Program-made: the position numbers and the translations under genes | Notes under the pieces: model-generated | Told to the model about the DNA's origin: nothing | Database searches by the model: none | The model's input: only the letters and a program-made list of their open reading frames with translations | Assembly: GCF_036880985.1 (NCBI RefSeq) | Contig: NZ_JBAJNO010000008.1 | Span: 310,001 to 374,000 of the forward strand | DNA: 64,000 nt | DNA from: Limibacter armeniacum | GTDB lineage: Bacteria; Bacteroidota; Bacteroidia; Cytophagales; Flammeovirgaceae | Direction of reading: 5' to 3' | Part shown: in pieces, positions 1 through 64,000 of the stretch | Layout: each line of letters begins with the position of its first letter | Numbering within the stretch: the stretch's first letter is position 1

Positions 1-339
1 TTAATCACATAACATTGAGGTGTTGCTATTAAGGTAAGATAGCAATGCCTTATTTTTTTGTGAAAATGCAGTTTCGTGAAATAGTTATACACAATGTTGA
101 GAGATTGGTTAATTTTATTTCGGTTCAGCTATTTTTATTGGATAAAAATTCTGTATCTATTTGATGTTCAGGGGTGAGTGATTTTGATTAAGGTGATTTT
201 TTTCTAAAAAAAGTTATAAAACGTTAATGAGGTGAACTAAATATTAATATTTTTGTGACAGATAGCTCTCTGAGCAAATAATCCACAATAGCTTTCATAT
301 AACTAACAAACTGAAATAGTGCTTTTCAGAGGAGATGCT
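1..339. other. Gene-free AT-rich stretch
   Basis: I see no supportable coding region or RNA gene on either strand here. The sequence is strongly AT-rich. It probably holds the promoter of the small gene that starts at 340, but no clear TTG/TAnnTTTG pair at consensus spacing was found. Confidence 0.5.
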
Positions 340-705
340 ATGTCTTTACCTGAAAAGAACTATCACGATTACTTATTCAAACAAACTAAAAGCAAATTTT
401 GTATGAACGCATTGATGGGGTTGATACTGGCAATTCCTTCTATCATTTTGCCAGGAACAAGCAATGAGATCGGGAAAGAAGTACTGACAGATGATGGTCA
501 GGTACTTTGCTATTACACGACAGAAGCGCCAAAGCTACTGAAGGTAGACAACGGTAGAATCATTTGGCTGTATACTGAGGAGGAAGCTGTGCTGTATAAG
601 CTGGATGCTTCAGGTGACTACGAACTTTTGGAGACATATAGAAGGAGCGAGGAAGGTTACCAAAAGGCAGAGATGGAAATGGTAGAAGCCAAATGGAAAA
701 AATAA
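340..705 (+). CDS. Hypothetical protein, 121 aa
   Basis: I do not recognise a family. The frame is open from a GTG at 319, but the ATG at 340 is preferred because a purine-rich AGAGGAGA lies just upstream of it. The protein has one hydrophobic stretch near residues 24-42, which could be a signal anchor or an uncleaved signal, followed by a soluble region rich in acidic residues and tyrosine. It therefore may be membrane-anchored or exported. It is a single-gene unit ending in a strong hairpin terminator five bases after the stop, convergent with the lipoprotein gene at 805-1386. The function is unknown. Confidence 0.6.
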   Translation: MSLPEKNYHDYLFKQTKSKFCMNALMGLILAIPSIILPGTSNEIGKEVLTDDGQVLCYYTTEAPKLLKVDNGRIIWLYTEEEAVLYKLDASGDYELLETYRRSEEGYQKAEMEMVEAKWKK

Positions 706-710
706 TCAAT

Positions 711-743
711 AAAAAAACCGGACTGATCAGCTCCGGTTTTTTT
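711..743. terminator. Bidirectional intrinsic terminator
   Basis: Seven A's, a CCGGA/TCCGG stem and seven T's form a symmetric hairpin (arms 711-722 and 732-743) between the convergent genes ending at 705 and 805. The A-run and T-run allow it to work in both directions. Confidence 0.8.
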
Positions 744-751
744 ATGCCTAC

Positions 752-782
752 AAGTGTCCCGTCCTAATTTTGGGGTACACTT
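752..782. repeat. Short palindrome, possible insertion-sequence scar
   Basis: AAGTGT and ACACTT sit as exact inverted ends around a 19-base centre rich in CCC and GGGG, giving a 31-bp imperfect palindrome between the terminator and the lipoprotein gene. The outline resembles facing ends of an IS3-like element left after excision. No transposase is present, so this is only a suggestion. Confidence 0.25.
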
Positions 783-804
783 AGTGGTAACTTCAAGTAT
801 CGCG

Positions 805-1386
805 TTAGATCTTTTCTATCTTACCGTTACCGTTGATATAGAAGTTCTCATTGATTTTTTCAACTGAAGCGTTTCCTTCTTCATCTACCACATTTCGTTC
901 TACCTCTTTGATAATACGGTTACGAACAATCTTACAAGCTTCGACATTATGGATGTCTGCTACAGATTCATACTTGGCAAGCCTGCAAAGGTCAACAGGT
1001 TTACCCTCCTTATTATAGGTTGCAAAAAACAACAGTTTCAAATCACCATCTACAGCTACTTCTTTTGGAAACTGAGCAAATAAGATTTTTCCTTGCAGTT
1101 GCTCTGAAAGTGGCATGGTTTCTACTTCATAAAACTTCAGCTTGGGTTTTACGAGACTGTAAACATCTTCATTTTCTGAAATCTGAAAAGAAAAAGGTTG
1201 TGGTACTTCAGCAAATTTTCTGTTTTTGAATCTCTTGATCTGTCTCGCACTGATTTCATATGCTAAATTGACATCAGGAGTTTCTGTGACAACAGCCTGT
1301 TCATTTCCTTCTGTTGAGGAAGTGTTTTCAGAAGAGCAGGAAAATGATATGATAGTTACTGATAGTAAGAGTATAAGCTTTTTCAT
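805..1386 (-). CDS. Putative lipoprotein, 193 aa
   Basis: The N-terminus is a lipoprotein signal: MKK, a hydrophobic core, then Cys17 followed by Ser-Ser, the pattern common in Bacteroidota lipoproteins. The acid- and Ser/Thr-rich stretch after Cys17 is a likely linker. The rest (about residues 40-193) is a soluble domain with no motif I recognise, so the function is unknown. It is probably anchored in the outer or inner membrane facing the periplasm. It stands alone and is convergent with the gene at 340-705 across a shared terminator. The ATG at 1386 places the signal peptide correctly and is the only convincing start. Confidence 0.75.
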   Translation of the reverse strand: MKKLILLLSVTIISFSCSSENTSSTEGNEQAVVTETPDVNLAYEISARQIKRFKNRKFAEVPQPFSFQISENEDVYSLVKPKLKFYEVETMPLSEQLQGKILFAQFPKEVAVDGDLKLLFFATYNKEGKPVDLCRLAKYESVADIHNVEACKIVRNRIIKEVERNVVDEEGNASVEKINENFYINGNGKIEKI

Positions 1387-1576
1387 TTGTTAGTGATAAT
1401 TATTTGAAATGATCTTATTTATAGACAAGACTGTGCGCAAATTTCACTCCAATATACTTAGTGTATGCTAGATGTTTTTTAATTAAATTGTTGAATGATT
1501 ATACAGTCTGTAAAAGCTTAAAATTAAAGGGATTCTTTTAGGATAAGCAATTCTTTAAACTATAAAATAAAGTGAA

Positions 1577-1960
1577 ATGAGATACAAGGCTTTTATGAAT
1601 AACCCAAAGGGAGAAATAGTTAGTAGAGCAAGTAGGTTTTTTATGGGATTGTCGCTGCTGGTGGTGGCTAGTTGTACTTCTATGCCGTCACAGAATCAGA
1701 CGCAATCAACAGAGCAAGTGGCCAACGCAAGGGAGATTTATAATACGAATTGTCGTAGTTGTCATGGAGAAGAAGCAGTGCGTTTAAGAAGTGAGCCTTT
1801 GAAGCATGGAACCTCTTTGGAAGAAATTAAAAATAGTATTGTCAATGGTTACCCGGATAAAGGAATGCCAAGCTGGGGGAATGTATTGGAGAATGAAGAA
1901 GTTGACCTGTTGGCAACTTACTTGAAGGACTTGTATGATAAACCATTGGAAAAAGAGTAA
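1577..1960 (+). CDS. c-type cytochrome lipoprotein, 127 aa
   Basis: Residues 20-33 form a lipoprotein signal ending at Cys33 (VASC lipobox). A class I cytochrome c domain follows, with the haem-binding motif C59-R-S-C62-H63 and a probable distal ligand Met97 in a GMP sequence. It should carry one covalent haem in the periplasm and pass electrons. Later ATG codons at residues 7 and 23 are possible starts, and the one at 23 would leave a more standard lipoprotein signal. The next gene, a PQQ sugar dehydrogenase, starts six bases after the stop in the same frame, so this is very likely its electron acceptor. It may be the N-terminal part of what was one polypeptide. Confidence 0.85.
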   Translation: MRYKAFMNNPKGEIVSRASRFFMGLSLLVVASCTSMPSQNQTQSTEQVANAREIYNTNCRSCHGEEAVRLRSEPLKHGTSLEEIKNSIVNGYPDKGMPSWGNVLENEEVDLLATYLKDLYDKPLEKE

Positions 1961-1966
1961 GAACTG

Positions 1967-3004
1967 GTGACTTCTGAAATTATTACAGAAACTGTGGTTG
2001 ATGGTTTGGGCATTATCTGGGGGATGACATTTCTGCCAAATGGAGATATGCTGCTGACGGAGAAAACAGGTAAACTTTATCGACTTTCAGGGGATAATCT
2101 CCAAGAAGTTAAAGGCGTTCCTGAGGTGTATGTGAGAGGTCAAGGAGGGCTGTTGGATGTAGCTCTACATCCTGACTATGAAAATAATGGATGGATCTAT
2201 ATCTCTTATGCAAAACCAGCTCTCGAAGGAGAAGGAGGTAATACTGCGATTGTAAGAGCAAAACTTCAGAATGATGAGCTGGTAGAACAAGAAGAGTTGT
2301 TTAAAGCCATGCCTAACAGTACAGAAGGGAGACACTTCGGCTCCCGTATAACCTTTGATGAGGATGGTTACCTATACTTTTCAGTGGGAGAGAGAGGTAA
2401 GATGGAAAATGCCCAGAACCTGAAGAATGATTGTGGCAAGATTCACCGTTTGCATGATGATGGACGAGTTCCTGATGATAACCCATTTACGCAAGAAGAT
2501 GGAGAGAAGTCATCTATTTTTGCGTACGGAAACAGGAATCCACAAGGACTGATTTGGCACCCTGAGTTGAAAGAAATTTGGGCACATGAACATGGACCTA
2601 AAGGAGGTGATGAGTTGAATGTAATAAAAGCGGGAGCCAATTATGGCTGGCCTGTCATTTCATATGGTATAGACTATGATGGCAGTATTATTACTGAAGA
2701 CACAACAAAAGTTGGGATGGAGCAACCATTGCACTATTGGACACCATCCATAGCTCCATGCGGTATGGCACTTGTAACATCCGATATCTACCCGGGATGG
2801 AAGAATTCACTTTTGGTAGGATCACTGAGCTTTAGATATCTGGAAAGGTTACAGACTGATGGAAGGGCAGTGGTAGGACAAGAAAAATTGCTGGAAGGTA
2901 TTGGCAGGGTCAGAAATGTGAAACAGGGACCTGACGGATATATTTATATTTCAGTTGAGAGTCCGGGAAGAATTTTAAAGTTGGTTCCAAAAAGCGAAAA
3001 CTGA
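1967..3004 (+). CDS. PQQ-dependent sugar dehydrogenase, soluble aldose dehydrogenase type
   Basis: This is a six-bladed beta-propeller of the GSDH/Asd family, which oxidises aldose sugars with PQQ. Visible motifs are GQGGLLDVALHP (59-69), RHFGSR with the probable catalytic His123, an SVGERG-type segment near 139-144, GNRNPQGL near 188 and HEHGPKGGDE at 207-216. At 345 aa it is about family length but has no signal peptide, odd for a periplasmic enzyme. It starts at GTG 1967, only two codons after the stop of the cytochrome c gene and in the same frame. It could be translated as a separate protein, or be the C-terminal half of a cytochrome-dehydrogenase fusion split by one TAA. A terminator follows at 3011. 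Confidence 0.85.
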   Translation: MTSEIITETVVDGLGIIWGMTFLPNGDMLLTEKTGKLYRLSGDNLQEVKGVPEVYVRGQGGLLDVALHPDYENNGWIYISYAKPALEGEGGNTAIVRAKLQNDELVEQEELFKAMPNSTEGRHFGSRITFDEDGYLYFSVGERGKMENAQNLKNDCGKIHRLHDDGRVPDDNPFTQEDGEKSSIFAYGNRNPQGLIWHPELKEIWAHEHGPKGGDELNVIKAGANYGWPVISYGIDYDGSIITEDTTKVGMEQPLHYWTPSIAPCGMALVTSDIYPGWKNSLLVGSLSFRYLERLQTDGRAVVGQEKLLEGIGRVRNVKQGPDGYIYISVESPGRILKLVPKSEN

Positions 3005-3010
3005 AATAGA

Positions 3011-3041
3011 AGGCAGTAGTTTATGAACTACTGCCTTTTTT
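3011..3041. terminator. Bidirectional intrinsic terminator
   Basis: AGGCAGTAGTT and AACTACTGCCT form a perfect 11-bp stem with a four-base loop, followed by T's. It lies between the convergent dehydrogenase and Nudix genes. Confidence 0.85.
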
Positions 3042-3044
3042 ATT

Positions 3045-3530
3045 TTAGTGAATCTTTTTGTTTTCAATTTCTTCTACCATAGTCTGCAGGTTGAGTGCTT
3101 CATCATATTTAGCACTAAAAGCAAATACCTTCCCCTCCATAATATATTCATAAATATGCCAGTCTGTAATAGGGGTGGGAACATCCAAGACTGATTCAAA
3201 ATTAATCCAACTCAAGGAGCCTTCATTGCAGTAAGGAGGTTCTAGCCAGTCTATCTCAGCTAAATAAACATAACTGCACCAATTGTAGCCTGTAGGAGCA
3301 CTTTCCGTCAACATACCACAAAACTTCATTTCTTCTACCGTAATACCTGTTTCTTCCTTTGTCTCACGGATGGCTGCTTCAAGTGGCGTTTCAAAAGGGT
3401 CGAGTTTTCCCCCAACAGGAGTGAACATATCTTTATTGGGTTCTTTAAGCCTTTTAAGAAGTAAGAATTTGGATTGGTGTTTTAGCACACAAAGCACTGC
3501 TGTTTTCTTTAGTCCATGTGGTATTTTCAT
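3045..3530 (-). CDS. Nudix hydrolase, MutT-like, 161 aa
   Basis: A full Nudix box is present: G41-x5-E47-x7-R55-E56-T-K-E59-E60-T-G62-I. It binds Mg2+ and hydrolyses a nucleoside diphosphate linked to another group. The N-terminal strand (AVLCVLKHQSKFLLLKR) and the length resemble 8-oxo-dGTP diphosphatase-type enzymes, but the substrate cannot be read from sequence. It is cytoplasmic with no signal peptide, transcribed alone and convergent with the PQQ dehydrogenase. ATG 3530 is the natural start. Confidence 0.8.
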   Translation of the reverse strand: MKIPHGLKKTAVLCVLKHQSKFLLLKRLKEPNKDMFTPVGGKLDPFETPLEAAIRETKEETGITVEEMKFCGMLTESAPTGYNWCSYVYLAEIDWLEPPYCNEGSLSWINFESVLDVPTPITDWHIYEYIMEGKVFAFSAKYDEALNLQTMVEEIENKKIH

Positions 3531-3660
3531 CTCAGGTATAAGTCTGATTTAACAATTTAGCAGGTAGCAATATAAGAGGAGCAAAGTATTTATAAAAAGC
3601 ATTATTTAAACCGAAAAAGTTTTGGTGATGTTATACAAGCAATCATAAAACTTTATTGTT

Positions 3661-4419
3661 ATGAAAACTTACCTAGTGCTTTTCTTAATACTATCAACTT
3701 TTGTAATGAGTGCGTTTATGCACCAAACCTCTACCCCAAAGAAGGACTCCAATACATTTGTTGTGGTAGAGCTATTTACTTCTGAGGGATGTTCAAGTTG
3801 CCCTGCAGCTGATAAGCTTTTGTCAAAGCTGGTCAAACAGGCTGAAAATTCAGGTGAGCAGATTTACCCTTTGGCTTTTCATGTAGATTATTGGAATTAT
3901 TTGGGGTGGAAAGATCCCTTTAGCCAAAAAGAATTTTCAGTTAGGCAGCGAAAGTATGCGAAAGCATTACAATCAAAGGTTTATACACCTCAAATGGTAT
4001 TCAATGGAAAAGCCGAGACAGTAGGTTCCAATACCTCAAAAGTAAAAACCAAGATGGAAGAGGCCGCAAAACGAATAACAAGCTATACCATTGAGGTGGA
4101 TCCTGTTCTGGATAAGTCTGAAAGTGAAATAACGGTGGCGTTCAAGGTAAGTGGTGATACTGAAGGGAAAGTAATCAACTTGGCACTTGTAGAAAAAATG
4201 CTGAAAGTTGAGGTAAGTAGAGGAGAGAATGGGGGCAAGACATTGGAGCATGATAACGTAGTAAGAGCCTTCAAGACACTGCCACTGTCAGATGGAGATG
4301 AGCATAAAGAAACCTTAGCATTGCCCTCAGGTATTAGCCTAGAGAATGCCTCAGTAGTGGCTTATATACAGGATATGGAATCGTTGGAGATCCTTGCAGC
4401 CGTTCAGGAAGTATTGTAA
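3661..4419 (+). CDS. DUF1223 (thioredoxin-like) secreted protein
   Basis: An N-terminal hydrophobic segment (residues 3-20) acts as a signal peptide or anchor. The DUF1223 signature follows: VVELFTSEGCSSCP with C44-S-S-C47, then FHVDYWNYLGWKDPFS, and YTPQMVFNG near residue 115. The fold is thioredoxin-like and the CxxC pair could be redox-active, probably outside the cytoplasm. The true substrate is not established. The C-terminal part (about 140-252) is a beta-rich domain. At 252 aa it has usual length. It stands alone and ends in a strong terminator. Confidence 0.8.
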   Translation: MKTYLVLFLILSTFVMSAFMHQTSTPKKDSNTFVVVELFTSEGCSSCPAADKLLSKLVKQAENSGEQIYPLAFHVDYWNYLGWKDPFSQKEFSVRQRKYAKALQSKVYTPQMVFNGKAETVGSNTSKVKTKMEEAAKRITSYTIEVDPVLDKSESEITVAFKVSGDTEGKVINLALVEKMLKVEVSRGENGGKTLEHDNVVRAFKTLPLSDGDEHKETLALPSGISLENASVVAYIQDMESLEILAAVQEVL

Positions 4420-4422
4420 ATC

Positions 4423-4456
4423 CAACAGTATTGGTAGGGGAGTACCAATACTGTTG
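4423..4456. terminator. Bidirectional intrinsic terminator
   Basis: CAACAGTATTGGTA and TACCAATACTGTTG pair perfectly over 14 bp around a six-base loop between two convergent genes. The T-run is weak, so it may act partly as an mRNA 3' end stabiliser. Confidence 0.7.
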
Positions 4457-4466
4457 TTGATGGCTA

Positions 4467-4799
4467 CTACAAGTTAGCGACACCCTTGAAGAACTGAACG
4501 GCGCCGAAGAGAATAGCTCCCCAGAATATAAAGCCAATATCAGCTACTGTAAGTATCGTACCCCCAATACACCACAAGGCACCGTAGAGCATATCTTTTT
4601 GGGCTCGCTCTTTTTTGGCAGCTTCAATTTGTGATTGGAGTTTGTCGACGATAGCACTCGCCAATTCTAGATTGACGCCTTCATCAACTAAAATTTTTTT
4701 GACAACAGCAGGTCCTTTGTCTTCTTTTATCAAAAGGTGAGCAGCATAGTCGTATACCTTATTGATAACATTTTGTTGTTCCTGTTGTGTAGCTTCCAT
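4467..4799 (-). CDS. Small membrane protein, 110 aa
   Basis: The frame is open from a GTG at 4859, but ATG 4799 is preferred because the extra N-terminus is an unlikely hydrophobic leader and the protein then starts MEATQQEQQ. Residues 1-65 are soluble and helical with alternating charges, resembling a short coiled coil. Residues 70-108 are two closely spaced membrane segments rich in Gly and Ala. I do not recognise the family, and a small two-helix membrane protein with a cytoplasmic helical domain is all the sequence supports. It is convergent with the DUF1223 gene. Confidence 0.6.
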   Translation of the reverse strand: MEATQQEQQNVINKVYDYAAHLLIKEDKGPAVVKKILVDEGVNLELASAIVDKLQSQIEAAKKERAQKDMLYGALWCIGGTILTVADIGFIFWGAILFGAVQFFKGVANL

Positions 4800-5351
4800 G
4801 AGAAAAAGGGTTAAAAAGTGAATACAAAAAATTAGGACCTTAAAAAGGTGGAAATCCACATCATAATTATAACTAAAGCACCTTGAATAGTAGATAGTGA
4901 CAAATTGTAAATAATGGTGTATAAGTTGTTACCTGCCATCTCTGACGTTATTTGTTATTCGTCAGTACTTTACCATTCCAATGAGAAAGAGTAGATGTGG
5001 ATAGTTATAATTCACTCAGGTGAATTGTTTTTAAATAACAAAAACATGAAGATTATTTCAAATAAAACCTTTGAATAATTCAATAATAAATAAATCCTAC
5101 GTGTTTGAGCGATCAGCTTTGTTTCTTTAAAAGTAGCCAGCAAGACATAATGTGGGACTGTTTGTAATGTCACAACCTATCCTTTGATTCCTTTTTGCTG
5201 TACTGGTGAGCGATGTTCTGCTATATGTAATAATGATACGACTTTTGGGTGAGTGGTTGACATATGGTTAAGTGGGGTTGTGAGAAAATGATAATGGGAC
5301 TCACAGCTACATCCACATCATGTGCAACGCACTCACTCATTTTGAAAACAG
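4800..5351. other. Gene-free stretch with a weak inverted repeat
   Basis: I see no coding region or RNA gene. AATTATAACT near 4864 and AGTTATAATT near 5003 form an exact 10-bp inverted pair about 130 bp apart, and the word ATCCACATCAT recurs near 4855 and 5310. These could be traces of an old small element, but no duplicated target is visible. Confidence 0.3.
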
Positions 5352-5765
5352 CTAGCCTTTTAGCCATACTTTGGCTTCCTTGATTGTATTGAAAATAGAA
5401 AACTTAATCATCGTCCTTTCTGAGGGAGCCACCATTTCAATAAAAAGAGTATTAGCAAAGTCAATTACTGTTTGGTTTTCTTCAATTACATAGGCAACTT
5501 TTTTTAACTTAGTGAAATTCAAGGTTGAAAGACCTTGTTTGCTGTCCAGAATTATTTTCTTGGTACTGAATACTGTTTTTAAGTTTAAAAGATTAATCAA
5601 CCACAACTGTGGGGCGAATTTAAAAAGGCAGTAATTGGTGTACTCAATTTCACGCATCATTTCTATTGAAGAAGGAGGGTAAGTACCTGAAATGTTTTTG
5701 CTCACCATCATAGCTGTTTTCTTGTCATACTGGTGAATCGAATAGTCTGTTATTACTTTTTGCAT
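5352..5765 (-). CDS. Hypothetical protein, possibly STAS-like, 137 aa
   Basis: The open frame runs from 5876, but the first 37 residues are hydrophobic and low in quality; the ATG at 5765 (start MQKVITDYSIHQYD) gives a sensible soluble protein. It alternates short strands and helices and ends FSIFNTIKEAKVWLKG, an ending like that of many short SpoIIAA/STAS-like proteins in Cytophagales. No catalytic residue is visible. That assignment is a guess from pattern only. It is monocistronic with long flanking gaps. Confidence 0.5.
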   Translation of the reverse strand: MQKVITDYSIHQYDKKTAMMVSKNISGTYPPSSIEMMREIEYTNYCLFKFAPQLWLINLLNLKTVFSTKKIILDSKQGLSTLNFTKLKKVAYVIEENQTVIDFANTLFIEMVAPSERTMIKFSIFNTIKEAKVWLKG

Positions 5766-6009
5766 TAGATAGGTGATTGAATTAAAAGTGCTATTTAGAT
5801 TAAAACATCTTAGGTAAGATATGTAAAAAATGATTAAAAAATACCTTCTGTTTGAGGTGCTAAATTGATGTTGCACGATTGATTTTTTCGTTTTTTTGTC
5901 AAATGATAAAAGTGTTTGATTTTTTATTTTGTAAGGATGTGTGAGAGGTGGTTTTAATTATTTAAATTTCAATATATTTCAAACTGTTGCTTTCATATGC
6001 TAATTACTT

Positions 6010-6312
6010 ATGAGTTCAGGTAAAACTAATTATAAATGGATGATGAAGGCGGCTTTGAAGCAAGATGCCCAATTGAGCTTTGATGAGATGTTAGAGATCG
6101 TAAGAGGCTGTAAGTCTGTGTTTAATTCATATGAAGGGATAGGGAAGATAAAAGGCATGATCGCTTTTTTGGATGAAGGGAATGCAATGACAGTAGTCCG
6201 TGGAGAACAAGCGTACTTCATAGACGATAAGTATCAGTTAGCAAGACTTATCATTACAATTGACCCTTATTTGGATATTGTTTCTGATCCCTCTTTTGAC
6301 GGTTTATATTGA
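6010..6312 (+). CDS. Hypothetical protein, 100 aa
   Basis: This is a small soluble protein with mixed alpha/beta character, no signal peptide and no membrane segment. I recognise no domain. Residues 22-55 look helical and the C-terminus is acidic. It starts at ATG 6010 in AT-rich DNA without a strong ribosome site, as is usual in Bacteroidota. A reverse-frame opening over most of it is weaker, as it lacks normal composition. The function is unknown. Confidence 0.5.
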   Translation: MSSGKTNYKWMMKAALKQDAQLSFDEMLEIVRGCKSVFNSYEGIGKIKGMIAFLDEGNAMTVVRGEQAYFIDDKYQLARLIITIDPYLDIVSDPSFDGLY

Positions 6313-6461
6313 ATTGTAAATTTTTATAAAGCGTTTTAATGAGTTGTTAAAATAGTGAAAACGTATGTGAGCTTATCTCATAAATACTTCTGTTCGTCTC
6401 AATTAATTTTCTGTGAATAATACTTTCCCTTGTTTTAGACATCACCAAAAAATGTTTTAAA

Positions 6462-7175
6462 ATGGAAAGAAAGGAATTTATCAAAAAAGGTTTCTCTGCA
6501 TTGGGGCTGGCAGTAGTGTCTCCTATCTTTATAAGATGTGATGATAGTGATGATGATCCGACACAAGAAGTTGTAAGCGGTGGGGATGGTAGCTGTGAGG
6601 TAACACCAAGTGAGACAGAAGGTCCTTTCCCTACAAAGAATCCAACCTCGTTGGAGCGTGTAGACATCAGGTCTGACAGGGAAGGTATTGAGATGGCTAT
6701 TAACATCACAATCCTGAATGGTAACAATGATTGTGCTGTCTTGAAGGAAGCTTATGTAGACATCTGGCATTGTGATAGAGATGGAAACTACTCAGAGTAC
6801 GGTGGTACAGGAATGCAGATGACGGATTATACCAGTGCCCACTTTTTGAGAGGCAGACAACAGACAGATGTAAGCGGTCTGGTTACCTTTACTTCAATCT
6901 TTCCGGGGTGGTATGCTTCTCGAGCCCCCCATATTCACGTTCATATATATGACGCTTCTGGAAAGTCGCTATTGGTTACACAGATAGCCTTTCCTGAGGA
7001 ACTTTGCAATACCGTATATACAACAGCGACACAGTACTATACCAAAGGAACACAGGACACAAGCAACGAGCGTGACAATGTCTTTGGTGATGGATATGAT
7101 TTGGAGTTGGCAACAGTAACGGGAAATATTACTGATGGCTTTGTATTAACACATTCAATTGTAGTAAATGCATAA
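6462..7175 (+). CDS. Intradiol ring-cleavage dioxygenase, exported
   Basis: It belongs to the protocatechuate 3,4-dioxygenase-like family, which uses Fe(III) to open catechol-type rings between the hydroxyls. The signatures are TPSETEGPFP (48-57), Tyr110 in DGNY, GWY with Tyr151, Arg154 and H157-I-H159, matching the two-Tyr two-His iron ligands. The N-terminus (MERKEFIKKGFSALGLAVVS) is a signal-like segment ending near Cys26, so the enzyme is probably a lipoprotein or exported, like many Bacteroidota members. The natural substrate is unknown; no other aromatic-degradation gene is nearby. The last eight bases overlap the start of the cupin gene, so the two are co-translated. Confidence 0.85.
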   Translation: MERKEFIKKGFSALGLAVVSPIFIRCDDSDDDPTQEVVSGGDGSCEVTPSETEGPFPTKNPTSLERVDIRSDREGIEMAINITILNGNNDCAVLKEAYVDIWHCDRDGNYSEYGGTGMQMTDYTSAHFLRGRQQTDVSGLVTFTSIFPGWYASRAPHIHVHIYDASGKSLLVTQIAFPEELCNTVYTTATQYYTKGTQDTSNERDNVFGDGYDLELATVTGNITDGFVLTHSIVVNA

Positions 7176-7803
7176 AGTAAGTCAAAATACAGGCTATAGG
7201 ATATACCCCTCTGCAAGCTGGTGCGTTACGCAGTATCAGAACCAGTATAAGGAGCTATATATGACCTTGCCCGAAGGCACTTTTATAAGTGCCGTTTCCT
7301 ATCATATACTAAAGTATGGGTATGGAAAGCGGGTAGGTGCCGATAAGCCGGTATTGGTTATGCCAATAGTAGGGGGGCTAGAAGTGAAATCGAGTGCTAA
7401 AGGAACCACATTTATTACGGCAGGTAACCTGATCTATCTGGAAGATCCTAGGCACCTGTATAACCCTTATGAGGACAAGTGGGTGAGCTTTTTTCTGTTG
7501 GAGCTAGCGTCTCCACTGGAGATGAGATCGGGAAGTGTCGTCGATTTTGATTTGGATAGAAATCTTAACAAGCTTATTACTCCTTTGGAAGGTGTATCCA
7601 TGGGGCTATTTGAGGGAAGGAAACATGGAAGCTTTGAGAATGAAAAGGAGCAATCAGTTTATGTTTATGTGATAGAGGGCGTATTTGAAGTAGAAGACAG
7701 GCTACTCGAAACAGGAGATGGGTTGTTTGTGGAACAAGCAGATTGTCTCACCTTTGAGTCACTGTCTTCTAATGCCATTATTTTATTTACCAGGGGAAGT
7801 TAG
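7168..7803 (+). CDS. Cupin-fold protein, pirin/quercetinase C-domain-like, 211 aa
   Basis: The C-terminal half (about 130-211) has the pattern of the quercetin 2,3-dioxygenase/pirin C-terminal cupin: a GxxEGRKHG turn, YVYVIEGVFEVED and LETGDGLFVEQAD. The N-terminal half is a second beta-rich, probable cupin domain. Metal-binding His residues are not obvious, so catalysis is uncertain. There is no signal peptide. The start codon lies inside the end of the dioxygenase gene (8-base overlap), which indicates translational coupling and a shared role. It may be an accessory or a sensor for the same substrate class. It converges on the LytTR regulator gene. Confidence 0.6.
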   Translation: MHKVSQNTGYRIYPSASWCVTQYQNQYKELYMTLPEGTFISAVSYHILKYGYGKRVGADKPVLVMPIVGGLEVKSSAKGTTFITAGNLIYLEDPRHLYNPYEDKWVSFFLLELASPLEMRSGSVVDFDLDRNLNKLITPLEGVSMGLFEGRKHGSFENEKEQSVYVYVIEGVFEVEDRLLETGDGLFVEQADCLTFESLSSNAIILFTRGS

Positions 7804-7805
7804 TG

Positions 7806-8492
7806 TTATAATTCCCACAATTCATCCAACCTGCTCTTGTAGCCTTTACTGACCGGGATTTCAGTTCCTGAGATTTGAAGGCTACTTTTTTTGACTGATT
7901 CTATCTTGTCAATAGAGACAAAGTAACTGCGGTGAACACGCACAAAAGTATCAGAAGGCAGCTTCTCTTCCATATTCTTCATGGTCATACGGGTAACGAC
8001 AGGCTTGGCATCGGTTAGGTGTATCCGCAGGTAGTCACTCATGGCTTCAATGTAGCAGATATCCTGATACTCTATCTGGTGCAGGCTGTAATCCGCTCTG
8101 ATGATTAGCTTGTTCCGGGTATTGTTGGTAGCAGGTTGCTGAAGACGCTCTTTGGCTCTAGCAATGGCTTTTTCAAACCTGTCAAACTTGATGGGTTTGA
8201 GCAGGTAGTCAATGGCGTTGAGGTCAAAGCCCTCCACTGCATATTCGCTGTAAGCGGTGGTGAAAATAACTGCTGTATATTCGTTGACTGCTTTATAGAA
8301 ATCAACTCCTGAAATGGCAGGCATGTTGATGTCCAGAAATATCAGGTCAACAGGGTATTTCATCAGGAACTTTTTGGCTTCACTTGATTGGGTGAAGGTT
8401 TTTACCAATTCTATATCTTCTACTCTTGAACAGAAGTTTTCAATTACCTGTAAAGCCAATGACTCATCGTCAAGTGCAATTGCTTTAATCAT
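7806..8492 (-). CDS. LytTR-family response regulator
   Basis: The N-terminal receiver domain (1-120) has the acidic pair D8/D9, phospho-acceptor D54 in IFLDINMP, the switch region TTAYSEYA and the conserved Lys in LLKPIKF. The C-terminal LytTR DNA-binding domain (about 130-228) shows the IEAMSDYLRIHL and FVRVHRSYFV signatures. It is the cytoplasmic partner of the histidine kinase just upstream, overlapping it by four bases (ATGA type), and binds DNA when phosphorylated. The target genes are not evident. At 228 aa it is of usual length for Bacteroidota LytTR regulators. Confidence 0.92.
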   Translation of the reverse strand: MIKAIALDDESLALQVIENFCSRVEDIELVKTFTQSSEAKKFLMKYPVDLIFLDINMPAISGVDFYKAVNEYTAVIFTTAYSEYAVEGFDLNAIDYLLKPIKFDRFEKAIARAKERLQQPATNNTRNKLIIRADYSLHQIEYQDICYIEAMSDYLRIHLTDAKPVVTRMTMKNMEEKLPSDTFVRVHRSYFVSIDKIESVKKSSLQISGTEIPVSKGYKSRLDELWEL

Positions 8493-9547
8493 ATTTTCAG
8501 AAGCGTTAGTGTAATGCTGAAATTGTCTTCGTTTTCGGTGATTCTAAGCTTGTGGGCATCAGGATACAACATGTGTAGCCTTTGTGATGTGTTCTCAATA
8601 CCAAGTCCGCTATTGCTTTCCAAGCTGTGTTGTACTGCTACCTTTGCATTGGATACTTCCATAACAATTTTATCCTCCTCAATATTGATTAGAATCGTAA
8701 TGTATGAGTGTTTGCTTTCAGTATTGATTCCATACTTGAAGGCATTCTCAATAAATGGTTGAAGAATCACGGGTGCAATCTGGTGTCCAGCGGCTATTCC
8801 CTCAATCCTGAAGTTGATCGGGATGTCCTTTCCCCAACGTAACTTTTGCAAGTAAATGTAGTCTCGGAGATAAGAGAGTTCCTTATCAAGCGGTACAAAG
8901 TCCTTGACAGTATCATGTATGGTGTAGCGCATCATATCCGACAGCGTAACGATGGCATTGGCGCTTTCGTCCGCATTTTCACGGATAGCCAAAGAATAGA
9001 TGCTGTTCAGTGTATTGAACAGGAAGTGAGGGTTGACCTGTGCTTTTAGGTACGAGAGCTCAGTCTTGAGTTTTTCTTTCTCCGTGTTTTTCAGTTTTAA
9101 GGTGATCCTGATTGCCATGGAAATAAAGAACACCACAAAAAACAGGAACAGGTTGTGGTTAAATGGACGCAAGAGTGGATTGAAAAATATAAACCTTCTT
9201 GGGTTCATCTCCATTGGAGGAGGCCCCATCTTGGAATTGGGAAATGGCATCGGGCCAAACTTAAAGTCATGATGGAATGGTATCAGCCACTCAGGCAGTA
9301 GCGTAATGAAAATGTAAGCTGCCAGTACCGTCAAGCCAAAGAGCCAATACTTATTGCTGAAATACAGTTTGGGAATCAGTATATAAAAGTTGAGGTAGAA
9401 AAAACCTACCATCAGGATATACCTTATAAAGTTGCGGTAAACTTCATTGGTGAGGTTATCATCAGGAGGACTGAAAATAAAAGGAAAGGAGAGAAACACC
9501 GCTATCCCAAGCAGGTGAACCAGTATTTTGATAAATCTACTTTGCAT
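8489..9547 (-). CDS. LytS-like sensor histidine kinase
   Basis: This is a His_kinase (PF06580)-type sensor. The open frame reaches 9601, but the ATG at 9547 (start MQSRFIKILVH) is preferred since it leads directly into the first membrane segment. Four membrane helices lie at about residues 7-22, 42-59, 68-85 and 132-149, with a Pro/Met/Phe-rich loop between the third and fourth. The phospho-acceptor box QVNPHFLFNTLNS contains the active His (about residue 174), and a degenerate ATPase with QPFIENAFKYG (N box) and SGLGIENTSQRL (G box) follows. It autophosphorylates and passes the phosphate to the LytTR regulator encoded next to it with a four-base overlap. The sensed signal is unknown. Confidence 0.9.
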   Translation of the reverse strand: MQSRFIKILVHLLGIAVFLSFPFIFSPPDDNLTNEVYRNFIRYILMVGFFYLNFYILIPKLYFSNKYWLFGLTVLAAYIFITLLPEWLIPFHHDFKFGPMPFPNSKMGPPPMEMNPRRFIFFNPLLRPFNHNLFLFFVVFFISMAIRITLKLKNTEKEKLKTELSYLKAQVNPHFLFNTLNSIYSLAIRENADESANAIVTLSDMMRYTIHDTVKDFVPLDKELSYLRDYIYLQKLRWGKDIPINFRIEGIAAGHQIAPVILQPFIENAFKYGINTESKHSYITILINIEEDKIVMEVSNAKVAVQHSLESNSGLGIENTSQRLHMLYPDAHKLRITENEDNFSITLTLLKI

Positions 9548-9814
9548 ATGAACATAATAAATAATTCTCGCAAAGCACGCCATTATGTATAGGCTAGTCA
9601 ATATGTTGAGACGAAAATAGACGATTTTGCGGTAAAACAGCCTGTGCTGGTAGGGAGCTGTGGGATTTGATGGAGATGATCTTTGTCGTTATTCTTTTCT
9701 TGTAATGTCACGCTCCGTAAAGCAGGTGTAACCCCGAGTGAAAACCCGAGGCTATTCTCACTGAGTGCAGTCGATGTTTTCTAATCCATAACTTGTCGTT
9801 CCAACCATTAGAAC

Positions 9815-10225
9815 CTATTGTTTGGTCATTATAGCAACCCAAGTGTTGATTAAATTCTCCCCGTCGTATAAAGCACCATTGGCGTAACACAAATCATGTT
9901 CTCTTCTGATGATTTCAAACCCATTTAATTTTGTGTTTTCAATAGTGAATTTTGAGTAGATAATATTTCTATCAATATTGAACTTCCCTTTTTGGATGCC
10001 TAATTCTGGATTGAGTGATTCAAAGGTCAGCTCATTTTTTGAAATGACTTTGATAGCGTAATCGTTAACCCTCTTTAACTCTCCAAAAGATGCCCAACTA
10101 TTGTTTTTGATTTCGTTGGCTTTTACGATGACTGAAGTTTCACCAAAGGCCTTTGAGATTTTACCGTCAGGTGAAATGAATTCTGATGCTGTTTTCCAAA
10201 TTGCAGATTCTGAAAATAAGTGCAT
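9815..10225 (-). CDS. Hypothetical lipocalin-like protein, 136 aa
   Basis: I do not recognise a named family. The sequence reads as a series of amphipathic beta strands (about residues 8-130), compatible with a small beta-barrel of the lipocalin-like type, with no signal peptide from the ATG at 10225. The frame stays open to a TTG at 10306, which would add 27 residues; that start is possible but lacks a ribosome site. It is the first gene after the histidine kinase in the reading direction and not in an evident operon. Confidence 0.5.
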   Translation of the reverse strand: MHLFSESAIWKTASEFISPDGKISKAFGETSVIVKANEIKNNSWASFGELKRVNDYAIKVISKNELTFESLNPELGIQKGKFNIDRNIIYSKFTIENTKLNGFEIIRREHDLCYANGALYDGENLINTWVAIMTKQ

Positions 10226-10396
10226 TGTTTCTCTGTTATTATTAGTGCTAAAAAATAAAGATTTAATGGGTTTTAGCTTCCGTGTACCTCCTAGTGCTTC
10301 TATCAAAGTTACCTATTACCTTTCCTTTGGTGATTGTATGACCAAGGTATAAAATGATAAGGTAACAGTGAAGTTTCGCTATATTGTAGTGCTTTT

Positions 10397-10978
10397 TTAC
10401 ATTCCATCTTCTCGGTCAGAAAGCCAGTCCTTATATTTTACTTTGAGTCTATCACGTATTTCAGTTGAGTCGACGATCATATCGACACCGCCATCATAAG
10501 GAGCAATGATACATTTCTCTGAAGGACTGATGAACATGGCTCTTATTTCGTCATCAGCTATAGCTTTAAGAAGGTTGTTTCTGCCATCTTTTTTCCATTT
10601 TTCGATCCTGACGAAAATATTAAAGTACATTTTATCATCATATTCTTCGGGCCTTTCCTTGTGTAAGTCAATAGTCAAAACTTTTTGAAATTGACCAAAG
10701 TCAGGTAGTTCTTTATAGTTGTCATTTGCGATGTCATTCTGATAAAGTCCAAATGATATTGCCACCTCTGCTTCTTTACCAATTAAATCCTCTATCAGTC
10801 GGTTTTGACGTGCCATGATCATGTTGTACTCTTCCTCAGAATCAGCATATCTTTTTGCCTCAGGAAGACTATGAATTCGAAACCACCTATCTGGATATAC
10901 CCATTTCAGTTCGTGGCTGATTGGAAACGTTTCAGGATATGCTGTATTCCAGAAGTCTATAAATTCCTTTTCTGTCAT
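10397..10978 (-). CDS. DUF3885-like protein, 193 aa
   Basis: The soluble protein has an alpha/beta pattern. Two segments suggest DUF3885: IIAPYDGGVDMIVDS near 155-169 and a C-terminal LKVKYKDWLSDREDGM, plus an aromatic-rich N-terminus with WVYPDRWFRIH. DUF3885 members are often found singly and have no known reaction; some sit beside toxin-immunity genes, which is not seen here. There is no signal peptide. ATG 10978 is the natural start. The family call is from memory of motif style and would need a profile search. Confidence 0.5.
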   Translation of the reverse strand: MTEKEFIDFWNTAYPETFPISHELKWVYPDRWFRIHSLPEAKRYADSEEEYNMIMARQNRLIEDLIGKEAEVAISFGLYQNDIANDNYKELPDFGQFQKVLTIDLHKERPEEYDDKMYFNIFVRIEKWKKDGRNNLLKAIADDEIRAMFISPSEKCIIAPYDGGVDMIVDSTEIRDRLKVKYKDWLSDREDGM

Positions 10979-11042
10979 TTTTAATGTGCTATAACATCTA
11001 GCTATCGTTTATTCAAGCTTAATCCCTCTCAATATAGTACTA

Positions 11043-11368
11043 AGCAGAGATATAATTGAAATCGGAAGTTTTAAACTCATCGATGGTTTATAGGTTCAAC
11101 TCCTTTGGAGTTGGATAAATGTAATTTACTTATACCTCAGGCTTACGCCTAAGGCTACTATTGTTCAATCCCTTCGGGATTATTTTTTCATACAGCAAAC
11201 ACCGTTTCCGAAGGAAACAAACCATATTAGCTCCAGGTGGCAATCTGGATTTTACAGCAATCAATATATCATAACCCTGAAAGGGTTGAACAGGATAACA
11301 TCATTTAGTAGATCATAATATGTGAAAGGATTAGAGTAGGAAATCTCTATTCCAATTCAATACTTGCT
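11043..11368. mobile_element. Hairpin-array element copy 1, IS630-like ends
   Basis: This is a non-coding 326-bp element flanked by TA at 11041-11042 and 11369-11370. The left end AGCAGAGATATAATTGAAA and the right end (read inward AGCAAGTATTGAATTGGAA) are imperfect inverted repeats and match the ends of the IS630-family element at 25409-26458. Inside are six short hairpins in a row: CAACTCC/GGAGTTG at 11097-11113, AGGC/GCCT at 11139-11150, AATCCC/GGGATT at 11167-11181, GTTTCC/GGAAAC at 11204-11218, TCCAG/CTGGA at 11232-11249 and AACCCT/AGGGTT at 11272-11286. A second copy lies at 14767-15095 in the same orientation. It looks like a MITE moved by an IS630 transposase in trans. Confidence 0.75.
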
Positions 11369-11429
11369 TAAATCCAAGGTTAAATAAACGGATGATGATG
11401 GAGGTATGACCCGTGATTTATTGAGCATA

Positions 11430-11475
11430 AAAAAACATGAGCCATCACCGAATTATGAATTCGAGATGACTCATG
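11430..11475 (-). terminator. Intrinsic terminator of the gene at 11494-11994
   Basis: Read on the minus strand, a long stem (arms 11436-11453 and 11458-11475, with a few mismatches) is followed by a run of T's (A's at 11429-11435 on the plus strand). It lies just after the stop of the coiled-coil gene. Confidence 0.7.
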
Positions 11476-11493
11476 CTGCTATGGCGGTAATGG

Positions 11494-11994
11494 TTAGTTC
11501 AAGACCACGGAGCGCTTCAGAAACTTGAAAGTACCTTGAAAGCCAGTACTTCCTGTTTCTAGCCAATCAAGGATGGCATTGCCTCTTTCTTCTGCACTTT
11601 CAGCTAAGGCACTGGCAGCAGCAGATGTCAGTTGCTCATGTAGTACCTGCCCTACACTTGCCTTTTCGAGTCTACTTTCCAAAGTCTTGATACGGTCAGT
11701 TAGCTTTTTTAGTTCGTCTTTGCGTAACTCAATAACATCAGGGTCTCCATCAGCCTCTGCTTGTGTAACGGCAGACTGGGCACTAGGGAGTTGGCGTAGT
11801 TTGAAGTCCAGCTCTTCTGCATCTTTTAGGGCTGTTTGGGAACGACTGAGACGACCTTTTTCATAAGAAGACTCCTTGTCTTGATTTTCATGGTAGAGTA
11901 TTTCTATGGTGGTTAAACCTTCTGCTACAGCATCCGCATCAGGGAAACGCTGAGCAAACTCTTCATCAGGGAAACTACTTTTGTAGATACTCAT
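11494..11994 (-). CDS. Hypothetical coiled-coil protein, 166 aa
   Basis: Residues about 50-120 are rich in Glu, Lys, Leu and Gln with heptad-like spacing (ELRKDELKKLTDRIKTLESR), which predicts a coiled coil. A small Ala/Ser-rich helical segment follows (SAAASALAESAEE), then a C-terminal tail with GSTGFQGTFKFL. There is no signal peptide and no catalytic motif. The function is unknown; it may be a structural or cargo protein. It has its own terminator and lies between two mobile-element regions, but its composition is normal for the genome. Confidence 0.6.
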   Translation of the reverse strand: MSIYKSSFPDEEFAQRFPDADAVAEGLTTIEILYHENQDKESSYEKGRLSRSQTALKDAEELDFKLRQLPSAQSAVTQAEADGDPDVIELRKDELKKLTDRIKTLESRLEKASVGQVLHEQLTSAAASALAESAEERGNAILDWLETGSTGFQGTFKFLKRSVVLN

Positions 11995-12775
11995 GGTTGT
12001 TTTAAAGAGATTGAAAATAATTTAACGATATAGGTAAAAGTAGGGGGCAGGAAGTCAATATGTTGTTAGCAGATATATAGGACATTACATGGGTAAGAAA
12101 TAAGAGGAGGATGAGTGTTGTTGCAGTGCTCCTAAATCAACGTCAGTTAATGGGCATTACCATTTTTTAGCTTCGGGTTTGACTTCGCTCAGGGAACATC
12201 AAGCGTATCTTTTAATTTGTTTCAACTATTACAACTCCGTTGCTACCACTTGCTCCATAAATAGCTGTCTGGTTTTATGACTTCGAGCTTAGTAATAACG
12301 CTGTTGTTATATTTATTTAAGTCTGAAATATTAGCTGAGGTGTTGTTTGCAAGAATTAATGGGTAATGTTTTTATGAAATCATCGATTGTCTCGCTTTTA
12401 GGAATGCTAAGCTGTTTTTTGCCCAAATGAGAAACTGAAAGTATGTACCAGTATTAGGATAGCTATAATTTGTTTCATATGAGTAGTTCGGTTGTGTTGA
12501 TTATTTTATAAAAAAACTGCTGTGTGAATTCAGTTAAAATATTTGTGTTTTGTTTAGTGATGTCTGTTTAGTGTTTTGTTTATTCGTTTGCTAAGTGGTT
12601 AGAAATGGTGCTGTGTTTTAATCTAAATTTGTCATGCTGTTATCAAAAAAATAAAAGCAGCTAGCTTGACCGTGGTTTCAAAATATAGTTAACTGTAAGC
12701 TTTGCAGGTCAGAAGCTTCCCATTCTCCCCAATTTTTTGTAAAATCAGTTACCCTATAAGAACACTCTCCAATCT
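11995..12775. other. Long non-coding stretch around a pseudogene
   Basis: Apart from the frameshifted gene at 12212-12478 no intact reading frame is visible. A GACTTCGCTCAGGG word near 12181 is a motif often scattered in Bacteroidota intergenic DNA. The rest is AT-rich with no clear promoter pair. The stretch fits an eroding accessory region. Confidence 0.4.
12212..12478 (-). pseudogene. Frameshifted TonB-plug-like small exported protein
   Basis: Reading the minus strand from ATG 12478 gives a clean signal peptide (MKQIIAILILVHTFSFSFGQ), then a stop. Coding sense continues in other frames: SIPKSETIDDFIKTLPINSC, then SVITKLEVIKPDS, then AIYGASGSNGVVIVETN and a stop at 12212. The last part is the typical sequence at the end of a TonB-receptor plug segment, seen in short exported proteins of Bacteroidota. 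At least three frameshifts break it. It is therefore a decayed gene and not part of a receptor nearby. Confidence 0.6.
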
Positions 12776-12967
12776 ATGCGTCTACATAACGAACACCGCA
12801 GACAGATCAGCCTGATGCTAGCTGAGGGTAAATCGCTGGCAGCGATCGCCCGCAAGCTTGGTGTTCACCGTTCTACGGTGAGCCGAGAGGTGGCGCGCAA
12901 CAGTGAGTCGGATGGTGACTATCTTCCATATCGGGCAAGCCGCAAGGCACACCTACGCAGGGTAAAA
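12776..12967 (+). pseudogene. IS30-family transposase, N-terminal fragment
   Basis: Residues 1-64 from ATG 12776 are the helix-turn-helix head of an IS30-type transposase: EHRRQISLMLAEGKSLAAIA, then KLGVHRSTVSREVARN, and the YRASRKAHLRR continuation. After about residue 64 the reading changes abruptly to a Trp/Tyr/Arg-rich sequence with no resemblance to the DDE catalytic domain. The frame stays open to 13558, but that tail is probably not a real protein. So only the DNA-binding head of the element is left. The higher G+C here differs from its neighbours, which fits transfer. Confidence 0.65.
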
Positions 12968-13558
12968 GGGGGAGTGAAGTCCTACTGGAACCGTCAGCAA
13001 CAGTCAATGCCTAAAGGTGGTGTCTCCTACAGGAAGCGGTATTACAGCTTCAGTTCTCGCTACATAGGTTTGGCATGTTGGGGTTGGATGGAGCGTGGCG
13101 TACAGCGTCAGCGCAAAAGAATCTGGTGGAGACATGATATACGCACTTATCGGAGTCGTGTCGGGTGGGGCTATAGGCAGCGAAAGGCATGGCTGAATAA
13201 GCACCGCAACCGCAATGAGTGGGACATGTATTGCGAAAATTCTTATCGCTACCTGCATGGGCTGCTTAACTTTTCACCTTGTCCTTCTCTTTATGGTGAT
13301 GGGGCATCTATCAGGCAGAAGCCTTACAGTGAACGTCCTTACGTCAGGTATACCAAGTACTGGTGGTGGTTATATAAGGGTACCAAGGTCGTGGTACAGG
13401 AAGTACTTGAACAGGAACCAGACCAGAGGAGGGGTGTACAGGTAAAGCCAGATGGGGGGATGTTGTTAAGTTGGCGTAATACTTTGTCAAGGCAAGCTGT
13501 TTCTGATTTATTACCGGTTGGTGTAAGGTGTCGTAGTGGTCCTGATTGGGCTGCCTGA
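12968..13558 (+). other. G+C-richer patch with decayed coding traces
   Basis: All six frames are unusually open and the base composition is richer in G and C than the surrounding DNA. In the third forward frame short protein-like stretches appear between stops: MIYALIGVVSGGAIGSERHG near 13135-13194, and, after a stop, MSGTCIAKILIATCMGCLTF (from 13215), which looks like a membrane segment, running on to a stop at 13445. None is long enough to name. This is probably foreign DNA in decay, joined to the IS30 fragment. Confidence 0.4.
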
Positions 13559-13799
13559 TACATTAGCACTGTCTAGTAACTGTGCTTCGACTGCTTCGAT
13601 AGACTCGGCATAAGTACGCTCAGCATCAGGTTTAGATTTCTGGGCGAAGACAAATGACTTTTTGAGCTGCCTTTTTCATTCACTTCTCTTTTCCAATCCA
13701 AAAATCAAGCTGGCTCTCGTTGCTTCCTGTTGGGGGTGTTGCGTTTACTCCTGAATGGGCTAGGGTCTCCGTAGTAAGCTTTGCTGATTTGCTTCTTCT
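13511..13799 (-). pseudogene. Reverse-strand decayed coding remnant, unidentified
   Basis: On the minus strand a first part (13799 down to about 13683) reads as a normal protein piece that ends SNESQLDFWIGKEK and a stop. An ATG follows at once, and after a frame change the sequence reads SKPDAERTYAESIEAVEAQ and on to TTTTPYTNR with a double stop at 13508-13513. Both parts have ordinary residue composition. I cannot name the family; a piece of a mobile-element cargo or transfer gene is possible. Confidence 0.35.
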
Positions 13800-14008
13800 C
13801 TAATTAAGGATGACTTTCTTTCCGTAACGTGAATTAGGGTCATGCTAATCCATCACTTGCGTTCCGTAGGTAAATGGTTGAAATAAATCAGCAAATGACG
13901 TTGAGTTGTTGTCAAACATTCAGAAATTAACCAACAGCTTTATTTCTTGAGGTAAGCACTAAAGTGGGTGCTTATGAACTTTTGTCGACTTTTTTAAAAT
14001 AACTAAGT

Positions 14009-14449
14009 ATGGAATGTAGAATTGCCACATTGGAAGATCTTGAACAGATTGCACAACTGTTTGATGCTTATAGGGTATTTTATGAACAAGCGTCTGACAT
14101 CAAAGCGGCTGAAGCTTTTTTGGCTGAAAGAATAGCGCATAAGGAGTCTGTTATCATAATCGCAGAAAAAGAGGGGAAGTTGATCGGTTTTACGCAGTTG
14201 TATCCTACTTTTTCGTCTGTGTCTATGCAGCGTTTTTATATATTGAATGACTTATATGTAGTGCCTGAAGAAAGAAAAAATGGGGTAGGTAAGGCGCTTT
14301 TATTAGAGGCGCAGGCATTGGTAAAACAGAAAGGATGGAAGGGGTTGGCATTGGAAACAGCACCTGACAACCCTGCTCAGTTCCTTTACGAAAAGCTAGA
14401 CTGGGAGAGGGATAGTGAGTTCTACCATTATTTTTGGCGTAACAAGTAA
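14009..14449 (+). CDS. GNAT-family N-acetyltransferase, 146 aa
   Basis: The GNAT fold is visible: an N-terminal ATLEDLEQIAQLFDAYR helix, strand IIIAEKEGKLIGFTQLYP, then LNDLYVVPEERKNGVGKALL carrying the acetyl-CoA pyrophosphate loop (R-K-N-G-V-G-K) near residue 93, and the C-terminal FYEKLDWER-type end (FLYEKLDWERDSEFYHYFW). It transfers an acetyl group from acetyl-CoA to an unknown amine. It is cytoplasmic. Its TAA stop codon is part of the left end of the small inverted-repeat element at 14447, so the element inserted exactly at the gene's end. Confidence 0.88.
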   Translation: MECRIATLEDLEQIAQLFDAYRVFYEQASDIKAAEAFLAERIAHKESVIIIAEKEGKLIGFTQLYPTFSSVSMQRFYILNDLYVVPEERKNGVGKALLLEAQALVKQKGWKGLALETAPDNPAQFLYEKLDWERDSEFYHYFWRNK

Positions 14450-14602
14450 CGTGAACTATGATTATGCCGTCCTTTCAGGGGTGAAAATATCATTTGCATG
14501 ACAATGGACTAAAGTCCATCGCTGATATATTTTGTTCCTTCAGGACTTTTGACATGAAAGGGCCTTATGCAATAGCGATATTTCCATCCATAACTCACGT
14601 TA
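14447..14602. mobile_element. Small inverted-repeat element, about 156 bp
   Basis: TAACGTGAACTATG at 14447-14460 and CATAACTCACGTTA at 14589-14602 are inverted ends with 12 of 14 matches. Inside are a perfect ATGGACT/AGTCCAT hairpin (14516-14531) and two short CCTTTCAGG/CCTTCAGG hairpins. It has no coding capacity. It touches the acetyltransferase stop codon and separates that gene from a downstream terminator-like hairpin at 14711. This is a MITE-like element of a type different from the 327-bp arrays. Confidence 0.55.
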
Positions 14603-14710
14603 AGTAATAAAAATAGAAGGACAGGTTTGTACCATTTTATCTTTATGGGGTTTTGAGAATGTGTTGGTTAGTTCAATCCTAAAATGGTTGTAACCAATAA
14701 TTCATTAAGC

Positions 14711-14752
14711 AAGGGTACTCACGTAGGGTTGTTTCTCTATGTGGGTACCCTT
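14711..14752 (+). terminator. Terminator-like hairpin
   Basis: AAGGGTACTCACGTAG and CTATGTGGGTACCCTT pair over 16 positions with two G-T type changes and a 10-base loop, followed by a T-rich stretch. It is probably the original terminator of the acetyltransferase gene, now about 260 bases away because the small element inserted between them. Confidence 0.6.
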
Positions 14753-14766
14753 GGTTATTTTATTTA

Positions 14767-15095
14767 AGTAGCGGTATAATTGAAATCGGAAGTTTTAAGC
14801 GCTTGAATGATTTATAGGTTCAACTCCTTTGGAGTTGGATAAATGTGATTTACTTATACCGCAGGCTTTTGCCTACGGCTACTATTGTTCAATCCCTTTG
14901 GGATTATTTTCTCTTACAACAAACACCGTTTCCGAAGGAAACAAACCATATTAGCTCCGGATGGTAATCCGGATTTGACAGCATTTATTATCTTATAACC
15001 CTGAAAGGGTTGAACAGGGTAACGTCATGATTTAGTACCTCATAATAGGTGAAAGGAGTAGCGTAGAAAATCTCTATTCCAATTTAGTTCTTGCT
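14767..15095. mobile_element. Hairpin-array element copy 2, IS630-like ends
   Basis: A 329-bp direct-repeat partner of copy 1 (11043-11368), at a rough estimate 85-90% identical, flanked by TA at 14765-14766 and 15096-15097. It keeps the same six hairpins. Two stems differ from copy 1 by paired changes: the second stem has CCG/CGG where copy 1 has CCT/AGG, and the fifth has TCCGG/CCGGA where copy 1 has TCCAG/CTGGA. Loop bases differ more freely. The ends match those of the IS630-family element at 25409. It has no coding capacity. Confidence 0.75.
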
Positions 15096-15258
15096 TATAT
15101 CCATTTACCTCTATTTTTTAATTCTGAAGAAGTGTTATCCTCCATCATTGACGTTATTATAAAACCTCTTTAGTCGAAAGTATCTATTTTGCTGTGCAGT
15201 TTGTAACAACCTTTCTATTTTTGGAACTGCATTTTTTGACTAAAAACATTACCATAAA

Positions 15259-17127
15259 ATGAAGTACCTATATCACGTATTGACGTCTCTGCTGCTGTTG
15301 GGACTTGTGGCTTGTGGCACACAAACAAAAGAACAACAGGAAGAGAAAACAGAAGAAACACAGCAGGTAAGGGACCCGCACAGTTTTGCTCGCCCAAATG
15401 AGGTAGTGGTCAAGCACCTAGACCTGGATCTTAAGGTAGACTTTGATAATAAAGTACTGAATGGTGTAGCTACACTTGACCTTGAACGCAAGGAAGGCAA
15501 TAAGCTAATGCTGGACACCCGTTTGTTGACTATTGAGAAAGTAACAGATGGTAAGGATGAGTTGGTTTATACCCTGCATGATGAGTTGCCGTTTGTGGGT
15601 AGTGCTTTGGAAATTGACCTGAAAGACAATACTTCGAAAGTAGCGGTTTACTATAAGACTTCTCCGGAGGCACCTGCTATCCAGTGGTTGGCATCTTCGC
15701 AGACTGCCGGAAAGAAGCATCCATTCCTGTTTACACAGTCGCAAGCGATCTTGGCGCGTTCTTGGGTGCCAATTCAGGACAGCCCTGGCATTCGTTTCAC
15801 TTATGATGCAAAAGTGACTGTGCCTACTGAGTTGTTGGCTTTGATGAGTGCGGAGAACCCTCAAGAGAAAAATGTGGAAGGGGTTTACAATTTCAAGCAG
15901 GCAAAGCCAATTCCTGCTTACTTGTTGGCTCTGGCTGTTGGTGACATTGAGTTTGCTCCAATCGGTAAGCGTACAGGTGTATATGCAGAGCCTTCTATGC
16001 TTAAGAAAACCAAGTATGAATTGGAAGGCATGGGTGAAATGCTGATAGCGGCAGAGAAGTTATACGGCTCGTATAAGTGGGGACGATATGATGTATTGAT
16101 GTTGCCGCCAAGCTTTCCGTTTGGAGGAATGGAAAACCCAATGCTGACATTTGCTACCCCGACGATTATTGCAGGTGACCGTTCGCTGACATCCCTGATT
16201 GCCCATGAGTTGGCACATTCATGGTCAGGCAACTTGGTGACTAATGCAACTTGGAATGACTTCTGGCTGAATGAGGGCTTTACGGTTTACTTCGAGTTGA
16301 GAATTATGGAAGAAGTTTACGGAAAGTCGTTCTCAGATATGCTGGCGTTGATCAGTCGCCGTGATTTGGACCTTGATCTGGAAGACTTGAAGTATGGTGA
16401 TGATACAAAACTGAAGCTGGACCTTGACGGCAGAGACCCTGATGAGGGCATGAACTCAATTGCATACGATAAGGGTTTCCATTTCTTGCTGTTGATTGAG
16501 CAGACAGTGGGGAGAGAAAAGTGGGATGCTTTCTTGAAGCAGTACTTCAATGAGTTTGCCTTTAAAACTGTAACAACAGAAGCGTTCTTGGCATACTTGA
16601 AAACGAACCTGTTGGATAAGGTAGAAGGAGCGGAAAACACCATCAACCCTGAGGCTTGGGTGTACAATGGTGGCTTGCCTGACAATTGTCCGGTTGTTGC
16701 GTCTGAGCGCTACAACAAGGTAGATGAAACAGTGAAGAAGTTTGTAGGTGGTACAAAAGCTGCTGAGTTGGAAACCAAGGATTGGATATTCTATCAGGAG
16801 TGGGAGCACTTCTTGTCGGAGTTGCCGGATGACTTGACTACTGAGCAAATGACTAACCTTGACAAGCAGTTCAAGTTTACGGAAAACGGGAACAATGAAA
16901 TCCTATTCCAATGGCTGATGCATGTGATCCAAAGTGAGTACAAGCCTGCTTATGGTAAGCTGGAGCAGTTCCTGATGACGGTAGGTAGACGTAAGTTTAT
17001 TGCACCACTGTACCGTGAGATGGCAAAGAAGGAAGTTACCAAAGAAATGGCTAAGAAGATCTACGAAAAGGCTAGAGGAAACTACCATTATGTTTCAGTG
17101 GCTACTATTGATGAGATTTTGAAATAG
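15259..17127 (+). CDS. M1-family zinc aminopeptidase, lipoprotein
   Basis: This is an aminopeptidase N/leukotriene-A4-hydrolase-like M1 peptidase that removes N-terminal residues from peptides. A lipoprotein signal ends at Cys19 (LVAC). The catalytic parts are the exopeptidase motif G289-G-M-E-N293, the zinc motif H316-E-L-A-H320 and the third ligand E339 in WLNEGF, at the standard 18-residue gap. The C-terminal helical domain (about 470-622) is of the LTA4-hydrolase type. At 622 aa it matches Bacteroidota relatives. It is probably periplasmic or on the cell surface. It stands alone with a terminator at 17235. Confidence 0.92.
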   Translation: MKYLYHVLTSLLLLGLVACGTQTKEQQEEKTEETQQVRDPHSFARPNEVVVKHLDLDLKVDFDNKVLNGVATLDLERKEGNKLMLDTRLLTIEKVTDGKDELVYTLHDELPFVGSALEIDLKDNTSKVAVYYKTSPEAPAIQWLASSQTAGKKHPFLFTQSQAILARSWVPIQDSPGIRFTYDAKVTVPTELLALMSAENPQEKNVEGVYNFKQAKPIPAYLLALAVGDIEFAPIGKRTGVYAEPSMLKKTKYELEGMGEMLIAAEKLYGSYKWGRYDVLMLPPSFPFGGMENPMLTFATPTIIAGDRSLTSLIAHELAHSWSGNLVTNATWNDFWLNEGFTVYFELRIMEEVYGKSFSDMLALISRRDLDLDLEDLKYGDDTKLKLDLDGRDPDEGMNSIAYDKGFHFLLLIEQTVGREKWDAFLKQYFNEFAFKTVTTEAFLAYLKTNLLDKVEGAENTINPEAWVYNGGLPDNCPVVASERYNKVDETVKKFVGGTKAAELETKDWIFYQEWEHFLSELPDDLTTEQMTNLDKQFKFTENGNNEILFQWLMHVIQSEYKPAYGKLEQFLMTVGRRKFIAPLYREMAKKEVTKEMAKKIYEKARGNYHYVSVATIDEILK

Positions 17128-17234
17128 TAGGGGCTATTTTGGTCGAATGAAATATGTTTTGATGACTAATGGTCAATAGCTTGCTCTCAGGCTTTTAATT
17201 TAATTCTTCATTTTTTCCTTGATGAAAAAACGAA

Positions 17235-17292
17235 GCAAAAAAAACAGGAGTCTCCCCGACTGAATTATCGGTGATGACTCCTGTTTTTTTGC
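17235..17292. terminator. Bidirectional intrinsic terminator
   Basis: GCAAAAAAAACAGGAGTC and GACTCCTGTTTTTTTGC pair around a centre that itself forms a small CCGA/TCGG hairpin. It lies between the convergent aminopeptidase and DinB genes. Confidence 0.85.
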
Positions 17293-17310
17293 GCTTATAT
17301 AAGCCTTTTC

Positions 17311-17766
17311 TTAAACGAACTTCCTGATATTCATCATGAGTCCAAGGTGTAAACCTTCGTGATAATTATTGAACTCAAAAGCATCTTCTATAGAGCTTAG
17401 GTAAAAACCTGTTCCTGTCATTCGTTCGTTGTAGGTAGTGAATTTTCCTTTGTGAAAGTCTAGCTCTGTTTGCTCTATTACTGAGGTTAAAAGCTCTTTT
17501 AACTCATTGACTTCTTCTTGGGTGGTTTGTCCTGTGGGTTTTGTGCCGGGCTTGTACAGGGCGAAGAGCCTGTCTGGAATATATCCTTCCAGCCCTGACC
17601 CTTTGTAGATCAATGCCTGTTGTGCCACAATTATGTGCCCGAGGTTCCAAATCAAGTTATTGCTGAAGCCGTCTGGAGTCTTATTCAGTTGAGCTAAAGA
17701 GTATTGGTCAAAAAATTCTAGGAGCAGACTTCTACTTGTCTTCCATGTTTTGAATACAGCTTCCAT
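17311..17766 (-). CDS. DinB-family protein, 151 aa
   Basis: A four-helix-bundle DinB-superfamily protein: N-terminal helix VFKTWKTSRSLLLEFFD, NLIWNLGHIIVAQQAL with the first metal-site His, and a C-terminal NYHEGLHLGLMMNIRK with the other two His residues. Members are thiol transferases or metal-dependent enzymes; the substrate here cannot be told. It follows dcd by 45 bases on the same strand and may be the last gene of a ribD-dcd-DinB unit. ATG 17766 is the natural start. Confidence 0.85.
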   Translation of the reverse strand: MEAVFKTWKTSRSLLLEFFDQYSLAQLNKTPDGFSNNLIWNLGHIIVAQQALIYKGSGLEGYIPDRLFALYKPGTKPTGQTTQEEVNELKELLTSVIEQTELDFHKGKFTTYNERMTGTGFYLSSIEDAFEFNNYHEGLHLGLMMNIRKFV

Positions 17767-17811
17767 AATGGTCTCCTTGATAAAAGGGTTTGTTTAGTTG
17801 ATAGCGTTTTA

Positions 17812-18348
17812 TCAGAATTTGCTTTTGAAGAGCATGGACTCTACAGGTTTCATCGTTCGTTCGTTGTAATTGGCAGATTGCCTGATATGATACAGGTCAC
17901 GAATATCACCTTCTACCTTCATGTAAAAGAGCTGCCCGATAGGCATGCCTGCATAGATGCGTACAGGTTGTACTACAGAGATTTCTAAAGTCCATGTATT
18001 GCAGAAGCCCACATTCCCTTTATTGGATGTGGAGTTGATGTGAATGCCAAGACGTGCTACACTTGACTTACCCTCTAAGGAAGGTACATGTGCCAAGGTT
18101 TCGGTATACTCACGTGTTACCCCCAGATAAATCCTGTTGGGATGAAGTACAAAACCGTCTCTTGGAATCTCAAATAACTCAATCTTGTTATGGTTCCGAG
18201 CATCCAGAATGTCATCCTTATAAACTGCCAGATACCTACCCAGATGTACATCATAGGAATTAGTGCCCAGACAATTCATATCGAATGGCTCTATCAGGAT
18301 ATTACCCTGCTCAATTTCCTGTAAAATCTGTGTATCTGACAGTATCAT
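17812..18348 (-). CDS. dcd: dCTP deaminase
   Basis: It deaminates dCTP to dUTP in the thymidylate pathway. The family signatures are clear: N-terminal ILIEPFDMNCLGTNSYDVHLG, the catalytic segment SLEGKSSVARLGIHINS, and GFCNTWTLEISVVQPVRIYAGMPIGQLFY with the conserved catalytic Glu. At 178 aa it has the usual trimer-forming length. It is 88 bases downstream of ribD on the same strand, and a TAAGTTTG -7-like element at 18429-18422 on the minus strand may give it its own promoter. Confidence 0.95.
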   Translation of the reverse strand: MILSDTQILQEIEQGNILIEPFDMNCLGTNSYDVHLGRYLAVYKDDILDARNHNKIELFEIPRDGFVLHPNRIYLGVTREYTETLAHVPSLEGKSSVARLGIHINSTSNKGNVGFCNTWTLEISVVQPVRIYAGMPIGQLFYMKVEGDIRDLYHIRQSANYNERTMKPVESMLFKSKF

Positions 18349-18436
18349 ATATCTTTTATCAAAAGTGGTTGATGCCTTTCAGCCAACGATCAAAATCAAG
18401 GTGACATTTTCAGCAAGACTGCAAACTTACTGAGTT

Positions 18437-19468
18437 TTATCCATTTTTGTAAATTAGTCTTCTATCTCCTGCAACTTGTCTTTCGTCGGCAAGCCTTGCA
18501 CCTGACAATACCGGAGCCGGAATGCCATCTCCAAAGTATTGTTTACCAATGAATATGCGGGCTTCATCCCACATTTTGTGCTCTACAAATGCCTTTAAGA
18601 GCATGGCTCCACCTTCTACAATTAATGATTGCAATTTTTGTTCACGAAGGTCTGCCAGCATTTCTTCCATCCAGTTGTTTGGTGATACTTTCACCAGTTT
18701 CAGTTGGTCCTGTTGGCGACTCTCCTTGAAATTGTAACATATTGTGGCTTGGTCTCCATCAAAGAGAGACAGTTTTTCCTGAGGTAACCTTAGGTTGCCA
18801 TCCAGTACCACACGGGTAGGGTTGGGGCCTGACCAGCTTCTGACATTTAGCTGGGGGTTGTCATAGTAAGCGGTGTTGGTTCCTACAAGGATGGCATCTT
18901 CTTCTGCTCGCCATTTGTGGACCTGTTTTCTTGACATGCTGTTGCTGATCCATTTTGAATCATAATTGGCACGAGCAATAAAACCGTCTTCAGTCTGTGC
19001 CCATTTCAGGATGATGTAAGGACGTTGTTTGCGCATGTAGACAAAGAAGCGGGCATTGATGTCTTCCCCTTCCTCTTCCAGCATGCCGGTCTCTACAATT
19101 ATCCCATTTGACTCCAGTCTTTGAATACCCTTACCGGCTACAAGAGGGTTGGGGTCAAGGTTGCAAACATAGACTTTCTTGAGCTTGTGTTTTACGATTA
19201 GGTCCGCACATGGAGGTGTTTTGCCATGGTGACTGCATGGTTCCAATGTGACGAACATCTCTGACTCAGGCAGGAGTGACTTATCTTTTACAGAAGCAAT
19301 GGCATTTACCTCTGCATGAGCCTGACCGCATACCTGATGGTAGCCCTCACCAATGATGGTGTCATTATGAACAATCACGCAACCGACCATAGGGTTGGGG
19401 CTTACATTTCCTCTTCCTAGTTGGGCAAGTTCAAGTGCCCTGCGCATATACAATTCCTTTTCGACCAT
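18437..19468 (-). CDS. ribD: Riboflavin biosynthesis deaminase/reductase RibD
   Basis: This bifunctional enzyme performs the second and third steps of riboflavin synthesis: deamination of the pyrimidine ring and NADPH-dependent reduction of the ribosyl side chain. The deaminase domain (1-145) has the zinc site HAEVNAI (77-83) and PCSHHGKTPPC (near 103-113). The reductase domain (about 146-343) starts RPYIILKWAQTEDGFIA and has the GTNTAYYDNPQLNVR and EGGAMLLKAF segments. It is full length at 343 aa. No FMN riboswitch is visible upstream. Confidence 0.95.
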   Translation of the reverse strand: MVEKELYMRRALELAQLGRGNVSPNPMVGCVIVHNDTIIGEGYHQVCGQAHAEVNAIASVKDKSLLPESEMFVTLEPCSHHGKTPPCADLIVKHKLKKVYVCNLDPNPLVAGKGIQRLESNGIIVETGMLEEEGEDINARFFVYMRKQRPYIILKWAQTEDGFIARANYDSKWISNSMSRKQVHKWRAEEDAILVGTNTAYYDNPQLNVRSWSGPNPTRVVLDGNLRLPQEKLSLFDGDQATICYNFKESRQQDQLKLVKVSPNNWMEEMLADLREQKLQSLIVEGGAMLLKAFVEHKMWDEARIFIGKQYFGDGIPAPVLSGARLADERQVAGDRRLIYKNG

Positions 19469-19551
19469 CTACTGTTTAGATTTTGATCTTGGACAAAAAA
19501 CAAGACTAGTCATGCTGTCTTATTGGTACTTTTGTAACCCCGAAGATACAA

Positions 19552-19579
19552 ATAAAGCCGCTCTTAAAAGCGGCTTTAT
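19552..19579 (-). terminator. Intrinsic terminator of the FKBP gene
   Basis: ATAAAGCCGC and GCGGCTTTAT form a perfect 10-bp stem with an eight-base loop. It lies downstream of the FKBP isomerase gene and upstream of ribD, so it isolates the two transcripts. Confidence 0.75.
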
Positions 19580-19655
19580 ATAAGATCTTGAAGTATGTAA
19601 TGCTTAATCTGGTTCGGAGTATAACCTCCTATATCAAATCGTCAGATTTTTTTGA

Positions 19656-20087
19656 TTAAGCAATCTCAACTAGTTCAATCGCAAAGTTCAGGTCTTTTCC
19701 TGCCATTGGGTGGTTAGCATCCAGTACGATGTGTGTATCTGTCAGCTCCTTAACAGTAACTTGAACTGGCTGTCCATCAGCAGTAGTCAGTACAAGCTGA
19801 TCACCTGGTGACGGGTTCATGTCAGCAGGAATTTGCTCTTTAGGGAATTTTACCATCTGCTCTTCACGAACAGGACCGTAAGCTTCCTCTGAAGGTATAT
19901 GAACATTTTTCTTTTCGCCTACAGACATTCCTTCAACAGCTTTATCGAAGCCTGCGATCATTTGACCTGCGCCAACTTCGAATTCAATCGGCTCACCTCT
20001 TTTTACTGATGAATCGAATTCTTCCCCGCTGTCCAATGTACCAACATAATGGACTTTTACCTTATCTCCTTTTTTGGCTACTTGCAT
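19656..20087 (-). CDS. SlyD-type FKBP peptidyl-prolyl isomerase
   Basis: It catalyses cis-trans isomerisation of proline peptide bonds and acts as a folding helper. The FKBP core is clear: KVHYVGTLDSGEEFDSS, EFEVGAGQMIAGFDKAVEGM and the C-terminal LNFAIELVEI, with the inserted-flap region between (about 70-125) that marks the SlyD type. The His-rich metal-binding tail of enteric SlyD is absent. The frame is open to 20147, but ATG 20087 is chosen because a promoter -7 element covers 20145-20152 and the extra N-terminus is unlike the family. It is cytoplasmic, 143 aa. Confidence 0.92.
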   Translation of the reverse strand: MQVAKKGDKVKVHYVGTLDSGEEFDSSVKRGEPIEFEVGAGQMIAGFDKAVEGMSVGEKKNVHIPSEEAYGPVREEQMVKFPKEQIPADMNPSPGDQLVLTTADGQPVQVTVKELTDTHIVLDANHPMAGKDLNFAIELVEIA

Positions 20088-20119
20088 GATATTCTTTTTT
20101 TGAGAAGCAAAATATAAAA

Positions 20120-20152
20120 GGCAGGACTTTCCTGCCCATATGCACAAAGGTA
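20120..20152 (-). promoter_or_regulatory. Promoter -7 element and 5' hairpin of the FKBP gene
   Basis: On the minus strand TACCTTTG (20152-20145) fits the Bacteroidota TAnnTTTG element. A perfect GGCAGGA/TCCTGCC hairpin (20120-20136) would then lie at the very 5' end of the mRNA. No good TTG was found at the -33 position, so the promoter call is moderate. Confidence 0.45.
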
Positions 20153-20437
20153 ATATTTTTATAACGCATGAAAAGTTAGAGGTCTTTTTGTGAACAAAAT
20201 TCTTCAGATAGTGATATGAAAAAAAGAAGCGTTATGGCCATAATTTGTGATTTCTTCCAATCTGAAAATTGTATTTAACCGTTTGTCCTGCTTAAAAAGC
20301 CTGTTGTTTTTCTCATCCATTTCTGATTGTTAGGATTTTATCTTAAGGGTGCTATCTCTATCTTTGAGGCTTGCGATAAAGGTGCGGGATAAAATCCATC
20401 TTTTTCTTTTAACTAGCTCTGATCATAACTTAAAATA
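20153..20437. other. Divergent intergenic region upstream of MFS gene
   Basis: No gene is seen. TATCTTTG at 20359-20366 fits the -7 consensus for the plus strand and would give a leader of about 65 bases for the MFS transporter gene, but the nearest TTG lies too far upstream. A run of AT-rich sequence fills the rest. Confidence 0.4.
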
Positions 20438-21658
20438 ATGCGCAATCACGCTGATATGACTACTGATACGATAGAACAGCCTTCTATCTATACTTTGCAG
20501 TTTTGGCTGCTTTGTTTAAGCTCCTTTCTGTTTTTTACCAGCTTCAATATGATCATTCCGGAGTTGCCGGACTATTTGACCAAGCTTGGAGGAGAAGACT
20601 ATAAGGGACTTATCATTTCATTGTTTACCCTGACAGCAGGACTATCAAGACCATTTAGTGGAAAGCTGACAGATAAGATAGGACGTATCCCTGTGATGGT
20701 AGTAGGGGTACTGGTTACTTGTGTGTGTAGTGTATTGTACCCATTGGTGGCTACGCCTGCTGCATTTTTACTTCTTCGTTTCTTTCATGGTTTTTCGACA
20801 GGTTTTAAGCCTACAGGAACGTCAGCATATTTGGCGGATGTAGTGCCGTTTAACCGTCGTGGAGAAGCTATGGGGATATTAGGCTTCTTTGGCAGCTCAG
20901 GAATTGGGGCTGGACCTGTGATCGGTAGTTATATAGCTGCCCAAACAAACCTTGACTTTATGTTCTATATGTCAGGTGCTTTGTCTTTACTGTCAATCCT
21001 GATTTTGTCAGGAATGAAGGAAACGTTGGAAAACCCACAACGGTTTAAGCTGGAGCATCTGAAAGTTGGACCTCATGAGGTAATAGATAAAAGTGCTTTG
21101 GCTCCATCGATTGTGATGGTATTAAGTGTTACTGCTTATGGTGTTATGCTGACAATCATACCAGATTTCAGTAAGTATTTAGGGATTGAAAATAAAGGGA
21201 TTTTCTTTCTGTTTTTTACCCTAGCTTCTACGGGTGTTAGGATTTTTGCCGGAAGAGCAAGTGATAGGCACGGACGTGTGATTGTACTGAAAATATCGAC
21301 TGTTATATTGGCTTCAGGGTTAGTGCTTGTTGGTTTTGCATCTAATATGTACCTGTTTATGGCAGCTGCTGTTTTGATGGGGTTGGGAGCTGGAATGAAC
21401 TCCCCTACAATTTTTGCTTGGACGGTGGACCGTTGTAAGGCTGAATCAAGAGGGAAAGCTTTAGCCACCATGTATATTGCGCTTGAGGTGGGAATTGGCT
21501 CAGGAGCATTTGGCGCAGGTTGGATTTATGCTAACGAATCAGCTAGGCTTGCTTACCCGTTTTGGGTTTCAGCAGCTTTGTGTCTGTTGGCTTTTGTTTA
21601 CCTGATGGTTTGGCACCATAACAAGAAACCTGTAACGAGTTGGGAAATCAGAAAATAA
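20438..21658 (+). CDS. MFS transporter, 12 membrane segments
   Basis: A major facilitator superfamily drug/metabolite transporter of 406 aa. Twelve hydrophobic helices can be counted, with the family A-motif G-K-L-T-D-K-I-G-R after helix 2 (near residue 75) and its repeat G-R-A-S-D-R-H-G-R between helices 8 and 9 (near 272). A GPVIGSYIAAQ segment in helix 5 resembles the antiporter motif C region of drug exporters, so it is probably a proton-driven exporter. The substrate is unknown. The next gene, xerD, begins 39 bases downstream and may share the transcript. A start further in at ATG 20456 is possible. Confidence 0.9.
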   Translation: MRNHADMTTDTIEQPSIYTLQFWLLCLSSFLFFTSFNMIIPELPDYLTKLGGEDYKGLIISLFTLTAGLSRPFSGKLTDKIGRIPVMVVGVLVTCVCSVLYPLVATPAAFLLLRFFHGFSTGFKPTGTSAYLADVVPFNRRGEAMGILGFFGSSGIGAGPVIGSYIAAQTNLDFMFYMSGALSLLSILILSGMKETLENPQRFKLEHLKVGPHEVIDKSALAPSIVMVLSVTAYGVMLTIIPDFSKYLGIENKGIFFLFFTLASTGVRIFAGRASDRHGRVIVLKISTVILASGLVLVGFASNMYLFMAAAVLMGLGAGMNSPTIFAWTVDRCKAESRGKALATMYIALEVGIGSGAFGAGWIYANESARLAYPFWVSAALCLLAFVYLMVWHHNKKPVTSWEIRK

Positions 21659-21697
21659 AGGATTGATCATTTTTTTACTTTTTAGAACGACAAAGTT

Positions 21698-22621
21698 GTG
21701 CACTGGAAAGATGCTATATATGAATTTGAGTCTTACCTGAAACTGGAGCGTAATATGTCTCCAAGTACAGTTGAGAACTATTTGAGGGATGTAGATAAGC
21801 TGTTACAGTTTTTACGGTTGAATGAGTTGGCCTGGATGCCTGATAATCTGCCACAGACTACAATTGAAATGTTTCTCAGGTACCTGAATGAGCAGTTCTT
21901 TTTGGCGCCTAGTTCTCAAGCTCGGATTCTGTCAGGATTGAAGGCATTTTATAGGTTCTTGAATATTACAGAGATAACAGAGCATAACCCTGTTGAACTG
22001 ATCGATACACCAAGGTTAGGTAGTAAGTTACCTGATACACTGAGTTTGGAAGAAATCGAGGCAATGCTGTCTGTAAATAATATGGCTACTGCGGAAGGTA
22101 GAAGGAATAGGGCAATTATTGAGGTGCTCTACAGCTGTGGTGTCAGGGTTTCTGAATTAACTAACCTAACGATCAACAACCTGTTTTTTGATTTAGGCTT
22201 TATCAAGGTTACAGGTAAGGGGAATAAGGAGCGTTTTGTTCCGATCGGACAAGATGCGATCAAGTATACCTTACAGTACCTTGACGAAGATCGTAGTGTA
22301 ATGGTAGCCAAAAAAGGAAGTGAGTCTTATGTATTCCTGAATAGGAGAGGAGGACAACTTTCAAGAGTGATGATCTTCAATATTGTCAAAAAGCTGGCAG
22401 TGCTTGGGAACGTAAAGAAGTCAGTCAGTCCACATACATTCCGACATTCATTTGCCACACACTTGGTAGAAGGAGGCGCAGACTTGAGGGCAGTGCAAGA
22501 AATGCTCGGGCATGAATCTATTACAACCACTGAAATTTATACCCATTTGAATACGGAGTATTTACAGTCGGTAATTAAGGACTTTCACCCAAGGGATCGT
22601 CTAGCAAAAGGAGAACAATAA
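21698..22621 (+). CDS. xerD: Site-specific tyrosine recombinase XerD
   Basis: It acts with a partner recombinase to resolve chromosome dimers at dif. The N-terminal SAM-like domain (1-90) has the ESYLKLERNMSPSTVENYLRD pattern in two pieces; the catalytic domain has Arg in GVRVSELTNL, the H-x-x-R box SPHTFRHSFATHL, LGHESITTT with the next His, and the nucleophile Tyr in EIYTH. The C-terminal tail is short and typical. The start is GTG 21698. The 307-aa length matches Bacteroidota XerD. The DNA around it is not an integron or phage region, so a housekeeping role is most likely. Confidence 0.93.
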   Translation: MHWKDAIYEFESYLKLERNMSPSTVENYLRDVDKLLQFLRLNELAWMPDNLPQTTIEMFLRYLNEQFFLAPSSQARILSGLKAFYRFLNITEITEHNPVELIDTPRLGSKLPDTLSLEEIEAMLSVNNMATAEGRRNRAIIEVLYSCGVRVSELTNLTINNLFFDLGFIKVTGKGNKERFVPIGQDAIKYTLQYLDEDRSVMVAKKGSESYVFLNRRGGQLSRVMIFNIVKKLAVLGNVKKSVSPHTFRHSFATHLVEGGADLRAVQEMLGHESITTTEIYTHLNTEYLQSVIKDFHPRDRLAKGEQ

Positions 22622-22622
22622 A

Positions 22623-22656
22623 AGCCTTGCAGCAATTTTTATAAAGCTGCAAGGCT
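22623..22656. terminator. Bidirectional intrinsic terminator
   Basis: AGCCTTGCAGC and GCTGCAAGGCT form a perfect 11-bp stem with a 12-base loop between the convergent xerD and SiaC-family genes. Confidence 0.8.
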
Positions 22657-22693
22657 CTGTTATTTCTAATTGGTTTTGATGTCCTGAGGCTAA

Positions 22694-23071
22694 TTAGTAA
22701 GCAATCAGGTTGAATGTCAGTTCAACGTCATCTGCATACTCTTCACCGCTTTCCTGCATATCAACATCATTTTCCTCATAATACCAGTTCACAGTCACAT
22801 TACCACCTTTGTTGTTCTGATACTCTTCCAACAGGGTAAGGATTTCCAGAAATCTTCTGGATGAACTGGTGTTGAAGTAAGACATCTTGAAGTTCATCGT
22901 AATGTTCCTGCCCTCTTCTTTCAAGTATTCGTTGATCCAATCAAAAATAGGCTGGAAGAACTCCATTGTGTATTCGTGATACGATTCTCCCTCGATTTCA
23001 AGTACGCCAGTAGATGCGTTAAAGTCTATTCTAGGGATGTAAGTTGATCCTTCTATATGGAAATTTTCCAT
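22694..23071 (-). CDS. SiaC-family regulatory phosphoprotein (DUF1987)
   Basis: This is the target of a SiaB-type protein kinase in a partner-switch system. The DUF1987 signature FFQPIFDWINEYLKEEG (38-54) and the phospho-site segment KMSYFNTSSSRRF are present, with Thr68 at the same number as the phosphorylated Thr of Pseudomonas SiaC. The C-terminus is acidic. In Pseudomonas the unphosphorylated form activates a diguanylate cyclase; the target here is unknown. It is three bases downstream of the SiaB-family gene, so the two are co-transcribed. No phosphatase or cyclase gene is next to them. Confidence 0.85.
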   Translation of the reverse strand: MENFHIEGSTYIPRIDFNASTGVLEIEGESYHEYTMEFFQPIFDWINEYLKEEGRNITMNFKMSYFNTSSSRRFLEILTLLEEYQNNKGGNVTVNWYYEENDVDMQESGEEYADDVELTFNLIAY

Positions 23072-23074
23072 GTG

Positions 23075-23644
23075 TTAAAGCTCTTTATTAATTTTTACAT
23101 TGAGAATAAAGAATGAAATATCATCGTCGACCTCCTCGATTTCGATGAGTACCGGATTGCCAGATTTTCTCACCATATCAATCAGGCCAAGGTTTGCACC
23201 GGGCTTGTTGGCACGCTGAGGAGCTTTACGAACTTCTCTATAGAAATCTCTAAGCTCTTCCTTATCAAGCTCATTGATATAGTCAGCTCTTTCCAGCAGT
23301 GGAGGAACTTCACTTTTCTTGATATAGTTGCCTGAGCAAATATGGAAATACTGGTCGTCGCTGCCGATGGTAATCACCCCTGTACCAACCTCTTTCTCGT
23401 CTTTTTCAGAATAGGCCTTGTGGGCAGAGTAGTGATGAATGTTTTGCGCCATCTCGATAACAATGGCAAAAAGTCTTTTGCTAATCATCTGGCTGTTCGG
23501 CGTCGACTGTAAGGTTTTGCCGATCAGGGTCAAGACCTCTTGTGTAAACATTCCGTTAAATGCCAGCAAGATATGGTTAAGCTCCAGCTGATCCTTAAAT
23601 GTTTTGACGCTGAAATGTTCCAGATATTCCTTTTCCTGTAGCAT
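23075..23644 (-). CDS. SiaB-family protein kinase
   Basis: A GHKL-ATPase-type Ser/Thr kinase of the SiaB family (DUF6272), which phosphorylates SiaC. The N-box IVIEMAQNIHHYSAH (near residues 78-92 counted from 23644), a VITIGSDDQYF strand and the nucleotide-lid segment GANLGLIDMVRKS (near 157-169) are visible. There is no membrane segment or sensor domain. The frame opens at 23671, but ATG 23644 (start MLQEKEYLEHF) is preferred because the extra nine residues are atypical. It forms an operon with the SiaC-family gene at a three-base gap. Confidence 0.82.
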   Translation of the reverse strand: MLQEKEYLEHFSVKTFKDQLELNHILLAFNGMFTQEVLTLIGKTLQSTPNSQMISKRLFAIVIEMAQNIHHYSAHKAYSEKDEKEVGTGVITIGSDDQYFHICSGNYIKKSEVPPLLERADYINELDKEELRDFYREVRKAPQRANKPGANLGLIDMVRKSGNPVLIEIEEVDDDISFFILNVKINKEL

Positions 23645-24259
23645 ATTGGCTTTAGTTACTTTTGATATCACCTTGAATAAGGTGTATTAGTAAACTTATA
23701 TAAAAATCTTCCGATATTAATAAAAAATCAAAACAGATGACAAGATTATCCGTCATTTCTACTTTAAAAAGTGGGAATATGTTAAGAATTATTCCTCTTT
23801 CAGTAGCTAAAGCTGCGACGAGATAAATATAGACAAAAGTTTGTTAATGACTTCAACTTCGTTGCTAATCAAATGTACAACGCATGATTATCACTTTTAT
23901 GATAGGGAAATAGATTTTCCGTGGAAAACTTTATAAAAAAATGTTGATAGTGTCCCTTTTAGCTGAAATAGGCCCTAAAACCTTACGCAATAAAAGTTAA
24001 AAAAATATAATATACCTTCAATAGACCTACCATCCTGCAATGAAGCTGGATTAATTACAGTTCATTGCAAACTAGGCGTAATGAATTTTAGTAATATTGT
24101 AGCTGAGGATGTTAGTAGCATGAGACTATATCAAAAGAATGAAGGTTTGTATATTATCTCATAACCAATAAGTATGTTTGGTATAGGCGCTCTTTTGAGG
24201 GACTTACATTCTGATTAATCAAGAACCATATTAGATCATTGAAAAATAAACCTTTAGCG
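23645..24259. other. Long divergent intergenic region
   Basis: This stretch of about 600 bases separates the divergent SiaB-family and DUF1573 genes. It is AT-rich with no supportable reading frame, RNA gene or repeat. Promoters for both genes should be here; TAATATTG near 24090 is one mismatch from a -7 element on the plus strand. Confidence 0.4.
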
Positions 24260-25363
24260 ATGAGAAAGTTTATTTTACCACAACTAGCTGCACTGTTTTC
24301 TATCATAACTTTATTGGCAGTTAGCGTACCGGTATTGGCCCAAAGCAGAATCGAGTTTGAGAATGATGCTCACGATTTCGGTAAGATACAAGAAGAAGGA
24401 GGACCTGCGGGTGTTGTATTCAAATTCAAGAACACGGGTAATCAGCCTCTCAAACTAGAGAGTGTAAATGCTTCATGCGGTTGTACAACACCTGAGTGGA
24501 GTAAAGATGCTGTATTGCCTGGCGAAGAAGGCTATGTAAAGGCATCTTATAATCCTAGAAACAGACCGGGTGTATTTCATAAGTCGATAACAGTTAGAAC
24601 TAACGGTCAGCCGGAAGTTAAAGTGTTAAAGATTAGCGGAGAGGTGATCCCGAGACCTCAAGGTCCTGAAGACTTCTACCCGATGGAAAGTGGTAATGTC
24701 CGCTTTAAGACTTCGCATATTGTCATGGGATCTGTGTTGAATGACCAAAAAGAAACTGGATCAACAATCCTTTACAATCAGGGGAAATCACCTATTGAAA
24801 TCAACCTGAATGAAACAGAGACTCCTGCTCATATCAAAACATGGGCAAGTAAGACAACGTTGGCACCAGCTGATACAGCAACATTGTTTGTGGAGTATGA
24901 TGCAAGCCAAAAGAAGGATTGGGGTTATGTGTTTGAGTACTTTATGCTCAAAACCAACGATACTGAACAGCCAGATAAGCGAATCAACTTGAGTGCTCAT
25001 ATCAAAGAAAACTTTGAAGAGGCTCAAACAAGCGGTCAGCTACCAAAGGTTGTGTTTGAAGAAACAGAACATAACTTTGGAGACCTTAAGCCAGGAGAGA
25101 AAGTGACTACAGCATTTAAGGTAACGAATAATGGTAATGCTCCTTTACTGATTCGCAAGACGAAGGCTTCATGCGGTTGTACAGCAACTAAGCCTGAGAA
25201 AACAGAATTGCAACCAGGCGAAGAAACTTCGATCAATGTAACCTATACAGCAGTAACTTATCAGGGAGAACAACGCAAGTCGATCACAGTGATTTGTAAT
25301 GATCCTGAAAATGCTGAAACTACATTGTGGATTAAGGCAAACATCACATCAGAAGGTAAATAA
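24260..25363 (+). CDS. DUF1573 protein with two domains, exported
   Basis: A signal peptide (MRKFILPQLAALFSIITLLA) ends near a VLAQS cleavage site. Two DUF1573 repeats follow (about 20-125 and 260-365), each an immunoglobulin-like beta domain with the hallmark A-S-C-G-C-T. Between them is a related beta domain without that motif. Such proteins are very common in Bacteroidota envelopes; no reaction is known. The frame opens at a TTG at 24239, but ATG 24260 gives a proper signal peptide. The gene is followed by a terminator that an IS630 element has split. Confidence 0.85.
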   Translation: MRKFILPQLAALFSIITLLAVSVPVLAQSRIEFENDAHDFGKIQEEGGPAGVVFKFKNTGNQPLKLESVNASCGCTTPEWSKDAVLPGEEGYVKASYNPRNRPGVFHKSITVRTNGQPEVKVLKISGEVIPRPQGPEDFYPMESGNVRFKTSHIVMGSVLNDQKETGSTILYNQGKSPIEINLNETETPAHIKTWASKTTLAPADTATLFVEYDASQKKDWGYVFEYFMLKTNDTEQPDKRINLSAHIKENFEEAQTSGQLPKVVFEETEHNFGDLKPGEKVTTAFKVTNNGNAPLLIRKTKASCGCTATKPEKTELQPGEETSINVTYTAVTYQGEQRKSITVICNDPENAETTLWIKANITSEGK

Positions 25364-25388
25364 CAACCTTACAGGTCATATAAATAAG

Positions 25389-25408
25389 AAATCCCTAAGG
25401 AGTAATTA
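25389..25408. terminator. Left half of terminator split by an IS
   Basis: AAATCCCTAAGGAGT at 25389-25403 is the left arm of a stem whose right arm, ACTCCTTAGGGATTT, lies at 26464-26478 beyond the insertion sequence. Joined across the target TA they give a perfect 15-bp stem, an eight-base loop (AATTATTA) and a T tail, in the right place to serve both DUF1573 and uvrC genes. Confidence 0.7.
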
Positions 25409-26458
25409 AGCAGAGGAACAATTGAAAACGGAAGTTTTGTTGTGATATCATGAAACCACAACTGACTCTGACACCAGAAGATCGCAGCAAGCTCGAAAAG
25501 CTGTATAAGTACGATACCTCCTCACGGGTACGCCTCCGTTCTCATGCAGTCCTGCTTTACGCCCAAGGCTTTAACTTTACACAGTTAACTGAGATCTTGC
25601 AAGTGAATAAAATCGAAACGGTTAGCCGTTGGATTCAGCATTGGCAACAGCACGGCTTTTCAGGTCTGTATGATAGCAAGCCACAGCAGCATCCCCGCAA
25701 AAGTTTCAAGGCGTCAGAGGAAAAAAAATCATTGATTTCCTAAAGGATGGCGTACAGCGCTTGTCAAGAGTTCAAACCTACATCAAGGAGCATTGTCAAA
25801 AGTGGGTGAAAGTCTCAACGCTACGACGTTGGATGAAGAAATGGGGTTACCGATGGAAAAGAAGCCGCAAAAGCTTGCTGCATAAACGGAATCAGGAAGA
25901 CTTTGAAAAAGCCCACCAATGGCTGAATACACTTAAGAAAAAGGAGGAGCAGGGAAGAATCGATCTTTATTTCTTTGATGAAATGGGCGTCAACCTTATC
26001 CCAAGTGTGCCTTATGCATGGCAACTAAAAGGTAAAAGGATATTGCTTCCTTCCGTGCCAAGTGCAAATCTGACCGTACTCGGGTTTATGAGTAGAACAC
26101 AATCATTCAAGTCTTTTCTCTTTCAAGGGGCTGCCAACTCTGAAATAGTTATTGAGTGCTTTGATCGCTTTGCCAGTGACATAATTCGTCCAACCATTGT
26201 CGTGTTAGACAATGCACCTACACATCGAAGTCATAGATTCAAGGAACAAATCGAAAAATGGAGGGATAAAGGACTTATACTCTTCTTTATCCCTCCTTAT
26301 TCTCCTGAGCTTAATTTGATTGAAAGACTCTGGAAAGAAATAAAATATACATGGTTGCCTAAGTATGCTTATACCTCTAAACAAGACCTAGAAAAACAGA
26401 TAATCTATATCCTTGAAAACATAGGAGAGAAATTCTCCATTTCATTTCAATAGTTGCT
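25409..26458 (+). mobile_element. IS630-family insertion sequence, 1,050 bp
   Basis: The element is bounded by TA at 25407-25408 and 26459-26460, the target duplication expected for IS630/Tc1-mariner transposons. The left end AGCAGAGGAACAATTGAAA and right end (read inward AGCAACTATTGAAATGAAA) are imperfect inverted repeats. It carries a transposase in two frames joined by an A8 slip site. The transposase stop codon lies inside the right inverted repeat. Both ends match those of the hairpin arrays at 11043 and 14767. Confidence 0.85.
25450..26453 (+). CDS. IS630-family transposase made by -1 frameshift
   Basis: The first frame (25450-25743) encodes the helix-turn-helix head (RVRLRSHAVLLYAQGFNFTQ, then VSRWIQHWQQHG). 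The second (to 26453) encodes a winged helix and the DDE catalytic domain: Asp in YFFDEMGVN, Asp in VVLDNAPTH and Glu in LNLIERLWKEIK. They join by a -1 slip on eight A's at 25721-25728, after which the sequence continues KKIIDFLKDGVQRLSRVQTY. This arrangement is known for other IS630-type elements. The fused protein is about 334 aa, full length, and all three acidic residues are intact, so the element may be active. Confidence 0.85.
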
Positions 26459-26481
26459 TATTAACTCCTTAGGGATTTTTT
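26459..26481. terminator. Right half of terminator split by an IS
   Basis: ACTCCTTAGGGATTT at 26464-26478 followed by T's is the mate of the arm at 25389-25403. Standing 22 bases after the uvrC stop in minus-strand sense, it can no longer fold locally with its partner because 1,050 bp separate them. Confidence 0.7.
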
Positions 26482-26503
26482 GATGGAAAGTGTTTTCCTG
26501 AAT

Positions 26504-28300
26504 TTATTGAGAAAGCTGTTCCAGTAGCGATAGTGCTTTCTTTTGTCCGATCAGTTGTGAAAGCTCTTCTACGGAAGCCTTTTTGATATTGCTGACAGAT
26601 TTATAGGTGGTCAGTAACTTCTGTATGGTCTTTGGTCCAATACCTTCAATGTCTTCCAGTTGTGAGTGGATACTGCTATTGCTTCGCTTTTGTCTGTGAA
26701 ACGTAATGCCGAAACGGTGCGCCTCGTCACGCAAGCGTTGAATCAGTTGCAGTGACCGAGATTTTTTGCTGATATGAAGCGGTAGTTGATCACCCGGAAA
26801 GTAGATTTCTTCCAGCCTTTTGGCAATACCAATGATAGGAATCTGTCCATACAGGTCCAAGTCTTTGAGCGCGATACATGCTGAGCTGAGCTGCCCTTTA
26901 CCACCATCAATGATAATCAGTTGAGGAAGTGATTGTTCTTCTTCCAAAATGCGCCTGTATCGGCGGTATACCACTTCTTGCATGGATGCAAAGTCGTTGG
27001 GACCTTCTACTGTCTTGATATTGAAATGGCGGTAATCCTTTTTGGAAGGTTTTCCATCCTTGAAAACGACACAGGCAGCTACAGGATTTGTCCCTTGAAT
27101 ATTGGAGTTGTCAAAGCACTCAATATGTCTTGGCAGTTCCTTCAAGTTAAGGTCAGCCTTGAGTTGAAGGAGTGTTTGGTTCTGACTTTTCTTTTCAGAA
27201 AGCTCTCCACGGGCAGTTTCTCTTTCCTTTTTGAAGTAGAGGACATTCTTGACAGATAGCTGTAGCAGCTTTTTCATGTCACCGATTTTCGGAACACTGA
27301 ACTCTATGTCTGATTGTTCGATGGTCGGAACTTCAATATTGGTAATTACCCTGCGAGAAGAAGAATTATATTTTTTCCTGAAATCCATGATGGCAAACAG
27401 TAGAATCTCACTGTCATTTTCCTCCATGTTTTTCTTGATTTGCACAGACTCCGTATGGGTAATGCAACCGTCAGTAATTTTGATAAAATTGACGTAGGCA
27501 AATCGTTCATCAGAGATAATTCCATATACTTCAAGTTCTTTGACCGAAGGAGTAGTGACCAAAGATTTCGCCTGAAATTTGTCAATCAGGTCGTACTTGG
27601 CTTTCAGGACTGCGGCTTCTTCAAATGCCAGTTCTGCTGCTGCCTTTTCCATTTTGTCCCTAAGGTAATTTTTCACCGTAGTTACGGATCCTTTCAGGAT
27701 ATTTACAATCTGGTCTACATCTTCCTGATAGTCAGCTTCACTTTGAAGTCCTTCACATGGACCAAGACAATTTTTGATATGGTATTCAAGGCAGACTTTG
27801 TACTTGCCTTGGTTGATATTTTCTTCTGATAGATTGTAAGTGCAAGTTCGAATTTTATAGAGGTTTCGGAATAGTCCTAACAGGGTATTCATTGTCCGTA
27901 AACTTGCATATGGCCCATAGTAGCGGTGGTGTTTGTCTGTAGTGTTGCGGGTTGGGAACACTCTCGGAAACCGCTCATTGGTTACACATATGTAAGGGTA
28001 TGTTTTATCGTCCTTGAGCAGGATGTTGTACTTGGGTTGGTTTTCCTTGATCAGGTTGTTTTCCAACAGCAGTGCATCATACTCAGAATCAACTACTACA
28101 TACTCTATGTTCGCAATTTCGGAAACCAGTTTACGTGTCTTGCGGTTATGCTGTGCTTTATTTACAAAGTAACTGCTGACACGTTTGCGAAGTGCTTTAG
28201 CCTTGCCTATATATATGATTTCACCTTCCGCATTGAAGTATTTATAGACCCCCGGTTCCAGCGGTAGGTTACGGACGATGCCAGTTAGTTTCTCCTCCAT
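26504..28300 (-). CDS. uvrC: Excinuclease ABC subunit C
   Basis: UvrC makes both cuts around a DNA lesion in nucleotide excision repair. The GIY-YIG nuclease domain (about 10-95) shows PLEPGVYKYFN and IIYIGKAKALRKRVSSYF; a UvrB-binding UVR segment (KMEKAAAELAFEEAAVLKAK, near 215) follows; the second nuclease half has ECFDNSNIQGTNPVA and LIIIDGGKGQLS; the end carries tandem helix-hairpin-helix motifs (LEDIEGIGPKTIQKLL). At 598 aa it is full length. It is convergent with the DUF1573 gene across the terminator now split by the IS. Confidence 0.96.
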   Translation of the reverse strand: MEEKLTGIVRNLPLEPGVYKYFNAEGEIIYIGKAKALRKRVSSYFVNKAQHNRKTRKLVSEIANIEYVVVDSEYDALLLENNLIKENQPKYNILLKDDKTYPYICVTNERFPRVFPTRNTTDKHHRYYGPYASLRTMNTLLGLFRNLYKIRTCTYNLSEENINQGKYKVCLEYHIKNCLGPCEGLQSEADYQEDVDQIVNILKGSVTTVKNYLRDKMEKAAAELAFEEAAVLKAKYDLIDKFQAKSLVTTPSVKELEVYGIISDERFAYVNFIKITDGCITHTESVQIKKNMEENDSEILLFAIMDFRKKYNSSSRRVITNIEVPTIEQSDIEFSVPKIGDMKKLLQLSVKNVLYFKKERETARGELSEKKSQNQTLLQLKADLNLKELPRHIECFDNSNIQGTNPVAACVVFKDGKPSKKDYRHFNIKTVEGPNDFASMQEVVYRRYRRILEEEQSLPQLIIIDGGKGQLSSACIALKDLDLYGQIPIIGIAKRLEEIYFPGDQLPLHISKKSRSLQLIQRLRDEAHRFGITFHRQKRSNSSIHSQLEDIEGIGPKTIQKLLTTYKSVSNIKKASVEELSQLIGQKKALSLLEQLSQ

Positions 28301-28349
28301 TGATATATGGTTGTCGGTTTTAGAGTCCTATTCAACAGGAATGAGAACA

Positions 28350-30365
28350 TTAAAAAACTCTTCCTAATTCTTTTCCAAGCATTGACTTTTGGTTGTTTAA
28401 CTCCATAAACAATAAAGTCAAGTCGTTTCTTTCGTTGTCATCCTCTGTTTTGGATAGCCTTTCGAAACACTCACTCAATAACTTCTCTGTCTTTGTCAGT
28501 TTCAATCTAAGAATGTTTTCTCGGATCATTTTAGGTAAGTTTTCATCCTTGTCAGGTACGTAGATCTGAAACCTTTCATCCCAGTTTTTGCTGACATTCC
28601 CCTCTCTTTTCAACAATTCCTGTACTTGTAGTCTAACGCTTTCATTGTCGGAATTCAGGAAATAATTAACGTCAGGAATATTCCCTAATGCTGCTTGGTT
28701 CTTATAGTTGATCACAATTTCATGAAGGACGGGAGCATCGAAGCTGATATCCCCAATTTCATCAAACATAAAGTGATACAGCTTTGTCGGTAATTTATCT
28801 ATTTCAACATCTGTATTTCCATGAGAAATCAGCAAGCGGACAAACTCCATTTCTTGTCTTTGAATGCTGTCTACATGCTTTTTCTCAGCACTATAACCCA
28901 GTGGACTTTCTTTTGGCTTTGAAGGAGCTTCTTTATCCCCGATAATATAATCCTCCATTGGAGCTTCCTCTTCAGGATATCCAGTTGGGATATCTTCTGG
29001 AGGTGGAGGTGTCTGTTCCCAAGGTCTTCTTCCACGAGTGATTTCTTTTTCACGGCGCTCGATTTCCTTACTTTTCAGTTTGCGCCCTTCGTCTACCAGA
29101 ATCTCTTCCTCAATACCCAACAATCGGCTACACTCTTTGTAGAATACAGATTGTTTGATTGGGTCAGGAATTTTAGAGATGCTCTGTACAATATCCCGTG
29201 TAACATTGGCTCGCTTGATTGGATCGTTTTCGGCACCTTTCAGTAGCGATTCAGTCTTGAAAAGGATAAAGTCTTTGGCGTTGGCTTCCAAGTATTCGCC
29301 AAACCTTTGGCTACCAACCTCTCTACAATAACTGTCAGGGTCGTGTCCTTCAGGGAAAAGAACCACCCTAACGTCCAAGCCTTGTTCCAGAATCAGGTCA
29401 GTACCTCGAAGAGATGCATTGATACCAGCTTCGTCTCCATCATACAGAACTGTAATGTTGTTGGTAAAGCGTTTGATCAGTTTGATTTGCCCCTCTGTAA
29501 GGGCTGTACCAGATGAGGCAACCACATTTTCTATGCCTGCCTGATGCATAGCCAAGACATCCGTATAGCCTTCTACAAGGAAGCAGTTGTCTTTGAGCCT
29601 GATCGGGTTTTTACCTTGGAAGATACCGTAGAGAACATCACTTTTGTGATAGACCTCTGTTTCAGGAGAGTTAAGGTATTTGGGCTTATCGTCCTTTTTG
29701 AGAGTTCGGGCTCCAAAAGCAATGACACGTCCTGAAAGGTCATGTATCGGGAACATTACCCTTCCTCTGAAGCGGTCATACTGTCGGTCATTTTTTTGCA
29801 TGATCAGACCGGCAGCAGCAAGGATATCTGCCTGATATCCTTTTTTGAGCGCATTTTGCTCCAACGCATTCCACTCATTCAGGCTATAACCCAAGTCAAA
29901 TTTGGAAATGATTTGGTTGTTGAAACCACGTTCCCTGAAATAGCCCAACCCTACAGCATTTCCTTCCTCATTTTTCTGCATGGTCTCCACAAAGAAGTCC
30001 TTAGCATAATTGAGGGCAATCATCATACTTTCCTTGCGTTCCTGCTTTGCCTTTTCCTCATTGGTAAGTGGCTTTTCCTCTACCTTGATGCCATATTTCT
30101 GTCCCAGCCACTTGAGTGCTTCGATATAACCGACGCCTTGTGTTTCTTCTACAAACTTGATGGTGTCACCTGCTGCACCACACGAAAAGCACTTGTAGAT
30201 GCCTTTGTTTGGCGTTACAGCAAATGAAGGAGACTTATCGTCATGGAAAGGACAAAGTCCCCACCAATATTGTCCCTTCTTTTTAAGTGACACAACACCC
30301 TCCACAATCTCCACAAGATCGGCGGTGTCTTTAATCTTTTGTATGGTTTCCTGACTGATTGACAT
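28350..30365 (-). CDS. dnaG: DNA primase
   Basis: DnaG makes RNA primers for replication. The zinc finger C38-x2-H41-x17-C59-x2-C62 (CPFH and CFSCG) is followed by the RNA polymerase core and TOPRIM domain (LVEGYTDVLAMHQAG, then VLYDGDEAGINAS), then a Pro/Glu-rich linker with PPPPEDIPTGYPEEE near 455 and a C-terminal helicase-binding domain. The frame opens at 30446, but ATG 30365 is used since the promoter -7 element covers 30444-30451 and the family starts this way. The length is 671 aa. Confidence 0.95.
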   Translation of the reverse strand: MSISQETIQKIKDTADLVEIVEGVVSLKKKGQYWWGLCPFHDDKSPSFAVTPNKGIYKCFSCGAAGDTIKFVEETQGVGYIEALKWLGQKYGIKVEEKPLTNEEKAKQERKESMMIALNYAKDFFVETMQKNEEGNAVGLGYFRERGFNNQIISKFDLGYSLNEWNALEQNALKKGYQADILAAAGLIMQKNDRQYDRFRGRVMFPIHDLSGRVIAFGARTLKKDDKPKYLNSPETEVYHKSDVLYGIFQGKNPIRLKDNCFLVEGYTDVLAMHQAGIENVVASSGTALTEGQIKLIKRFTNNITVLYDGDEAGINASLRGTDLILEQGLDVRVVLFPEGHDPDSYCREVGSQRFGEYLEANAKDFILFKTESLLKGAENDPIKRANVTRDIVQSISKIPDPIKQSVFYKECSRLLGIEEEILVDEGRKLKSKEIERREKEITRGRRPWEQTPPPPEDIPTGYPEEEAPMEDYIIGDKEAPSKPKESPLGYSAEKKHVDSIQRQEMEFVRLLISHGNTDVEIDKLPTKLYHFMFDEIGDISFDAPVLHEIVINYKNQAALGNIPDVNYFLNSDNESVRLQVQELLKREGNVSKNWDERFQIYVPDKDENLPKMIRENILRLKLTKTEKLLSECFERLSKTEDDNERNDLTLLFMELNNQKSMLGKELGRVF

Positions 30366-30443
30366 GTAAATGATATTAGAGACAAGAAGTAAGATGATCA
30401 ACATCCTGTCAGCAGCGTTGTGACGCCAGACTGAATCAGAAAG

Positions 30444-30474
30444 CAAATTTAGCGAATAGAAGTTCGGTTAACAA
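30444..30474 (-). promoter_or_regulatory. dnaG promoter
   Basis: On the minus strand TTG (30474-30472), a 20-base gap and TAAATTTG (30451-30444) match the Bacteroidota primary sigma consensus. The predicted transcript start, near 30437, leaves a leader of about 70 bases before ATG 30365 and excludes the longer reading frame as the start. Confidence 0.7.
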
Positions 30475-30496
30475 TTTCTCAGGAGTGCAAACAAGA

Positions 30497-30531
30497 AAGG
30501 CATCCCACAAAATACCTTTGCGGAATGCCTT
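30497..30531 (-). terminator. Intrinsic terminator of the secernin-like gene
   Basis: AAGGCATCCC and GGAATGCCTT pair with one mismatch around a 15-base loop. It lies 25 bases downstream of the secernin-like gene's stop, in minus-strand sense, and before the dnaG promoter. Confidence 0.65.
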
Positions 30532-30555
30532 GAATTTGAAAGTAAAATAAAGTGG

Positions 30556-31899
30556 TTAATCCAATACAGGTATGACCTCTTCAGTTAGCTTCTCAATATA
30601 GTTTTTGTAGGAAGGTGTAAATTGTCCCATTCCCTTCTTATTCTTTTTGATATAATATTCCCACTCCATAATACGCTTACGGTGGATTTTGATGCATTCA
30701 TCTGAAAAAGCACTCAGTTTTTCAGCGGTTGGATATTGTCCTAGGATCTCTTCATTCTTGGAGATAAACTGCTCCTGTAGCTCCAGTCTTTCCTTATCAA
30801 CATACTCTTTGTTTTTCTGATAATTGATAGAAAGAACACGATGGAACACCTCAGCTTTCCACCATAGTGAGTCATTTTTAAGGAGTGCAGGTTCCTGAAT
30901 AATTCCTTGGTAAATGTTATTGCCCGGAATATAGAACGGTTTAAATAGCGATACACAAGGAAGCGATGTGCCAGTCAACCAGCAAGTGAAAAGTTCATCA
31001 CCTGTCCTGAGTTCAGCAATCATGGAACCGTTTGTCTGAACAGGGAACTGCTTGTTGGCATGTTGGCATATATCAGTGTCTTTTCCTTTTGCAGGGTTGA
31101 AGTTCTTGTCCTTCTGATGGAGTCCTAGCAAGTCAATGGCATGCTGTAGCGTAAAGCTTCCAGACTTGTCACTGACAAAGGTATCAACCAGTTTTCTTCT
31201 TTTGCTACCTTTATCAGTTCTGAAGAATGACTTCTTGCTATAGGCATCTTTGAAGCTGAAGCCTTCCTTGCTTTTGATCCACTTATTGTTGTAGGCGTAG
31301 TCAATCAGTCCATCACTGAACAAGTCAAAGTTCTTGTCAATTTGTGGCGTTCCTGTCAGTGCACAGAATCCTGAGGTTAGTTTTACCGCAGCCCATTCCC
31401 TGTCAATGGTTTCAAGCAAGTAGCTGTCTGTTGCATCTGTGATAAGGAAGCTGTTACAACCCCATTTTTCTTCTGAAAGGTATCCACTGTTAGCTTGTTG
31501 ACCATATTCCTGAAGCAGTGATGTAATGACTTCCAAAGCTTCTAGCGCATTGCCACCTCTTTCCAATCCAAGTCTCACCAAGTCGCCACCTGTCAGTCCG
31601 TTATTTTGTTGCTTGACCTTGAGTTTTGTTTCCGTAATGGTATGACCAATACAAACACCGTTGGAATTCATGCCCATTTCAGCCCCAAAAGCATGGTAGG
31701 GTTTGGTGAGTAAAACCTCATATGTATGCTTTACCTGTGGAATTTCAATGTGAGTGCATTCAGCAATTTGCCATTCATGGTCAATTGCCGGAATTCGTAC
31801 AATGGAAAGTCCTTCATTGGGTGCATTATCGGCGTTTTTGCCAAAAATGGTATGACCTTGTGCGGTGAAATCGGGTTTAGCTATAAAAATATCACTCAT
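30556..31899 (-). CDS. Secernin-like C69-family Ntn hydrolase
   Basis: The family pattern is clear: HTIFGKNADNAPNEG (15-29), FGAEMGMNSNGVCIGH (72-87), GGDLVRLGLERGGNALEALE, LLQEYGQQANSG, NSFLITDATDSYLLETIDREWAA. Peptidase C69/secernin proteins are N-terminal-nucleophile amide hydrolases, normally starting with a Cys exposed by processing. Here the start is M-S-D-I-F where relatives have C-D-T-F, so Ser2 takes the nucleophile place. At 447 aa it has family length, with an extra basic helical C-terminus. No signal peptide. It probably has its own promoter in the gap before 32311. Confidence 0.8.
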   Translation of the reverse strand: MSDIFIAKPDFTAQGHTIFGKNADNAPNEGLSIVRIPAIDHEWQIAECTHIEIPQVKHTYEVLLTKPYHAFGAEMGMNSNGVCIGHTITETKLKVKQQNNGLTGGDLVRLGLERGGNALEALEVITSLLQEYGQQANSGYLSEEKWGCNSFLITDATDSYLLETIDREWAAVKLTSGFCALTGTPQIDKNFDLFSDGLIDYAYNNKWIKSKEGFSFKDAYSKKSFFRTDKGSKRRKLVDTFVSDKSGSFTLQHAIDLLGLHQKDKNFNPAKGKDTDICQHANKQFPVQTNGSMIAELRTGDELFTCWLTGTSLPCVSLFKPFYIPGNNIYQGIIQEPALLKNDSLWWKAEVFHRVLSINYQKNKEYVDKERLELQEQFISKNEEILGQYPTAEKLSAFSDECIKIHRKRIMEWEYYIKKNKKGMGQFTPSYKNYIEKLTEEVIPVLD

Positions 31900-32310
31900 C
31901 TTAGAAAAATGTGGTTGCTTAGTATCTCAACTTGGCTTTGTTTAATCTCACCTTTACCATACAAAAAACTAACCATCATCTGCCGCATTGCTATTATTCG
32001 ATATAATTATGAGGTAATATTGAATTAACAATGCATACTTTTTCAGTTGAGGTTTTTAAAATATGAGATTGTACATTTTCTTTAACTCTTTAACTTTCGG
32101 AAAATTATATTTTTAGGAATATGTTGAAGATTTTTAAGAAAAAAATTCAATAAGGAGAGGTGATTTTTTTGATTCAAACACTTTTCGGGTAATTTTTTAA
32201 ATAAGAATTCATTGTAGTTATAATGATTTAGTAAAGAAAATATAACTTTGAATCTTATACCCTACGAATAACAATATACTTAATTAGATATAGCTAAGAA
32301 CCACCTTAAT
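31900..32310. other. Divergent intergenic region
   Basis: No reading frame or RNA gene is supportable. TAACTTTG at 32243-32250 fits the -7 element for the DUF5723 gene on the plus strand, with a leader of about 55 bases; the -33 TTG is not at the expected place. The rest is highly AT-rich. Confidence 0.4.
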
Positions 32311-33834
32311 ATGAGAAGATTGCTACTGCTTTCCCAGTTGCTTTTGGGTGCACTTGTGTCGCACGCCCAAATGGCAGGGAGTGTGTTTTCTGCCGAAGGA
32401 CGCGGAGGAGTAGGTACTACGATGGTAACCGATTATCATTCAATTGGTATCAACCCCGCTAATTTGGGCGTGAAAAAAGACTTTAGAGACCCTGACTATG
32501 TAGTAGGGTTAATGGAGTTTTCAGCATCCCTATCCTCCAAAGGATTGACAAGAGGAGACTTGTGGAGTGCAATTGTAGGAGGAAATAAACTGTCAAGCTC
32601 AGACAAGGAAGCAGCTTTGCTGAAGTTGTCCAATGCATCGATTGCTTTGAATTTGGATGTGACCTTATTGGGTGCTAGCATGGTACTGCCTAAAAATTAT
32701 GGTGGTGTAGCTTTCAGTATCAAAGACAATGTCAAAGCCCGTTTTCAGATGAACCCTTATATGGCAGAATTTGCACTGTTTGGGGCTGAGTCGTCATACT
32801 TTTCTCACCTGATGCTAAATACAGGTGAGATCATTGACAACCCAAGGTATCATGGTGAACCCGGAGTGGATGAAGAGACCCGACAGCTTATCAACAAAGG
32901 GATGTTGCCGGAGTCAGAGGCAAAAACTTTCAACGAGTTATTAGATGGAATGGTAATGACCATGACTTGGTACAGGGAGTATAATGTGGCTTATGGAGCT
33001 AAGCTCTTGGATCGCTATAACTTCTCACTGTATTCAGGAGTCGGGTTCCGTTACATTCAAGGGTTGATGGTGATGGATATGCGAGTGAACCAACAAGGTA
33101 ATTTTGATCCTGTATTCTCTTCAGCATTTGTGGATAGTGATCAGATACAGGTAGGGACGGAAGTTTCGGCTGATGCAGGCTTAGACAATCGTTCTCTCAC
33201 AAATAAATGGGCTTTCCCTGATCCAGTTGGTAGAGGCTTTGGAGTAGATGTAGGGTTGACAATGTTGATAGGCAAAAACCTAAGGGTAGGGGCTTCGGTC
33301 AATAACTGGGGGTCGTTCAAGTGGACAGGTGATGTCTTCAGAACCAACTTGGATGCGCCTATGACAGAGCTTTACGGTCAAGGTTTTGACAATTACAATA
33401 TGAGTGACAGTGAAGGTGGAATCTACTTGGCAGGGGAACGTTCGCTATTGGAGTGGACTATTGAGGAGCAGGAAAAGAATGTAGAACTGCCTTGGACTGT
33501 GAGATTTGGAGCAAGTTATGAGTTGTATAAATTGTTTCATGTTGGATTTGATGTAATTTTGCCGCAAAACGAAGTGCCTGGTAGTCTTGCAGATCCATTG
33601 TACGGACTAGGAGGAGATTTCCAACTGAATAAGATCATAAAGTTGTCATCTGGTGTAAGTTGGGGTGGCAATGGCGGAACATTGGTACATATTCCGGCAG
33701 GTATTACACTGACCAATCGTAAGAACTGGTTTGAGGTAGGGGTAAGTACAAGGGATATCCGTACATGGTTGTTTAGCCTTGACCAAGGAAACACGATATC
33801 CCTTTCGGGAGGGTTCCTAAGGGTGAAACTATAA
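32311..33834 (+). CDS. DUF5723-family outer-membrane protein
   Basis: A signal peptide (MRRLLLLSQLLLGALVSHAQ) leads to a long beta-strand-rich protein of 507 aa with an early TDYHSIGINPANLG segment typical of DUF5723/PorV-like barrels in Bacteroidota. Repeated short Gly-aromatic strands and the ending GGFLRVKL fit an outer-membrane beta-barrel. No transport or enzymatic role can be assigned. It is followed after 43 bases by the Nudix gene and probably shares its transcript with it and the WG-repeat gene. Confidence 0.75.
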   Translation: MRRLLLLSQLLLGALVSHAQMAGSVFSAEGRGGVGTTMVTDYHSIGINPANLGVKKDFRDPDYVVGLMEFSASLSSKGLTRGDLWSAIVGGNKLSSSDKEAALLKLSNASIALNLDVTLLGASMVLPKNYGGVAFSIKDNVKARFQMNPYMAEFALFGAESSYFSHLMLNTGEIIDNPRYHGEPGVDEETRQLINKGMLPESEAKTFNELLDGMVMTMTWYREYNVAYGAKLLDRYNFSLYSGVGFRYIQGLMVMDMRVNQQGNFDPVFSSAFVDSDQIQVGTEVSADAGLDNRSLTNKWAFPDPVGRGFGVDVGLTMLIGKNLRVGASVNNWGSFKWTGDVFRTNLDAPMTELYGQGFDNYNMSDSEGGIYLAGERSLLEWTIEEQEKNVELPWTVRFGASYELYKLFHVGFDVILPQNEVPGSLADPLYGLGGDFQLNKIIKLSSGVSWGGNGGTLVHIPAGITLTNRKNWFEVGVSTRDIRTWLFSLDQGNTISLSGGFLRVKL

Positions 33835-33877
33835 GGCGACAATGCTTTGTTGATTTCAAGCTAACTAAAAGCACATC

Positions 33878-34492
33878 ATGAGATTTCATGTAAACGATAT
33901 ACTTTTCGAGATAAGAAGCAGCAATGATAAACACCCAAAAGAATCTGGTTATGTGGTGTTTGGAAATATAGGGGCTTCAGGGATATGGCAACATTATTGC
34001 TCTGCAAGAGATGGTCAAATACAGGGGAAACCTAAATTTATTTTCTATGTAAATGACTATCAAAAAACGGTGTCAGAACTTGAAGGAAAGTTCAAGGTTG
34101 TACATGCAGCAGGAGGTGTTGTAAGCAAAGGAGATGACGTTCTTTTCATTTACCGGTTAGACAAGTGGGATCTTCCAAAAGGACATGTAGAAAAAGGTGA
34201 AAAGCTGGAAGAAACAGCTGTTCGTGAGGTAGAGGAAGAATGTGGTATCAGTGTGGAACTTGGTGAAAAGCTAGGTGAAACATGGCATACTTATGTACTG
34301 AAAGGACGTGATGTCCTGAAGTGCACGCATTGGTACAGCATGGAATGCAATGACGATACCGGTATAAAACCTCAGGAAGAAGAGGGAATTGCAGAAGTGA
34401 AGTGGGTTAAGAAAACGGAGGTTGCAGCATCAGTGATGCGCAACACTTATGCGTCGATCAAGGAGATTTATGAAGTTTTTGAAGGAAATTAG
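33878..34492 (+). CDS. Nudix hydrolase with N-terminal extension, 204 aa
   Basis: The Nudix box is G-H-V-E-K-G-E47-type: GHVEKGEKLEETAVREVEE followed by ECGI (about residues 108-130), with DLPKGH in front, as in diadenosine polyphosphate or MutT-like hydrolases. A 78-residue N-terminal domain of mixed strands precedes it and is not recognised. It is cytoplasmic. Its last 23 bases overlap the start of the WG-repeat gene, which suggests translational coupling. The substrate is unknown. Confidence 0.85.
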   Translation: MRFHVNDILFEIRSSNDKHPKESGYVVFGNIGASGIWQHYCSARDGQIQGKPKFIFYVNDYQKTVSELEGKFKVVHAAGGVVSKGDDVLFIYRLDKWDLPKGHVEKGEKLEETAVREVEEECGISVELGEKLGETWHTYVLKGRDVLKCTHWYSMECNDDTGIKPQEEEGIAEVKWVKKTEVAASVMRNTYASIKEIYEVFEGN

Positions 34493-36866
34493 CAATAAGG
34501 CTAAAGTGGCATGCCTGCTGTTGGTTGGAGGAGCAATTCAGCCAGTAATCGGACAGGATAATCTAGTACCACTTTTTTCAGAAGATAAACAACAGTACGG
34601 ATACGTTTACGAGCACGATAGCTTGTCATATATCATTGATGCCAAGTACGAAAAAGCATCAGGTTTTGATAATGGGAAAGCAGTCGTAAAGACGGACGAA
34701 GGTTATCTGATTATTGATGAGCGGGGGCGTAAACTGACCCGTAAACCTTATGATTATATAGGTTGGAGCAATGACCTGGAAGGTACTTTACCTACTTTTT
34801 ATCATGGGGAATTGATGGCCTTCCAACAGGATGGCTATTGGGGACTGCTCAATAGCAAAGGCAAAGAAGTAATAAAACCTCTCTATCATTCATTCAAAAA
34901 ATTTGTTGGCGGCATAGCAGTAGTTGGGATTGATAATCCTAATCTAGGCAGAAAGCAATATGGCGCAGTCAGTACGGACGGTAACGAGGTGTTTCCATTG
35001 GTTTATGACTTTATAGAGCCCTTGCTGATTAACCCGAAGCTTTACAAAGTGGGGCATTACGGTGTTGGAGGTAAGCGTGTTGAAAGGTTATTTAGTGCTG
35101 ACGGCAAAGAACTGATCGAGAGTGACTATGATAAGATTACCGCATTTTCTAATGGCTTGCTTTGTGTCGTAGATAAGAGTGGCTTTAAAGCAGTATTTGA
35201 TCAGAAGGGAAAACAAGTTACACCGTTCAAGTTTACGGATGTTTCAGAGGTGAGAATGCCTCGATACTTGGTGACGAACCGCCATGGGCGTAAAGGTATG
35301 TTGGATGTGTTGAGCGGTAAGGAAGTTTACCAACCAATACATAAGCATATCTCGTTTTCAGATAGTAGCTATACAGTTGAATCATTTCCAGAAGTAACTG
35401 TCGCAAACCAAACTGGTAAGGCTCTTTATACTTTGCGTTATGATAGCTTGAGAAACGTGGGAGAAAACCTTTTCCTGTATGAAATAGAAGGGAATCAAGG
35501 AGTAGTAAATGCAAAGGGAGAAGTCATATTTTATGATGAGTATGAACATGTAAGTGACTTTGTAGGAGGAAGAAGCATTGTTCAGAAAAGAGGAAGGTAT
35601 GGTGTGATCGATACGGAGGGGAATGTGGTTATTCCAATCGTCTATAACCGTATCGAACGAGAGCAAGAAAACTACTTTCGAGTGACCAACGGCCATATTG
35701 ATATTTTTGATAAAAACGGTAATAACATAACAAAAGATCGTTACCCGTTTATTGGTAAAATTTCATCTGACATGTACTTGGTACAGCGGGACAGAAAGTA
35801 CGGATACTTGGATCGTAATTTCAATGAGATTGTCCCTTTGAAGTTCCCTGATGCAGAACCATTTTTAGGGGATTACGCAGTTGTCAATACAGGTGATTAT
35901 TACGGAGTTATCAATAAACAAGGTAAGTGGGTTATCACACCAATATTGGATAAACTTCAAAGCGTGTCAGAAGGGTTGTTCCTATTCCACGATAATGAAG
36001 CTTGGGGTACGCTTACAGCAGATGGAATTGAAATGTATCGTTCCGAAGGTGTAGAACTTCAAGTTAGAGAAGGAGTGGTTTTGAGTCGTTTCAGAGGGAA
36101 ATATGGCTTGATCAATGACCGTGGGGATGAATGCCTGCCTGCTATTTATGATTCAATATCTGAAGTAAGGGATGACCATACAGTATTTATGTACAAGGAT
36201 GGGAAGCGCTATTTCAAATACATTTATGGTAAAGGAGTTCCTAAGCCCGATGCATACAAGCAGAATGATTGGATTGGAGAACAGACGGAAGGGTTTGCAC
36301 CAGTGAAAATGTATGGTAGATACGGTTTTGTTGACTTTTTGGGGAGATTGAGAATATCTGCTCGTTATGAGGCTGTAAAGCAATATTCAGAAGGCTTGGC
36401 ACCAATCAGACTGGGAAACAGGTGGGGATACCTTAATAAAGAAGACCAAATCATTTTACAACCTTTTTATGAAGAAGCTCAGCCATTTGAAAATGGTATG
36501 GCAATCATTAAGAAAAAAGGGAAGTACGGTGTGATTCGTCAGGATGGCTCAGAAGTGTTACAAGCCAAGTTTGACAAAATTGTTCCATTACCAACAGGTA
36601 AGTGGTTGGTTTGTGAGAAGAAAGACAGAGTAGGGATTTATGCCAGAAATGGGATGAAAGGTATTTACGGAAAATACGATCAGGTTGAAGATGTCGGAAA
36701 CGATATGGTGATTACCTTGCTGGATCACCAGTATGGTCTTGATAGGATAGATGGTTTTTCGGTGATTTTCCCGAAATATGATCTCATCAAATTCAACTAT
36801 TTTGACAATACCTTTATGCTTTATAAAAACGAGGAACCTGAAACGGTCATGATAGGGGTAGAATAG
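34470..36866 (+). CDS. WG-repeat protein, exported, 798 aa
   Basis: After a short signal-like N-terminus (residues 9-29) the protein is a string of about 12-13 WG repeats of roughly 45-60 residues, each with a core such as YGVIDTEGNVVIPIVY or WGYLNKEDQIILQPFY. WG repeats fold as beta-rich units probably used for binding; no enzymatic motif is seen. ATG 34470 has a good AAGGAGA ribosome site inside the Nudix gene, so it is preferred over the upstream start at 34449. It ends in a strong terminator and is convergent with the M43 protease gene. Confidence 0.85.
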   Translation: MKFLKEISNKAKVACLLLVGGAIQPVIGQDNLVPLFSEDKQQYGYVYEHDSLSYIIDAKYEKASGFDNGKAVVKTDEGYLIIDERGRKLTRKPYDYIGWSNDLEGTLPTFYHGELMAFQQDGYWGLLNSKGKEVIKPLYHSFKKFVGGIAVVGIDNPNLGRKQYGAVSTDGNEVFPLVYDFIEPLLINPKLYKVGHYGVGGKRVERLFSADGKELIESDYDKITAFSNGLLCVVDKSGFKAVFDQKGKQVTPFKFTDVSEVRMPRYLVTNRHGRKGMLDVLSGKEVYQPIHKHISFSDSSYTVESFPEVTVANQTGKALYTLRYDSLRNVGENLFLYEIEGNQGVVNAKGEVIFYDEYEHVSDFVGGRSIVQKRGRYGVIDTEGNVVIPIVYNRIEREQENYFRVTNGHIDIFDKNGNNITKDRYPFIGKISSDMYLVQRDRKYGYLDRNFNEIVPLKFPDAEPFLGDYAVVNTGDYYGVINKQGKWVITPILDKLQSVSEGLFLFHDNEAWGTLTADGIEMYRSEGVELQVREGVVLSRFRGKYGLINDRGDECLPAIYDSISEVRDDHTVFMYKDGKRYFKYIYGKGVPKPDAYKQNDWIGEQTEGFAPVKMYGRYGFVDFLGRLRISARYEAVKQYSEGLAPIRLGNRWGYLNKEDQIILQPFYEEAQPFENGMAIIKKKGKYGVIRQDGSEVLQAKFDKIVPLPTGKWLVCEKKDRVGIYARNGMKGIYGKYDQVEDVGNDMVITLLDHQYGLDRIDGFSVIFPKYDLIKFNYFDNTFMLYKNEEPETVMIGVE

Positions 36867-36891
36867 CAATCAAATTTTGAAAATGATATAG

Positions 36892-36931
36892 AAAAAGGCA
36901 TTGGAAGCTTATAGTTTCCAATGCCTTTTTT
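36892..36931. terminator. Bidirectional intrinsic terminator
   Basis: AAAAAGGCATTGGAA and TTCCAATGCCTTTTTT pair perfectly around a short loop between the convergent WG-repeat and protease genes. Confidence 0.88.
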
Positions 36932-36950
36932 GTTGCCATGATAGGCCATC

Positions 36951-38576
36951 TTAAAGGTTTCCTACCATGATTTTTTTGGTAGCCGTACCATGTCGGTTAC
37001 TGACTCTTAACAGGTATATGCCATCTCGAAGGGCTGAGACATCCAATGTTTCATTTAAGAAAGGAGTATCGCTGTTACTGTATTGACTAAGGATAGATTG
37101 TCCTCTCAGGTCAAATATCTCAAGCAAGCAAGCCTCTGTAGTCACAGCATCAGATATTATATTAATAATCTTGTTTGTTGCAGGGTTAGGATACACCTGA
37201 ATATCCTTGGATGAGATCTCACCATCTTCAATACCAACGATAACATCAGGTACTCTACCAATAACATTGGCAATGTTTGAAGACTTTGAAAACCCATTCT
37301 GATTTACTGCATAAACCCTGTAGAAGTATTGATCTTGATCAGCTTCAGCAATAGCATCATTGTAAGAGGAAAACCCTTTGCCGAAAGTTACGACCTCAAA
37401 ATCGTAGTTGTTCAAGCTCCTTTCCAATACATATACCACATTCGCTTCGGTAGAAGTTGTCCATGAGAGTTCAATAGTATTTCCACTGGCATCGATTGTA
37501 AGAGCAGGAGTTTCCTGAGGTACGCCTGCGCCAATGGATGGGCGGGCAAATTCAAGAACATCCATCATTCTAACGCGTTGGCAATCAGTGAACAGGTTCA
37601 TGCAGGCATCTCCAGTATAGTCCATGAAGTTTTGGAACATGGCACTCTCAAAGTTAGATTCTTCAGCACAAGTGGAAGCACTTACATTACAGTTGGTTAA
37701 AATATTGGAGTTGCTTTCACTGATTAAAGGTGTATCGTCACAGTAATCATCATTGTTACAACCATTGCTAGCACCCCAAGTATGTAGCAAGCCTAGCCAG
37801 TGCCCTACTTCATGTGTAGTGGTTCTGCCAAGGTCATAGATGGTTCTTAGGTTCGGGTATTCGCCGTCACGGTTATTGCCAAATACTTCATAGTGGATGA
37901 TGACGCCATCTCGGGTACTGGTACTGAAATCCAATCCGTCATTTTGACCAAGGCCTTCAATTTCTTCTGATGTAGGATAAAATGCGAGACCCAAGAAATT
38001 CGGATTACTCATATTGACAACCCATATATTGAGATAGTGGTCTGCATCCCAATTATAATTAGGCATTAGTTCACTTTCGACAGTACTTTGCCCCCAATCT
38101 GCTCTCGAACCTTTCATTCGGTGGATGCCAGGCTCTGAGAGCAAGTTACCATCAGGATCTATTACAGCAAGCTTGAATTCTATTCCTGTATTGGAAGCAA
38201 CACTCCTGAACTCAGATGGTGTTTGTGTAGCATCAGGATTTAGCCTGTTGTAATCCTGATTGAGGGCATGTAGCTGAGAGATAACCTGCTCTTCGGATAT
38301 ATTGCTACCTTGTCCTACTGACTCTCCATTGTGAACGACATGAACAATAACAGGAATGTTTTTAATGAAATTAATTGGCTCATTTGTCGTTCGGAGATTA
38401 GTGCTTTTTTTGGATAGCCACTCCGAGAAGAGCTGCATATCTACCGCCTGTTTTTTATCGATAAGTTGTTGATGAACTTCATCAGTGATACAACGTTGGA
38501 TTTGCTGGCTGAAACTTGTAGAAGTAATTAATAAGCAAGCGAATACAAACAGTGAGCGGGAAAATGTGTTTGTCAT
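36951..38576 (-). CDS. M43 zinc metalloprotease with T9SS sorting domain
   Basis: A signal peptide (1-23) is followed by a propeptide-like region and a cytophagalysin/pappalysin-type M43 catalytic domain (about 68-340): H255-E-V-G-H259-W-L-G-L-L-H265 with the Met-turn near 318 (FMDYTGDACMN). A fibronectin III-like domain (about 350-440) follows, and the last 90 residues are a type A C-terminal sorting domain (IQVYPNPATNKIINI, ending KKIMVGNL) that directs export by the type IX system and cell-surface attachment. It should cleave peptides outside the cell. No partner gene is adjacent. Confidence 0.92.
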   Translation of the reverse strand: MTNTFSRSLFVFACLLITSTSFSQQIQRCITDEVHQQLIDKKQAVDMQLFSEWLSKKSTNLRTTNEPINFIKNIPVIVHVVHNGESVGQGSNISEEQVISQLHALNQDYNRLNPDATQTPSEFRSVASNTGIEFKLAVIDPDGNLLSEPGIHRMKGSRADWGQSTVESELMPNYNWDADHYLNIWVVNMSNPNFLGLAFYPTSEEIEGLGQNDGLDFSTSTRDGVIIHYEVFGNNRDGEYPNLRTIYDLGRTTTHEVGHWLGLLHTWGASNGCNNDDYCDDTPLISESNSNILTNCNVSASTCAEESNFESAMFQNFMDYTGDACMNLFTDCQRVRMMDVLEFARPSIGAGVPQETPALTIDASGNTIELSWTTSTEANVVYVLERSLNNYDFEVVTFGKGFSSYNDAIAEADQDQYFYRVYAVNQNGFSKSSNIANVIGRVPDVIVGIEDGEISSKDIQVYPNPATNKIINIISDAVTTEACLLEIFDLRGQSILSQYSNSDTPFLNETLDVSALRDGIYLLRVSNRHGTATKKIMVGNL

Positions 38577-39017
38577 AGATATAAGGAATCCTGATAAAAT
38601 TGAATCTCAAAAAAGAATCATTAATTCTAGAATTAATGGAGAAATAAGTTATAATAAAAAGTTATTTATTTTAACTTTGTAAAGGAATAATGCAAGATTT
38701 TTGTTGATATACCCAAAGTAAAACAAATGCTATTTTTTATTATGTAAGACAGAACCAAATGGTAGCTGCTTATATAATTCAACGATAAGATCAACTTTTT
38801 TAAGTATAAATAGTAAAGGTTAATTTTTTCTTTTAAGCATTGTTAGTTTGTAACTAACACCAAATCTGACAATTATAAGGTGTAATACCTTAGTGATTTT
38901 TTAATAATACAGTCAGGACTTTTTACTAGAAATAATCATAGAAAAAGAAGACATACCTGATTGGTAAATGTTAAACCTAGTTTGCTTTTTACAGCATAGG
39001 GATAGACCCTAGAACTT
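38577..39017. other. Divergent intergenic region
   Basis: No gene is seen on either strand. TAACTTTG at 38672-38679 on the plus strand fits a -7 element for the hybrid kinase, which would give a leader of over 300 bases. The region is very AT-rich. Confidence 0.35.
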
Positions 39018-41657
39018 ATGTTGCAATTATCGGATCATAACCTTAATATTTCCAGGCTAATAGATTTGTCTGATAGGTATCATAAAGGTATTGTCATTAT
39101 GGATGAAACCCTCGATGAGGTAGTTTATGTCAATAATGCCTTCAGTGCTTTATGGAGAACCTCTGCAGATTATCTAAAACGCAACCCCTTGTCTTGGATT
39201 TCATTTTCCAGTCACGCCACCCAGCAATTCACCAAAGCAGTAAATTCAGCACTTCTTAATCAGAATAAGGGCAGTATCACAACTGTTTTTAAGGGGGAGC
39301 AAGAGGTGCAGATTGAAGTTTATGCAATCCAGCATAAAGGCCATTCAGCGAAAAATATTCTGATTATTACAAACCTGATGCATACAGCTTCATTGCCATT
39401 ACCACAATTAAACCAGTTGGGTATAGGCAGATGGGAGTTTAGTATGTCCTCTTTATCTCTGGATTGGACAGGTGAGTTGTTTGACTTTTTGGATGTACCT
39501 TCTTCTAAAAGAAACAGTCAGTTAGAGGTGTTTCAGTTTATGGAAAAGGGCACGATGAAACGCCTGAAACAATGTTCTCTAAAGGCACTGAAAGATAATA
39601 CTGCATTTAGCTTTGAGCTGAAAGCTAAAACAGCATCGGGAAATGAAAAGTGGGTGAGAATTGTAGGGGAAAGCTACCTAAAGTTGGAAGGTCTTCTTTG
39701 GAAAGGTTATTACCAGGATATCAGCCATGAAAAAGCCATGGAAGAACGGCTTGATATGGTGATCACTTCGACCAATATTGGAACGTGGGAGTGGAATTTA
39801 CATGATAAAACCATTTCATGTGACCAAAGAGCTCAGTATATTTTAGGTATAGATCAAGAAAAGCTCACTTTGGATGAGCTGATGCTTATACTGAAGTCAA
39901 CGCCACCATGGAAGTCGGCGGCAGTACAGCCTAACGGAAAAGGTACCTTTGAGTTGCGAATAGCCCATCAGAAAAAGGGTGAAAGATTGCTTGAAGGGAA
40001 TTTTCTAACCAAACCAAATACTGGAGAAGGCCCACAAAAGATATTAGGGTATGTGCAGGACATCACAGATAAGCGGGAACAGGAACAGAAGCAAGAACAG
40101 GCGATGACCAATATAAAAGAAACCTCTCAAGCTAAGGAAGACTTTTTGGCAACGGTCAGTCATGAGTTGCGTAATCCGCTGAATGCTGTTTTGGGGATGA
40201 CGTACCTGTTGATGAACGAACCTTTGAGTACAAGTCAGTTGGAAAAACTGAATGTACTGAAATTGTCTGCTGAACAGCTGATGGGCCTGACTAATGATGT
40301 TCTTGATTTAAATAGGATAACATCAGGTAAGGTGAGTCTGGAGAAGGAGCCTTTTAGTATTAAGGAACTTTTTGGTGGCATAAAGCAAGGAGCCTCTTTA
40401 AAAGCCAAAGAAAAGGGAGTTGACCTGAATGTAAGATTGGTTGGCACTGTGCCTGAGTTGGTAGTTGGTGATCAGGTGAGGCTTAAGCAGATTTTGGATA
40501 ATTTGGTAACCAATGCGATAAAGTTTACAGAACAGGGGAAAGTAACTGTAGAGGTAAAAGTATTGGCTGACCATGATAATACGGTTGAGCTATTATTTTC
40601 TGTGACTGACACTGGTATTGGGATTTCAGCATCTCAACAACAGCAAATATTTGAAAGGTATGTTCAGGTGTCAGAAGAACGTACCCATAAAGTAGGAGGA
40701 GCAGGGCTTGGCTTGGCCATTACCAAACAATTGGTTGAGCTTTTTGAAGGCTCAATTGAGGTAGAGAGTCAACTGGGAGAAGGAACTCGTTTTGACATTA
40801 GGCTTGAGCTGGAAAAAGGAACGGTAGACCAGGATTCAGACGATACATACAGCGATGATATTTTGCTGCTTACCAAGAGCCTGAATGGGGTGAGAATCCT
40901 AGTGGTGGAAGATAATAAGATGAATAGTCTGGTAGTTACCAGTTTTCTTAATAACTGGGACGCTGAAATCGACTATGCATCCAATGGTAAGGAGGCTTTA
41001 CATAAGATTAGACAAAAAGATTTTGATATAGTTCTGATGGACTTGCAAATGCCCGATATGGATGGCTATCAGGTGACGGAACATATCAAGAATATGGAAG
41101 GTGGAAGCTTTTCTAACCTTTCTGTGATTGCATTGACTGCATCCTCATGGACAGAGGTGGAAAAGCGCCGTAAGTCCACAGTTGGGTTTGATGACTATTT
41201 GCAGAAGCCATTTGTGCCGGAGCAGCTTTACAACAAGTTAGCTAAATACGCGGCACATAAAATCAATAAGGAAACACAAAAGCGGAATGGCTCTGTCAAA
41301 GAGAAAACCCTTGAAATGATTAACCTTCAGGGTGTTCTCGATATGTCAAATGGAGAACCTACTTTTCTAAAGCACTTCCTTGATACGATGCCTCGTACCT
41401 TGGAGTACTTTCTGGTAGATTATCAGCATGCTGTTCAGAACCGCAACTATGATAAGCTACTGAAACTGGAGAAGAGAATTCGTTCAACCATTGATTTGCT
41501 GGAATTCCATAGCTTAGATGAGGAGATTGTAGCTACGAAAATTTTGCTGCAGAGCGAGCATTCAAAAACGAAACCTTTAAAGGTCATTCAGGAGCGGGTT
41601 GAGCATATATGCAAACAGGTAATCGCCTTACTGAAAGAAGAGAGCAAGCACTTCTGA
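39018..41657 (+). CDS. Hybrid histidine kinase/response regulator, cytoplasmic
   Basis: Three PAS-like domains (about 15-120, 130-235 and 245-355) precede the HisKA dimerisation helix with the acceptor His382 (SHELRNPLN), the ATPase (LKQILDNLVTNAIKF, DTGIGIS, GGAGLGLAI; to about 600) and a receiver domain with Asp675 in VLMDLQMPDMDG. The last 110 residues look like a histidine phosphotransfer bundle, but the segment that should hold the acceptor His reads LEKRIRSTIDLLEF. There is no membrane segment, so it should sense an internal signal. The partner regulator is not nearby. Confidence 0.92.
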   Translation: MLQLSDHNLNISRLIDLSDRYHKGIVIMDETLDEVVYVNNAFSALWRTSADYLKRNPLSWISFSSHATQQFTKAVNSALLNQNKGSITTVFKGEQEVQIEVYAIQHKGHSAKNILIITNLMHTASLPLPQLNQLGIGRWEFSMSSLSLDWTGELFDFLDVPSSKRNSQLEVFQFMEKGTMKRLKQCSLKALKDNTAFSFELKAKTASGNEKWVRIVGESYLKLEGLLWKGYYQDISHEKAMEERLDMVITSTNIGTWEWNLHDKTISCDQRAQYILGIDQEKLTLDELMLILKSTPPWKSAAVQPNGKGTFELRIAHQKKGERLLEGNFLTKPNTGEGPQKILGYVQDITDKREQEQKQEQAMTNIKETSQAKEDFLATVSHELRNPLNAVLGMTYLLMNEPLSTSQLEKLNVLKLSAEQLMGLTNDVLDLNRITSGKVSLEKEPFSIKELFGGIKQGASLKAKEKGVDLNVRLVGTVPELVVGDQVRLKQILDNLVTNAIKFTEQGKVTVEVKVLADHDNTVELLFSVTDTGIGISASQQQQIFERYVQVSEERTHKVGGAGLGLAITKQLVELFEGSIEVESQLGEGTRFDIRLELEKGTVDQDSDDTYSDDILLLTKSLNGVRILVVEDNKMNSLVVTSFLNNWDAEIDYASNGKEALHKIRQKDFDIVLMDLQMPDMDGYQVTEHIKNMEGGSFSNLSVIALTASSWTEVEKRRKSTVGFDDYLQKPFVPEQLYNKLAKYAAHKINKETQKRNGSVKEKTLEMINLQGVLDMSNGEPTFLKHFLDTMPRTLEYFLVDYQHAVQNRNYDKLLKLEKRIRSTIDLLEFHSLDEEIVATKILLQSEHSKTKPLKVIQERVEHICKQVIALLKEESKHF

Positions 41658-41795
41658 TGAAGTGAATTTTTCATGAGAGGAATTCTTTTGGATTTTAAGC
41701 TTTTATTTTGTTGAATATGTGTGAATTGTGAAAGAGAGTGCTAATCCTGTCGCTGCTTTAGTATAGACAGGGTTATGTTTTAGATACGATCTTTT

Positions 41796-41803
41796 TATAT
41801 TTG
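41796..41803 (+). promoter_or_regulatory. Possible pyrH -7 element
   Basis: TATATTTG fits TAnnTTTG; the transcript would start near 41810 and leave a leader of about 20 bases before ATG 41831. The -33 TTG is imperfect (TTA), so the call is tentative. Confidence 0.4.
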
Positions 41804-41830
41804 CGAGAACTTCAAAAAATCTATCCCACA

Positions 41831-42535
41831 ATGAAATATAAAAGGATCCTTCTGAAACTTAGCGGTGAGGCGCTAATGGGTGATCAACAGTACGGTATTG
41901 ACCCAACACGTCTTGAGCAATACGCAAATGAGATCAAGAAAGTAGTAGATAAAGGACTGGAAGTTGCCATTGTAATTGGAGGTGGTAACATTTTCAGGGG
42001 TATGCAGGCTGATCGTATCGGCATTGATCGTGTACAAGGAGACCACATGGGTATGTTGGCGACTTGTATCAACGGTATGGCACTTCAGAGCTCTTTGGAG
42101 CAGCAAGGTGTTTATACAAGATTGATGTCTGGTATTCAGATGGATAAAGTCTGTGAACCATTTATCAGAAGACGTGCTGTACGTCACCTTGAAAAAGGTA
42201 GAGTAGTGATTTTCAGTGCTGGAACAGGTAGCCCGTTCTTTACAACTGACTCTGCAGCAAGTTTGAGAGCTATTGAAATTGAGGCAGATGTAGTATTGAA
42301 AGGAACAAGAGTGGACGGTATTTATACAGCCGACCCTGAAAAGGATCCAAAAGCAGTGAAGCTGGAAGAGCTTTCATTTGAAGAAGTGCTGAGAAAAGAC
42401 CTGAAGGTAATGGATATGACAGCCTTCACACTTTGCCGTGAAAACAAGCTGCCAATTGTTGTATTTGATATGAACAAGCCTGATAACCTGATTAGATTGG
42501 TTGAGGGGGCAAATATCGGTACAACGGTATCATAA
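41831..42535 (+). CDS. pyrH: UMP kinase
   Basis: PyrH phosphorylates UMP to UDP. The amino-acid-kinase fold shows [28 protein letters not shown], the substrate loop [32 protein letters not shown] and the final [13 protein letters not shown]. It is full length at 234 aa. The frame opens at 41801, but ATG 41831 matches the family start and the predicted transcript. It is 97 bases before frr, the common pyrH-frr arrangement, and both share the terminator at 43225. Confidence 0.96.
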
Positions 42536-42631
42536 GCATTAGGAGCACACATACAGCCATAACGAAATTTGGTGAGTGGCCAAATTTACTCAAAGCAAAA
42601 CATTCGGTATTTACTAAACCTATAACATAAG

Positions 42632-43195
42632 ATGGAAGAGGAAATCTCAATGTATCTAGATGACGCCAAAGATCAAATGAATGGTGCTGTTGATCACCTT
42701 CATAACGAGCTTGGTAAAATTAGAGCAGGTAAAGCATCTCCAGCTATGCTGGACGGTCTGAAAGTAGATTACTACGGTACTCCAACAGTGATCTCTCAAG
42801 TAGCTTCAGTTAGCACACCTGACGCACGCTCAATTGTGATCAAGCCATGGGAGAAAAATATGCTGGCTGAGATCGAAAAGACAATTAGAGATTCTGATCT
42901 AGGATTGAACCCAGTAAACGATGGTGAGGTTGTAAGACTTGCTTTGCCTCCACTTACTGAGGATAGAAGAAAAGACCTTGTAAAACAAGCAAGAACGGAA
43001 GGTGAAAACGCTAAAGTAAGCGTTAGAAACATCCGTAAGAAAACAAATGACTCGTTGAAGAAGCTTCAAAAAGACGGTGCTTCGGAAGATGCAGTTAAAG
43101 ATGCAGAAGGCGAAGTTCAAAAGCTGACTGACGCTTTTGTTGCTCAGGTAGACGAGATTTTGAAGAAGAAAGAGACAGATATCATGACTGTCTGA
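42632..43195 (+). CDS. frr: Ribosome recycling factor
   Basis: Frr, with EF-G, splits the post-termination ribosome. The usual helical bundle and head are recognisable: LGKIRAGKASPAMLDGLKVDYYGTP in two parts, DARSIVIKPWEKNMLAEIEKTI likewise, LNPVNDGEVVRLALPPLTEDRRK, and C-terminal AFVAQVDEILKKKETDIMTV. The length of 187 aa is standard. It follows pyrH and ends the operon. Confidence 0.97.
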   Translation: MEEEISMYLDDAKDQMNGAVDHLHNELGKIRAGKASPAMLDGLKVDYYGTPTVISQVASVSTPDARSIVIKPWEKNMLAEIEKTIRDSDLGLNPVNDGEVVRLALPPLTEDRRKDLVKQARTEGENAKVSVRNIRKKTNDSLKKLQKDGASEDAVKDAEGEVQKLTDAFVAQVDEILKKKETDIMTV

Positions 43196-43224
43196 TTCAT
43201 TCAGAAGGATAGCATATATTTATT

Positions 43225-43259
43225 AAAGCCCCACAGAACTGCGGTTCTCGTGGGGTTTT
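43225..43259 (+). terminator. Intrinsic terminator of pyrH-frr
   Basis: AAAGCCCCAC and GTGGGGTTTT, extended by AGAAC/GTTCT across one bulge, form a long stem followed by T's, 30 bases after the frr stop. Confidence 0.85.
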
Positions 43260-43422
43260 ATTTTATGCAATGAATTCAAAAAAAGTCCATTATTTTACAC
43301 TTTAAAATCTACTGGAAGAACCAGTTTCAGGGAACTTTTTGACGGTGCGAATATCTCTGTTATCTTACATTTGATAGCTATCAGCTAATCAGCTTTCTCA
43401 TTACCCAATAACAAAACTGAAC

Positions 43423-45942
43423 ATGAACTGGCTTTTTAGGATGGCATGGCGTGACAGTCGTAAAAGTCTGCCCAAGCTACTGCTTTTTACTTCCTCCATC
43501 GTACTTGGTATTACTGCTTTGGTCGCAGTCAACACCTTTTCCACTAATCTTCAAAAGGATATAGATAACCAAGCTAAGGAATTGCTCGGTGCAGATATGG
43601 AAATCCATGATAACCAACCTGTCCCAGATTCCATCCTTCAGTATTTTAGTGAAAATGCATCAGCTTCTGCCAAGCAATATAATTTTGCTTCAATGGCAGC
43701 TTTCCCTGCATCCAATAGATCAAGACTAGTAGATGTGAGAGCACTATTTGGCAGGTTTCCATTTTATGGTGAATTGGAGACACAACCTGCTGAAGCTGTT
43801 GAGCAGTTTTATCAGGGCAAGGGAGTATTGATAGATAAGACTGTACTTCTTCAGATGAATGCCGCTGTTGGAGATACTGTCAGGTTGGGAAATGTCTCTT
43901 TTGAAGTATTAGGTACGATTGAGAAAGCACCTGGACAGAATACCTTAACAGCTGCAGCTATGCCTGTCGTATACTTTCCGGGAGCGTATGTTGAGCAGAC
44001 GGGACTTTTGCAAAAAGGTAGTCGTGTCAATTACAGATACTTCTATAAGGTAGCTGGGGATAGAGAAGACCTTGACAAGGAAGCGGAGGCATTTGAGGAA
44101 AGGTTTGAAGATGAAGGTGTTCGTACGACCACTGTCAATGAGCGAAAAAGGAGAGTAGGAAGAACCTTTCAAGACCTTAATCGATTTCTTAACCTTGTAG
44201 GTTTTGTAGCCTTGTTACTGGGGTGTGTCGGTGTTGCAAGTGCTGTACATGTCTATGTAAAGGGGAAAGTTGAGATGGTGGCATTACTACGCTGTTTGGG
44301 AGTAAGTGGTAAACAATCATTTCAGATTTTCCTGATTCAGGTAGCAGGCATGGGGTTAGTGGGAGCCTTGATTGGAGCAATTCTAGGATCTTTACTACAG
44401 CTTTACCTTCCTGTACTGTTTAGGGAGTTTATGGTTGTAGAAGTGACGGCAGAGCTTTCATGGTTAGCCATATTGCAGGGTGTCATTACTGGGCTGGTCA
44501 TTTCGGTGCTATTCGCCTTGCTGCCTTTGCTTGCCATAAGAAAAATATCTCCGCTGAGAACACTTCGAGCCAATGTGCAGGAAAATAACGATCCTGATTG
44601 GTTTATGCGTAGTATGTATTTGGTCATCGCACTGTTTGTATTTGGCTTTACATATTGGCAAACCAATAACTGGGGTATTGCAGCAGGGTTTACAGGGGGG
44701 GTAACCGTTGCTTTTGGCATACTATCACTTTTTGCTTATGGCTTAATGTCAGGAGTAAGAAAGTATTTTCCCACTTCTTGGAGTTACTTGTGGAGGCAAA
44801 GTTTGGCAAATCTGTTTCGTCCCAATAACCAGACGTTAGTCCTGATTGTGACTGTAGGACTGGGTACTATGCTGATTGTAACATTATTTGCTGTACAGGG
44901 AATGCTGTTGAATAGGGTAGAGCTTTCAACTTCAGGGAAACAGCCTAACATGATTCTATTCGATATTCAGGATTCTCAACATCAGAAGGTACGTGAGATG
45001 ATGGCCATAAATCAGTTGCCTGTCATTCAGGATGTGCCGATGGTCACGCTCAGATTAGAAAAGGTGAATGGAATGACAAAGGCAGATGTCAGGGAAGACT
45101 CTACCATACATGTACGCTCAAGGACTTTCAACCGTGAGTATCGTGTTACCTACCGCAAAGAGCTGGAAGAATCTGAAAAAACAGTCGCAGGAGAGTGGAA
45201 AGGAGCTTGGGAAAAAGGAGAACCAATTGGTATTTCATTCTCGGATGGTTTTGCAAGGTCATCAGGAATTGAGTTGGGAGATACATTAACATTCAATGTA
45301 CAAGGAGCAAGATTGGAAACTGTTGTGACACACTTAAGGGAAGTGGATTGGAGTAGGATGCAGGCTAATTTCGTGTTGATCTTTCCAACAGGTGTACTGG
45401 AAAAAGCACCAAAGTTCCACATTATGTCCACTAAAGTACCTGATAAGGAAGTTTCGGCTCAGCTACAAAGTCAAGTAGTGAGTGCTTTTCCGAATATTTC
45501 CATGATTGACTTGGACTTGATTTTAAGGACGCTAGATGATGTACTAGATAAGGTCGCATTTGTTATACAGTTTATGGCATTGTTCAGTATTGTTACAGGA
45601 CTTTTGGTGCTGATTGGTGCAGTGGTCATTAGCAAGTACCAACGGATGCATGAAAGTGTCCTTTTAAGAACCATTGGGGCGAGCCGTAAACAAGTGTTGG
45701 GTATTAATGCTTTAGAGTACTTCTTCTTAGGAGTGTTGGCTGTATTGGTAGGAATTATTCTAGGTTATATAGCTACTTGGGCCATTGGGTATTGGGTATT
45801 TGACATGTTTATCTTGCCTGATTTGTTACCTGCTTTAGTAGTTGCAATTGGAATAGTGGCTATTACAGTACTGATTGGGGTACTGAACAGTCGGGAAATA
45901 GTAAGTAAACCTCCATTAGCTATCTTGAGAGCCGAAATATAA
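43423..45942 (+). CDS. FtsX/LolC-type ABC permease, 839 aa
   Basis: This is a large permease with two FtsX units. An N-terminal helix (about 18-40) precedes a periplasmic domain (45-240), then three helices (about 255-385). A second block follows: two helices (390-440), another near 475-490, a large periplasmic domain (495-700) and three C-terminal helices (710-825), giving the YbbP/MacB-like double layout. Such permeases work with an ATPase to move lipids, lipoproteins or drugs. No ATP-binding protein gene is adjacent, so its partner must be elsewhere. Monocistronic, ends in a terminator at 45947. Confidence 0.85.
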   Translation: MNWLFRMAWRDSRKSLPKLLLFTSSIVLGITALVAVNTFSTNLQKDIDNQAKELLGADMEIHDNQPVPDSILQYFSENASASAKQYNFASMAAFPASNRSRLVDVRALFGRFPFYGELETQPAEAVEQFYQGKGVLIDKTVLLQMNAAVGDTVRLGNVSFEVLGTIEKAPGQNTLTAAAMPVVYFPGAYVEQTGLLQKGSRVNYRYFYKVAGDREDLDKEAEAFEERFEDEGVRTTTVNERKRRVGRTFQDLNRFLNLVGFVALLLGCVGVASAVHVYVKGKVEMVALLRCLGVSGKQSFQIFLIQVAGMGLVGALIGAILGSLLQLYLPVLFREFMVVEVTAELSWLAILQGVITGLVISVLFALLPLLAIRKISPLRTLRANVQENNDPDWFMRSMYLVIALFVFGFTYWQTNNWGIAAGFTGGVTVAFGILSLFAYGLMSGVRKYFPTSWSYLWRQSLANLFRPNNQTLVLIVTVGLGTMLIVTLFAVQGMLLNRVELSTSGKQPNMILFDIQDSQHQKVREMMAINQLPVIQDVPMVTLRLEKVNGMTKADVREDSTIHVRSRTFNREYRVTYRKELEESEKTVAGEWKGAWEKGEPIGISFSDGFARSSGIELGDTLTFNVQGARLETVVTHLREVDWSRMQANFVLIFPTGVLEKAPKFHIMSTKVPDKEVSAQLQSQVVSAFPNISMIDLDLILRTLDDVLDKVAFVIQFMALFSIVTGLLVLIGAVVISKYQRMHESVLLRTIGASRKQVLGINALEYFFLGVLAVLVGIILGYIATWAIGYWVFDMFILPDLLPALVVAIGIVAITVLIGVLNSREIVSKPPLAILRAEI

Positions 45943-45946
45943 ATTT

Positions 45947-45980
45947 AAAAGCACTTTGAGTTGATTCTCAAAGTGCTTTT
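45947..45980. terminator. Bidirectional intrinsic terminator
   Basis: AAAAGCACTTTGAG and CTCAAAGTGCTTTT form a perfect 14-bp stem with a six-base loop between the convergent permease and DUF5684 genes. Confidence 0.88.
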
Positions 45981-45991
45981 ACTGTATTGAC

Positions 45992-46363
45992 CTAGTACCT
46001 AGCTGTTTTTGGTCCAAGATACCTGCTGTCACTAAACCCAAGAATGGGAATCATTATGATAGAGAAAAAGACATTGAGAATACAGAATAAAACACCTTTT
46101 CCATACCTTCTAGGAAATTCATAATTGACGTAAACAGCAAAGATAATATTCACAAGAGGGATCAGGAACAATAGCACTAGCCAAGGGGAATGACCGATTA
46201 ACTTGATCATAATGGCAAAGTTCAAAATAGGAATAAAAGCCATCCATCCTGCTTCTCCGGCTTTTCTAAAACACTGGTATAGCCCAAAGGCAATCAGTAA
46301 ATACCCTATAATACCGAGACCTGTAGATTCAGGCGATACTGGTACATAATCATCTTCAAACAT
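45992..46363 (-). CDS. DUF5684-family small membrane protein, 123 aa
   Basis: Three to four membrane segments (about 15-33, 40-58, 62-80 and 97-115) surround the FRKAGEAGWMAFIPILNFAI motif typical of DUF5684 proteins, which often precede or resemble signal-peptidase-associated small proteins. The role is unknown. It starts at ATG 46363 with an acidic N-terminus and is convergent with the ABC permease. Confidence 0.75.
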   Translation of the reverse strand: MFEDDYVPVSPESTGLGIIGYLLIAFGLYQCFRKAGEAGWMAFIPILNFAIMIKLIGHSPWLVLLFLIPLVNIIFAVYVNYEFPRRYGKGVLFCILNVFFSIIMIPILGFSDSRYLGPKTARY

Positions 46364-46478
46364 ATTCTATAGCTAGTTAAAGTTAGTGTTGTATCAATTC
46401 GATTAAATATAAAAATACGAAAAAACAGAGATAAACTCTTTTTAACTAGCTATTGGGAGGGGGTGGGTGTGAATTTTC

Positions 46479-46979
46479 TTATACGGCCTGTTCAAAAGCT
46501 ATATAATTGGCAAGCTTCCCTTCTTTATTCAGAATAGGAAAACCTTTGATATGACATTTGTAAGTGCTACCGTTTTTCTTGTAGTTGGTTAGGGTTACCT
46601 CAAAAGGAGTTTGGTTGCTTAGGGCATTTCTGATGACGGCTTTGGCGTAATTTTCGGTTGCTTCGCCTTGCAATACTTTTGGAGATTTACCTTCCAATTC
46701 TTTGGGGTAATAGCCCGACATGTCATAAAGGTTCTGACTGGCAAAAATGACCTTTTCGTCTTGGTTTACCACCAGTATAGTGCTGTTGTGGTCAAATAGT
46801 TCCTTTTCAAAGTCCCATTTCACATCCCATTGATGGCTACATGACAGTGCTTGTAACAGTTCTAAATCCTTTTGCTTTTGTCTATGTTGCATCTGTTCCA
46901 TTTGGTAAACATCCCAACACAGCAGCGGAGAGGTTTTACAGTCCTGAAACTCTTTTTTTCTTATGTCAAATGCTATCAT
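46479..46979 (-). CDS. PAS protein of LOV-like pattern lacking the photoactive Cys
   Basis: Residues about 60-166 form a PAS domain close to the LOV type: MSGYYPKELEGKSPKVLQGE, then VTLTNYKKNGSTYKCHIKGFP and GKLANYIAFEQAV. In photoactive LOV domains the equivalent segment is NCRFLQG; here it reads SPKVLQG, so the Cys is Pro and no flavin adduct can form. The N-terminal 55 residues are helical with Gln/His-rich content. No output domain is fused. It may be a stand-alone sensor or adaptor. Confidence 0.75.
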   Translation of the reverse strand: MIAFDIRKKEFQDCKTSPLLCWDVYQMEQMQHRQKQKDLELLQALSCSHQWDVKWDFEKELFDHNSTILVVNQDEKVIFASQNLYDMSGYYPKELEGKSPKVLQGEATENYAKAVIRNALSNQTPFEVTLTNYKKNGSTYKCHIKGFPILNKEGKLANYIAFEQAV

Positions 46980-47118
46980 ATTGAAGTTACTTTTATCAGT
47001 TGAAAGAAAGTGGTTTGTGTAGGGCGAACTCCGTGTGAAGGGAAATCGTTTTCAAAAATGTGAAAAAAATATTCTAAAGTCTGGCTACAATTGAGGTAAC
47101 AGGGTTTTAGGGCATAAT

Positions 47119-47155
47119 AAAAGAGGCTGAAACTCATTTGTTTCAGCCTCTTTTT
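47119..47155 (-). terminator. Intrinsic terminator of the metal-cluster TonB receptor gene
   Basis: AAAAGAGGCTGAAA and TTTCAGCCTCTTTTT pair perfectly around an eight-base loop, 16 bases downstream of the receptor stop on the minus strand. The A/T runs make it usable in both directions. Confidence 0.85.
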
Positions 47156-47170
47156 ATAGTGATACTACTT

Positions 47171-49435
47171 TTACAACTTGAACCTAAGTCCTGCATAGGT
47201 CATACGACCAAAGATTGGTCCCCATACAATAGAACTGTCAAAGTGTGGATCAAATGGATTTTCAGCAGAGATTATCGGATACTCCTGTGTTACATTGCCA
47301 ATATTCTCCATACCTAGATATACTTCGAGCCATTGATTTTTTAATGACTTGGTTACCTGTGCATTCATCAGGAAAAAATTGGGCGAATAGTTGTCCATTC
47401 GAAACTCTTCAGGGTTACTCTGTGTGTTAGGTAACCTTTTCTGTCCATTCCATTGGACAGTATAGTCAAATAGCCATTTTCCACCTTTCTCACCTTCCCT
47501 TGTTTCGTAGGAAAAGTTTGAAAATGCACGGTGCTGGGCTGTGAGTGGCTTTTGCAAGCGTGTTTCACTATAGTCAGTTTTTACATCTAGCCAACGGTAC
47601 GCCAACTTCACGTCAAACCTACGCAAAGGACTGTAGGTTAGCTCTGCTTGGAGACTATTGGAATAGGAAGTGCCATTGAGGTTGTAAAACAGGATTTCTT
47701 GTGTATTATGATCAAGGTCTACCACAATTTGGTTTTGGAAATTGGTGTGGTAAAAGTCCACATTTAAGCTACCATCCTTGTAGAAAAGCTCAAACTCATG
47801 TTGCAGTCCTAAACCATAGTTCCATGCAACTTCGGGGTTCAAGCCATATGCCTTTTCCTGTATATTGTCAGCTAGAATATTGACCTCTCTGGCACTGGCA
47901 AATACAGCCATATTTTCTGCAAAAATATTTGCAGTACGCTGCCCCCTACCGGCTGTAGCCCTTACTGCTGTACGTTCAGTCAGCGCATAGCGAGCATGAA
48001 GCCTTGGTGTAACAAAAGCACCAAACATGTTGTGATAATCTCCCCTTAGCCCTGCAATCAGCTGGAATTTATCCTGAAGGTTCATGGAGTATTCTGCATA
48101 GGCACCAAATACTGCTTCAGTACGTCTAAAGTTCGTTTCCTCAAAGGTTGTACTGCCAAATGTTTCATCATAGTCATCATACAGGAACGTCAGACCAGTT
48201 TTGAATTTATGGTCTGTCGTGCTGATGATCGATTGATAGATCAAGTTGGTATAAACACTTTTTTGCTGTCCCTGATAAACTGTATTGCCAAAATAGGCGT
48301 CTTGATCGTGGTAGGTTCCCGTCAATTGAAAACCGATACTTCTGTAAGGCTTTTCTGGAAATACATAGCCTGTTTTTGCAAAAACTTCAGCATGATCAGT
48401 GTTGATTTCTAATCCATAGTATTCAGTTCCAAACTTGTGTACTTCAGGATCGAAATCTACTTGTCCTCCTTGTTTTCTGTCTTGGAGGTATTTAATTCCT
48501 ACCTGAGCCTCGAGTCCCTTGCCACTTTCATATTTCCATCTATGGATGCCGTTGAACTGACTGGCTAATGGAAAGTCCAGAAAACCATCATCATTATGGT
48601 CTTGCTTGGTCGTCCTGCCACTGGCATGTAGAAGAGTAGCAGTTGACCACTTTTCACTGATCTTTTGCATGGTGTTGACATTCAATTCCAGTCTTCCACC
48701 TTGGTTGGCGTAGGCATTGACCATCAGCTTTTCACTGATAAATGGTTTCTTTAACTCAGCGTTGATTTGCCCTGTGATGGACTCGTACCCATTGACTACC
48801 GAACCAACTCCTTTAGAAACTTGAATGCTTTGTAACCAAGTACCTGGCAAGTAGGTAAGCCCAAAGTTCGAAGAAAGCCCCCGTATGGTGGGTAAAGACT
48901 CAGTAGTGATCTGTGCATAACGTCCTGCAAGACCTAGCATTTCGATCTGTCTGGTACCGGTAATGGCATCTGTAAAGGATACATCTACGGATGGGTTGGT
49001 CTCAAAACTTTCAGATAGGTTGCAGCAGGCAGCCTTAAAAAGCTCCTTCTCTGTCATGTTTTGGACTCCCACTGTTTCCACAAAATCCATGTAGCTGCTT
49101 CCTCTGTCACCTACTACTTCCACTTCTGATAACTGGTCATCAGCATGCAAGGTGATATCAACAGAGGTGTTAGAAGCTACAGAGACCGTATCACTCAGAA
49201 ACCCAACATAACTGATAACCAGCTGACTTTTTCCTTTAGGAATAGCTAGCAGGAATTTACCATCAGGCTTTGTTGTCGTACCTGTGGTCGTATTGAGCCA
49301 ATATACATTGGCCCCTGCAAGTGGTAATTTATTTCCCTGCTCATTGATTTCAGACACAGTTCCTTCCACTGTTTGGCCGAACACAAATGCAGGAAACATC
49401 AAACAAGCTATCATTAGCTTAATGATATATTTCAT
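47171..49435 (-). CDS. TonB-dependent receptor, probable metal uptake
   Basis: A signal peptide (1-20) and a carboxypeptidase-regulatory-like domain (about 22-110) precede the plug (about 110-235) and the beta-barrel ending MTYAGLRFKL. The plug has an AACCNLSESFETNPSVD stretch and GLAGRYAQITTESLPTIRGL in its first part, the form usually found beside HMA-domain genes in Bacteroidota. It should bind an extracellular metal ligand and import it using TonB energy; copper is an inference from the neighbours. It lies 67 bases after the HMA gene, with a leader hairpin between. Confidence 0.88.
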   Translation of the reverse strand: MKYIIKLMIACLMFPAFVFGQTVEGTVSEINEQGNKLPLAGANVYWLNTTTGTTTKPDGKFLLAIPKGKSQLVISYVGFLSDTVSVASNTSVDITLHADDQLSEVEVVGDRGSSYMDFVETVGVQNMTEKELFKAACCNLSESFETNPSVDVSFTDAITGTRQIEMLGLAGRYAQITTESLPTIRGLSSNFGLTYLPGTWLQSIQVSKGVGSVVNGYESITGQINAELKKPFISEKLMVNAYANQGGRLELNVNTMQKISEKWSTATLLHASGRTTKQDHNDDGFLDFPLASQFNGIHRWKYESGKGLEAQVGIKYLQDRKQGGQVDFDPEVHKFGTEYYGLEINTDHAEVFAKTGYVFPEKPYRSIGFQLTGTYHDQDAYFGNTVYQGQQKSVYTNLIYQSIISTTDHKFKTGLTFLYDDYDETFGSTTFEETNFRRTEAVFGAYAEYSMNLQDKFQLIAGLRGDYHNMFGAFVTPRLHARYALTERTAVRATAGRGQRTANIFAENMAVFASAREVNILADNIQEKAYGLNPEVAWNYGLGLQHEFELFYKDGSLNVDFYHTNFQNQIVVDLDHNTQEILFYNLNGTSYSNSLQAELTYSPLRRFDVKLAYRWLDVKTDYSETRLQKPLTAQHRAFSNFSYETREGEKGGKWLFDYTVQWNGQKRLPNTQSNPEEFRMDNYSPNFFLMNAQVTKSLKNQWLEVYLGMENIGNVTQEYPIISAENPFDPHFDSSIVWGPIFGRMTYAGLRFKL

Positions 49436-49450
49436 AGCGTCATGTTTTGT

Positions 49451-49473
49451 CTGGGCAGTGGTTTCCTGCCCAG
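49451..49473 (-). promoter_or_regulatory. Leader hairpin before the TonB receptor
   Basis: CTGGGCAG and CTGCCCAG form a perfect 8-bp stem with a seven-base loop in the gap between the HMA gene and the receptor. No T-run follows on the minus strand, so it is more likely an mRNA-stability or processing hairpin than a terminator. Confidence 0.4.
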
Positions 49474-49502
49474 ATATATCTTATCGGAAAATCAGTGAAA
49501 GC

Positions 49503-49865
49503 TTAGTGTGTGTGATTGTTTTCTACATAGCGGCAGCAGTGTGGCAGCTTCTGGTAGCTTTCCTTTGTAGGCTTGTTGGTTTCAGTTTCATGTCCCACCT
49601 TGGCGACCAAGGCGTGTAGCTCTTCTTCAGTTACCTTATTGGTACGGTAAGTTACTTTAAGCATCTTGGTTTCTTTGTCCCAATATGCGAATGACACTCC
49701 CGGAACATCCAAGGCAGTTTCGATTCGTTCTTTACACATTTCACAATTGCCAAGTACCTTAAATTCTGTGGTGACTTTTTTCTTGTCTTGAGCTTGTGCA
49801 TTGTTTGAAATTGTAGCTATTGCGACAAAAAGGATAAGGGCGAATGTTTTTATAATTGTGTTCAT
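49503..49865 (-). CDS. Exported heavy-metal-associated (HMA) domain protein
   Basis: A signal peptide (1-25) leads to an HMA ferredoxin-like domain with the metal-binding C41-E-M-C44 motif in VLGNCEMCKERIE and the usual VKVTYxxxKVTEEEL-like strand. The C-terminus adds LPHCCRYVENNHTH, a Cys/His-rich tail that could bind further metal. It probably traps Cu(I) or another soft metal in the periplasm and passes it on. It is upstream of the TonB receptor on the same strand. Confidence 0.88.
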   Translation of the reverse strand: MNTIIKTFALILFVAIATISNNAQAQDKKKVTTEFKVLGNCEMCKERIETALDVPGVSFAYWDKETKMLKVTYRTNKVTEEELHALVAKVGHETETNKPTKESYQKLPHCCRYVENNHTH

Positions 49866-50023
49866 AGAAAATCAAATGAATTACTTTATTGAAAATTGAA
49901 AAATAAAAGAAGGGTTGCCCAAAATGGTGTAAGCAACCAAAGCCTAATTACAGAGTTGTAAACTGATAGTCAGTTACAGAGTAAAAGCCACTTTGTAAAA
50001 AGGTGAAGTTTGAAAAGTCAATT

Positions 50024-50470
50024 TCAATTTCTAAGAACACAGAATAGTATATGTAGGGGCGTTTTAGGCGGAGGCAGGTTAAACTGCTGAGGTAAAAACT
50101 GTACAATTTTTTGCGAGAATGACAGGATTACTTCCTTGTAGGAAGGCGTTTCTGGTAAGCTGGCAATAAATTGTACTGGTGGAAGCTGTATCAGGTCTGA
50201 AGCACGATGTGAGTCCTGAATCTTAATGATTGCCGTTTCAGTCTCGCAGCAACTGTTCTCGTTAGCGCCATGTTCACAGTTTTTGTGATCAGGTTTTTCT
50301 GTGATGTGACAGTTTGGGCATTGTGGAGCTTCAGTATGACAAGTGGCTTCCGTTTTTGAGAAAACAGAATAGCTGGTCATCTCGCCTTGGCAATAATGCT
50401 GGCTGACCCCGATTCCAATAAAGAGAACCGTGTAGATAGTGGCTACGGCTATGTGCAAAAATTTTCTCAT
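50024..50470 (-). CDS. HYC_CC_PP-family protein, metal-linked
   Basis: The three family marks are present: H-Y-C in GVSQHYCQGE (near residue 26), C-C in NSCCETE (near 75) and P-P near the end (FNLPPPK). A hydrophobic N-terminus (3-23) anchors or exports it. Further Cys and His residues lie between (CPNCHITEKPDHKNCEHG), suggesting metal binding. The frame opens at 50506 but ATG 50470 (MRKFLHIAVATIYTVLFIGIG) is the family start. Function is unproven; the family regularly sits beside HMA and TonB-receptor genes, as here. Confidence 0.82.
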   Translation of the reverse strand: MRKFLHIAVATIYTVLFIGIGVSQHYCQGEMTSYSVFSKTEATCHTEAPQCPNCHITEKPDHKNCEHGANENSCCETETAIIKIQDSHRASDLIQLPPVQFIASLPETPSYKEVILSFSQKIVQFLPQQFNLPPPKTPLHILFCVLRN

Positions 50471-50624
50471 TGAAGCAAAGGTAAGAAAGGAGGGCTTTAT
50501 CTTCAAAATGTGTGGAATAGATATCAGAAAGAATGTCTTATCAGCAGGATTATTTTAAGATAATTAACATCTTTGTTTAGAGCTGGTTTCAACAATATAC
50601 TTTCATTTTCAATCACGAATAAAC

Positions 50625-51158
50625 ATGTCAACAAACCAAACCGAAAAACTAAAATATCCTATTGGAAAGCTTCAGTTTCCTGATGAAATTACACGAGAGA
50701 TGGTCAACTTGTGGATTAAAGAAATCGAGGGATTGCCTTTGAAATTGAAGAAAGCAGTTTCAGAACTGTCAGAGGCAGAAATGCAAACACCTTACAGACC
50801 AGAAGGGTGGACTGCCTTGCAGGTTGTTCACCATTTGGCAGATAGTCATATCAATGGCTTTATGCGTTTCAAATTAGCCCTTACCGAATACAAACCAACC
50901 ATAAAACCTTATTACGAGGATCGTTGGGCAGAGCTGCCTGACAGCCATTTAACCCCAGTTGAAGTTTCTCTTGCCTTATTGGAAGCATTGCATCAGCGTT
51001 GGACAGTTTTGTTGATGGCTTTAACTGATGAAGACCTGAAAAAGACAGTGATTCATCCAGAACATGGAAAAGAAATTTCGGTAGAAGAACTGATTGCCAC
51101 TTATGCTTGGCATGGTAATCACCATTTGGAGCATGTCAAGTTGGTAAAGCGACCTTAA
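50625..51158 (+). CDS. YfiT-like DinB-fold thiol transferase
   Basis: The bundle has the metal-binding His residues of the YfiT family: VVHHLADSH (near residue 67) and GNHHLEH near the C-terminus (His 165-169), with KLKYPIGKLQFPDEI at the start and PYYEDRWAELPDSH between. YfiT-type enzymes are bacillithiol S-transferases or metal-dependent hydrolases. Full length at 177 aa, cytoplasmic. It is transcribed alone and ends in a GC-rich terminator. Confidence 0.9.
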   Translation: MSTNQTEKLKYPIGKLQFPDEITREMVNLWIKEIEGLPLKLKKAVSELSEAEMQTPYRPEGWTALQVVHHLADSHINGFMRFKLALTEYKPTIKPYYEDRWAELPDSHLTPVEVSLALLEALHQRWTVLLMALTDEDLKKTVIHPEHGKEISVEELIATYAWHGNHHLEHVKLVKRP

Positions 51159-51166
51159 AGGTATTG

Positions 51167-51196
51167 CCCCGACCTAAGATAGGAGTCGGGGTTTTA
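51167..51196 (+). terminator. Intrinsic terminator of the YfiT-like gene
   Basis: CCCCGAC and GTCGGGG, with an inner CTA/TAG pair, form a GC-rich stem followed by T's nine bases after the stop. Confidence 0.82.
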
Positions 51197-51573
51197 CTAT
51201 TAGTCTATTTGATTACTCTTTAGCTCTTAGGTGTCTTTTTTTTAAATATTGGGTTTTGTATGCGATCCTTATTCATGCACCCTTACATTCGTTTTTGTAT
51301 TACCTAATTTTTACAGACACTTATTGACCATCAAATAAGAGGTAGCTTGTTGTATGAGTGATATTATTAGTTAAAGTGTGATAAAGATGTCTTTAATTCT
51401 TAATGAAAAGACGCCAACTTACATTAAATTTGTACTATTCAAATTTTAGGTTTTAAAATATATAGTCCAATTACTTCGTTTTTTTGACAACAGAAACCTA
51501 CAGAAAGGGACTTTCTCATTTAAGAGAGCTCATATTTTTCAACTGAACTTAACTCAACAAGCGAACCTCTAGC
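51197..51573. other. Gene-free AT-rich stretch
   Basis: No coding frame or RNA gene is supportable. TAAATTTG at 51425-51432 fits a plus-strand -7 element for the gene at 51574, with no TTG at the proper distance. Confidence 0.35.
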
Positions 51574-52245
51574 ATGAAGTTAAAGATTTTTAGCTGTACC
51601 TTATTGATTTTCATTTGTATGGTAAGTAGTCTGGCTTTCAGTCAGATTGAGCCCATGATACAGTTGGAACAGGATGAGCGTTTCCAACGGACTAGAGTGG
51701 ACGGAAAACTACTGTACAGGCTGAAAGAAATACCTGAAGACAGGTCTTTTGTGTCGTATTTTATCCATGTGAATAAAGGAAATGCAGAACTTGGAATTGA
51801 ATTCCAGTATTTGGGGGATGTGCACCATAATTTGGTGGACGTACAACTAATGCTGGGAGGAAGTCGAACACCAATCAAGCTTTCAGCCGATATGCCAGAA
51901 CTTTTCGGTTTCGAGTATTGCAATGACACACTGATGGCAGACCTAAATGATAAGCACCGGGAAGTAGTCAGGGGTTATGGTTTAAATGCTTCGTCATTTT
52001 TACCTTATTGGAAAGAGATCCAGCTTTGGTATCAGGACTATCAGGTAGATCCATCCTCTATGCAAAACAATAAAGTGAGATTTACTTTTGAAGTAGGTGG
52101 AAAGGGGAAGCCATTGGAAGTGACAAGGAACCTGTCAGAGGGTGAAATGGAACAGATGGAAACTGTGATAGTGAAATTTGCTGAACTTAAGGACAGTTAC
52201 AATAGTAAATCCGTTGAAGGGGAAAGCTATCAGGTGAACTGGTAA
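51574..52245 (+). CDS. Hypothetical exported protein, 223 aa
   Basis: A signal peptide (MKLKIFSCTLLIFICMVSSL, cut near the Ala-Phe-Ser of residue 23) leads to a beta-rich soluble domain of about 200 residues with charged ends, including YFIHVNKGNAELGIEFQYLG and VRFTFEVGGKGKPLEVTRNL. No family is recognised; it may be a small periplasmic or secreted binding protein. Single gene with its own terminator. Confidence 0.65.
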   Translation: MKLKIFSCTLLIFICMVSSLAFSQIEPMIQLEQDERFQRTRVDGKLLYRLKEIPEDRSFVSYFIHVNKGNAELGIEFQYLGDVHHNLVDVQLMLGGSRTPIKLSADMPELFGFEYCNDTLMADLNDKHREVVRGYGLNASSFLPYWKEIQLWYQDYQVDPSSMQNNKVRFTFEVGGKGKPLEVTRNLSEGEMEQMETVIVKFAELKDSYNSKSVEGESYQVNW

Positions 52246-52270
52246 AATCCTTATTGGTATACATGTAGAG

Positions 52271-52314
52271 GAGGTTACACTTAAATGATAACAAAAGTGT
52301 AACCTCTTTTTTTT
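52271..52314 (+). terminator. Intrinsic terminator
   Basis: GAGGTTACACTT and AAGTGTAACCTC pair perfectly over 12 bp around a 12-base loop and are followed by eight T's, 26 bases after the stop of the exported protein gene. Confidence 0.88.
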
Positions 52315-52413
52315 GTAGGAAACTCAAATTTTTTTAAAAGTCTTTAACGCTGTCATGAACAGGGAGTTTAAGGAAACCTTTACAGTTGTTCAGACTTATT
52401 TTCAAAACCCATT

Positions 52414-52542
52414 CTAACAAAACGAACTTTTACTGAGTTCATTCTTCGCAATTGATGTTATTATACTAAGGCCAAATGTTATGACTGTCAGTGTTATAAG
52501 TGCAATTGCTAATGAATATTTATAAGAGGTCGTTTTTCTCAA
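52414..52542 (-). CDS. Possible small single-span membrane protein, 42 aa
   Basis: From a TTG at 52542 the minus strand encodes a short basic head (RKTTSYKYS), one hydrophobic helix (LAIALITLTVITFGLSIITS) and a charged tail, then a stop. The frame stays open upstream to about 52600 without a better start. The layout suits a small membrane protein or toxin-like peptide, but there is no ribosome site or known relative. Chance is a real alternative. Confidence 0.25.
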   Translation of the reverse strand: MRKTTSYKYSLAIALITLTVITFGLSIITSIAKNELSKSSFC

Positions 52543-52657
52543 TATTACTAAACGCGGGGACTGGCTAGGTGGAAAAGATGGTGACTGTGCCGACTAATTT
52601 GTTAGATTAATAGTTACAGCTATCCACATAAGACCAATCAATCAAATTTCACTCACT

Positions 52658-53347
52658 ATGATTAACAACAAGTTTACTACCACCGAAAAATTTATTTTTT
52701 CGATAGTGCTTGTGCACATCCTGATCGGTATTTACACATTCTTTTATGATAGCACATTTTTCAATCAATATGTTGTTGAGGATGGTTACATAGAGAATTT
52801 TACAGCCGTTATGCTGTTATTGTCAGCAGGCTTTTTCTTTGTTGCCGCCTTCAAAAATCAGAAACAGCTTCGAGCTATGATGATTGTCTTCGGAATGGTC
52901 TTTCTGTTTGGAGCGGGAGAAGAAATATCCTGGGGGCAACGTATCTGGGAATTGAATACGCCAGAAGAGCTAAAATCAATCAATACACAAGCTGAGCTCA
53001 ATTTTCATAATATCAAGGTAGGTGAAGTGAAGCTCAACAAGCTTATATTCAGTACAATCATGTACAGTGGTATTTTTACCTATTTGCTTGTCATTCCATT
53101 GCTCTATCAGTTTAGTAGCAAGGTAAGGAACTTCAAATACCTGTTCATTCCAATTCCAAGACTGACACAGGGTGTGTTGTATTTGGCATTTTACCTGTTG
53201 ATATCAGTTATTCAGGATGGAAAGTTGTGGGAGCTTCAGGAGTTCACTTTTGGTGTTTTTCTGTTTGTAACCTTGCTGTATCAGCAGAATACGCGCTTTG
53301 ATCAGCTTGTAAGCGGGAGACTGCAACTAAATCAGATATTAGCCTGA
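52658..53347 (+). CDS. Uncharacterised multi-pass membrane protein, 229 aa
   Basis: Five to six hydrophobic segments (about 12-29, 46-64, 71-88, 129-149, 168-187 and 196-210) are separated by short loops. The third is followed by a polar GAGEEISWGQRIWELNTPEE motif that recurs in unnamed bacterial membrane proteins of this size; paired acidic residues and the Trp-Gly-Gln-Arg could form an active or ion site at the membrane surface. Reaction unknown. The gene is monocistronic with a strong terminator at 53358. Confidence 0.7.
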   Translation: MINNKFTTTEKFIFSIVLVHILIGIYTFFYDSTFFNQYVVEDGYIENFTAVMLLLSAGFFFVAAFKNQKQLRAMMIVFGMVFLFGAGEEISWGQRIWELNTPEELKSINTQAELNFHNIKVGEVKLNKLIFSTIMYSGIFTYLLVIPLLYQFSSKVRNFKYLFIPIPRLTQGVLYLAFYLLISVIQDGKLWELQEFTFGVFLFVTLLYQQNTRFDQLVSGRLQLNQILA

Positions 53348-53357
53348 ATAGTATTAT

Positions 53358-53400
53358 AAAACAAAGGACAGCTTCTGTACGAGAAGCTGTCCTTTGTTTT
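53358..53400. terminator. Bidirectional intrinsic terminator
   Basis: AAAACAAAGGACAGCTTCT and AGAAGCTGTCCTTTGTTTT form a perfect 19-bp stem with a five-base loop between the convergent membrane-protein and folE genes. Confidence 0.9.
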
Positions 53401-53418
53401 ATTCTTTAGTAAATACTA

Positions 53419-54150
53419 TTACTGAATATATTGAAGGAATTCACTCTTAGCGCTTTCTTCCTTAAACTTGCCACTGTAGTGGGCTGTCACTGTAGAACTG
53501 GTTACATCTTCTACACCACGCATTGATACGCAAAGGTGTTTAGCATCAATTACTACAGCCACATCTTCGGTTCCAAGTGTTTTCTTTAGGTCTTCAGCAA
53601 TTTGAACTGTCAGCCTTTCCTGTACCTGAGGACGTTTGGCATAGTACTGTACAATTCGATTGATTTTTGAAAGACCAATCACCTTTCCATTAGAGATATA
53701 CGCTACGTGCGCTCTACCAATAATCGGAACAAAGTGATGCTCACAGTTTGAGTAGAAGGTAATGTCCTTCTCTACAAGCATTTCATTGTATTGGTACTTG
53801 TTTTCAAACAGCTTGATATCAGGACGGTTTTCAGGGTTTAGTCCGCTGAAAATTTCCTTTACATACATTTTGGCAACACGATATGGTGTGCCACTCAGGC
53901 TGTCATCAGTAAGGTCAAGTCCAAGGATATCCATGATGGAACGGAAGTGTTCCTCAATCTTGGCAACCTTAGTGTCGTCATCCATTTCGAAAGCATCCTG
54001 ACGCATCGGTGTATCATGAGAGGTAGCTACATGCTCATTCCCGATCTCTTCTATCTCAGAAGTACGAGAAGACACCGCAGCCACATCCGTTCCGTTTGAA
54101 CCGTTTCCGTTAAGATGCTGGGTATTCCACAAAGTTTCGTTCTGTTTCAT
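53419..54150 (-). CDS. folE: GTP cyclohydrolase I FolE
   Basis: FolE opens the GTP ring to dihydroneopterin triphosphate, the entry to folate and other pterins. The core has [38 protein letters not shown] (zinc Cys and His in CEHH), [20 protein letters not shown] and the C-terminal zinc Cys in [10 protein letters not shown] 48-residue N-terminal extension rich in Asn, Gly and Ser is not conserved; an ATG at 54006 could be the real start. If 54150 is right, the gene overlaps queD by 41 bases. It is the downstream gene of the pair. Confidence 0.92.
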
Positions 54151-54523
54151 ATAGAATCACTTTTAAATCGAATTTCGGGTCCAGTTGTTCCCGGAGTATA
54201 TTCCAAATGACCACACAAATGTTTTCCGCAGTAGGGTTGAGTGTCTTAAACTCCTCCACCTCAAGGTTCAGGTTTTTATGATCAAGCTTTTCGAGAACAT
54301 TTTCATCAATGATTTTGTTCAAGATCTTCATATCGATCACGTAACCAGTCTCAGGGTTTACTTCCCCCGTTACCTTGACTGTCAGGTTGTAATTGTGTCC
54401 GTGAAAATATTCATTATTGCATTTTCCAAAAATGAACTTGTTCTTCTCTTCGGACCAATCAGGATTGTGTAGTCTATGTGCCGCATTAAAATGCGCCTTT
54501 CTTGAAACTGTAACTTTCATCAC
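54110..54523 (-). CDS. queD: 6-carboxytetrahydropterin/6-pyruvoyl-tetrahydropterin synthase
   Basis: The QueD/PTPS family turns dihydroneopterin triphosphate into a tetrahydropterin. Visible are the zinc His in FNAAHRLHN, the catalytic Cys in [18 protein letters not shown] with two more zinc His residues, the [10 protein letters not shown] segment with the catalytic Asp-His pair, and [11 protein letters not shown]. At 137 aa it has normal length. It shares its substrate with the folE product, encoded directly downstream and overlapping it, so the two act in sequence. Whether the product feeds queuosine or a pterin cofactor is not shown here. Confidence 0.9.
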
Positions 54524-55021
54524 AAAGGTTTATTGATAATTGAAGCGCAATGTGTTTATATATAATAATCAGTGTGTCAGTTTAGTTTGCTTAGGTTACC
54601 TTTTACTTATGAATTAGTCACGCTGAACCAAAGGACGCAAATTTAACGACTCTTTAGCTAAACTACTAACGATACTGAATCAGACTACTTTTGGTATCAG
54701 TAAATATATAGCCAAGGTGAGTTAATCCTTGTTAAATACTGTAAGCTCCAGTTGTACAACACTATTGTAGTCCTTTTTCCACTCGTAATATAACACTCAC
54801 AGTATAAATTCTATTTATCCGCACATATACGCTATCAATGTCTCGCATATTTTAATTGTCACTTAAACAGGAAAGATACTCTAATTGTTTAATGTCTGAA
54901 TTAGCAGGTTAAGTAAAATAATCTGAAAGTCAGCGGCTTGTGAGTGGTGATATTTTTAAATGAATTACTTGAATTTCAAAACTGGAACACATTCAGATTA
55001 GTAATAGGATAAATCTCTAAG
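54524..55021. other. Divergent intergenic region
   Basis: No coding frame or RNA gene is supportable. On the minus strand TAAATTTG at 54645-54638 fits the -7 element for the queD-folE unit, with a leader of about 110 bases; the -33 TTG is not at consensus spacing. Confidence 0.4.
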
Positions 55022-56491
55022 ATGAGAAAATTTGATGTTTGTGTAATTGGCAGTGGCATGGCTGGACTAACTGCAGCCTGCCTTCTTGCAAAAGATGGAG
55101 TGAAAGTGGGTGTGCTGGAGCAAAACTGGTTGCCTGGTGGGTGTGTCAGCTCGTATTCACGAAAAGGGTTTGTATTTGAGAGTGGAGCTACCACTTTGGT
55201 TGGGCTTGACCAACATATGCCATTGCGCTTTTTATTGGAAGAAACCGGTATCAATATTAATCCATTGCACCTGAAACTACCCATGCAGGTTTGGTTGCCA
55301 GATGGTACGCTTGTCAACCGCTATGAGCCTTTGGAGAAATGGATTGCGGAAGCGGAACGAGTATTTGGAAAGCAAAGCCAACGGGCTTTTTGGGAGTTCT
55401 GCTACAAGGTAAGTGAGTTTGTATGGGAAACATCTCTCAAGCAAACGGCTTTTCCTCCCAGTAATGCATCAGACCTGTTGTTTGCAATGGGGAATGCAAG
55501 CCTGAAACAATTTAAGTTTGCCCGATATGCCTTGACTTCAATGAAATCCTTATTGAAGTCCTTTAAGCTTGATAAGCATAAGGAGTTTGTTCGTTTTGTC
55601 AATGAACAATTGATGATCACGGCCCAAAACAGGATGGAAGAGGTAAATGTCTTGTTTGGGGCAACGGCACTTTGCTATACCAACTATGGGAACTATTATA
55701 TGAATGGGGGGCTTATCAACCTTATCAATCCTTTGGTAGATTTTATAAAAGTCAATGGAGGGGAAGTGCTTTTAAGAACTGGTGTAGAAAGTATTGAAAG
55801 GGAAAACGGTCACTATACTATTCAGGCAAAGCATAAAACGGAGAAGGAGGAATTCAGTTGTGGGTATCTCATTTCAGCCATTCCGATCAATAATACCTTG
55901 GAAGTGTTTAGAAGTAAGCCACGGAAGGTATTTGAAGAAAAGCAGATGGGCTCTGAGAGGTTGAACAGTGCATTCCAATTGGGGATAGGTTTTAATACTG
56001 ATAAAACGTTTGACGCTATTCATCATCAAATACACTTGAAGACCCCTTTAGCGGAATGTGGAACAGATAGTATTTTCCTGAGCCTGAACCATCCTTCTGA
56101 CACTTCCCGAACAGAAGCAACAGGACAATGTGTAGCCTCAGTTAGTACACACCTTCATGATCCAGAAAGAAACTATATAAAAGATATTGAGGCTGTAGAG
56201 AGTGCGATTGTTGATAAGTTGGAAAGTTTGGGGTTTCTGACTCGTAAGGATATAGTTTACCAGCATTCTGCGACTCCCAAAACATGGAAGAAGTGGACAG
56301 GCAGGGCATTTGGGTTTGTAGGAGGATATCCACAGTTTATGAAAATAAAGCCTTGGCAGATGTTGGATGCAAGACTTGATGGAGATAAAGCCTATATTTG
56401 TGGTGATACGACGTATCCGGGACAAGGAATTCCGGGAGCGACATTAAGCGGTATCATCGCATATGAAAAAATGAAAAGAGATCATTTTTAA
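55022..56491 (+). CDS. FAD-dependent oxidoreductase, phytoene-desaturase-like
   Basis: The N-terminal dinucleotide-binding motif V-I-G-S-G-M-A-G-L-T-A-A (8-19) and VGVLEQNWLPGGCVSSYSR mark the carotenoid-desaturase/amine-oxidase class; the C-terminal CGDTTYPGQGIPGATLSGI is the usual second FAD contact. The length of 489 aa fits CrtI/CrtO-like isomerase-desaturases. No other carotenoid gene lies nearby, so the substrate may be a carotenoid, a retinoid-like lipid or something else. It is followed after 66 bases by oxyR on the same strand, so peroxide stress may influence it. Confidence 0.85.
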   Translation: MRKFDVCVIGSGMAGLTAACLLAKDGVKVGVLEQNWLPGGCVSSYSRKGFVFESGATTLVGLDQHMPLRFLLEETGININPLHLKLPMQVWLPDGTLVNRYEPLEKWIAEAERVFGKQSQRAFWEFCYKVSEFVWETSLKQTAFPPSNASDLLFAMGNASLKQFKFARYALTSMKSLLKSFKLDKHKEFVRFVNEQLMITAQNRMEEVNVLFGATALCYTNYGNYYMNGGLINLINPLVDFIKVNGGEVLLRTGVESIERENGHYTIQAKHKTEKEEFSCGYLISAIPINNTLEVFRSKPRKVFEEKQMGSERLNSAFQLGIGFNTDKTFDAIHHQIHLKTPLAECGTDSIFLSLNHPSDTSRTEATGQCVASVSTHLHDPERNYIKDIEAVESAIVDKLESLGFLTRKDIVYQHSATPKTWKKWTGRAFGFVGGYPQFMKIKPWQMLDARLDGDKAYICGDTTYPGQGIPGATLSGIIAYEKMKRDHF

Positions 56492-56557
56492 TAGAATAGT
56501 CTGAAAGAAGCCTGTTTTAGGCCTGTTTATTAATTTTTTGATTTATACCAATTCAAG

Positions 56558-57496
56558 ATGACGTTAACACAACTGGAATATATTGTGGCTGTTGATCAAT
56601 ATGGAAGCTTTTCGCAGGCAGCGGAAGCTTGTTTCGTGACACAGCCAACTTTGAGTATGCAGATCAAGAAGCTGGAGGACTATCTTGGTGTAATGATTTT
56701 TGACAGGAGTAAGCAACCTGTTATTCCGACTGAAGTAGGTAGGCCTCTGATTGAGCAGGCTCGTGTGGTTTTGACGGAATCCCGTAAGCTGGATGAGATC
56801 ATCAAAACCCATCAGAATACAATAAGTGGAGAACTGAAGGTTGGAATTATCCCTACATTGGCTCCTTATTTACTGCCTCGCTTTGCTGGAGAGTTGGTTA
56901 GAAGTTATCCGCAAGTTTCACTGATAATCCGTGAATGGCAAACGGATGAGATCGTAAAGGCTCTTCGTAAAGACCTTATTGACGTTGCGATTATTGTCAC
57001 GCCGCTTAATGAGGATGGCTTAGAGGAGTTACCGCTCTTCTATGAAGAGATCTTGGTGTATACCAACCCGACTTACAAGTTTGAAAAGCAGTTGGAGGTG
57101 AAGATTCAGGATATTCAGTCTCCTGATATTTGGCTGTTGAGTGATGGACACTGTTTCAGGGATCAGGTGATTAACCTGTGTTCTTATAATAATAAGGTAG
57201 AGCATAACTTGCCTATCACATATAACAGTGGATCATTAGAGACCTTGCGTAAGTTAGTGGATAGAGAAGGAGGGTTTACGTTATTGCCCGAATTGGCAGT
57301 CGCTGAATTTGATGAGGATGCCTTGGAGCGTGTGAGAACCTTCAGTGACCAGAAACCTGTAAGGGAAATTAGCCTTGTATATGCCCGCAACTTCGCAAAA
57401 GCTTCATTGGTGAAGGCACTGGGAGAGGTGATCCGTAATAATGTACCACAGGATATGCTGCAACGAGAAAGAGGTAATGTTGTGGGGTGGAAATAA
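56558..57496 (+). CDS. oxyR: Peroxide-sensing LysR regulator OxyR
   Basis: The LysR helix-turn-helix (MTLTQLEYIVAVDQYGSFSQ, then AAEACFVTQPTLSMQIKKLE) and a periplasmic-binding-like sensor domain are intact. The sensor Cys pair lies at Cys199 (SDGHCFRDQ) and Cys208 (INLC), the same numbers as in the E. coli protein, where they form a disulfide on exposure to H2O2. It should activate catalase and peroxidase genes, none of which is in the window. It is full length at 312 aa, 66 bases after the FAD oxidoreductase. Confidence 0.93.
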   Translation: MTLTQLEYIVAVDQYGSFSQAAEACFVTQPTLSMQIKKLEDYLGVMIFDRSKQPVIPTEVGRPLIEQARVVLTESRKLDEIIKTHQNTISGELKVGIIPTLAPYLLPRFAGELVRSYPQVSLIIREWQTDEIVKALRKDLIDVAIIVTPLNEDGLEELPLFYEEILVYTNPTYKFEKQLEVKIQDIQSPDIWLLSDGHCFRDQVINLCSYNNKVEHNLPITYNSGSLETLRKLVDREGGFTLLPELAVAEFDEDALERVRTFSDQKPVREISLVYARNFAKASLVKALGEVIRNNVPQDMLQRERGNVVGWK

Positions 57497-57625
57497 AGAG
57501 TTGTAAAGAAATTATAAAAAATAGAAGATTTTGTCACAAGTTGTTTTTCTGCCAGTCTGAGGTTGATGGGACGTTATGTCCCGATTTGTTTAAGAACAAT
57601 GTGTTGAAGTAAAAAAAGACCTGGA

Positions 57626-58213
57626 ATGGTAAGATTGATATTTAGATTATTGTTTTGGTTAAAAGGGTGGAAAATCAAAGTTCATCCAGAAGTAGATTTA
57701 AATCAAGCAAGGAAATCGGTTATTTTAGCAGCTCCACATACTTCCAATTGGGATATTGTATTTGCAGTGGAAGCATGTAGGCAAATGGGAATAAAGCTTC
57801 GTTTCGCAATCAAAAGAGAGTGGATGCGTTTCCCTTTGAATATTGCAATCCGTCCGATGGGAGGGATTGGAATTGACCGTCGCCCAAAAGATAACCGCAA
57901 GAAAAAACTGAGTATGGTGGAAGCCATGGTAAACCTGTTTGAGGGCAGGGATGAATTGGCTGTAATGGTTCCACCTGAAGGGACACGCTCAAGAACCGAA
58001 AAATGGCGTACCGGCTTTTATTATACAGCGCTTGAAGCAAAAGTGCCAATTGTATTGTCCTACCTTGATTATAAGAACAAGGAAGCAGGCATTGGCAGAA
58101 TTTTGCACCCGTCAGGAGATTTAGAAAAAGACATGAATGAGATTATGACATTCTATAAAGATATCCCTCCGAAGTTTCCAGAAATGTTCGCTTTGGATCC
58201 ACGGTATGTGTAA
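57626..58213 (+). CDS. Lysophospholipid acyltransferase family protein
   Basis: This is a PlsC-like 1-acylglycerol-phosphate acyltransferase: the H-x4-D motif is H-T-S-N-W-D (AAPHTSNWDIVFAVEA, near residue 40), followed by GGIGIDRR and the phosphate-site VPPEGTRSRTEKWRTGFY. An N-terminal membrane anchor (1-15) is likely. It transfers a fatty acyl group to a glycerol or related lipid. The 195-aa length is at the short end, as in the family members that use H-T-S-N. Single gene, ends at a hairpin shared with the MarR gene. Confidence 0.9.
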   Translation: MVRLIFRLLFWLKGWKIKVHPEVDLNQARKSVILAAPHTSNWDIVFAVEACRQMGIKLRFAIKREWMRFPLNIAIRPMGGIGIDRRPKDNRKKKLSMVEAMVNLFEGRDELAVMVPPEGTRSRTEKWRTGFYYTALEAKVPIVLSYLDYKNKEAGIGRILHPSGDLEKDMNEIMTFYKDIPPKFPEMFALDPRYV

Positions 58214-58234
58214 AATAAAAGCTTGTGTGAATTG

Positions 58235-58269
58235 AAAACCTCTTTATAACAAATAAAGAGGTTTTTTTT
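58235..58269. terminator. Bidirectional intrinsic terminator
   Basis: AAAACCTCTTTAT and ATAAAGAGGTTTT pair perfectly around a short loop, with T's on one side and A's on the other, between the convergent acyltransferase and MarR genes. Confidence 0.85.
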
Positions 58270-58924
58270 ATGTCTCAAGTTCAATGTATTTCTCCACAAC
58301 GGCTGCCAAGTCATCCAACTGTTCTTGTCGGTGCAAATGCTCATGAAAGTCGCATAAGTACTGAAATTTTTTCATCAGGAATAGTTTGTCCTGTGTTGTC
58401 AGGTTCGCATAAAGGAGCGTGTTCACTGGAGAGAAAGCAATTCTGGAATCTCGCATGACAACCTTCCCTTGTTCGGTTAAGGATAACCTTTTGGAACGCT
58501 TATCTTTTGTGTCCGCAGTTTCAAGTAACAAACCATCTTTTTGAAGTCTTTTGATCATCTCAAAAATGGTAGTCTTCTCAATCATAGCAGCTCGCATAAA
58601 ATCCGATTTCAGGAAATCTGACTTGATCGGGTTCCCTTCTCTTTCTACAAAGCTCAGCAGCAGAAATTCTTCCACAGTTCTGAGGGGTAAGTGGTCAAGT
58701 ACCTTTTTCATCAAGGTGTTTTTATATCGCTCCAAATATATAAACAGGATGCTGAGTCGAATATTCAGGAGGTTACTGTCTATTGGTGGAGTTGCTGGGA
58801 CAGTCTGTTCCTGTGGTTCATCTTTGGTGAGCCAATTTCCAAAGCCATTAAGCCCTTTTCCTCCTTGCTCTTTGAACGCTTTCCATTTTTCTAGCAGAAT
58901 GATTACCTCGTTCAGTTCGTTCAC
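58268..58924 (-). CDS. MarR-family transcriptional regulator, 218 aa
   Basis: A winged-helix MarR domain lies at about residues 85-200: LRTVEEFLLLSFVERE, AAMIEKTTIFEMIKRLQKDG (recognition helix) and the wing LLLETADTKDKRSKRLSLTE. An N-terminal region of about 80 residues with a Gln/Pro-rich segment precedes it. It probably binds DNA as a dimer and responds to a small ligand; its target may be the divergent TonB-receptor gene 200 bases upstream. The 218-aa length is longer than common MarR proteins. Confidence 0.88.
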   Translation of the reverse strand: MNELNEVIILLEKWKAFKEQGGKGLNGFGNWLTKDEPQEQTVPATPPIDSNLLNIRLSILFIYLERYKNTLMKKVLDHLPLRTVEEFLLLSFVEREGNPIKSDFLKSDFMRAAMIEKTTIFEMIKRLQKDGLLLETADTKDKRSKRLSLTEQGKVVMRDSRIAFSPVNTLLYANLTTQDKLFLMKKFQYLCDFHEHLHRQEQLDDLAAVVEKYIELET

Positions 58925-59123
58925 TGTTGTAATAGTTATTGATGCTGTTAAATAGAAGTATTACAGTTATTTATAAAAAATATGCCTGTTAGTTAAACAT
59001 TTTTTAATCCAAAATGTTCCGTTATTGTTCTAATTTATTTCGCTATTGTACTAAATTGGATCCCTGAAAATTATTGAAACCGAAATTGAGAAACAACTTA
59101 GCATCGCATTAACAGAAAATGTA

Positions 59124-61541
59124 ATGAAGCAGATCATTGTTATTTTTTTGCTTTTAATATGTCTTCAGCCGCTATTAGCGCAGACAGGTATTATTAAAGG
59201 ACGTGTCTATGATAAAACTAGTAATGAGTCAGTTCCGCTAGCCAACGTACTGATTCAAGGGACTTCTTCAGGTGTTACATCAGATTTGGATGGTAATTAT
59301 AAGCTGGAAGGATTAAAGCCTGGGCTTTATAATGTCATTGTCAGTTATGTAGGTTATGAACCCCTGACACTATTTGAAATTGAGGTAACCAATGCCCGTC
59401 AAGCTATTGCTGATTTTGGGTTGGTGCCTACAGCCAGTGAACTGGAAGAGGTCGAAGTGGTAGCAGAAGGCTTTTATAAGTCAGAAGAAAGTCCTGTGTC
59501 GGTTAGAACGATCGGTTTGGCGGAGGTAAAGCGAAACCCTGGAGGAAATCGTGATATCTCTAAAGTGATTCGTTCATTGCCAGGTGTAGCATCTACTGCG
59601 TCTTTTAGAAATGACATCCTGATTCGTGGTGGTGCACCAAATGAGAACCGCTTTTACCTGGATGGGATAGAAGTGCCAAATATCAACCATTTTGCAACGC
59701 AAGGGGCTTCTGGAGGTCCTGTCGGAATGATCAATGTAGATTTTATCCGTGATGTGGAGTTTTACTCTGGTGCCTTTCCGGCAGCAAGAGGAAATGCGTT
59801 AAGTTCTGTGATGGAGTTTAAGCAAAAGGATGGACGTAATGATAAGTTGACTGCCAACCTGATTTTGGGAGCATCTGATGTAGGTGCGACATTGGAAGGG
59901 CCATTGACTCCAAAGTCTAGTTTTATCTTTTCAGCAAGAAGGTCTTACCTGCAATTTCTTTTTAAGGCTTTAGGACTGCCATTTCTGCCTACTTACAATG
60001 ACTTTCAGTTAAAGTATAAATACAAGTTTGATCAAAAGAATCAGCTTTCAATTATTGGTCTGGGTGCGATTGATGATTTTGCAATCAATGACGATCCTGG
60101 AAGTCCAGATGATGAGGACTATGAGCGCAACTTGTATATTCTGGATAATATTCCGATACAGAAACAGTGGAACTATACTTTTGGGGCGAAGTATGAACAC
60201 TTCCGAGATAATTCTACGATTACGTTAGTTGCAAGCCGAAATATGTTGAATAATGACCAGTTCAAATATCCGGGTAATGATGAGTCAATGCCGAAGTTGT
60301 TTGATTATGAGTCTCAAGAGATTGAAAACAAGTTCAGAGCTGAAGTGTTGACTTATCTTCCGGCTGATATGGTATTGACATATGGTGCAGGATATGAATT
60401 TGCCAAATACAATAACCGATCTCAAGAACCTCGTTTTGTACCGGGAACGGGCATTACGGATTTCAATGTTTCCAGTCTTTTGGAAATGCATAAATGGGGT
60501 GTATTTGCTAACATCAGTAAGAAGTTTTTTGATCAGCGCCTGACATTGTCAGCAGGTTTCCGTACAGATGCCAATGACTATTCTGAGTCTATGAATAACC
60601 TAGCTGAGCAGTTTTCGCCAAGGTTTTCGGCTTCCTATGACCTGACAAAACGCTTTAGCTTGAACTTTAATACAGGTATTTATTATCAATTGCCGACTTA
60701 TACCACATTAGGATATCGTCCTGAGGGAAGTGAAGATTTTCCTAACAAGCAAAATGAGCTGACATATATCCGAAACCGTCATATTGTAGGTGGCGTAGCC
60801 TATACAGTCAATGAACGTAACTTCAAAATATCCTTGGAAGGGTTCCACAAGAAGTACAGTAATTATCCATTCTCTGTGACCAATCAAATTGCGTTGGCAA
60901 ACCTTGGAGCTGACTTTGGAGTAATCGGTAATGAGGAAGTTACATCTACAGCAGAGGGTAGGGCTTACGGTTTGGAGTTTTTGGCACAGCAAAAGTTCTA
61001 TAGAGGGTTTTATGGTATTTTGGCTTACACCTTTGTAAAGAGTGAATTTACGGACAACACAGGTGAGTTTGTGCCGTCTTCATGGGATAGCCGTCATTTG
61101 GTTAGCCTGACGATGGGTAAGAAGCTAGGTAGAAACTGGGAGATCGGTGGACGCTGGTTGTTCTCAGGGGGTACACCTTATACACCATATGATGTGGAGG
61201 CATCTATGCAAAAAGAACAATGGGATCAGCGAAACCAGGGAGTCTTGGATTATACTCAATTAAATACAGAGCGTACAGCTAACTTCCACCAGTTAGACGT
61301 TCGAGTAGATAAGAATTTCTACTTCAGTAAATGGTCCCTGAATTTGTATTTCGATATACAAAACCTGTATAGCTATGAGGTAGAGCAGCAACCAATTCTG
61401 AGTGTGGAACGTGATGCCAACGGTACACCAATTGTGGCAAATCCTGATGCTCCGGTAAGCGAGCAGCAGTACATTCCTAAGTTTATAGAAAACACCAGTG
61501 GACAATTATTGCCAACTTTAGGTGTGATTGTGGAGCTATAA
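59124..61541 (+). CDS. TonB-dependent receptor with CarboxypepD_reg domain
   Basis: A signal peptide (1-20) precedes a carboxypeptidase-regulatory-like domain (about 22-110), then a plug (about 115-240) with VEVVAEGFYKSEESPVSVR, SKVIRSLPGVASTASFRNDI and LIRGGAPNENRFYLDGIEVP, and the barrel. The C-terminus ends TLGVIVEL. No SusD partner gene is adjacent, so it is not a polysaccharide-utilisation pair; the ligand is unknown. It is divergent from the MarR regulator across 199 bases, which may regulate it. The strong terminator at 61562 ends the unit. Confidence 0.9.
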   Translation: MKQIIVIFLLLICLQPLLAQTGIIKGRVYDKTSNESVPLANVLIQGTSSGVTSDLDGNYKLEGLKPGLYNVIVSYVGYEPLTLFEIEVTNARQAIADFGLVPTASELEEVEVVAEGFYKSEESPVSVRTIGLAEVKRNPGGNRDISKVIRSLPGVASTASFRNDILIRGGAPNENRFYLDGIEVPNINHFATQGASGGPVGMINVDFIRDVEFYSGAFPAARGNALSSVMEFKQKDGRNDKLTANLILGASDVGATLEGPLTPKSSFIFSARRSYLQFLFKALGLPFLPTYNDFQLKYKYKFDQKNQLSIIGLGAIDDFAINDDPGSPDDEDYERNLYILDNIPIQKQWNYTFGAKYEHFRDNSTITLVASRNMLNNDQFKYPGNDESMPKLFDYESQEIENKFRAEVLTYLPADMVLTYGAGYEFAKYNNRSQEPRFVPGTGITDFNVSSLLEMHKWGVFANISKKFFDQRLTLSAGFRTDANDYSESMNNLAEQFSPRFSASYDLTKRFSLNFNTGIYYQLPTYTTLGYRPEGSEDFPNKQNELTYIRNRHIVGGVAYTVNERNFKISLEGFHKKYSNYPFSVTNQIALANLGADFGVIGNEEVTSTAEGRAYGLEFLAQQKFYRGFYGILAYTFVKSEFTDNTGEFVPSSWDSRHLVSLTMGKKLGRNWEIGGRWLFSGGTPYTPYDVEASMQKEQWDQRNQGVLDYTQLNTERTANFHQLDVRVDKNFYFSKWSLNLYFDIQNLYSYEVEQQPILSVERDANGTPIVANPDAPVSEQQYIPKFIENTSGQLLPTLGVIVEL

Positions 61542-61561
61542 TAAGTGAGTACATTTTAGGT

Positions 61562-61604
61562 GCAAAAAGAGCAGAAATCTGAGAATAGGTTTCTGCTCTT
61601 TTTG
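61562..61604 (+). terminator. Intrinsic terminator of the TonB receptor gene
   Basis: GCAAAAAGAGCAGAAA and TTTCTGCTCTTTTTG pair perfectly around a 12-base loop, 20 bases after the stop. Confidence 0.88.
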
Positions 61605-61724
61605 TTTGGTCTTATGCGAAAGAATAAGTCAAAACGAAGTAAGGAATTAAAGCCCAAGGCTTATAAAGATGATGTGTTCTTATTTTCTTGAGTTGAATGA
61701 TCTATGGAGCTAATGTTTAGGTTC

Positions 61725-62249
61725 TCAATCCTGCTTCAATACAATCGCTCTACTGGTAAAGGCAAAGCTTTTGTTACCTAGGTTATCGATCATAATAGCT
61801 TCAACAAGAGGTTCATGTACAGTTGTGTCAGCATGCCACTCCAACAGCATATTAGCCCCAATACCTCCTTCTGTATCGCTTTGCCTGATCACGATTGTTT
61901 GAGACCCCAAAGGGCCCAATTTCAAAGGTTCTTCTAAATAGTTACGTAGAAGCTTGCCGTCATTGTCATAATAGTCTGCAAAGGCAATTGAAATAGGGTG
62001 GTTCATATCCGTATTACGGATGCTGACTTGTACATTCAATAGCTTGGAAGACTGGTCTTCCATCGACCTTAACTCAGAGTATATAGGTACATACAGCAGT
62101 TGTCCTTTTGATTCGCGAAGACTGCGGGCAATCTTGGAAAATGACTTTTCGACAATGGTTCTGTTCTGCTCGGTTTTCTGGACAGGAGTTGTTTGCTCAC
62201 AGCCTATCAAAAGGCTGGTAACTATGATAAAAAATGCACAGTATTTCAT
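61725..62249 (-). CDS. DUF3124 lipoprotein, 174 aa
   Basis: A lipoprotein signal (MKYCAFFIIVTSLLIGCEQ, Cys17) leads to a DUF3124 domain: QLLYVPIYSELRS, VQVSIRNTDMNHPISIAFADYY, LKLGPLGSQTIVIRQSDTEGG, ANMLLEWHADT and EAIMIDNLGNKSFAFTSRA. The family is beta-rich and exported; no reaction is known. The ATG at 62255 gives two extra residues and is less likely than the one at 62249. It ends 22 bases from the GNAT gene, on the same strand, with which it may form a unit. Confidence 0.85.
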   Translation of the reverse strand: MKYCAFFIIVTSLLIGCEQTTPVQKTEQNRTIVEKSFSKIARSLRESKGQLLYVPIYSELRSMEDQSSKLLNVQVSIRNTDMNHPISIAFADYYDNDGKLLRNYLEEPLKLGPLGSQTIVIRQSDTEGGIGANMLLEWHADTTVHEPLVEAIMIDNLGNKSFAFTSRAIVLKQD

Positions 62250-62270
62250 AATCAACTTGAAAGTGTATTG

Positions 62271-62789
62271 CTAAACTTGTGAAAATTCATTTGGATAGAT
62301 AACAGTTCCTTGTACGTTTTGAAGTGCTTCAGGAACGAGTTCCATTGCCATAAAATACTTATTCTCTACAGGAAATGGAGCCTGAATATTCCACTTGCTG
62401 GCAGGCTCAAAGCCAAAACGTGGGTAATAGGTATCATGTCCTAATACAACAATAGAATCAAACCCTTCCAGTCTACTAGCTTCTATTCCTTTTTTGATAA
62501 GCTGACCTCCAATTCCTTTTCCCTGTAGTTCAGGCAGAACGGATACAGGGGCCAATGCCAGACTTTCATGGCAATCTCCCCGCTGGTTTTCAATATTTAT
62601 TTTGGTGAAAAGGATGTGTCCTATAGCCTGTTTTTCTTCTTCGGCTACGAGTGATAGGGCAGGGACAAAAGCTGTACTCTGGTAGAGTGCTTCAACTAGT
62701 CTAGCTTCATTTGCTTGATTGAAAGCAGCAGTTACAACTTTGCTGATTTGTTGCAGGTCCTCTGTATTGGCAGTTCTGATAATAGCCAT
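62271..62789 (-). CDS. GNAT-family N-acetyltransferase, YhbS-like
   Basis: The acetyl-CoA loop is L-A-P-V-S-V-L-P-E-L-Q-G-K-G-I-G-G-Q-L (about 80-98), preceded by the strand AIGHILFTKINIEN and followed by IVVLGHDTYYPRFGFEPAS, the typical YhbS/YjbC-like end. The substrate is unknown. Length 172 aa. It is 22 bases upstream of the DUF3124 lipoprotein gene in the reading direction. Confidence 0.9.
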   Translation of the reverse strand: MAIIRTANTEDLQQISKVVTAAFNQANEARLVEALYQSTAFVPALSLVAEEEKQAIGHILFTKINIENQRGDCHESLALAPVSVLPELQGKGIGGQLIKKGIEASRLEGFDSIVVLGHDTYYPRFGFEPASKWNIQAPFPVENKYFMAMELVPEALQNVQGTVIYPNEFSQV

Positions 62790-62921
62790 TCTTATGTGTT
62801 TTTGATTTTAATGCAATATGGTATTGAAGGATTGATAGTCCATTAAATAGGTCTATTATTTTGCTGTAGTATTCATAGTTTTAACATTGTTAATTAAATA
62901 AACTTTTATTGGTTAATAAAA

Positions 62922-62951
62922 TTGACATTTATAAAAATAGGTTTAAATTTG
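62922..62951 (+). promoter_or_regulatory. Promoter of the VOC protein gene
   Basis: TTG at 62922-62924 and TAAATTTG at 62944-62951 are 19 bases apart, a perfect match to the Bacteroidota primary promoter. The predicted start is near 62957, leaving a leader of about 90 bases before ATG 63045. Confidence 0.7.
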
Positions 62952-63044
62952 TAGCATCATTAGAGTATAACAGATGAAATACAAGGGAATTTTAACGCAA
63001 CAAGTATTTCAGTTATAATCATTCACCCAAAAACTACCTTAACA

Positions 63045-63419
63045 ATGAAAACTAATGCGGTAAACTGGTTTGAAATCTCTGTGAATGACCTCGAAAGAGC
63101 TGTAACGTTTTATAGCAAGCTCTTTCCTCAGAACAGCTTTGAACGCTATGAAATGGAGGAAACCCAAATGGCGATGTTTGATGGAAACCCAGACATTCAT
63201 GGGGCAGCTGGAGTCTTGATTAAGCATGAACACCTCAAACCCTCAATGGAGGGAACTACAGTGTATTTTCACTGCGACGATGTAAACAATCAATTGGCTA
63301 TTTTGGAGGAGTTAAAGGCAGAGATTTTGATGCCGAAGACTTCTATCGGCGAACATGGGTTTATTGCTCAGTTTGTAGACTGTGAGGGTAACAGAATATC
63401 CTTACATTCTATGAAGTAA
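63045..63419 (+). CDS. VOC-family (glyoxalase-fold) protein, 124 aa
   Basis: The vicinal-oxygen-chelate fold is visible: WFEISVNDLERAVTFYSKLF (first metal strand) and TVYFHCDDVNNQLAILEELK, ending GFIAQFVDCEGNRISLHSMK with the second-half metal ligand region. Such proteins bind a divalent metal and act as lyases, dioxygenases or resistance proteins; the substrate is unknown. Single-domain, cytoplasmic, monocistronic with a hairpin downstream at 63506. Confidence 0.85.
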   Translation: MKTNAVNWFEISVNDLERAVTFYSKLFPQNSFERYEMEETQMAMFDGNPDIHGAAGVLIKHEHLKPSMEGTTVYFHCDDVNNQLAILEELKAEILMPKTSIGEHGFIAQFVDCEGNRISLHSMK

Positions 63420-63505
63420 CACAGCCGAATACTATTGTAACAGTAATAGTGGTTCTACCAAATCTGAAAAATACAACTTCTTAAATGAGTTGGCTAAGGT
63501 GACTT

Positions 63506-63539
63506 AAGGGGCAAGCGATATTCGCATGTCCCTTTTTTA
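63506..63539 (+). terminator. Intrinsic terminator of the VOC gene
   Basis: AAGGGGCA and TGTCCCTT pair with one G-T type change, extended by GCGA/TCGC, and are followed by T's. Confidence 0.7.
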
Positions 63540-63548
63540 TGCAATAAA

Positions 63549-63576
63549 AAAGAGGTACATATTATTGTACCCCTTT
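63549..63576 (-). terminator. Intrinsic terminator of the HAD gene
   Basis: AAAGAGGTACA and TGTACCCCTTT pair with one mismatch around a six-base loop, just after the HAD-gene stop on the minus strand, with A's (T's on the transcript) beyond. Confidence 0.7.
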
Positions 63577-63582
63577 AATGCC

Positions 63583-64000
63583 TTACTGATTAATTAGGCT
63601 GATGATATTTCTAATATTTTCTACTGTGTGGTATTCTTTTCCTTCCAAGGTTTTTTCATCTACCAACTCATGTACCCATGTAGTATGGAATGGAATATGG
63701 ATGGCTTTTGCTCCTAGTGCAACCATCGGCAGAATGTCTGACTTTAGTGAATTTCCTATCATTAAGACATCTTCTGCTTTGACCTTGTAACGGTTGAATA
63801 TCTGTTGGTAAGTAGCTTCATCCTTTTCGCTGACAATCTCTACATGGTCAAAAAATGCAGCCAGTCCTGAGCGGGCAAGCTTGGCTTCCTGGTCAAACAG
63901 GTCACCTTTGGTCAGTACCATCAATTCATATTTTCCTTTCAGTGCAGCAAGTGTTTCCTCCACCCCTTCAAGCACTTCCAAGGGATGTTGGATCAGGTCT
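63583..64000 (-). CDS. HAD-family hydrolase, partial
   Basis: The gene runs off the window; its 5' part lies beyond 64000. The visible part has ALKGKYELMVLTKGDLFDQE (HAD motif II, Thr), the Lys of motif III near SRKDEATY-like EKDEATYQQIF, and motif IV DVLMIGNSLKSDILPMVALG with GNSLKSD. The first reads DLIQHPLEVLEGVEETLAAL just before it. The Asp nucleophile motif is outside. It is a haloacid-dehalogenase-type phosphatase of the YjjG/GmhB-like size class; the substrate cannot be told. The stop is at 63583 with a terminator next to it. Confidence 0.85.
   Translation of the reverse strand, partial: DLIQHPLEVLEGVEETLAALKGKYELMVLTKGDLFDQEAKLARSGLAAFFDHVEIVSEKDEATYQQIFNRYKVKAEDVLMIGNSLKSDILPMVALGAKAIHIPFHTTWVHELVDEKTLEGKEYHTVENIRNIISLINQ

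Follow-up and report, generated by a model that had tools for sequence, protein, structure and literature searches.

Several described repeat systems resemble the hairpin arrays analyzed here. RUP of Streptococcus pneumoniae, which has IS630-Spn1 as its proposed mobilizer, is 107 bp long, and the available part of the review that covers it names no functional motif (PMC2229807). TnpA-Y1 transposases of subclass 1.2, represented in Bacteroidetes, are proteins of ∼148 aa with the motifs DH[IV]H, WQ, and Y---Q--HH; they occur in low copy number and are listed with “no” for REP in Table 1 of the source, which was available in part (PMC6006769). Arrayed intergenic hairpins with copies beside a Y1 gene are described, in the accessible parts of the sources, for the REP, BIME, and REPIN elements with their RAYTs (PMC2817692, PMC3733652). 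A repeat array within an intergenic MITE is described in another member of Bacteroidota, as BrickBuilt of Porphyromonas gingivalis (PMC4596501, accessible portion). The repeat in PMC4755523 is stated, in the part of that paper available, not to be a MITE.

The window, i.e., the whole analyzed stretch of 64,000 nucleotides of Limibacter armeniacum DNA, contains two such arrays. Similarly to RUP, they are intergenic non-coding MITEs with ends like those of a resident IS630, a TA target, and proposed mobilization in trans; unlike RUP, as presented in the available part of the review, the Limibacter MITE has an interior of six hairpins similar to the flanks of a Y1 gene and contains prophage junctions (PMC2229807). 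The likeness to the REP-type systems lies in the arrayed intergenic hairpins with copies next to a Y1 gene. However, compared with the accessible descriptions of those systems (PMC2817692, PMC3733652), the Limibacter arrays are ∼230 bp long, consist of multiple hairpins, and are found also inside DDE-type MITEs, and the Limibacter Y1 protein, unlike the RAYTs, is below the NCBI cut-off for REP transposases (24 bits against the REP_Tyr/RAYT profile NF047646, cut-off 80). BrickBuilt differs in being built of a 23-nt minisatellite and in having other ends, and no Y1-tied hairpin array was found described in the accessible portion of that source (PMC4596501). In the open-licence literature, covered mostly as titles and the starts of abstracts, neither an IS630-ended MITE around REP-type arrays nor a prophage in a MITE hairpin was found reported.

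Both window elements (Table 1) are best read, with a probability of roughly 0.85, as IS630-type MITEs with a hairpin array in their core as a captured passenger and with the third hairpin (H3) as an apparent attB. The sequence-only reading had already proposed that the arrays are MITE-like, and this proposal is supported by the ends, the TA flanks, and the copy number. New beyond it are the resemblance of the core to the arrays at the Y1 gene and the occupation of MITE copies by prophages. The mechanism of mobility is ordinary, and the cargo is unusual: MITEs moved by DDE cut-and-paste and hairpin repeats of the single-strand HUH type, usually treated separately, are united in one element.

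Table 1. Coordinates of the MITE copies, their hairpins, and the resident insertion sequence in the window
Feature	Position	Strand	Remarks
MITE copy 1	11043..11368	+	326 bp; TA at 11041-11042 and 11369-11370
H3 core, copy 1	11167..11182	+	AATCCCTTCGGGATTA; same core at 7 of 8 prophage junction places
MITE copy 2	14767..15095	+	329 bp; TA at 14765-14766 and 15096-15097; 87% identity with copy 1
Hairpin H1, copy 2	14821..14837	+	CAACTCC-TTT-GGAGTTG
Hairpin H2, copy 2	14859..14878	+	
Hairpin H3, copy 2	14891..14906	+	T-variant of the prophage junction core, AATCCCTTTGGGATTA
Hairpin H4, copy 2	14928..14942	+	GTTTCC-GAA-GGAAAC
Hairpin H5, copy 2	14956..14973	+	
Hairpin H6, copy 2	14997..15011	+	AACCCT-GAA-AGGGTT
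IS630-family insertion sequence	25409..26458	+	MITE-like ends; TA at 25407-25408 and 26459-26460
IS630 transposase ORF A	25450..25743	+	97 aa, helix-turn-helix
IS630 transposase ORF B	25761..26453	+	DDE_3, PF13358; frame open from at least 25680

Re-reading of the sequence confirmed the coordinates and the ends given earlier for both arrays and for the IS. In the 8.04-Mb genome, element 1 matches at least 47 places (40 of 87 candidates scored) and element 2 at least 48 (40 of 78 candidates scored), both counts being lower bounds in which some copies are counted as two pieces. As had been predicted, the copies align with one another, and they are commoner than the IS (roughly 40 versus four full and one truncated). 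Recently multiplied copies number nine, including the query, with identities of at least 95.7%. The left-end 18-mer is found exactly at 26 places and with one mismatch at another 13, four of which are the IS; with up to three mismatches, there are 67 places, compared with 20 for the reversed control. Copies throughout the genome also retain the IS-like ends and the TA flanks, another expectation of the sequence-only reading: TA is present on both sides of 26 of the 28 copies with both ends placed (29 copies were taken as complete, L024 being without a right end; prophage-halved and truncated copies were excluded). All 28 have the right TA, whether or not TA was part of the search pattern, and the two copies without the left one are L020 (AA) and L037, whose start is ill-placed. 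The sequences flanking the TA differ from copy to copy. The terminal inverted repeats are imperfect and gapped, the paired parts being the outer AGCA and, further inward, a block of the AATTG type; no transposase gene is found in the MITE, and the body of the IS transposase gene has no match there. In place of empty sites in related strains, one was recognized within the genome for L005, which interrupts a repeat. Intact paralogs of this repeat have just one TA, and the flanks of L005, joined at one TA, align without gaps across the junction to the paralogs L054, L057, and L055. This was the one case with an uninterrupted paralog when 31 joined flanks (27 from MITEs and 4 from IS copies) were compared with the loci collected.

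The resident IS is represented by four identical full copies, all between TA dinucleotides at different sites, and a truncated copy at 99% identity. Its ORF B matches PF13358 with 109 bits and NF033545 with 162.9 bits (cut-off 100), and ORF A includes a run of 8 A at 25721-25728, at which a −1 shift would join it to ORF B. Between the left end of the IS and a consensus built from the young MITE copies, 27 of 30 positions are the same without gaps, whereas the best of 124,088 background placements in the rest of the window reached 20 of 30; for the right end, the respective figures are 25 of 34 and 22 of 34. The left-end match is therefore far above chance and the right-end match modestly so, and the similarity of the ends, on which the earlier reading had relied, exceeds that of the random background. 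At an E value of 1e-3, the MITE aligns with the IS solely at MITE positions 1-30 and 281-329, the latter overlapping ORF B only at its last bases, in line with the earlier claim that the array interior is unrelated to the transposase gene; the interior is not derived from the IS. Given the resemblance of the MITE ends (∼45 bp) to those of the resident IS630, the DDE transposase of this IS or of a close relative is the most likely mobilizer. To judge from the ends, the MITE is probably mobilized in trans by the resident enzyme or by such a relative now lost, and the transposase would cut the MITE and paste it into intergenic TA sites, with a preference for TTA|TAA.

Since the ends are not identical (mismatches at 3 of 30 and 9 of 34 positions) and there are several times more MITEs than IS copies, the MITEs could have been spread by a related IS630 that had closer ends and has since been lost, with the resident IS being its cousin. 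This alternative is consistent with L235, an array-less element of 123 bp between TA dinucleotides, the left end of which has the IS-type GGAACAATTGAAAAC block, unlike the MITE. However, the PF13358 search of the genome revealed a single type of DDE_3 transposase and no other, and different ends (TAAGTA...) are found in the IS630 relatives of G014, G181, and G021, three further genomes in which comparison of copies allowed the ends to be placed. A lost mobilizer appears rather unlikely, albeit well worth keeping in view.

The MITE core of ∼230 bp consists of six hairpins. The genome encodes only one Y1 (HUH) transposase, with hairpin arrays on the flanks of its gene, and the MITE core is collinear with the Y1-flank array (70% identity over 233 bp, E value of 1.3e-28), with the hairpins in identical order. 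Capture of such an array by IS630 ends is the most likely origin of the core, which would be carried as a passenger; the capture is suggested by the ∼70% similarity, and its direction is presumed. Several other arrays (L043/L085, L083, L103, L096, and L097) match the MITE from positions 52-65 to at most 280, with the MITE ends unmatched. Array L109 matches the left end out to position 31, so that the sharpness of the border between the core and the end varies. The Y1 protein shares with subclass 1.2, as described in the available part of the source (PMC6006769), its size (148 aa), the WQ motif, the Y---Q--HH motif (here YIKRQKEHH), and the low copy number (one gene copy); its DHLH has Leu in place of the Ile/Val of DH[IV]H. 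Judging by motifs, size, and copy number, it appears to carry the signature of this subclass, and it scores 65 bits, above the cut-off of 55, with the IS200 profile NF033573. In contrast to the listing for subclass 1.2 in that part of the source, at least four hairpins are found in the flanks of 23 of the 30 Y1 loci examined, namely, this gene and 22 of its 29 relatives. A Y1 subclass listed as REP-less gains in this way a likely cognate hairpin array.

The collinearity with the arrays at the Y1 gene and the occurrence of arrays without IS630 ends would also suit REP-like elements moved by the Y1 transposase, with the IS630-like ends being incidental. The same is true of the stems, which are well preserved across copies (95.2% of pair cells; 28 to 40 of 40 pairs per copy) and count against our preferred explanation, since a mere passenger need not show well-kept stems; with these figures, the idea of hairpin erosion in the MITEs was dropped. 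However, the nine recent copies terminate at IS630-like ends and TA, and two complete copies (L010 and L012) are missing most of H2, which is therefore dispensable for spread. Further, the DNA folding z-score is −3.7 for copy 2, folded with its ends, versus −6.5 for the Y1-flank array, the two being of different lengths. Movement of these elements by the Y1 transposase is considered improbable.

The arrays might also be host regulatory or terminator RNAs flanked by TA by chance, as all 25 copies compared with ORFs of at least 120 aa lie outside them, which equally suits intergenic MITEs, and copy 1 folds as RNA more strongly than shuffled sequences do (z-score of −3.7), but this reading is disfavored and very improbable, given the empty site, the presence of neighboring ORFs in every orientation, the lack of any Rfam match at gathering scores in the window, and the covariation, rejected as proof of RNA function because of its weakness (changes on both sides in 2 of 40 pairs versus 1.9 in shuffles).

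Part of the array appears to have a further role. Two kinds of prophages with identical integrases are located inside MITE copies at H3. The 16-bp H3 core is present at both prophage junctions, with one base off at one junction, and the ORF for the tyrosine integrase lies ∼270 bp inward of the left junction. From these junctions, H3 seems to serve as attB for the prophages, the integrase presumably recognizing the hairpin. With H3 in this putative role, the MITE would have distributed potential phage sites across the chromosome, and a mobile non-coding repeat may act as a repeated prophage attachment site. Searches with the integrase detected no relatives in IMG/VR and 59 records in the phage collection, all below 60% identity.

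For both the left and the right junction, four halves were identified. The breaks of contigs C8 and C9 appear to fall within one and the same repeat, with 18,155 bases common to the two ends of C9; the prophages are therefore counted as two 34.9-kb copies and one 38.7-kb relative. The MITE halves are copy-1-like on both sides of pair A and copy-2-like on both sides of pair B. The pair read from C9 is of mixed subtype, repeating the left half of B and the right half of A, a pattern that would be compatible with C8 and C9 belonging to a single replicon. The 38.7-kb relative has junction halves of differing MITE subtypes, a difference that points away from one simple insertion or toward an exchange at a later time. 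Tentatively, and with somewhat less than even confidence, three nested mobile systems can be envisaged: an HUH lineage with its own arrays, an IS630-type element that captured and spread one of them, and a phage with a hairpin as its attB. Use of the hairpin as attB by the phage integrase would mean that transposition multiplies phage integration sites. Each of these links is open to testing in laboratory strains.

A search of 17 further genomes from this family gave a 30-bp end in one genome (L143 in G004) as the sole match, with no adjoining IS and no clear partner end. The end pattern had no match in IMG/VR, and element 2 had none in plasmids. A scan of contigs from 84,980 species, a collection that may lack this genome and those close to it, with the left-end pattern yielded one stretch, L112, which lies in a reading frame of Elusimicrobia and was rejected as matching by chance. 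Some MITE copies bear further inserted arrays. Three copies (L022, L026, and L030) contain an array of a second family at an identical internal position, and each of them is found at a different TA site, a distribution to be expected of a compound that is mobilized whole.

The hairpin arrays that share their ends with an IS630-family transposon are real. The sequence-only reading located both array elements of the window exactly, and each of them, like the IS630 element, lies between TA dinucleotides. The ends are common to these elements and the IS: a consensus built from the young copies matches the left end of the IS at 27 of 30 positions, against 20 of 30 for the best other placement in the window (124,088 placements), and its right end at 25 of 34, against 22 of 34. 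As had been claimed, the interior is unrelated to the transposase gene. At an E value of 1e-3, alignment to the IS is confined to positions 1-30 and 281-329, the right-hand match overlapping the tail of ORF B, the DDE_3 part of the transposase. These comparisons support the proposal that the arrays are MITE-like elements that would be mobilized by an IS630-type transposase.

Features discussed in the text; coordinates without a prefix are window positions
Feature	Position	Flanking sequence
Element 1	11043-11368	TA, both sides
Second-family hairpin-array repeat	14448-14601	AAGT, both sides
Element 2	14767-15095	TA, both sides
IS630-family element	25409-26458	TA, both sides
IS630 copy with surrounding palindrome	25390-26480	
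Y1 transposase gene (locus L051)	C8:1426650-1427093	
Array-less 123-bp element	L235:495-617	TA, both sides
Isolated MITE-like left end, genome G004	L143:1500-1530	TA, left side

Both elements are repeated across the genome (8,038,033 bases in 9 contigs), in which the window corresponds to C8:310001-374000. Element 1 matches at least 47 places (40 of 87 candidates scored), among which 13, the query counted, are near-full-length matches at ≥87% identity; element 2 matches at least 48 (40 of 78 candidates scored). In both searches, some copies appear in two pieces. The left-end 18-mer is found with up to three mismatches at 67 places, compared to 20 for its reversed control. Of the 67, 26 are exact, 13 (including the 4 that belong to the IS) differ at one position, 7 differ at two, and 21 at three. 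The IS630 element itself has four full copies, all identical, and a truncated one (99% identity), and a search of the genome for the DDE_3 family revealed no place beyond these five. Among 18 genomes of the family, with the genus represented by a single one, the element was detected solely in its own genome, except for one 30-bp end match in G004, an isolated left end without the remainder of the element.

The TA tally covered 29 copies treated as complete, leaving out truncated copies and prophage-split halves; one of these, L024, yielded no right end. TA is found on both sides of 26 of the remaining 28, on the left in 26 (the misses are L020 and L037) and on the right in all 28, even after TA was dropped from the search pattern. 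The most frequent bases are T before the left TA (22/28) and A after the right TA (18/28), which suggests TTA|TAA as the target. All of 25 copies lie clear of ORFs of ≥120 aa. An uninterrupted paralog, sought among the collected loci, was found for one of 31 joined flanks (27 MITE, 4 IS), that of copy L005, located within a repeat of a second family. Joined at one TA, the L005 flanks align without a gap at the junction to L054 and L064 (79%), L057 (78%), and L055 (72%). The IS630 copy in the window interrupts a palindrome, CCTAAGGAGT...ACTCCTTAGG, at its central TA; with the T-run that comes after it, this palindrome resembles a terminator hairpin. The array-less element at L235 has IS630-like ends on both sides and is a plain MITE of the same group.

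The proposed mode of movement of these MITEs is ordinary, and is like that of RUP with IS630-Spn1, as described in PMC2229807; the cargo is not ordinary. The MITE interior is collinear with arrays that lie to either side of the only Y1 (HUH) transposase gene found in the genome, the ∼230-bp six-hairpin core matching one flank at 70% over 233 bp (E value of 1.3e-28) and the other at 75% over 141 bp. Other arrays (L043/L085, L083, L103, L096, and L097) match from positions 52-65 to at most 280, with the ends unmatched, and L110 matches positions 48-161 and 189-227; L109 is the exception, its match extending left to positions 31-46. Three truncated MITEs (L044, L027, and L038) were excluded from the free-array count. 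In L085, the left half is MITE-like and the right half resembles the Y1 array.

The Y1 gene product (148 aa; PF01797, 81.6 bits) passes the NCBI IS200 cutoff and falls far below the REP_Tyr cutoff. Its motifs, DHLH, WQ, and YIKRQKEHH, are close to the subclass 1.2 signature in PMC6006769, where the table entry of that subclass for REP is "no." Of 291 genomes of the order, sampled from a larger group, 145 encode homologs (E value of 0.001). The flanks were surveyed at 30 loci, the resident one and 29 among its best-scoring relatives, counting hairpins with stems of ≥6. Y---Q--HH is present at 29 of them, where hairpin density (per kb) is 7.19 up to 500 bp away from the gene and 1.43 at a distance of 700 to 1,400 bp, compared to 0.26 when the flanks are letter-shuffled. 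Four or more near hairpins are found at 23 of the 30 loci and fewer at 7; L147, L150, L162, and L166 are hairpin-rich farther away too. The arrays can be predicted to be REP-like partners of this Y1 lineage in the order.

Six hairpins (H1 to H6) can be drawn in element 2. Over 22 copies, standard pairs fill 95.2% of cells, compared to 93.7% in shuffles and 26 to 56% in slid structures. Covariation of the stems is weak, given that 2 of 40 pairs are changed on both sides versus 1.9 in shuffles. A pair of H2 is mismatched in 11 copies out of 20, and most of this hairpin is missing from the complete copies L010 and L012. Folding z-scores are −3.7 for MITE copies (element 2 as DNA, element 1 as RNA) and −6.5 for the array next to the Y1 gene (folded as DNA), a rough comparison because the lengths differ.

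Three compound copies, L022, L026, and L030 (about 490, 770, and 540 bp), have a second-family array inserted at the identical internal position and occupy different TA sites. On the simplest reading, the compound element moved as a unit; the inserts are unequal (155, 214, and 218 bp). The second-family repeat in the window has ends like AACGTGAAYTATGGATTA; short direct repeats flank several, not all, of the other copies.

MITE parts, left (positions 1-143) and right (from 125), border elements of ∼35 and ∼39 kb, and the junctions have in common AATCCCTTCGGGATTA, the third hairpin (H3), one base off at one left junction. These elements comprise two copies of a 34.9-kb prophage, with 99.9% identity in the contig sequences, and a 38.7-kb relative, which has only its two end regions in common with it; the tyrosine integrase (386 aa) is identical in one 34.9-kb copy (A) and the relative. 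Among the ORFs scanned, the former encodes tape-measure-like, portal-like, and primase-like proteins and the latter tape-measure-like and terminase-like ones, some scores being weak. Since its two MITE halves belong to different subtypes, the 38.7-kb relative does not fit a simple insertion into one copy. With C or T allowed at the variable position, the exact H3 core is found 25 times (reversed control, 0): at 7 prophage junctions, in 15 MITE copies other than these, and at 3 places that have no IS630-like left end (L271, L274, and L280). Searches of the open-license literature turned up no report of the capture of an array in such a MITE, as proposed here, or of the possible use of an array as attB. 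The two ends of contig C9 have 18,155 bases in common (L239-L248); contigs C8 and C9 appear to be broken inside the duplicated prophage and may form one chromosome.
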